From positions 1 through 26,259 of the IMG/VR virus record IMGVR_UViG_3300017697_000083: a stretch of 26,259 bases of DNA; one strand, given 5' to 3'. This DNA comes from a virus. The position numbers and the translations under genes are program-made. Shown one piece after another: positions 1 to 26,259 of the stretch. The stretch's first letter is position 1; the number at the start of each line of letters is the position of its first letter. Below the pieces are notes generated by a model that saw only the letters and a list, made by a program, of their open reading frames with translations, did no database searches and was not told where the DNA came from.

Positions 1-3000
1 GGTAATTTATGAACATTTGCGAATGGCAAGATTCTGTTTGTTGGGTAACCATTTACAACTTCTCTGATCTGTAATGATACACCATTTAATGGAGATGAAT
101 CATCACTACCTGAACCTGTTTGAGTTGGTTTACGACGGAAGTATACATCAATATTAGATAAGTAAACTGAGTTAGAACCTGCACCCATACCTTTCTTAAC
201 AAAGAATGTTTGTGCAAGTGGATCTCTACCTCGAATACGTCGAGCAACGTTTCTTGTTGTTACTGTTGTATTCACATCAAAGTTTGGAGATCTTGTTGAA
301 GTTGTTAAACTTGTTTTCTCAACACTGAAGTTATATGCTCGATAAGTAACAAATCCTTTACTTGTTGAAGCAGAATCAATACTGTTATAAGCAGATACAT
401 CGGCAATTTCTAATACTCTATCACCTACATAGAATGTTTCGGCAGGCAAGTGGAATACAGCTCTCAGTACACCGTTTGCGTCCGTAGTAACTGTAGCACC
501 TTTATCACCGTACCTACCAACTTCTCCAACTGAATCAGCTGTAATTGATCCTGGCATTACGTGTGCATTTACATCAACACCATCAAAGAAGAAGTAATGT
601 CTTTGATTAGGTCTTAATCCTGACATATAAACTTTGATATCTCTCGATGCCATATAAGGTTGGAATCTAAAGTCGGAAACAAATTCACCAACGAACGATT
701 CTGTTGTTCTTGAACTATCAATGGTAATTTCGCTTGATCTTGTTGTGACAGTTGTTACTTCAGTTCCTGCGCCACGTCTTCCTGCGCGACCAGGATCAGC
801 TTCAAACAGTCTTGATGAAGATGTATCGGTCATAGGTAAGAATGCTTGAATCTCATCAATGAATTCTTGGAACGGAGTAGTTAGATCAATATCAATAGAA
901 GCAGGATTAACTGTTGTATCATAAGCAGCATCGTAAGGTGGAGATATAACTCCATCACCTACATACTTATAGAAGTTACTTACACAGTTTCTAAAGTTCG
1001 ATGCATACGGTTGATTAATAACCTCAACGTTTGAATTCCTTCCTACAGTTGCTACCTTAGCATCAGAAGTAGATGGGAATATTGAAGAACCTGTTGCTGA
1101 TTCATATACCAAATCTAATGGGAATGTTTTCAACGAAGGAGTAAGTATCTTTTGATTAAATGGTACCGCAGCATTAAACTGTGGATGACTGATTTCTGAT
1201 AACTGTAAATTGTTAAAAGGATCTACAACGAAACCATTCTTGAATCTGTTTAAACCATTCTCATCGCGTACAACTAAGTTATCAGTTTCTGATTCTAATT
1301 GATTCAATGAAATATAGTATGCCATGTTATCAATCTTCTTTTCAAGATCGTGCATATCTTTCATTGTATAATTCTTAATACCTGTTGCTCTTGGTTTAAT
1401 TGCATAACCAGGTTTACGAAGAACATCAGACTGTTTCTTAGACAGCGCAGGATAAGTTGGAACTTCTACATTTGCGATTGCCAACTGGTCTGTTGTAAGC
1501 TTTGGTGGTACAGGATTTTTCTGTTCTTCACCTTTAATGATAACAATATCACCATAAGAATCACAAGCAATTGTATCAATTCTTGATAGGTAATGTTCTA
1601 TACTTGTTTGTAATGATTGCTGCGCAGCAGGAACCAACGCAGCTCCTTTATCACTAAACGATACGGTATTGAAACCAACCTGAGTTGAAATCGTTGGAGC
1701 ATTACCTGAATTCGCCAAATAGTTTGCACCAGAATCTTTATTAACATGTGGTCTGAAATCAAAGCAATCTCTCAAGTTATATACTTGACCTGACTCTGAC
1801 GTGTAAGAAGGAATATCAAACTTACTTAAAGTATTTGGATAACTATTAATTGTAAAGAAGTATTTACCAGTCGAAGTGTTTACCTCGAAGCATTGTAGAT
1901 TCACTAGCATTACGCCACTTGGCTCAGGTCGACCTTCAATATATTCTACATAAGATAGATCGTAATAAGTATCTTTCTGATTCTCTTTTAATCTAAAGCT
2001 ACTTGTAAAATCTTCTCCTGTTGCATTTGTAATACTTACAATTTTAAATACATCTGGGAAACCTAAACTATATTGTGTTTTAACGTTTGAGTAACTAAAC
2101 TTAACATAAGTATCACGTAATGTTTTAGCATAAGGTGAAATACCACCCGATGAACCAACCTGTCTTTTATTATAAAATACTTCTACTGAACCACTCAAAC
2201 CACTATCACAAATAATATTAAGTTGTGAATTATTCAAAGCAGTAGTAGTACTTATAACAGGATATGTTGTTCCTGCCAAGTTAACTCGAATATCGTCGTT
2301 AAGACAATTAAAATCTTCGCCTGGTCCTGCAGTTAATGTGATCGTGCCTGTTGTCGCAGTTCCTGTATTTTGAAATCTACAAGGAATAAGAGTATTTGAT
2401 GTTGCGAACGTTCCATTAATACCAGAATCAAAGATTAATGCCTTTCTTCCTGTTTCTTTAATAACAGGTGAACCGATACCATTTGTTCTTATAGGTACAT
2501 CACCACTACCATCTGATAATTTGGTAATGTCTTTAATAGCTTGAGCACCGTTATATACAGCAGAGTGAATATAGATTCTTTTGTCTGTTATGTTTTGTAC
2601 TGAGACTGCACCTACCGAAGCACTTCCTGATGTTTGCGCATCTGCTGGTGAAAGAATACCTAAATTCAAATAACCTTGTGAGGCACTTGTAGTATCAATT
2701 TCAAAATAGTTTCCATATTCCATTGAAACGTTTTGATTGTTAACTGTTTCGGTTTGTCCTATTTGATCTATCTGGAATGAACGTTCACCAGAATTTTCTA
2801 CTCTATAACCTTTCACATATGCAGTGCCAGGTCCGACGACACATTGTACTTCACTATTGGCAGCACCAGTAGGAATACGATCATCAGTAGTTATTGGGAA
2901 CGTTTCTAAAATGTAATTACCAGATTCTTCGTAGGTACGTCGAGCCATCTCTTCGCCCAATACGTTGTATTGAGAAACGTCTCTTACAGTAATTGCATTA

Positions 3001-3917
3001 CCATTTTGATAACGAGCCAATGTAAAGAAGTCTGAATTCTGAGTTCCGTCTGAAGTTTCCAATACTGTTAACGTAGGAACAAGTTTTAATCTGTCTGCGC
3101 CTGGGGCATTTTCATTCTTAGAACCGTTTGCATTATCGTATAGGCTGTTATCTTGTAGGTTATTAATTAATCTTTCTGCTACTAAATAACCAACTGATTT
3201 ATTATCGGCAACGTTAGTATACTTTTCAACAACTAATCTTTGTTCTGCTGTAAATATAAAATGGCCTTTCTGAAATATAATACCAGGAGCAGCTTCGATA
3301 CCGAATGCTCTACCAACATGTGGATTTCCTACTGAAGGTGAACCGTATACCGCAAGACCTGTATTAATAACAGTGTCAATAGATAAGGCTTCGTTTGTGG
3401 TTCCTCTTAAATATTTGAATCTTGTTACGACTAACGCTTCACCAGCTTGAAATTGAGTTTGACCTGCCAAACCAATGTTAGTGTAGTTAATAAAGAAAGT
3501 ATTTAGATTTGGTGGTCTTGTTTGAAATCCTTTAGAAGCCTGAACGATTTCTGCTTTCAGTCCGGACGATTGTCCTTTTACCTGATAAACATAGTCAAGT
3601 TCTACTTCTTGACCTGCTAATACTTCAACCGCAGGTGTGCTGATATATGACTCTGCGTTAAATCCAGTTGGGCCGTCATTTAGTTTTACAAATTGAAGAT
3701 CATCAAGTTCTGTAAAGTTACATCCTTTTACAATTGAACCTTCTTTGAAAATATTATCTCCAAATGACTCAACCTGATTTTGAAGCATAGTCTGGAGTTG
3801 TGTAAGTTCTCTTGCCTGTATCGCGTACCCAGGCTTGAACATAACTCGATAGAATTGCTTCTCGGCATCATAGTCATCGAAGTATGGTGCTTGGTTTAAG
3901 TTTTTATTAATAGGCAT
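1..3917 (-). CDS. Large DUF4815-type virion structural protein (C-terminus outside the window)
   Basis: The frame opens with ATG at 3917 and I found no stop down to base 1, so at least 1305 residues are encoded and the 3' end is missing. The N-terminus (MPINKNLNQAPYFDDYD, then FKPGYAIQARELTQLQT at about residues 27-43) is the signature I associate with DUF4815 proteins, large structural proteins of marine T4-like phages. Near the left edge, motifs such as RDPLAQTFFV and LQIREVVNGYP recur in the same family. Family knowledge suggests a baseplate-associated or fibre-like virion protein; the exact role is not known. It begins 15 nt after the gp8-like gene and is probably co-transcribed from the late promoter at 5940-5947. 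No enzymatic motif was seen. The family is fairly certain, the role is not. Confidence 0.8.
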   Translation of the reverse strand, partial: MPINKNLNQAPYFDDYDAEKQFYRVMFKPGYAIQARELTQLQTMLQNQVESFGDNIFKEGSIVKGCNFTELDDLQFVKLNDGPTGFNAESYISTPAVEVLAGQEVELDYVYQVKGQSSGLKAEIVQASKGFQTRPPNLNTFFINYTNIGLAGQTQFQAGEALVVTRFKYLRGTTNEALSIDTVINTGLAVYGSPSVGNPHVGRAFGIEAAPGIIFQKGHFIFTAEQRLVVEKYTNVADNKSVGYLVAERLINNLQDNSLYDNANGSKNENAPGADRLKLVPTLTVLETSDGTQNSDFFTLARYQNGNAITVRDVSQYNVLGEEMARRTYEESGNYILETFPITTDDRIPTGAANSEVQCVVGPGTAYVKGYRVENSGERSFQIDQIGQTETVNNQNVSMEYGNYFEIDTTSASQGYLNLGILSPADAQTSGSASVGAVSVQNITDKRIYIHSAVYNGAQAIKDITKLSDGSGDVPIRTNGIGSPVIKETGRKALIFDSGINGTFATSNTLIPCRFQNTGTATTGTITLTAGPGEDFNCLNDDIRVNLAGTTYPVISTTTALNNSQLNIICDSGLSGSVEVFYNKRQVGSSGGISPYAKTLRDTYVKFSYSNVKTQYSLGFPDVFKIVSITNATGEDFTSSFRLKENQKDTYYDLSYVEYIEGRPEPSGVMLVNLQCFEVNTSTGKYFFTINSYPNTLSKFDIPSYTSESGQVYNLRDCFDFRPHVNKDSGANYLANSGNAPTISTQVGFNTVSFSDKGAALVPAAQQSLQTSIEHYLSRIDTIACDSYGDIVIIKGEEQKNPVPPKLTTDQLAIANVEVPTYPALSKKQSDVLRKPGYAIKPRATGIKNYTMKDMHDLEKKIDNMAYYISLNQLESETDNLVVRDENGLNRFKNGFVVDPFNNLQLSEISHPQFNAAVPFNQKILTPSLKTFPLDLVYESATGSSIFPSTSDAKVATVGRNSNVEVINQPYASNFRNCVSNFYKYVGDGVISPPYDAAYDTTVNPASIDIDLTTPFQEFIDEIQAFLPMTDTSSSRLFEADPGRAGRRGAGTEVTTVTTRSSEITIDSSRTTESFVGEFVSDFRFQPYMASRDIKVYMSGLRPNQRHYFFFDGVDVNAHVMPGSITADSVGEVGRYGDKGATVTTDANGVLRAVFHLPAETFYVGDRVLEIADVSAYNSIDSASTSKGFVTYRAYNFSVEKTSLTTSTRSPNFDVNTTVTTRNVARRIRGRDPLAQTFFVKKGMGAGSNSVYLSNIDVYFRRKPTQTGSGSDDSSPLNGVSLQIREVVNGYPTNRILPFANVHKL

Positions 3918-3932
3918 CTTTACTTACGTTCC

Positions 3933-5912
3933 TTAAAATTCCAGTACAAATTTAAATTCTTCTCTTGAGAGGTCGGTTCTTGCTAGTGGGAAGAAGTCCT
4001 CCATGAAGTACACTTCGCCTGTTCTCTGTTTGTAATCCGAATAGATAACATTATCTGCTATAGGATTATTTATTGTTATTCTCTGACCAGTATTTGAGGT
4101 AATTGCCAGATTTGGATCAAATGATGTATCTCCATTACCAACCAGGGCATTATTTCTATATGGTCCTACGTATTCTGCTAAAAATACTGTATTTGAAGTT
4201 TCATCGATCTCGTGTATTTGGGCTTTAAATACAACATCGTTATTTACATTAACTTGCGTGATTGTACTATTTGCGTTTAATCTTCCATAATCATCTGTTA
4301 TAATCGCAATTCTATTATCGAAGACATCAGGTTCAGTTGCGGTATTTGCTTGTCCGCTTCTCCATGTTGCTATACCTGACATATCTTTAAATGTTGGACT
4401 TCTTACAATACCAATACAGCCGTATGTATTCTTATCACCAATTTTTGTATTGTCTTCTGCTGTAATATAAGCATACATTGAAAAATGTTTACATCTAAAT
4501 TCATCTAATAAATTATAAGCATGGCCACCTTTCGGTTCAATGATAGGCTGAATGGTTGCTCTTACATCTGCTGATTCAGTACCACCTGGGTTGAAATCAA
4601 TAAGAGGATCTACAACTTCCGCAATAGCGTTATTATATCCTGTGCCTTTATTTAAAAGAATAATTTTATTAATACCACCACTATCAATTTCAGGTACTGC
4701 TACCGCCCCATCTCCATCACCGCTTATTTTAACGCGCGGGAAGATTTTAATATTTGCATTAATCGTTGCTGTTGATACCATGAAGTCTGTTAAACCTTTC
4801 CATGTACCACCTGACACGTATCCGCCAAAACCAGTACCATCAAGATCTGTTGTTAATAATGCATCTGATTTCAATTGAAATGTATCTGCATTCACAACTT
4901 GTACATAAAAAGTAGTTGCGGCAAGTGTGTCTATGTCTGCTTCATTTACAATTAATTCTGTCATACCAACAACGTTTCTAAATGTAATTGGTTGACCATT
5001 CACTAAGTTATGAGATGTTGATGTAATTACGACAGGAGATGCTTGAGTTGCATTCTCTACGTTACCACGTCTTGGATTTGATAATTCTTCGCCAACGGTA
5101 ATTTCTGCTAGGCCATTGCCTTGAATCAGTTTATAAGCTTTGATTTCAAATAGATTCGTAACACTTGAACTTGGGTTTGTAGCATAGAAGAATTGACCTG
5201 TATAGTAATTTTCTGTTGCTTGCCAATCTTGCTCCTTTGGATCAATTTCTAATTTAACATTACCGTGAGAACTGGCTCCACCAACTCTGCCAGGAATTGA
5301 CTTTATAAGGCCGTTCTTTTCTTCATATCCATTATTGACAATAGCATTAGTAACTTGAATCTCAGATATACCACCGCCGTAAACCTCCGCTGGATTAACA
5401 GCTGCAGTAGGATCAATTGGAATATAACCTAAAGCGTTATAGGCCTCGAATTGTAATGTAGTGAGACGATACATATACTTCCATACATAACCGTCGGCAG
5501 TTTCATAAATTTGATTTACGTTGGCTGCATCAAAAGTAGGTGGTGCTTGTGAACCAACACCTTCGTTATTATTAAGGCACTTATAAACTCTGTAATCATC
5601 AGTGTCGTTATCGTTAGGTCCGACTACTGCATAAAAGTTTAAACCATCAAGATCTACTTTATCATCGTATTCTGTATACACAACACCTCGTTGCCAAGGG
5701 TAATACTTTATCATAAAGTTAATATCTTGATTACGTATCTTTTTAGCAAATAATGTTTTTTCTAGAAACTCATTTTGAGAAGTAGCAGAATCGATTGGCT
5801 CTATACCACCAATGCTAGAAACAAACATATAATAGTCATCGTTAGCCTTTGCGTCAGCTATGAATAACTTATTAATGTCTTGGTTAAAATTGTTTGTTAA
5901 AATTTCAGGCAT
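3933..5912 (-). CDS. gp8: gp8-like baseplate wedge subunit, enlarged
   Basis: At 659 residues it is about twice the length of T4 gp8 (334). Matches to T4 gp8 that I can recall are an N-terminal segment ending in SIGG near residue 35, YRVYKCL at 107-113, DGYVWKYMYRL at 140-150, and the C-terminus where TGEVYFMEDFFP parallels T4 SGEMIYMENRPP and both end in a short beta strand with LEF/FTF. In T4, gp8 is a dimeric wedge protein binding gp7, gp6 and gp10. The extra length lies in the middle (about residues 200-560) and is rich in Thr, Asn and Gly, looking like inserted beta domains. A perfect late promoter box sits 28 nt upstream. The Shine-Dalgarno is AGAGAA. The gp8 assignment rests on the ends and the gene neighbourhood. 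Confidence 0.78.
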   Translation of the reverse strand: MPEILTNNFNQDINKLFIADAKANDDYYMFVSSIGGIEPIDSATSQNEFLEKTLFAKKIRNQDINFMIKYYPWQRGVVYTEYDDKVDLDGLNFYAVVGPNDNDTDDYRVYKCLNNNEGVGSQAPPTFDAANVNQIYETADGYVWKYMYRLTTLQFEAYNALGYIPIDPTAAVNPAEVYGGGISEIQVTNAIVNNGYEEKNGLIKSIPGRVGGASSHGNVKLEIDPKEQDWQATENYYTGQFFYATNPSSSVTNLFEIKAYKLIQGNGLAEITVGEELSNPRRGNVENATQASPVVITSTSHNLVNGQPITFRNVVGMTELIVNEADIDTLAATTFYVQVVNADTFQLKSDALLTTDLDGTGFGGYVSGGTWKGLTDFMVSTATINANIKIFPRVKISGDGDGAVAVPEIDSGGINKIILLNKGTGYNNAIAEVVDPLIDFNPGGTESADVRATIQPIIEPKGGHAYNLLDEFRCKHFSMYAYITAEDNTKIGDKNTYGCIGIVRSPTFKDMSGIATWRSGQANTATEPDVFDNRIAIITDDYGRLNANSTITQVNVNNDVVFKAQIHEIDETSNTVFLAEYVGPYRNNALVGNGDTSFDPNLAITSNTGQRITINNPIADNVIYSDYKQRTGEVYFMEDFFPLARTDLSREEFKFVLEF

Positions 5913-5939
5913 TGTTATATAATTCTCTATATTTTAGTT

Positions 5940-5947
5940 TATTTATA
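5940..5947 (-). promoter_or_regulatory. T4-type late promoter (TATAAATA) for the gp8-like and DUF4815 genes
   Basis: The minus strand reads TATAAATA, an exact match to the T4 late promoter -10 box recognised by the phage sigma factor gp55. It lies in the 44-nt gap between the S8 protease gene and the gp8-like gene, 28 nt before the gp8 start codon, which is suitable spacing for transcription to begin just ahead of the gene. It is one of only two exact copies I noticed in the window, and both are intergenic and correctly oriented. Confidence 0.7.
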
Positions 5948-5956
5948 TCCATTGGA

Positions 5957-8590
5957 CTAACCTCTCTTTCTTATTCTTGGCCTTGGATACACCAGTCCAC
6001 TTGTAGGTCTTGCTTTTGCATTTACTTTTGGAAAACTCATTCCTGTTTCAGGTCTTTGATTCTTCCACGTTAATATTTTATTTAGAGCGCCTTGTAGACT
6101 TGTAGAATCTTGCGAATCATCAGTTCCTGAATCATACATAATATCATTTGTTGCATTTGCTTCTAACCAAGCCTTTGCTTCTGCTTGATTTAACCCAGGA
6201 TTACTTTCTGCAAGTAATGCAAGTACACCACAAACTTGCGGGGCAGCCATACTTGTTCCTGATTGCTTTTGCATCGAAAACGAAGTGTTTCTTGAATCTA
6301 AAAAGTGGCCTGTGGCATCAGGCCATGCACTAACAATACCGTATCCTGCTCCATATATATTTACTGCGTTTCCACAATTTGAAAAATCTGCCTTTTTATC
6401 ATTCTTTGTTATATCCAATGAACCTACATTAATAGCATTAGGATGACTTCCGCCATTGTACGAGCATGGCCTATGAGACGGATCATTATCACTATATTGA
6501 TTACTTCCGACTCTCCAATATATTCGATTATTATAATCTTGATCACCTGATTTTGTTATCTTATGCTGTGAATTCCCCGCAGCGGTCACAAATATAATTC
6601 CATCATCAGCCGCATCATCAACATCAGCTTGCATGGCCGTGCTCCAAAACGGTACTTTAAAATCACCATTGCCATCAATTATAATACCTCTTGCCCGCAA
6701 TTCAGCATCACTTAAATCACTACCAGCATCGCCCCACTTATCATAAATGGAACCGCGGTAATTAAATACTCCAACCCCATTGACGATATCGGCAGTGTCG
6801 TCATCTTCGGCCTTTCTATAGACCCCTGATGTCCTGCCGTGGTATGATAGGTAACTATGATTTGAAATAGTAGGATTTCTTCTGCCTGTCTCTGAATTAA
6901 TTGTTTTGTTATTATGCCACTGACGAATGTAATCCCAGTACTTTAGCGCATCCAATTCACCTAAGCCATGGTTTTGTCCGAAAGGTTGAATGTTATATAT
7001 GTTTGCGTCTCTTGCCCAACCTTGTGTATTTCCTGCGGCAGTGCCAGCAACGTGTACTGCGTGTGTTTCGCCGTCATCAGAATAATCATAATTTCCATTT
7101 GCGCCATAACCTAAGGCTGAATTAAGAGAAAACCAATTAAAATGTTGAACTCTACTTCCGCCTGTTCCATCAGCGTTAACGGCAAACTCTGGGTGATTCC
7201 TTGCTGTTGTACTAATTACAGTATCAACGATTAGTACATCAACATTTTTTCCCGATGCTGTAATTGTATAATTATTTGGTGTTGCTTTTCTATCTCCATC
7301 AGAACCCCAATTTTTTCCTGTAGTAACATAACCTGATGCGCCCGCTTGTGTAGGATCGCCTGAATCACCATCTTGGAATATATTTCGTATTGTTGTTAAT
7401 GAAGGTTTACTAATTACTGGTTTAATGTGTGTGTTATGGAATGCATAACCTAATGGATTGTTTGATTGTATACCAGCTTCGGTACGCATATCATCTGTCC
7501 ATTCTGGAGAAAGACTTCCACCATCCCATAAAGCTGTATATTCAAACATACAGAAATTCAATAAGTATAAGTATTCTTTAGCTGCTACTTCAAAAGCATC
7601 TGAATCTGTTTTCCAAGCATTTGAAGGCGTGTTATAACCTGACGGATCCCATTTTCCAGCATCATATGCTTCTTCCATCGCAGCATATAAATCACCTGAA
7701 GCCCAATCACTTGCTAAGTATGCATACAGTTTTATATCGTCTGCTGGTAATCCATGCATATGAAGTGTATGCATTATGTGTTCAATAACTTCCCCTGCGT
7801 CTAAATCTCCATCACCTTGAGTACCAGATGAATTCAAATACCAAACCATATCGTTAGCAACGTGTGTATCAAATAAGTTTGTTAGGTTCCAACTAATAAC
7901 TCCTGAGTCAGTTAAGAAGTTTGGAGTATAATCACCCCCACCACCTCTTGCTACTCGTTGTAGTGTTGGTAACCCTTCGTGCCAGGTTCCAGATAAACCT
8001 TTTAGATTTCTAATCAAGTTTCTTTGGAGTGTATCACTGATTTGTGACTGGTACTGATTTGGTATTAAAAACAATTCATACATCCGAGCTATTTTTTCTA
8101 TCCACGCATCGGGTACAGCACTTTGACCACCTACAGCACCGGCGGCCATGATTCTTGTACCATTAACAGTAACTTCACGTTTGAAGAAATCACTACCATC
8201 GCCAGTCACATTTGTAATTGAGCCACTATAAAGATCAGTGGCAGGAATATCATCGCCAACTGTATGTTTATATAAACCCCAATTCTTATCTGTAGAATTT
8301 GGAATAAAGTTATCTCTTTCAAAAGTTCCGCCTTCTCCAAATCCAGTATACTCATTTAGCCCTGATTTAAGATGACTTGCTGATTTAACATCCCATACTC
8401 GAGGATCATTTTTAAGTTCAATCACTTCTTCAGGTGTTAACATATAATGAGTGTTACGACTTATTTGTCTTCTTAATTGTAAATCAACTGCTCTATCAGG
8501 AATATAAAGATCGCCACCAGGTGTTTCCATATCATTATAGAAATCATCTAGGTCTTCTTTATTATGAAGAGTGACAATATATTCTTCCAT
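5957..8590 (-). CDS. Virion-cluster subtilisin-like (S8) serine protease with inserted domain
   Basis: 877 residues. Residues 1-75 look like a protease propeptide (I9-like), starting MEEYIVTLHNKEDL with the SRNTHYMLTPEE motif known from marine phage relatives. The S8 catalytic domain lies in the C-terminal half: Asp456 in VLIVDTVI, His510 in HAVHVAGT, oxyanion Asn673 in AAGN and Ser780 in GTSMAAP. All key residues are present, so activity is expected. Between NWGLYKHT (about residue 103) and NWGSDG (about 427) lies an extra segment of roughly 310 residues that interrupts the usual layout and carries E270-H271-x-x-H274-x-x-H277-x-H279. No signal peptide or membrane segment was seen. It sits between the tail fibre and gp8, which suggests a virion component acting on host surface proteins or processing neighbouring tail proteins. 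Substrate unknown. Confidence 0.88.
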   Translation of the reverse strand: MEEYIVTLHNKEDLDDFYNDMETPGGDLYIPDRAVDLQLRRQISRNTHYMLTPEEVIELKNDPRVWDVKSASHLKSGLNEYTGFGEGGTFERDNFIPNSTDKNWGLYKHTVGDDIPATDLYSGSITNVTGDGSDFFKREVTVNGTRIMAAGAVGGQSAVPDAWIEKIARMYELFLIPNQYQSQISDTLQRNLIRNLKGLSGTWHEGLPTLQRVARGGGGDYTPNFLTDSGVISWNLTNLFDTHVANDMVWYLNSSGTQGDGDLDAGEVIEHIMHTLHMHGLPADDIKLYAYLASDWASGDLYAAMEEAYDAGKWDPSGYNTPSNAWKTDSDAFEVAAKEYLYLLNFCMFEYTALWDGGSLSPEWTDDMRTEAGIQSNNPLGYAFHNTHIKPVISKPSLTTIRNIFQDGDSGDPTQAGASGYVTTGKNWGSDGDRKATPNNYTITASGKNVDVLIVDTVISTTARNHPEFAVNADGTGGSRVQHFNWFSLNSALGYGANGNYDYSDDGETHAVHVAGTAAGNTQGWARDANIYNIQPFGQNHGLGELDALKYWDYIRQWHNNKTINSETGRRNPTISNHSYLSYHGRTSGVYRKAEDDDTADIVNGVGVFNYRGSIYDKWGDAGSDLSDAELRARGIIIDGNGDFKVPFWSTAMQADVDDAADDGIIFVTAAGNSQHKITKSGDQDYNNRIYWRVGSNQYSDNDPSHRPCSYNGGSHPNAINVGSLDITKNDKKADFSNCGNAVNIYGAGYGIVSAWPDATGHFLDSRNTSFSMQKQSGTSMAAPQVCGVLALLAESNPGLNQAEAKAWLEANATNDIMYDSGTDDSQDSTSLQGALNKILTWKNQRPETGMSFPKVNAKARPTSGLVYPRPRIRKRG

Positions 8591-8596
8591 TTTAAA

Positions 8597-10480
8597 TTAA
8601 GCCTCTAATTGTAGAATTTGTAGGGCAACTGTAATTACTGCAGCACTACCACTTTTATTTCTTACTGTAACTGGAATATTTGTTGTTGGTGTTGATTCTA
8701 AATTATAACCGATTGTTCCAGGAGATAGTTTTACTGTTTGAGCACCTGTGGTAATTACCTCTGCAATGACACCAGCATCTGGAGCTGGATCAGTACCTTC
8801 GCCTCTTGAAGCATCGGCTGTTCGGGCTGTGCCATCTGTATAGAGTGTTACCCAAGCTGCAGCTGATGTTGTAATTGTATATAAGGCGTAACCTTTAAAT
8901 CCAGTAATGTCAAGGTTAGCAACCGCACCGTTAGCAATTGAAGATGTTGCTTGTGATGGGGAAGTACGACTTGGTAATGAACCGCCACCACCGCCACCGC
9001 CTGCAGCTGCTTCAACGACAATAGTACCGGTCATGGCACCGTGAACTTGACATCGGTACTTATAGTTACCAGAAATGCTTGCTGGTATTTTCCAGAATAA
9101 AGCACCGCCTATTCCTGCATTTGCAGCTGAACCTTCGTAATAGATTCCTGAATCAAGAGCTACTAGACCGTCATTGTAATCTGCACCACCCGAAGTTTGA
9201 ATTACGAATGGGTGAGTTGCACCACCTGCACCAGTTAAATCAAATCCAACTGTCGTTCCTGCCTTTACATAAATTGTTGGGTTATCGGTTGTTCCATATT
9301 GGTCAAAACGATATGAAGAAGAACCATTATTAGTAACCTTTAATACTGTTGTAGCATTTTGGAAAGTATTTTCAAATGGTGCTTTATCTGAAATACCGGC
9401 CGGCTGTTCACTAATATCTAAATAAGTTGGAGTGAACGGTACATTTCTCCAAGTATTATCACTACCAAAGAATTTTAAAATATCATCAGATTGTGGGCTT
9501 GTAATTGTTGTGTCAGTAACGTCAGTCATAGCAACTGAGCCGCCACCGCCACCGCTAATTGTAATTGTTTTAGTTGCGCCTGATCCTGTCGCTACAACAC
9601 CTGAACCTACAAAGTTAATAGTTGTAGCCGCTGTTGCTAATGATGAACCTTCGTCTTGTATAGTAATAGCAGTACCACCGCCACCTGTTGCATCATCAAC
9701 CCAAGCAAAGTCAGAACCTGTCCAACTTAAGATTTGATCTGCAGATGCACTACTTGTATTAAGGTGTGCAGAAATATCACTTGGATTAACGCCGTCTGCA
9801 ACCCAAGCAAAGTCAGAACCTGTCCAACTTAAGATTTGATCTGCAGATGCACTACTTGTATTAAGGTGTGCAGATACATCTGAATCAGTATATGATCCGC
9901 CACCGCCACCTGATTGTGCTACCCAGTCATAATCTGAACCGTTCCAACTTAATACTTCGTTAGTACTTGCTGAACCGGTATTTAAATGAGTATCAACATT
10001 TGCATCAGCGTATGAACTGCCACCGCCTTCAACCCAACTGTAAGAACCGTTTGCGCTTGTACTTAAAACATAACCGTTAGTTTCATCGCCAATAATATTT
10101 GTATTATAAACAAACGGATTAAGAGGATCTACATAATTGAGAATTGCGCCTGCTGAAGTATCAGAAAGTAATCTTCTCCAAGTTCCATGAGCGTAATACA
10201 ATGAACCTGTGTCATGTGCATGGCCTATAGAACCATGATATGTACCTGCATTAACATTATCGAGATTTAGTTTTGTATCATATAAGAAAGATACTTTGTG
10301 TGGTTTACCTAACAAGTCTAAATTGCCGTTAATATCAAATAGATCCACTGGATTATTTGCATCTCCTAACGCAAGATAAAGCTCATTAAAATTATCGTTG
10401 GCTTTGTCGAATGCATTTCTTAACGGATCACCTGTACCGTCGTTAGCGGATGCACCGATATTAATTATTTGTTTAGACAT
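8597..10480 (-). CDS. Tail fibre-like protein with repeats and a cupredoxin domain
   Basis: 627 residues. The N-terminus carries DGTGDPLRNAFDKANDNF, common in marine phage fibre proteins and probably the virion-attachment end. Residues about 160-262 hold three copies of a HLNTxSASxxxxLSWxGSDxxWV repeat separated by Gly-rich linkers; two copies are identical at DNA level. Residues about 350-490 form a cupredoxin-like domain with candidate type I copper ligands His423 (ATHPF), Cys477, His480 and Met483 (CQVHGAM). A Gly-rich linker follows, then a C-terminal beta-rich domain of about 130 residues. The gene has AGGAAA as Shine-Dalgarno and a near-consensus late promoter box 31 nt upstream. It lies between gp7-like and S8 protease genes. 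It is likely a short baseplate fibre or decoration protein for host recognition; the exact location in the virion is inferred. Confidence 0.75.
   Translation of the reverse strand: MSKQIINIGASANDGTGDPLRNAFDKANDNFNELYLALGDANNPVDLFDINGNLDLLGKPHKVSFLYDTKLNLDNVNAGTYHGSIGHAHDTGSLYYAHGTWRRLLSDTSAGAILNYVDPLNPFVYNTNIIGDETNGYVLSTSANGSYSWVEGGGSSYADANVDTHLNTGSASTNEVLSWNGSDYDWVAQSGGGGGSYTDSDVSAHLNTSSASADQILSWTGSDFAWVADGVNPSDISAHLNTSSASADQILSWTGSDFAWVDDATGGGGTAITIQDEGSSLATAATTINFVGSGVVATGSGATKTITISGGGGGSVAMTDVTDTTITSPQSDDILKFFGSDNTWRNVPFTPTYLDISEQPAGISDKAPFENTFQNATTVLKVTNNGSSSYRFDQYGTTDNPTIYVKAGTTVGFDLTGAGGATHPFVIQTSGGADYNDGLVALDSGIYYEGSAANAGIGGALFWKIPASISGNYKYRCQVHGAMTGTIVVEAAAGGGGGGGSLPSRTSPSQATSSIANGAVANLDITGFKGYALYTITTSAAAWVTLYTDGTARTADASRGEGTDPAPDAGVIAEVITTGAQTVKLSPGTIGYNLESTPTTNIPVTVRNKSGSAAVITVALQILQLEA
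9697..9772 (-). repeat. 76-bp direct repeat, copy 2 (coding)
   Basis: These 76 bases are identical to 9799-9874, at an offset of 102 bases (34 codons). They encode the repeat unit HLNTSSASADQILSWTGSDFAWV at about residues 237-262 of the tail fibre. Perfect identity at synonymous positions points to a recent duplication or gene conversion. Confidence 0.9.
9799..9874 (-). repeat. 76-bp direct repeat, copy 1 (coding)
   Basis: This copy is identical to 9697-9772 and encodes residues about 203-228 of the tail fibre. A third, diverged copy (VDTHLNTGSASTNEVLSW) lies further upstream in the gene, at about 9917-9996. Confidence 0.9.
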
Positions 10481-10510
10481 TTTGTTTTCCTAAAAAATTC
10501 TTTATAGTTA

Positions 10511-10518
10511 TATTTATT
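10511..10518 (-). promoter_or_regulatory. Candidate late promoter (AATAAATA) for the tail fibre and S8 genes
   Basis: The minus strand reads AATAAATA, one base off TATAAATA, in the 40-nt gap between gp7-like and the tail fibre. It sits 31 nt before the fibre start codon, almost the same spacing as the perfect box before gp8 (28 nt). The same octamer also occurs inside genes (for example near 4067 and 16874), so this call depends on position. Confidence 0.45.
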
Positions 10519-10520
10519 GC

Positions 10521-13500
10521 TTATGAAGGCGGCGTTGTAATATCATAATCGTTTTCTAAGTACTGACCGAGTAAGTGTTTCATATCATCCGAGACAATAT
10601 GAGCAACATCTTCACGGAAGAATATTACATTTCCATAATCATAAATTCTGCTTGTTGCGCCATATAGCGGCCCTGTTGTTAATTCAAGTCCTGTATAGCC
10701 TTGTGCCTGTGCGAATCTAAACGCAGATTCTGGGGCAGGTAAGAAGTTAACTCCTACGAATGGTCCACCAGCGTAAGGAACAACAGTATCTGCTCTTCCG
10801 TTCATTTGAACAATTCTTCTTTGTGGTATTGGAGTCTTCTGCGTTGTATAACCATCCTGTGGCCATTCATCACCTGTATATAAATCATTTAATGGATACC
10901 AGAACGCACTATTTCTGTATTGGAAATCGTGTGTTTGTGATATCATACAGACGATCGTATCAACAGCAAGATCGTTAATTTCAACAGCAGCTCTTAATGC
11001 AAGTCCGCCGCCATTTGATACACCTACAATACGAATCTTAGTATTATCAACGTTTTTATATAGTTTCAGTTTGGTAATAAGTTCTTCCAACATTATAATA
11101 TCAGGACCGTTTGAAGTTTCATTTGAAACATTCCAACTATTTTCATAGCCGTCAACTCCAATACATATATGTCCTGGCAATTCACTAGAGAATTGCGTTA
11201 TCATTTGTGAACCTGATCCACCATTGCCATGTAATAAAATAGCAACTGGGAATGGTCCTGATCCTGATGGTATAGCTGCCGTTACGCTGTAATCATGGAA
11301 ACCTTGATACCAATTCTTTGTAATTGTTAGATCAGCAACGTTACCTTGAACTAAGGTTAATCCACCAGTTCCACCAGGTTCATGGTCGGCTGATACACCT
11401 GTATTATCAGCAGTAAAGTTAGTAGTACCTGCATTCAGCTCTGTTATATCAGCAACATCGAACGGAGAACCACCACCTTGGTCGTTGAATCTTCGTAAGA
11501 ATCTCGGTTTAATTGTTCCGCCTACCTTTGCCTTAAATATAAAGTCACCAAACAGTTTTGAACCTGCCAAGTGAACATTTTCTTTTAATAACTTTTCATA
11601 ATTCTGTATAGGTAAGCTTGATTTAATTTGATATGAATACTCTTGATAGAAATCACTATCTTGTACTCTTTGTCCTGAATCTAAATATTCTTGGTCGTAT
11701 ACATTAACGTCCGCATCAAATTCCCAAACAAGGTTTTCCTGTGTACTGTACCAAGCTTGTTCTTTCATTGAAGGAACAACAATATCATTCCATCTTGCCG
11801 TGATACTTGCAGCTGCACTTCTAGATCTTAGCTGCGTCAACCATATTCCAGTTGCGGCTGAGATTGCCATACCTTGTTTACTTAAATCATATATTGCGTA
11901 TCCATCTGAAGCAGTACTACTAAACCAAGCTTCGAACGCAGGAGCTAAAGTTGGATAGGATACTGTTGGATCAACTCCTATAGATATTTGACCAACTATT
12001 AAAGGTAAAGATGCACCGGGTAAATTTGTTTTTGTTGTTGTTACACTATTTTGTTTCCAACCACTTAAGTGAGAATTAGTTCCTGCCCAATATCCACTTG
12101 TTACACCTTGAGTATCTGCTTTAATAATACCGTGAGAAACGAATTCATTATTGGCTGTTCTTAATTCACCTAAACCATTTGCGAAATCAGTAATCTCTGA
12201 ATCATCTACTTCGTATTCCCAATAACCAAAACCAGAATTTAATATATTTACTTCTGAAATTTTCCCTACCGCAAATTCTGTTTCTGATTTAATCACTGCG
12301 TTGTCACCAAATCTTGCAGTTCCTAGGAAATCAGTTGCGATACTTAAAACATTTTTTACCTGGCTTGGTGCATTCTCAAATGCAATGTTTTCGTTTTTAT
12401 TTAATCCATTAATATTAAATGGAGTAATCGTAATAAATCCATCTTGTTGATTAACAGCTTTTACGACACCATTTATACCAGAAGTTACACCTCGTATTCT
12501 ATCTTTCACAGAGAACGAACCTGCATCACCAGCATCAGCAAATAAAACAACTTGATTCTTACGATCTACATTTTTAAGTAATGAATCTTGGGCAATCGCA
12601 AATACATCACTCTGATAATCGGAACCAGGATTAATATTATCAAATCCTACAATAGAACCAATTGTTAAATCTTGAATGTCGAATGCTTGATCTAAAGGAG
12701 TAGTAAGAGTAACTGGCGAAGCAGTACCTGACATTGGAGTAACTGCGCCATAATCAGCAGCATCAAGTGTAACAGATACATAAGGTAATATGACGTCAGT
12801 AATAATTGAAGCAATAGATGTATCGTTTAATGATGAAACTTTTACATCGTTTACACTTAACGTATCAGGATAAAGAGGACCTGGAGAAGAACCATTTACT
12901 GATACTAATTGATTTGCTGTAAGAGATAAGTCAATTGTTATTTGAGGTTGAGCTACACCGTCAATTGGAAGTCTAACTGTTGTCAGTGTAACATTGTCTG
13001 TGAATCCATCCACAGCGTATGCCGCGTCAAGTTTAATTCCTATTGAAGATAAATTTTGTCCAATAATAATACCAGTACGACCTGCCGTATCTTGTAATGT
13101 TTCACCTATAACAAATTCTTGATTAAAACCATTCTCACTGTTATCAAGAATAATAGATTGGTCTGAAACAAGTAATCTTGTATTGTCAATCGTATACCCA
13201 TAACCACCATCTTCTAAATCGTATTTAATTTGACCTGATGCTGTATCTGTAACTGCTGTGACAATTGCTTTACCTGCATTACCATCTTTCTGATGTACAT
13301 TAAGAACTTCACCAATTTCTCTACCTGCGAGATTCTTTCTTCTTGCTCCTACATCTGATCTATCAACAATAGTAAACTTTGAAAGAGATCCATTTGTTTT
13401 ACCAAACTGTACCACTTCACCGCTTATGTTACAAAGAATATCTTCATACTTGTTAAATGTACCTTGAATACCATCAAGATATATGACAGGTGTTTTAATA

Positions 13501-14069
13501 CCGTTTAGAATAAAGAAGTTAATTGATCTTACCGATGCCTTTGCGCCAGTTACCGAACCTTCAATGTTACGAGCTAATAAATCAAGATACTCGTATTCCT
13601 TTCCAGTTTTTGAGGTAAAGAAATTATTGTTTGGAAACATCTGTAAATAAGTACCTTGCTTCCATGTAGAGTCAGATACCTTTTGCATCTTTTCAGCGGG
13701 ATACACAATTTCAATTTCAAACTCTTGATAGAATATAGCAAAGAATAATTCTATACCGCGGGCAGTACCTTTTGCTCGATATAAGTCAAGTATATTTTTA
13801 ACAATAAATTTAACAAGATCTGCTTTAAGTGGAAGATCAGCAAGAAACTTTTTCTTAAATAGTATAATCATACTATTCATTGTAGTATCAATATCTCTCG
13901 TTTCAAATAAACGTCTTGCTTGATAGATATGCTGATTCTCTTGAGTTTCAGACCACTTATAATACTCTTCGACTAATTTAACAAGCTCAGGTCCATCTTC
14001 CCTGTAAATAGCGGGGAACTGATTCTTAATGAAAAGCGACAGATTTTTTTGTATATCACCCTGAGGCAT
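10521..14069 (-). CDS. gp7: gp7-like baseplate wedge protein fused to an alpha/beta-hydrolase
   Basis: 1182 residues. The N-terminal part contains LYRAKGTARGIELFF at 97-110 followed by FEIEIVYP, matching the T4 gp7 C-terminal motif FYSTKGIEASYKFLF followed by VEIEIE, so this is a gp7-type wedge protein. Residues about 820-850 (NVHLAGSKLFGDFIF) close the usual family region. A segment of about 120 residues (roughly 672-795) looks inserted inside it. After a Gly-rich linker near 870, residues about 925-1175 form a complete alpha/beta-hydrolase domain: oxyanion motif LLHGNGGSG near 946, nucleophile Ser1018 in GVSNGG, Asp1094 in GRADTVVPY and His1157 in VAHIV. It resembles PHB depolymerase/feruloyl esterase-like enzymes (LpqC type). 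The gene lies 15 nt after gp6, consistent with the T4 6-7-8 order. The ester substrate is unknown; host surface polymers are the likely target. Confidence 0.78.
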   Translation of the reverse strand: MPQGDIQKNLSLFIKNQFPAIYREDGPELVKLVEEYYKWSETQENQHIYQARRLFETRDIDTTMNSMIILFKKKFLADLPLKADLVKFIVKNILDLYRAKGTARGIELFFAIFYQEFEIEIVYPAEKMQKVSDSTWKQGTYLQMFPNNNFFTSKTGKEYEYLDLLARNIEGSVTGAKASVRSINFFILNGIKTPVIYLDGIQGTFNKYEDILCNISGEVVQFGKTNGSLSKFTIVDRSDVGARRKNLAGREIGEVLNVHQKDGNAGKAIVTAVTDTASGQIKYDLEDGGYGYTIDNTRLLVSDQSIILDNSENGFNQEFVIGETLQDTAGRTGIIIGQNLSSIGIKLDAAYAVDGFTDNVTLTTVRLPIDGVAQPQITIDLSLTANQLVSVNGSSPGPLYPDTLSVNDVKVSSLNDTSIASIITDVILPYVSVTLDAADYGAVTPMSGTASPVTLTTPLDQAFDIQDLTIGSIVGFDNINPGSDYQSDVFAIAQDSLLKNVDRKNQVVLFADAGDAGSFSVKDRIRGVTSGINGVVKAVNQQDGFITITPFNINGLNKNENIAFENAPSQVKNVLSIATDFLGTARFGDNAVIKSETEFAVGKISEVNILNSGFGYWEYEVDDSEITDFANGLGELRTANNEFVSHGIIKADTQGVTSGYWAGTNSHLSGWKQNSVTTTKTNLPGASLPLIVGQISIGVDPTVSYPTLAPAFEAWFSSTASDGYAIYDLSKQGMAISAATGIWLTQLRSRSAAASITARWNDIVVPSMKEQAWYSTQENLVWEFDADVNVYDQEYLDSGQRVQDSDFYQEYSYQIKSSLPIQNYEKLLKENVHLAGSKLFGDFIFKAKVGGTIKPRFLRRFNDQGGGSPFDVADITELNAGTTNFTADNTGVSADHEPGGTGGLTLVQGNVADLTITKNWYQGFHDYSVTAAIPSGSGPFPVAILLHGNGGSGSQMITQFSSELPGHICIGVDGYENSWNVSNETSNGPDIIMLEELITKLKLYKNVDNTKIRIVGVSNGGGLALRAAVEINDLAVDTIVCMISQTHDFQYRNSAFWYPLNDLYTGDEWPQDGYTTQKTPIPQRRIVQMNGRADTVVPYAGGPFVGVNFLPAPESAFRFAQAQGYTGLELTTGPLYGATSRIYDYGNVIFFREDVAHIVSDDMKHLLGQYLENDYDITTPPS

Positions 14070-14084
14070 AATTCTCTTCTCTTA

Positions 14085-15968
14085 TTAATAACTTGTTGAG
14101 TTAACAGACACCGGAGCTATGAACTCAGCCAAAGCCAATACTACTTTAACGTCTGTATCTCTTAATATAAACACGCGACCTTTTGGAGCAACAACATCGT
14201 TATCTACAGTTTTCGCAGTTACTTTAATCGCACTGCCTGTGAATGTTTCTACCTTAAAGTTTGTTAGTTTCACTTCACCTTTATCATAATCAATTGTACC
14301 TGCAGTTGGATTAATAATCTGCGGGTTTGTTGCTTCATCAGTAATGATCATAATATTACCTAAGCCATCATCTTGGAAATATACACAAGTACCATTTATA
14401 TCAAACGGTGTTGATTTAACAGCAGGTTTAAAGTTTGTGAAACCATTTGCCGCATTGTAAATATAAGGTCTTACTAACGGCGTTTCAAATCTGAATGTTG
14501 GATTTGTATTAAAATTAAGTGGTGGTGAATATTCAATGACAGGCGATACTGTAATCTCACTACTTAATATTCCTGCATCTAATGCATCAATAATACCTGA
14601 TAGTTTAGATCGTCTTAAAGTTTTATCAAATCCTTCAAGGTTATCATCAGAATATTTTTGAATCGCAGCTCTTGTCAACGTTTCTAATTCTGCTTCACCT
14701 TTTTCTGTATTCTTTTTGGTGTAATTTACAATTACTTCCATATCACCATAAACGAATTCGGTTTGTTTAAAGATTGGTTCAATACCTAGTGGAGCTCTTT
14801 CTTTTAAATAAGCCAAATAAGAATTGGATAAAGTAGAGGATATGATTTGTGTATCATCATTTAAATAAACAGAAACAGCAACTCTACCAAATTGAGGTGG
14901 ATCTAACTGTTCACCACCGTATGCAGACACTGCGGATATCTCAGGGAATGCTTGTTGTAATAATACTTCGTAATCTTTCGATGTGACTGCTCGTTCTTGT
15001 ACCTGTAATGCCTTAGGAGCAAAATATCGAATGGATTCCATTGACTCTCTTTCAGCACCACCTGCCGCAGCAGACAATGTATAAGCAGAGATCGTTGCGT
15101 TTTCAATAAAAGATCCTGAAAACGAACTGTCTTTACCTGCACCATTTGACTCAGCTCCTGAACAGATTCTATATCGTACTCTTACATCTTCAAACTCTTG
15201 AGGTTGTAAACCAAATTGATTCTTACCAAAGTAAATAGAATACTTATCATCAAGATATGGTTCAAGGTAGAATACTTTATCTTGAGGACTAATACCGTAA
15301 ATAGTATTTGCTCTTGTAAATACGTTTGCATCATCAGTTGCTTCTGCATCAACAAACACAACAATTGAATCTGTATCTACTTCGTTGTTTGTAAGGAATA
15401 CTCTAAGTACTCCGTCTGCATCAACAATAAATCCTTCTCTTTGGAAACTTGATAACATTTCACCTTCGTAAACATCAACACTTTCAGCAACAAATGAACC
15501 TGAGTTAAATACGACGCCAGTTTGAGGATTGATGTCAGTTGATAATACTTTTCTGGCCGTATACATTTTATCTGTTACGAATGAAAAACTTTCACCTTGA
15601 TGATTCACTTTAAACTGAGAATATTTTGGAATCGTAATTGTTGCATCTTCACGTGTTGGATCTTGAATCACAACATATAGTGTAGCCTTAGCAGACTTAC
15701 GTGAACGAGGTATATAGTTTAATTCTTTTGCATGGGAAACGATTGAGTTCTTAAGGATGGCAGAGTCAAGAAACATTTCGTTAAGTGCCATGTTTGTATA
15801 GAAGTTATTCTGATAACTATTAAACGCAAGAACATCTAACAGGACGCTCATGTTTGAGCCATCAAAGTTATAATCCTTGAATTGCGTTTGTGTTTCTAGA
15901 TAACTCCTAAGTTGACTTTTTACTGCGTCGAAGTCAAGTTCGGTAATTGGTGTTTTTGGATTTGCCAT
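14085..15968 (-). CDS. gp6: gp6 baseplate wedge subunit
   Basis: 627 residues, close to T4 gp6 (660). The N-terminus (ITELDFDAVKSQLRSYLE, then FDGSNMSVLLDVLAFNSY and the segment ending NYIPRSRKSAKA) is the conserved gp6 signature. In T4, gp6 dimers tie neighbouring wedges into the inner ring of the baseplate, and the family is related to the gpJ proteins of P2-like phages. The start is 2 nt beyond the stop of gp25, so translation is probably coupled, and the gp7-like gene follows 15 nt downstream. The length and full N-terminal signature suggest an intact gene. No extra domain was seen. Confidence 0.9.
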   Translation of the reverse strand: MANPKTPITELDFDAVKSQLRSYLETQTQFKDYNFDGSNMSVLLDVLAFNSYQNNFYTNMALNEMFLDSAILKNSIVSHAKELNYIPRSRKSAKATLYVVIQDPTREDATITIPKYSQFKVNHQGESFSFVTDKMYTARKVLSTDINPQTGVVFNSGSFVAESVDVYEGEMLSSFQREGFIVDADGVLRVFLTNNEVDTDSIVVFVDAEATDDANVFTRANTIYGISPQDKVFYLEPYLDDKYSIYFGKNQFGLQPQEFEDVRVRYRICSGAESNGAGKDSSFSGSFIENATISAYTLSAAAGGAERESMESIRYFAPKALQVQERAVTSKDYEVLLQQAFPEISAVSAYGGEQLDPPQFGRVAVSVYLNDDTQIISSTLSNSYLAYLKERAPLGIEPIFKQTEFVYGDMEVIVNYTKKNTEKGEAELETLTRAAIQKYSDDNLEGFDKTLRRSKLSGIIDALDAGILSSEITVSPVIEYSPPLNFNTNPTFRFETPLVRPYIYNAANGFTNFKPAVKSTPFDINGTCVYFQDDGLGNIMIITDEATNPQIINPTAGTIDYDKGEVKLTNFKVETFTGSAIKVTAKTVDNDVVAPKGRVFILRDTDVKVVLALAEFIAPVSVNSTSY

Positions 15969-15970
15969 CT

Positions 15971-16390
15971 CTATCTGTTCCTTTGTAATACAACGTCTAA
16001 CTGTATTGGCTGTTCAACCTGTCTAATATAAAAAGTAATCCCAACGTAGACTTCACCATCGTCAGGCTTTGAACTTACTGCAACATTAATTAATTGAGCT
16101 CTTGGTTCATAGGTCTGAATTGTTGACGTTACTCTATCTTCTATTAATTTTAATGTACCGGGTGTTAAATTTTCAAATAACATTGCTCTGATATTGCCAC
16201 CCATATAAGGTTGCATTAATCTTTCGCCGCGATCTGTTAATATTAAATTCTTAATTGATTCTTTAACTGCTTCTTCATCTTTTAGAAGCACTACATCAAA
16301 TGAAACTGGACTCACGAGCAGATCTTTACGAAAATCAGTGTTAAGATTAATCTTTTTCTTTACTGGTGAAATGTAATCTGCAATTGCCAT
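15971..16390 (-). CDS. gp25: gp25 baseplate wedge subunit
   Basis: 139 residues, against 132 in T4. It has the conserved gp25/GpW family layout: TDRGERLMQPYMGGNIRAMLFE at 52-73 and the EPR triplet at residues 95-97 (TYEPRAQL). gp25 belongs to the wedge core with gp6 and gp53 and helps start sheath assembly; relatives occur in P2-like phages and type VI secretion systems (TssE). Despite the historical lysozyme label for the family it is structural. Its ATG shares one base with the stop of the upstream M15 protein gene (TAATG), pointing to coupled translation. Confidence 0.93.
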   Translation of the reverse strand: MAIADYISPVKKKINLNTDFRKDLLVSPVSFDVVLLKDEEAVKESIKNLILTDRGERLMQPYMGGNIRAMLFENLTPGTLKLIEDRVTSTIQTYEPRAQLINVAVSSKPDDGEVYVGITFYIRQVEQPIQLDVVLQRNR

Positions 16391-17952
16391 TATAGTATTT
16401 CTCTTATATCTAAATGAATCTTATTTAACTCTGGGTAATCCTTAACATATTTAAATCCACCTTTTAATGCATTTTGAATAAAGGCTTCGGGATCTGCCAT
16501 ATCTCTTTTAACATCAATAACCAAACCACTCAAGTGTGAATTGTCTTCAGGTCCGTCTGCCTTTGTGTTATAAGCTTTACTTACCCAACCTTCTGTTATT
16601 ATTAAAGGTTTTGCTGAAGACGTTAATTTCTGTAATCTGTGTAGGTATACTTTAACATCAAGGTCAATTCTTGTCCAGGCATATATACCAATACCTTCTT
16701 TTTCGTCAAACGAATCTCCTTCGACTCTAAATACATCTGACGATCCATTAAATACATTGCCACATCTTGGAAGGTTTTTATAGTCCTCAGCAGTAATGGG
16801 TTTAATATTCTGCGGTATTTTGCCCGTGTCAGTCTTTTCATTACCGCCAGGAGAAGTCCATCTACCTTGTAATCTATTTATTACCTCTTTCCTAGTCGAT
16901 GGAGAATACCTTATAGCACCTGCTCTGATAGCAGATGACTCATTGATTCTTGAGATGTTTTTAAGACGATCTACGATTGTACTGTATCGCCTTGTATAAT
17001 CATCAAGGGGTTTATTAATGTCCCTTATCAACGATTCTATTGACCCTGCAAGTGCACAGATCCTAGCTACAATGTATTGAATCTCTTCGATGCCAGGCGA
17101 TTCAAATGCAGCTACTGCGTAATCAATTAAACCTTTTATCTTATCTTTAATACCTTTCTTATTCTCTTCAGTAAAGAATGCACACATCTGTTCTCTTGTT
17201 GTCATAATACCTTTTACAACTTTTGCATTAACAAATGTTTCTGCACCTGCAGTCAGCGCAGCTGGGTCAAAGTTGTTTATCATATCTTGTACTTCATCAA
17301 AGACTTTATTAATTACTTCTTCAATCTTGTCTTTAATTGCTTTAATTAATTTTTTGATTAATTCTTCTGCGGTTAGATCTTTAATACCGTCATAACCTCT
17401 TGAAATTTTATCGGCCAAAGCTAATGCATCAGCTATGATACCATCAACCACTCCAATTAAATCAAAGAACGCATCTACTGATAAAAAGAAACTATCAAAG
17501 GCATCGCAGAATCCACCTAAGATAGAAGTATTGAAATCATTCTTATAATATGCATCAAGGTTTCTTGCTAGTTTAGGAGCATTACCATCATTGATTAAAT
17601 TAGCAGGTGTATAGTTATATGCTTGCATGAAGTCGGCAGTTTCAAGATTTGATATATCACCTCGTTGCCATCTATCAGATAAATCAGGATAACTACTTAA
17701 ATCACCTATTTGTTGTCTAAGCAAACCATTTAAATAACCAGATGCATCATATATCTTATCACCGTATTTGTTAACTGCTCTACTTAATGGATTTGTTTCT
17801 GCATCTTGAAGTATGCTATTCGCAATCTCTTGAGTCACAAGATCAATTTGTCCAAGGGTATATCTTCCTGCACCATCAATGGCTGGAATTTTATTAATTA
17901 ATAAAGTATTCTGAGTTACTTGATCATTACCGTCTACGCATGCATCAACCAT
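16390..17952 (-). CDS. Virion protein with C-terminal M15 peptidoglycan peptidase domain
   Basis: 520 residues. Residues 1-140 show no family I recognise. Residues about 193-228 form a long charged amphipathic helix (EELIKKLIKAIKDKIEEVIN), suggesting oligomerisation. The last 90 residues are an M15-type (M15_3-like) zinc peptidase: His473 and Asp480 in SHLSGLVID, and His513 with Asp515 in KIHLDI, which together give the expected zinc ligand and catalytic pattern. Enzymes of this family cut peptide cross-links in peptidoglycan. The gene is placed directly between gp5 and gp25 with TAATG overlaps on both sides, so it is made with the baseplate hub. Because the gp5 here lacks a lysozyme domain, I infer that this protein opens the cell wall during tail penetration rather than acting as a lysis endolysin. 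No holin gene is nearby. Confidence 0.75.
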   Translation of the reverse strand: MVDACVDGNDQVTQNTLLINKIPAIDGAGRYTLGQIDLVTQEIANSILQDAETNPLSRAVNKYGDKIYDASGYLNGLLRQQIGDLSSYPDLSDRWQRGDISNLETADFMQAYNYTPANLINDGNAPKLARNLDAYYKNDFNTSILGGFCDAFDSFFLSVDAFFDLIGVVDGIIADALALADKISRGYDGIKDLTAEELIKKLIKAIKDKIEEVINKVFDEVQDMINNFDPAALTAGAETFVNAKVVKGIMTTREQMCAFFTEENKKGIKDKIKGLIDYAVAAFESPGIEEIQYIVARICALAGSIESLIRDINKPLDDYTRRYSTIVDRLKNISRINESSAIRAGAIRYSPSTRKEVINRLQGRWTSPGGNEKTDTGKIPQNIKPITAEDYKNLPRCGNVFNGSSDVFRVEGDSFDEKEGIGIYAWTRIDLDVKVYLHRLQKLTSSAKPLIITEGWVSKAYNTKADGPEDNSHLSGLVIDVKRDMADPEAFIQNALKGGFKYVKDYPELNKIHLDIREIL

Positions 17953-19685
17953 TATCTCCTCCCTCTTCTTGTTAGAGATTTCGTTTGATCTTTCGCCGAA
18001 TCATCTAATGCTGAAATATATCCACCAGAATATCCCATCGCAAAATAACCACGAGGAACAATCGATGTTGACTTTTTAGGTGGTTCAGGCATCTTGGCTA
18101 AAGTCATTCCCCATGCTCCTAAACCAAGTGGTAAGAAGTCGGCAATAATTGCGGCAAACGCATTCACAGGATTTAATACTTTAGTAATAAACTCTGGACT
18201 ATTACCTGTAGGATACGCCCAGCCTGAAGTTAATCCTGGTAAAGGAGCAACGATTGGAGCAGATATAGCAGGAGGTAATAAAACAGGTACAGTTGGTATT
18301 GATACACTTACAACTGGCGGACGATATAAACCATTATATGCAGCTCCTGTTGCTGTCATAAGTGGTGCACCTAAATTAGTAAAGTCACCAGACGTTGCTA
18401 CTACTGCCGTTGCATTAACTACTGGAGCATTAATAACACTGCTTGAAGTAATTAGACCTGAGTTAAGAATCGTTGTATTAAATACTCCTGTATGAGAAGT
18501 TGAGACTGAAGCAATTTGCATCGTAGGTGTAGTTAAACTCCATCCTGGTGTAGGTACAGCAGTTCCTGTTAAAGGAGTAGGCGGTATTAAACCACTTGCT
18601 AAACTGATTATGTTTGAAGCTGTATTATGTATATCACCTGGTGTAGATAATTTAATTGCTTTAGTTGAGAATACATCGTAAGTATTTAATGCAGTAGCTT
18701 TAATATTTTTGGCAACGAAGTTTAATTGATTTCTTGCTTCAAATTGTATTTCTTTTTTCGCAAATAAAGTAGCAATACCTGCGTTGGCTTCGATCTTAAT
18801 ATCTCCGCCTCTCATTTGAACCTGATCACTTGCATTTAAATTCATTTGACCGCCAACACCAAACTCTGCGTGACCATGCACAAGCAATTTATAATCGCCT
18901 TCTATTTCTTCTGTTTTATTTCCTTTTACATAAACATGAGCGTTACCATTAACTGTAACTACACTATGACCTGATGATTCGTGTTTTGTTCCAATATTAA
19001 TTTCATAACGATCTGCAGCAGCTTTTTCAGAAACTGTACCTTTTGAATCTATTTGAATATATGCACCACTATCGTGATGAATCATAATTCTTTCTGCACC
19101 AGGAGAATCATCTAATTCAATACTATGTCTTCCTGATTTAATTACTCTATTGTATGGATATTTGGCTGCGTAAGCTGGTGGAGGTTCAGACCACGTTTCA
19201 TCTGTATCAGCAATCTTTTGATCATGCGTACGATTGGCTGCTTGTTGTAATAGATAAGTTTCATTTAATAATTCACCACGAGCTAATCTATCTGGTCCAC
19301 CGCCTGCGTTGAAATCATTTGGAGTATAACCTCTTGCTAATAAATCGCCATTCTTTTCAGGAATAACACCTTCACCGTCTTTAGTTGGATCTGATTCTGT
19401 ATTATACATACCAGGTAATAAACCTAATATGATTGGATGTTGAGCCATCTTACCATCTAAGAACATTCCGTATACATAAGATCCTAATGCTGGTGGTGGA
19501 TTGTTTGGATCGTAATTACCTGCTGCACACATTGCCCAAGGCAAATCTTTTGTTTCAATTTCTTGATTTGTTCCGTGTACGCCAAACGCTCGAACTCTTA
19601 CTCGACCTTCGTGAGTTTCATCGAGATTGCCTTCAACCATACCGATGAAGAAGAACGGATTACTTATTCCTGAACCATCAATCAT
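17952..19685 (-). CDS. gp5: gp5-like baseplate hub / needle protein lacking lysozyme
   Basis: 577 residues, like T4 gp5 (575) in length but with a different build. Residues about 10-95 are the OB-fold hub domain (GRVRVRAFGVHG, LPWAMCAAG, YGMFLDGKMAQHPIILG). Residues about 178-215 (NRVIKSGRHSIELDDSPG, then HHDSGAYIQID) match the gp5/VgrG neck, and residues about 215-365 are short repeated strands of the triple beta-helix needle. The T4 lysozyme domain between OB fold and needle is absent; a linker of about 85 residues stands there. Residues 365-577 are an Ala/Pro/Val/Thr-rich extension with a basic end (SLTRRGRR). It should trimerise under gp27 and puncture the outer membrane. It overlaps gp27 by 4 nt (ATGA). 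Confidence 0.85.
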   Translation of the reverse strand: MIDGSGISNPFFFIGMVEGNLDETHEGRVRVRAFGVHGTNQEIETKDLPWAMCAAGNYDPNNPPPALGSYVYGMFLDGKMAQHPIILGLLPGMYNTESDPTKDGEGVIPEKNGDLLARGYTPNDFNAGGGPDRLARGELLNETYLLQQAANRTHDQKIADTDETWSEPPPAYAAKYPYNRVIKSGRHSIELDDSPGAERIMIHHDSGAYIQIDSKGTVSEKAAADRYEINIGTKHESSGHSVVTVNGNAHVYVKGNKTEEIEGDYKLLVHGHAEFGVGGQMNLNASDQVQMRGGDIKIEANAGIATLFAKKEIQFEARNQLNFVAKNIKATALNTYDVFSTKAIKLSTPGDIHNTASNIISLASGLIPPTPLTGTAVPTPGWSLTTPTMQIASVSTSHTGVFNTTILNSGLITSSSVINAPVVNATAVVATSGDFTNLGAPLMTATGAAYNGLYRPPVVSVSIPTVPVLLPPAISAPIVAPLPGLTSGWAYPTGNSPEFITKVLNPVNAFAAIIADFLPLGLGAWGMTLAKMPEPPKKSTSIVPRGYFAMGYSGGYISALDDSAKDQTKSLTRRGRR

Positions 19686-21073
19686 ATATCACCTTTTTGC
19701 CAACCATATTTTATCGCTTCCACTTTAGTACTCAGCGTGTTCATCTCCATTGAATGGTCAACGCTAGCAATTAAATATTTGCCACTCAATCTTTCGTTTT
19801 GTTTATTTTCTAACGCAATGTTAGGTTCTTGTGTAATTAGATTAATCACATCGCCTGGTACCAAATCTATCCTGCCTTCAATACCCAAAGAAACTGTTGA
19901 ATTATTTAAATGGTAATTATAAGCAACTCTGTTTTGAATAATCTCAACCATATTTTGTGGTGTACGAAGTACTTGACCTGGTATTGAAGCAACTCCATCA
20001 GGTTGCCAATCTCTGTATACTACATATTGCTTTGCGTTTTTATTTGTATCCTTAAACGTTTCAGTAATAAACTTATCTGAATGTACTGCACCAACGTTTG
20101 ATGTTCTTGGTTGTCCTGTCATACCAATGTATTTCTTTTTTGCGTTTTGATAATCAAAGTTATAAGAAGTTCTTGTATGATTCACGAAATCAATTTCCAT
20201 TACCGTGTTCTTATAAGCACCACTATCAATGTCAGCGCCTGTATCAACATGATTCTGATTAGAAAAAGATACAACGTTTCTTACCATTATGTTAGCATAT
20301 TGTGAGGCGTCTTGTTCTGAAAAGTTTAAATAGTAAAAGTCTTTAATTTTACTTTCATTCTTTATTGCTCTTTTTAACATCCATTCGTCAGTTACCCAAT
20401 AGTAACCATCAAAAGTTTCAAAGAAACGATACATGTTCGATGGAGATTGTGATCCTGCTTTTGATTTACTTGCCAAGAAGTTCATTGCTTGGGCTGGAGT
20501 ATAATCAGGAATGATCGTTCTCATCTGACCATCAGATTCTTCGATATAAAACGCTCTTCCTTTATTTGAAGTTAATTGTAAACCTTCAGAGTTATCAGGC
20601 ATTTCACCAACTGACGTTGCTGTACTTAATTCTTTATTTGAATTAAAATACTTTTTAAATATTTCTTTAGCAGCATATGATCCTGATATATTTGTAAAGG
20701 CAGTTATCACGCTTTGTATTCCTGCTCTAAAGGTTGTTCTGCTTACAAAGTGTAATGTATAAAAATAACCATCGCCTAAATCGTTTTTACTTAAACCATC
20801 AATTTTAACTATTTGACCTTTAATGTTTAATTCTGTTTGAAGATCATGTCCTTTAATTATTAATTCTAATTCTTCTTCTGCCCTTAATGGGAAATCGTGT
20901 AACGTTCCAACTTGGTCTAAGACCTTAAGCGTTCCAGAAAAAGAAGAGCTATAGATAGATTGCTTTAGATTAAATCCATATATCAAAGCAGTAATAGAAG
21001 CGTCTCTATTGTCCACCGATTTAATCATAGCGCTTTCTATAGTACAATGAGAAGGATTAAAAGATTCTGACAT
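19682..21073 (-). CDS. gp27: gp27-like baseplate central hub protein
   Basis: 463 residues, against 391 in T4. The N-terminal half has the pattern of gp27/gpD hub proteins: SITALIYGFNLKQSIYSSSF near 26-45, then LKVLDQVGTLHDFPLRAEEELEL. The C-terminal part (LGIEGRIDLVPGDVINLIT near 399-417, and LSGKYLIASVDHSM near 430-445) is the typical late motif for hub proteins in which the second tube domain closes. In T4, a gp27 trimer adapts the three-fold gp5 needle to the six-fold tail tube and forms the DNA channel. Immediate adjacency to gp5, with an ATGA overlap, supports this role. Primary similarity to T4 gp27 is weak, so the name depends on context and motifs. Confidence 0.78.
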   Translation of the reverse strand: MSESFNPSHCTIESAMIKSVDNRDASITALIYGFNLKQSIYSSSFSGTLKVLDQVGTLHDFPLRAEEELELIIKGHDLQTELNIKGQIVKIDGLSKNDLGDGYFYTLHFVSRTTFRAGIQSVITAFTNISGSYAAKEIFKKYFNSNKELSTATSVGEMPDNSEGLQLTSNKGRAFYIEESDGQMRTIIPDYTPAQAMNFLASKSKAGSQSPSNMYRFFETFDGYYWVTDEWMLKRAIKNESKIKDFYYLNFSEQDASQYANIMVRNVVSFSNQNHVDTGADIDSGAYKNTVMEIDFVNHTRTSYNFDYQNAKKKYIGMTGQPRTSNVGAVHSDKFITETFKDTNKNAKQYVVYRDWQPDGVASIPGQVLRTPQNMVEIIQNRVAYNYHLNNSTVSLGIEGRIDLVPGDVINLITQEPNIALENKQNERLSGKYLIASVDHSMEMNTLSTKVEAIKYGWQKGDI

Positions 21074-21330
21074 TATTCAGTACTTACCGAGTTTTTGAAT
21101 TCACGCGATAATTGACCTAAGAACGCGTTATCGAATAAAAAGATTTCTTTTTTATTATCATTAATTTGCTCTTCATATTCAAAGATACGATAAGGAACCC
21201 AATCTTCAGGAATGATTCTTTTAATGATTATCTTATCTCCTCGTTCAGTACGCATAATCACGCGATCTTCTTTACGAAGATAAATTGTTCGGAATGATTC
21301 CGGTGCTAAGATAATATTATCAACTGCCAT
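21073..21330 (-). CDS. Small conserved-position protein between gp53 and gp27, function unknown
   Basis: 85 residues, beginning MAVDNIILAPESFRTIYLRK. It is highly charged, with a short beta-rich pattern (RVIMRTERGDKIIIKRI) and no membrane segment, signal peptide or Cys pairs. I do not recognise a family. It is read in the middle of the hub operon: its stop overlaps the gp27 start (TAATG) and it starts 10 nt after the gp53 stop, so it is co-translated with hub and wedge genes. A baseplate role or hub assembly factor is the best guess from position alone; T4 gp28, which is longer, is a possible functional analogue but no sequence match is claimed. Confidence 0.6.
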   Translation of the reverse strand: MAVDNIILAPESFRTIYLRKEDRVIMRTERGDKIIIKRIIPEDWVPYRIFEYEEQINDNKKEIFLFDNAFLGQLSREFKNSVSTE

Positions 21331-21340
21331 TTGTTATTTC

Positions 21341-21721
21341 CTAAACTGTTTTAATATAGTATATAATGTTTTCGTCAATTGTTTCATCTTTGGTCCAATC
21401 AAGAACGTCTTCTCCGATTCTACCAGACTGTGATTGGTACTTATCAACCATGTAGTCGTTAAAAGTTTGAGTATTCATTGGCCATTCGTAATATGGATCT
21501 ATGATATTGTTTGCCATGTACACTAACCAAATATAATCTACAGAGCCATAATAATCCAAGGCAATATCTTCTGCCCTCTCGCTTTCTTTAACTGTATAAG
21601 AATAATAAAGATAGGGGTTATTTGCGACTGCTCTTGCGAACGAAGGCCTTCGAGATATATCTCTAACCTTTCTACCTTGGTAATCTATAACCGGAAAATG
21701 TTCAAAGTATTTAGTTGCCAT
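21341..21721 (-). CDS. gp53: gp53 baseplate wedge subunit
   Basis: 126 residues, shorter than T4 gp53 (196). The segment YSYTVKESERAEDIALDYYGSVDYIWLVYMANNIIDPYYEWPM (about residues 40-82) is the family hallmark, a LysM-like fold that in T4 stitches adjacent wedges together around the hub. The start codon shares one base with the stop of gp48 (TAATG). The shortening compared with T4 is at the C-terminus, which ends IIYYIKTV. Neighbours gp48, gp27 and gp5 agree with the call. Confidence 0.87.
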   Translation of the reverse strand: MATKYFEHFPVIDYQGRKVRDISRRPSFARAVANNPYLYYSYTVKESERAEDIALDYYGSVDYIWLVYMANNIIDPYYEWPMNTQTFNDYMVDKYQSQSGRIGEDVLDWTKDETIDENIIYYIKTV

Positions 21722-22704
21722 TAGGTGTCGTCTCCTGGATAATCTTCAGCCGTTTGTATTTCAAGTTCCTTAAAGCTCATAGAAAGTTTAACACCCTGAG
21801 GTACACCACCTTCAGCAATAACAATTTCACCACTTGCTCCATAGTCAACATTGAAACTATCGCACATGCAAGGTTTAAATCTAAGGAAATGCGATTCATC
21901 AATACCTAATAGATTAATACTAACAACCGCAGGATATGTTAAAAAGGCTCGAGCTAATGTGTTACCTGATAGAGTATCCGCGGTACCAGCCACACCAGTG
22001 CCACCAGTTACATTTTCTATGTTTGGTAATATGTTTCTTTTTATTGATCTTATGATTTTTTTAATAGCTTCTGCTTCTTCTTTACTTTCAGGATATAGTG
22101 TCCAATCAAACGAGAAGGATCTTAGGTTAACTCCTTCGAAAGAAAGCGTTGCTTGAGGGTTAATTGCAGTTCCTCTCGAAGCACCCATTGCTTTACCTAA
22201 TCCTGATGAAAAACTATTTAAAGCATTAGCACCCATGAACGACGCTATCCTAGAAGCTTGACCTGCTACCTCTTGCTGACCTGGAGTCTTTGCTTTATCT
22301 CCAAACACTGTGTCAATTGCACCTTTCATACCAGCTTCACCCAAAGCCATCAGTTCTGCACCAATGTCAGTAAAGCTGCCTTCAAATGCAGGAGCCAACG
22401 TATCAGCAATAAACGATTCTAAGAAAGTTCTTTCAAAGCCATTTACACTAAGACCAGTTGCATCTGTTAATGTACTAGGCATTGGAAGTTCAACAGCCAA
22501 TATACCAGTTTCTTTAGCACTTGTAAATTGACTCTTTTTACCTGTCTTATTACCTTCCGCGCCTGTACCTAGTGTTAAGTCTTTATAATCATACTTCTTA
22601 AATATTAATTGGATGCCGTGCGGAAATCCACCGTCAGGAAAGAAGAGTCGTTGAGCATCCTTACGATTAGATTCTGCTCTTATTGTTTGGTTTGGTCTTG
22701 CCAT
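21721..22704 (-). CDS. gp48: gp48-like baseplate tail tube cap protein
   Basis: 327 residues, against 364 in T4 gp48. Features include a tube-like beta pattern with LSFEGVNLRSFSFDWTLYPESKEE in the middle (about residues 186-209), IKKIIRSIKRNILPN, and a C-terminal FLRFKPCMCDSFNVDYGASG followed by KLSMSFKELEIQTAEDY. This resembles gp48 of marine T4-like phages and the tail tube fold. gp48 caps the hub and, with gp54, starts tube polymerisation. It is the first gene of the leftward operon, with AGGAAA as Shine-Dalgarno about 8 nt before ATG and a perfect late promoter 61 nt upstream. gp54 is the alternative for this fold, but the rightward gene at 23877 fits gp54 better. Confidence 0.75.
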   Translation of the reverse strand: MARPNQTIRAESNRKDAQRLFFPDGGFPHGIQLIFKKYDYKDLTLGTGAEGNKTGKKSQFTSAKETGILAVELPMPSTLTDATGLSVNGFERTFLESFIADTLAPAFEGSFTDIGAELMALGEAGMKGAIDTVFGDKAKTPGQQEVAGQASRIASFMGANALNSFSSGLGKAMGASRGTAINPQATLSFEGVNLRSFSFDWTLYPESKEEAEAIKKIIRSIKRNILPNIENVTGGTGVAGTADTLSGNTLARAFLTYPAVVSINLLGIDESHFLRFKPCMCDSFNVDYGASGEIVIAEGGVPQGVKLSMSFKELEIQTAEDYPGDDT

Positions 22705-22737
22705 TCTTTATTTCCTTTGCTGTCTCCGTCTAATTCT

Positions 22738-22745
22738 AATAAATA
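22738..22745 (+). promoter_or_regulatory. Candidate rightward late promoter (AATAAATA)
   Basis: AATAAATA on the plus strand lies 49 nt before the gp4 start, one base from TATAAATA. It is the best rightward late-promoter candidate in the 89-nt divergent region. A weaker TATAATAA at 22770-22777 overlaps the leftward box. The octamer is the same variant seen before the tail fibre gene. Confidence 0.45.
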
Positions 22746-22764
22746 TGTATACGGATAATGTAAT

Positions 22765-22772
22765 TATTTATA
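22765..22772 (-). promoter_or_regulatory. T4-type late promoter (TATAAATA) of the leftward baseplate operon
   Basis: The minus strand reads TATAAATA exactly, 61 nt before gp48. It lies in the 89-nt region between divergent gp48 and gp4. This should be the main promoter of the long hub/wedge operon, used by the phage late sigma (gp55-type) with the sliding clamp in T4-like systems. Confidence 0.72.
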
Positions 22773-22793
22773 ATAAAAATCGGAAAGTATATT

Positions 22794-23255
22794 ATGGCAT
22801 ATAAGGGTAAATTTAGACCAAAAAATCCGACCAAGTATAAGGGTGACCCTACAAAAATTATTTATAGGTCTTTGTGGGAGTTCAAGGTATTTAAATGGAT
22901 GGATTCTCACCCAGATGTAATATGGTGGCAATCTGAAGAAGTGATTGTTCCATATAGATCACCGATTGACGGAAAGATACATAGGTATTACCCGGATGTG
23001 GTTGTACATAAAAGAGACGGTACAGGGCAACCTCAAACAATTATGATTGAGATTAAACCAAGCAGTCAATGTAGACCTCCTGATATTAAAAATAAGAACA
23101 AGACAAAGACAGGTAGAATATCGAGAAGATATTTAAATGAAGTTAAGACATGGGGTGTTAACGAAGCAAAATGGAAAGCAGCAAAGAACTTTTGCGCTGA
23201 CCGCGGATGGCAGTGGACAATAATGACAGAAAAACATATACCAGGAGCACGTTAA
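22794..23255 (+). CDS. gp4: gp4 (gp50) head completion protein, PD-(D/E)XK nuclease-like
   Basis: 153 residues, matching T4 gp4 (about 150). The fold signature of a TnsA-like/PD-(D/E)XK nuclease is visible: Glu29 in RSLWEFKVF, Asp68 in YYPDVVV, and Glu86-x-Lys88 in IMIEIK. In T4, gp4 acts after DNA packaging to make heads competent for tail joining; a trimming nuclease role has been proposed. The C-terminus (GWQWTIMTEKHI) is also typical. ATG at 22794 has GGAAAG about 8 nt upstream. It is the first gene of the rightward operon; the next gene starts right at its stop codon. Confidence 0.88.
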   Translation: MAYKGKFRPKNPTKYKGDPTKIIYRSLWEFKVFKWMDSHPDVIWWQSEEVIVPYRSPIDGKIHRYYPDVVVHKRDGTGQPQTIMIEIKPSSQCRPPDIKNKNKTKTGRISRRYLNEVKTWGVNEAKWKAAKNFCADRGWQWTIMTEKHIPGAR

Positions 23256-23873
23256 GTGGCAAGCTTATTCTCAGATATTCTAGTAAAAGGAATAACATCA
23301 GGACAAGTGCCTGCTAGAACAAAAGGTGCGAGGGAATGGTACCGTAAACAAGCAACGTTAGCAGTAGGTAAAAGAATTACAGAAGATGAGATTGTAGGTA
23401 ATACTGATAAAGGAAGAAACAAGGCAGCGTTACGTGGGGATTCTGTTTATGGATCAATGTACTTTTTTAGGTATGATCCTAAACATAAATCTACTTTACC
23501 ATACTATGACGCCTTCCCTTGCATATTTCCAATAAATAAAGTAAAGGGTGGTATACTTGGATTGAATATGCATTACTTACCACCAAAGATGAGAGCCCAA
23601 TTAATGGATGCTCTTTATACAACTGTATCAGACAAAAGATATGATGAGAATACAACATTGAATATAAACTATAAGATTTTAAATAGTGCTGCCAATATGA
23701 AGTTCTTTGCACCTTGTGTTAAAATGTATTTGGCAAAACACGTAAGATCTAAGTTTGTTAAAATCAATTCATCAGAATGGGACACTGCGTTATTTTTACC
23801 AGTACAAAGTTTCCAGAAAGCCGGGTCAGTGAAAGTTTGGGCAGACTCAAGAAAGCTCATAGCGGGGAATTAA
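23256..23873 (+). CDS. gp2-like DNA end protector / head completion candidate (GTG start)
   Basis: 205 residues, starting with GTG immediately after the TAA of gp4, with AGGAG at 23243-23247 placed 8 nt upstream; this decides the start. Recognisable conserved blocks are ARTKGAREWYRKQA near 20-33, SMYFFRYDPKHKSTLPYYDAFPCIFP near 67-92, GLNMHYLPPKMRAQLMDAL, and a C-terminal EWDTALFLPVQSF with KVWADSRK. I know this protein as a common companion in T4-like phages, often labelled DNA end protector gp2 or tail/head completion protein. T4 gp2 binds DNA ends in the filled head to block RecBCD. Linkage to gp4 supports a head completion role. The family is well conserved, the function label is moderate. 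Confidence 0.6.
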   Translation: MASLFSDILVKGITSGQVPARTKGAREWYRKQATLAVGKRITEDEIVGNTDKGRNKAALRGDSVYGSMYFFRYDPKHKSTLPYYDAFPCIFPINKVKGGILGLNMHYLPPKMRAQLMDALYTTVSDKRYDENTTLNINYKILNSAANMKFFAPCVKMYLAKHVRSKFVKINSSEWDTALFLPVQSFQKAGSVKVWADSRKLIAGN

Positions 23874-23876
23874 TAA

Positions 23877-24656
23877 ATGCCATTTAACATTAGTGAATTT
23901 AAAAGTCAGTTCGATAGATATGGCGGCCCAGCTATGTCCAATCTATTTTCTGTCCAAGTAACACTACCACCTCAGCTTCGCGCAAGAATACAACCAACAG
24001 AAAATAATGCTTTTAATATGAGTCATACGTTTACTTTCTTTTGTTATAAAATGGATATACCTGCGATTGGTATTAATACATCTGAAGTAGCATATACAGG
24101 ACAAATGAAAAGGAAGCATCCAACAAGAGTTCAGAATCCAGGCCCTATGAGTGCATCTTTCTTTGTTGATTCTGATCATCATGTTTTAAGGTTCTTTCAC
24201 GCTTGGGCTCAAAACATTATAAATTATAATAAAGGCGATGGTGCATTTGCCGAAGTAGACGGTAAACTTCCACATGAAGTTGGATTTAAGAAAGACTTTG
24301 CATGTGATATGATTATTAAACATTATTCAACAGATTCTTATCCTGACGTATATTACGAAACTAAACTACAAGGAGTATGGCCAGTATCTATTGGAGCATT
24401 GAGTTTAGATTGGTCAACAAAAACGGCTCTTTCATTAGATGTTCAGTTTACAGTTACTGATATGTCATTCGATGGAGCAAAGACAGGAAAAACGAATAGC
24501 AGATTATCGAGAGCAAGCGGCTTGTTAGATATCCTTGGAGATATCGCAGGCTTCGGAGACGCGGTAAGAGGAACATTAAAAAGCGGGAAACCGACAAGCA
24601 TACAGGATGCTATCAATAAATTAGATAGACTTGGTAATGCATTTGGAAAAATATAA
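23877..24656 (+). CDS. gp54: gp54-like baseplate tail tube initiator
   Basis: 259 residues, against 320 in T4 gp54. The N-terminus (FNISEFKSQFDRYGGPAMSNLFSVQV) parallels the T4 gp54 opening of a short helix followed by a strand. The middle has the tail tube fold pattern, with YKMDIPAIGINTSEV, PGPMSASFFVDSDH, and GVWPVSIGALSLDWSTK leading to VQFTVTDMSF. The C-terminus is a helical, low-complexity tail (SRLSRASGLLDILGD, ending DRLGNAFGKI) as in T4 gp54. gp54 sits on gp48 and seeds tail tube polymerisation. It starts 3 nt after the upstream stop. Its partner gp48 is on the other strand in this phage. Confidence 0.75.
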   Translation: MPFNISEFKSQFDRYGGPAMSNLFSVQVTLPPQLRARIQPTENNAFNMSHTFTFFCYKMDIPAIGINTSEVAYTGQMKRKHPTRVQNPGPMSASFFVDSDHHVLRFFHAWAQNIINYNKGDGAFAEVDGKLPHEVGFKKDFACDMIIKHYSTDSYPDVYYETKLQGVWPVSIGALSLDWSTKTALSLDVQFTVTDMSFDGAKTGKTNSRLSRASGLLDILGDIAGFGDAVRGTLKSGKPTSIQDAINKLDRLGNAFGKI

Positions 24657-24687
24657 GTGATACAATTTTAAATTATAGGAGTATAGT

Positions 24688-25389
24688 ATGGCACTACCAA
24701 AAATTAACTTACCAATCTCGGAATTGATTTTACCGAGTACAGGTGAAAAAACTAAATATAGACCTTTTTCTGTAGCGGAAGAAAAGATCTTGTTAGTTGC
24801 ACAAGAAGCGGATGACGCGGAACAAGAAGTATTAGCAATGAAACAAATCATTTCTAATTGCTTAATTGAAAAAGATGTTGAAGAACTTGCATTATTTGAT
24901 TTTGAATATGTTTATTTAACATTAAGAGCACGTTCAGTCGATAACTTGGCTAAGTTCAAAATTAAAGATCCTGACACGGATGAAGAAATTGAATTAGAAC
25001 TTGATATGAGAGAGATTGATATTGCTCGAGATGAAACTCATACAAATGAAATTAAAGTAAACGATGAGTATACTCTGTTTCTAAAGTATCCATCTATTAA
25101 TGAATTCATAAAGATTGTTGGAATGAATAATGACGATCCTTTAGTTAACTATTTTGTAATGATTTCTTGTTTAGATACATTAGCTTCAGAAGATGAAGTA
25201 CATAGTTTTAAAGATTATAGTGATGAAGATATTGAGGCCTTTATGGATAGTCTCGGTGGAGATGTTATTCGAGGAATTACTTCGTTCTTTGAAACAATGC
25301 CGAAGATACGAAAGGAATTACCATATACAAATAGTGAAGGTAAAGAAAATACGTTTGTCGTGGAGGGCACCCGTAGTTTTTTTATCTAA
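24688..25389 (+). CDS. gp26: gp26-like baseplate hub / tail assembly chaperone protein
   Basis: 233 residues in the zero frame. The opening (LPKINLPISELILPSTGEKTKYRPFSVAEEKILL) and acidic helical body (DADDAEQEVLAMKQII-like run near 45-60, then KIKDPDTDEEIELELDM) match the T4 baseplate protein family of gp26, which is counted as a hub assembly component. AGGAG at 24677-24681 gives a strong start, 6 nt before ATG. The last sense codons are AGT TTT TTT ATC before TAA at 25387. This forms a T_TTT_TTT slippery heptamer followed by a hairpin, so part of the ribosomes may shift to -1 and add 59 residues. A gene just ahead of the tape measure with this arrangement is typical of tail assembly chaperones. 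Confidence 0.75.
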   Translation: MALPKINLPISELILPSTGEKTKYRPFSVAEEKILLVAQEADDAEQEVLAMKQIISNCLIEKDVEELALFDFEYVYLTLRARSVDNLAKFKIKDPDTDEEIELELDMREIDIARDETHTNEIKVNDEYTLFLKYPSINEFIKIVGMNNDDPLVNYFVMISCLDTLASEDEVHSFKDYSDEDIEAFMDSLGGDVIRGITSFFETMPKIRKELPYTNSEGKENTFVVEGTRSFFI

Positions 25390-25413
25390 GCCTTAGCCAT
25401 ATAACGTTAGGGC
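25377..25413 (+). promoter_or_regulatory. Probable programmed -1 ribosomal frameshift site
   Basis: The heptamer T_TTT_TTT at 25377-25383 is in register with the gp26-like frame. After a 6-nt spacer, 25390-25397 (GCCTTAGC) pairs with 25406-25413 (GTTAGGGC) in an 8-bp stem that includes two G-U pairs, with an 8-nt loop. The zero-frame stop TAA (25387-25389) lies in the spacer. Slippage leads into a -1 frame that stays open to 25559. Confidence 0.72.
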
Positions 25414-25562
25414 ATTACTATCAAATGATTTTCTCCATGGCACAACACCACAAATGGTCTGTGTCCGAAATTGAGGCTATGATGCCTTTTGAAAGAGATC
25501 TTTACTTTAGTATGCTAGTACAATGGATAGAAGAACAGAATGAACAGCGAAAACAGGGTTAA
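25383..25562 (+). CDS. -1 frame extension of the gp26-like gene (gp51/chaperone T-like segment)
   Basis: After slipping at 25383 the ribosome reads 59 codons to a stop at 25560-25562. The added segment contains HYYQMIFSMAQHHKWSVSEI, then MMPFERDLYFSMLVQWIEEQ and a charged end. The pattern of a helix with MPFERDxY and a W-[IL]-x-E-[EQ] run is what I associate with the second partner (T part) of tail assembly chaperones and with gp51-like hub catalysts in T4-like phages. An independent start is unlikely: the ATG at 25425 has no Shine-Dalgarno. The fusion would be 232 + 59 = 291 residues. The stop is 5 nt before the tape measure ATG. Confidence 0.68.
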   Translation, partial: YLSLSHITLGHYYQMIFSMAQHHKWSVSEIEAMMPFERDLYFSMLVQWIEEQNEQRKQG

Positions 25563-25567
25563 TATAA

Positions 25568-26259
25568 ATGGCTAAAACAACACCAAAGAGCAAAGAGCTA
25601 AGTCCAGAGACTCAGAGTATAGTTAATCGTCTTATCCGTGAAGGAGAGCTTGTAAGGAACGACGGCAAGCATTCGATTAAAGAAATTAGAATTGACCTTG
25701 GGAAATTTACCGATGCTTTTGCTGCAATTAAAATAAGCTCTGAACAAACAGCTAAAGTCTTAACGGATTCTTGGGAAGGAAACGAAGCACTACTCAAAAA
25801 TATTGATGAAAGCTTAGTTGGTTTAAATGACACAGAAAAAGATGCTGAACTGGCAAGAAGAGCTCAGGATAAAAAGGATGCAATCGCAAATAAAGAAAAT
25901 AAGTCTGAATCTAGTATCGCCGCACAATCTTTAAAGTTAAGTCTTATGAGTGGATTCAAAGGTCTAAAAGATGGATTCATGGCAATAAAGAAAGATCCGT
26001 GGGGTTCGTTATTAAACATTGGCAAGTGGGCAATTATAATACCAGTATTAGCAGGTGCAATTAAAGGATTGCTTGATAAGATGTTTGGCGAAGGCGAAAT
26101 GGGCAAATTCTATGACAGAATTTCAAACAGCCCGTTTGCTAAAATTGCTATGGAATATCCAATAGCAACTTTGCTTGGAAGTTTAGCTGCTATGGCCGGT
26201 CTTAAGTGGGCCTCACTGTATGGAACTATGATGCTTGCTGCAAAAACTATGGGTGTTAA
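25568..26259 (+). CDS. Probable tail tape measure / length determinator (N-terminal part)
   Basis: The frame is open from ATG at 25568 to the window end, giving 230 residues without a stop, so the C-terminus is missing. Residues 1-140 are charged and helical (QSIVNRLIREGELVRND, DAELARRAQDKKDA). Residues about 153-166 (WAIIIPVLAGAIKGLL) and 197-229 (Ala/Leu/Gly/Met-rich) are hydrophobic segments, as found in tape measure proteins. AGGG about 9 nt upstream is a weak Shine-Dalgarno. In T4-like phages this slot is occupied by gp29, which sets tail length and sits with the hub, and placement right after a tail chaperone pair is the general rule for tape measure genes. Function is inferred mostly from context. 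Confidence 0.6.
   Translation, partial: MAKTTPKSKELSPETQSIVNRLIREGELVRNDGKHSIKEIRIDLGKFTDAFAAIKISSEQTAKVLTDSWEGNEALLKNIDESLVGLNDTEKDAELARRAQDKKDAIANKENKSESSIAAQSLKLSLMSGFKGLKDGFMAIKKDPWGSLLNIGKWAIIIPVLAGAIKGLLDKMFGEGEMGKFYDRISNSPFAKIAMEYPIATLLGSLAAMAGLKWASLYGTMMLAAKTMGV

Follow-up and report, generated by a model that had tools for sequence, protein, structure and literature searches.

The DNA analysed here (the window) comprises positions 1-26,259 of IMG/VR virus record IMGVR_UViG_3300017697_000083, read on one strand. The source phage is probably uncultivated and marine, judging from the type of record and from its nearest named relatives, which are seawater single-cell and cyanophage records. 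Near the end of the window, a gp26-like gene closes on a T-rich heptamer from which a second open frame continues towards the next gene. The features of this locus are as follows.

23877-24656, plus strand: tail tube-like gene (phrog_45, E 5.1e-37), just upstream of the gp26-like gene
24688-25389, plus strand: gp26-like gene, encoding the putative short form (TAC-N) of 233 residues, plus stop (PF12322, phrog_150)
25377-25383, plus strand: candidate slippery heptamer T_TTT_TTT, in phase with the zero frame
25384-25389, plus strand: 6-nt spacer, within which lies the zero-frame stop TAA (25387-25389)
25383-25562, plus strand: -1 frame, the predicted C-terminal (TAC-C, gp51-like) part of a long form, with 59 codons (to 25559) and a stop at 25560-25562
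25390-25413, plus strand: predicted 8-bp stem (25390-25397 with 25406-25413) with an 8-nt loop, a possible stimulator kept in the nearest relatives only
25568-26259, plus strand: start of the next gene, a probable tape measure gene by position, cut by the window end

An earlier note on this DNA had described the heptamer, the spacer, the stem, the 59-codon -1 frame, the 5-nt gap before the next gene and a fused product of 291 residues, and the coordinates of all of these agree with the sequence. The zero frame ends in AGT TTT TTT ATC TAA, and the first T of the heptamer occupies a third codon position, which fits the X_XXY_YYZ pattern.

The zero-frame product matched PF12322 (T4_baseplate, Pfam) with an E-value of 3.9e-48 and a score of 164.5 against a cut-off of 24.5 bits, and phrog_150 with an E-value of 1.7e-54; by sequence it is a member of the gp26 family. 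It is less than 60% identical to gp26 in each of 597 matched phage records, the best of which reaches 39%. The AlphaFold2 model (pLDDT 87.4, pTM 0.80) gave the HK97 tail assembly chaperone 2ob9 as its top solved chain (Foldseek rank 1, E 0.73). VIA-align placed the same pair in the middling range of the tool (Z 7.7, 82 residues, rmsd 4.1), with 3fgx tied at Z 7.6 and the following chains at Z 5.6 and 2.7. This match spans the first third of the model only and is weak when taken alone, so a tail chaperone fold for the short form is suggested by the model rather than proven. A search of solved-structure sequences with the gp26 profile (E up to 1) returned three matches, none of them a tail chaperone, and the best was MtrB at E 0.016.

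Profile searches of the genes upstream also matched head closure (phrog_218) and DNA end protector (phrog_429) families, and the order head closure, DNA end protector, tail tube is annotated in phiM12 as well. The next gene starts with an ATG at 25568, 5 nt after the -1 frame stop, and in the relative L010 the downstream gene is an open frame of at least 606 aa. Tape measure profiles did not match the next gene of the window, L010 or L012, and its probable identity as the tape measure gene is based on where it lies. Such profiles do match a gene of about 565 aa in Cr30 and phiM12, located one small gene beyond the tail.

Three other genes, all on the minus strand of the window, were recorded. 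The 877-residue protein encoded at 5957-8590, in the baseplate/fibre region, carries a subtilisin-like Peptidase_S8 domain at residues 446-815 (E 2.1e-25). The gene at 8597-10480 encodes a gp9/10-like fibre connector (PF07880, phrog_677), and a stretch of its product, which by eye we take to resemble a copper-binding cupredoxin domain, had no Pfam match at E up to 0.01. The product of 10521-14069 is baseplate wedge-like (phrog_17744, E 1.8e-90); its C-terminal residues 899-1161 match phrog_2576 of unknown function and by eye resemble an alpha/beta hydrolase (LLHGNGGSG, GVSNGG).

Related loci and coding constraint in the -1 frame

Homologous loci were collected as near relatives and do not form a random sample. 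The first set had 84 loci, made up of 80 viral contigs with a similar gp26 (the top 80 of 181 found) together with the window, Syn19, AG-345-E15 and phiM12, and an in-phase TTTTTTN lies just 5' of the stop in 82 of them. Fourteen more divergent isolate records, eight picked via the tail query and six via gp26, contributed 11 more. This gives 93 of 98 loci with an in-phase TTTTTTN at the gp26 end, which form 43 clusters at 85% identity, the clusters containing only loci with TTTTTTN. Two further scans, of the best 80 of 596 loci by gp26 query and the best 80 of 598 by tail query (some contigs being common to both sets), found the in-phase heptamer in 80/80 and 80/80. The comparison of homologues proposed in the earlier note thus showed that relatives keep both the heptamer and the two frames.

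The -1 frame read from the heptamer (25377-25559) matched phrog_634, "baseplate hub assembly catalyst", with an E-value of 1.6e-23, and joining 232 residues of the zero frame to its 59 codons predicts a fused product of 291 residues. The tail model is helical (pLDDT 85.9). Searched alone, it had no meaningful match in a viral structure library (best E 1.2), and a second look in the PDB returned two chains with Z below 4. A Pfam match of the tail to bilin reductase (E 0.048) scored 13.8 bits where the cut-off is 31, and it was rejected as a chance hit.

Constraint was evaluated by counting synonymous and non-synonymous differences between the window and its relatives over the 53 codons after the heptamer. 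In the -1 frame, the synonymous/other counts against near relatives were 7/0 (L010), 22/6 (L011) and 10/3 (L012), while the other two frames showed the reverse pattern for the same pairs. Against more distant relatives the counts were 18/18 (L020), 15/23 (L022) and 17/27 (L023), values that resemble those of a gp26 control stretch and are far better than those of the other frames. The substitution pattern indicates that the -1 tail is under coding constraint. Among the loci with the heptamer, the -1 frame is broken at +47 in one (L019), and tails shorter than 50 codons in two others (L122, L174) both lie at contig ends.

A constrained tail could also be expressed as a separate gene, with translation starting inside the locus at an ATG, GTG or TTG close to the gp26 stop or beyond it, and it is annotated in this way in S-PM2, P-HM1, phiM12 and nt-1, among others. 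A start codon 3-5 codons after the heptamer start is present in 15 of the 43 clusters, which fits such a gene, but in 22 there is no start codon anywhere in tail codons 1-14, and an upstream start within the open -1 frame was found in just two. In an alignment of 29 tails, residues 1-2 are fixed by the heptamer and a consensus LSHxSL begins at residue 6, so that in the 22 start-less clusters conservation sets in, from about that residue, ahead of the first start. In the further scans, the tail match began at residue 5 in L196 and at residue 4 in L236, and the tail start was set 4 and 3 codons earlier, respectively. By eye, a ribosome-binding site is missing at the customary spacing before the first ATG of the window's tail, and T4 gp51 crosses the junction from its gp26-like domain, as described below. 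We consider a separately started gp51-like protein improbable, and a tail reached from the gp26 frame remains the preferred reading.

The candidate slippery heptamer

By cluster (n = 43), the heptamer reads TTTTTTC in 20, TTTTTTT in 17, TTTTTTA in 5 and TTTTTTG in 1, and TTTTTTC is also found in 57 of the 80 further gp26-query loci. The distance from the heptamer start to the zero-frame stop is 7, 10 or 13 nt in 7, 33 and 3 clusters, respectively. In the window, runs of seven T's or A's are strongly under-represented, with three seven-T runs on the two strands together against a mean of 24 in dinucleotide shuffles. A run of this kind at the gp26 end, kept in phase across relatives, exceeds what chance would give.

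The five loci without TTTTTTN among the 98 are L079, L040, L088, L095 and L097. In L079 the site is cut by the contig end. In L040, fetched with gp26 residues 1-215, the slippery site is missing at 1760-1905 along with the greater part of the tail; by eye the gp26 end is joined directly to the final residues of an L037-like tail, and we take this locus to be a deletion or misassembly. L088 is a Campylobacter phage in which tail and body share the same frame. The other two are Vibrio phages, BX-1 (L095:3180-3430, Ackermannviridae) and K355 (L097:3080-3340), which have an open -1 tail behind gp26 ends reading GTTTTTC and CTTTTC, and these may use a slippery site other than T_TTT_TTN. Four of the 80 tail-query loci (L229, L243, L252 and L253, around 1501) have the heptamer with a zero-frame stop 31 nt from its start, outside the 7-13 nt range, giving a longer short form.

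Seven T's might also provoke slippage of RNA polymerase, and the run at the site would suit this explanation of how the two frames are joined. However, just six T's precede a C, A or G in 26 of the 43 clusters, and the X_XXY_YYZ phase is kept in 93 of the 98 loci and in all 80 further gp26-query loci. Because tandem slippage of the ribosome needs this phase and polymerase slippage does not, its retention favours the ribosome, and slippage during transcription is slightly less credible again than a separate gene. The third alternative, which the earlier note had named as the main competing explanation, is a sequencing or assembly indel that breaks one continuous frame; homopolymers are error-prone and the window is an IMG/VR virus record, but this reading is excluded for practical purposes because exactly seven T's are found in 10/10 contigs (L001-L010) whose gp26 is 96-100% identical to that of the window, and the interruption of the run in the 26 clusters and the same frame relation in isolate genomes such as S-PM2, P-HM1, Syn19, phiM12 and Cr30 also stand against it.

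The downstream stem

The stem has eight pairs, two of which are G-U. The earlier note had proposed a folding prediction for the RNA after the heptamer; for 25384-25433, the structure of lowest predicted energy is this stem (-10.9 kcal/mol, z -2.71, with 2 of 200 shuffles as good). It is kept in 20/20 of the nearest sequences (the window and L001-L019), where one pair is compensatory (C-G to U-A) and another alternates between G-U and G-C. The covariation in this near clade is thin, with 7 distinct rows and 23 of 500 shuffles reaching the score.

Beyond the near clade, the same 8-bp stem was not predicted. Strong but different stems were predicted in S-PM2 (L096), L073, P-HM1 (L099) and Cr30 (L092). 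The downstream fold reached a z of -2 or lower in 16 of 43 clusters, leaving 27 that did not, compared with 29 of 386 control windows inside gp26. The downstream folds are stronger than the controls (Mann-Whitney p 0.0008), a comparison in which kinship is handled by the 85% clustering only and three of the 43 clusters belong to the window's clade. The stem was therefore rejected as a conserved element of the family, being limited to the near clade. The heptamer is the element common to the family, and stems look lineage-specific. The earlier note had called the arrangement a complete module; this holds family-wide for the heptamer, and the stem belongs to the nearest relatives.

Comparison with T4 and other tail chaperone systems

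In T4, gene 26 and gene 51 are separate genes, as the earlier note had said, and lie on opposite strands. The 282 positions of phrog_150 are matched by T4 gp26 over 14-235 and by T4 gp51 over 13-280, the C-terminal part included. With hhalign, the fused profile aligned to T4 gp51 over residues 5-243, across the junction (E 4.4e-12), and to T4 gp26 as far as the junction (E 1.5e-19). A 12-kb stretch of T4 holds 56 frames of at least 50 aa; of these, the fused profile gave E-values under 0.1 for gp26 and gp51 alone, and the tail profile for gp51 alone. On these alignments, T4 gp51 is more than the tail part, having a gp26-like domain ahead of the tail. T4 gp26 thus resembles the short form of the window and T4 gp51 the whole long form. 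T4 makes one short and one long form from two genes, whereas the relatives of the window have a single slippery gene. The T4 gp26 gene ends in GAG TTC TTT GAG TTA CTA TAA (EFFELL), without a slippery heptamer.

It is very probable that the window locus encodes a T4-like tail assembly chaperone pair of the G/GT-like type, produced via a -1 frameshift. The sequences show both frames and the heptamer, all of them conserved, a tail under coding constraint and a resemblance to T4 gp26 and gp51; from these we infer that the ribosome slips, how often it does so and what the products do in tail assembly. Most ribosomes would stop at TAA 25387-25389 and release the 233-residue short form (TAC-N). A minority would slip back one base on T_TTT_TTT and read on in the -1 frame to give the long form (TAC-NC) of 291 residues, a step that the stem at 25390-25413 perhaps favours in the window's lineage. 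The helical C-terminal part of the long form would be the counterpart of the end of T4 gp51. Like lambda G and GT, both forms would be expected to bind the tape measure protein and to assist the assembly of tail tube subunits. The earlier note had proposed a G/GT-type pair consisting of a short gp26 and a fused gp26-gp51-like product, and this is supported, with the next gene a tape measure gene by position. The locus is real, well supported and ordinary for its family.

More tentatively, and with slightly less than even confidence, U_UUU_UUN alone might carry an ancestral T4-like frameshift, with stems gained and lost by lineage. The ratio of short to long form may then be tuned by lineage, and the T4 line would have swapped slippage for two copies on opposite strands. 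The switch from one slippery gene to the two genes of T4 becomes testable.

Seventeen records were inspected out of the 597 gp26-bearing and 598 tail-bearing phage records; 15 of them are annotated and combine gp26 with a shifted tail, and in none is a joined gene annotated. The loci collected here add support for a proposed frameshift that would run through cyanophages and other T4 relatives and has been missed by annotation. Labels such as "gp51" and "baseplate hub assembly catalyst" in these records probably name a fragment of the long chaperone.

In lambda G/GT and the HK97-type chaperones, -1 slippage occurs at the end of the short form, in a gene just 5' of the tape measure gene. The HK97 chaperone is also the top solved-structure match of the window's gp26 model. 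Among T4-like phages, frameshifting is reportedly conserved in several groups, with T4 itself using separate genes 26 and 51.

The T4-like tail chaperones of Vladimirov, Gautam and Davidson (2022, Virology 566:9), a paper whose title stresses a mechanism other than frameshifting, belong, as far as its title and the papers citing it indicate, to the same gene family and occupy the same place as those of the window. Two papers cite this work, the PRFect paper (PMC10885494) for T4-like phages with one short and one long fused chaperone gene and no frameshifting, and the paper on phage Adele (PMC12846349) for polyT slippery sites in T4-like TAC-N genes. As far as these citing papers show, the link between T4 hub factors and the G/GT system that the earlier note had proposed is already in print. 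What is added here is another lineage, the conservation counts and the comparison of stems. According to PMC12846349, Vandenendeviridae such as phage Adele have a T-rich slippery site, as the window does, and their -1 extension is annotated as a hypothetical gene in public records; the motif given there is GTTTTT, compared with T_TTT_TTN for the window and its relatives.
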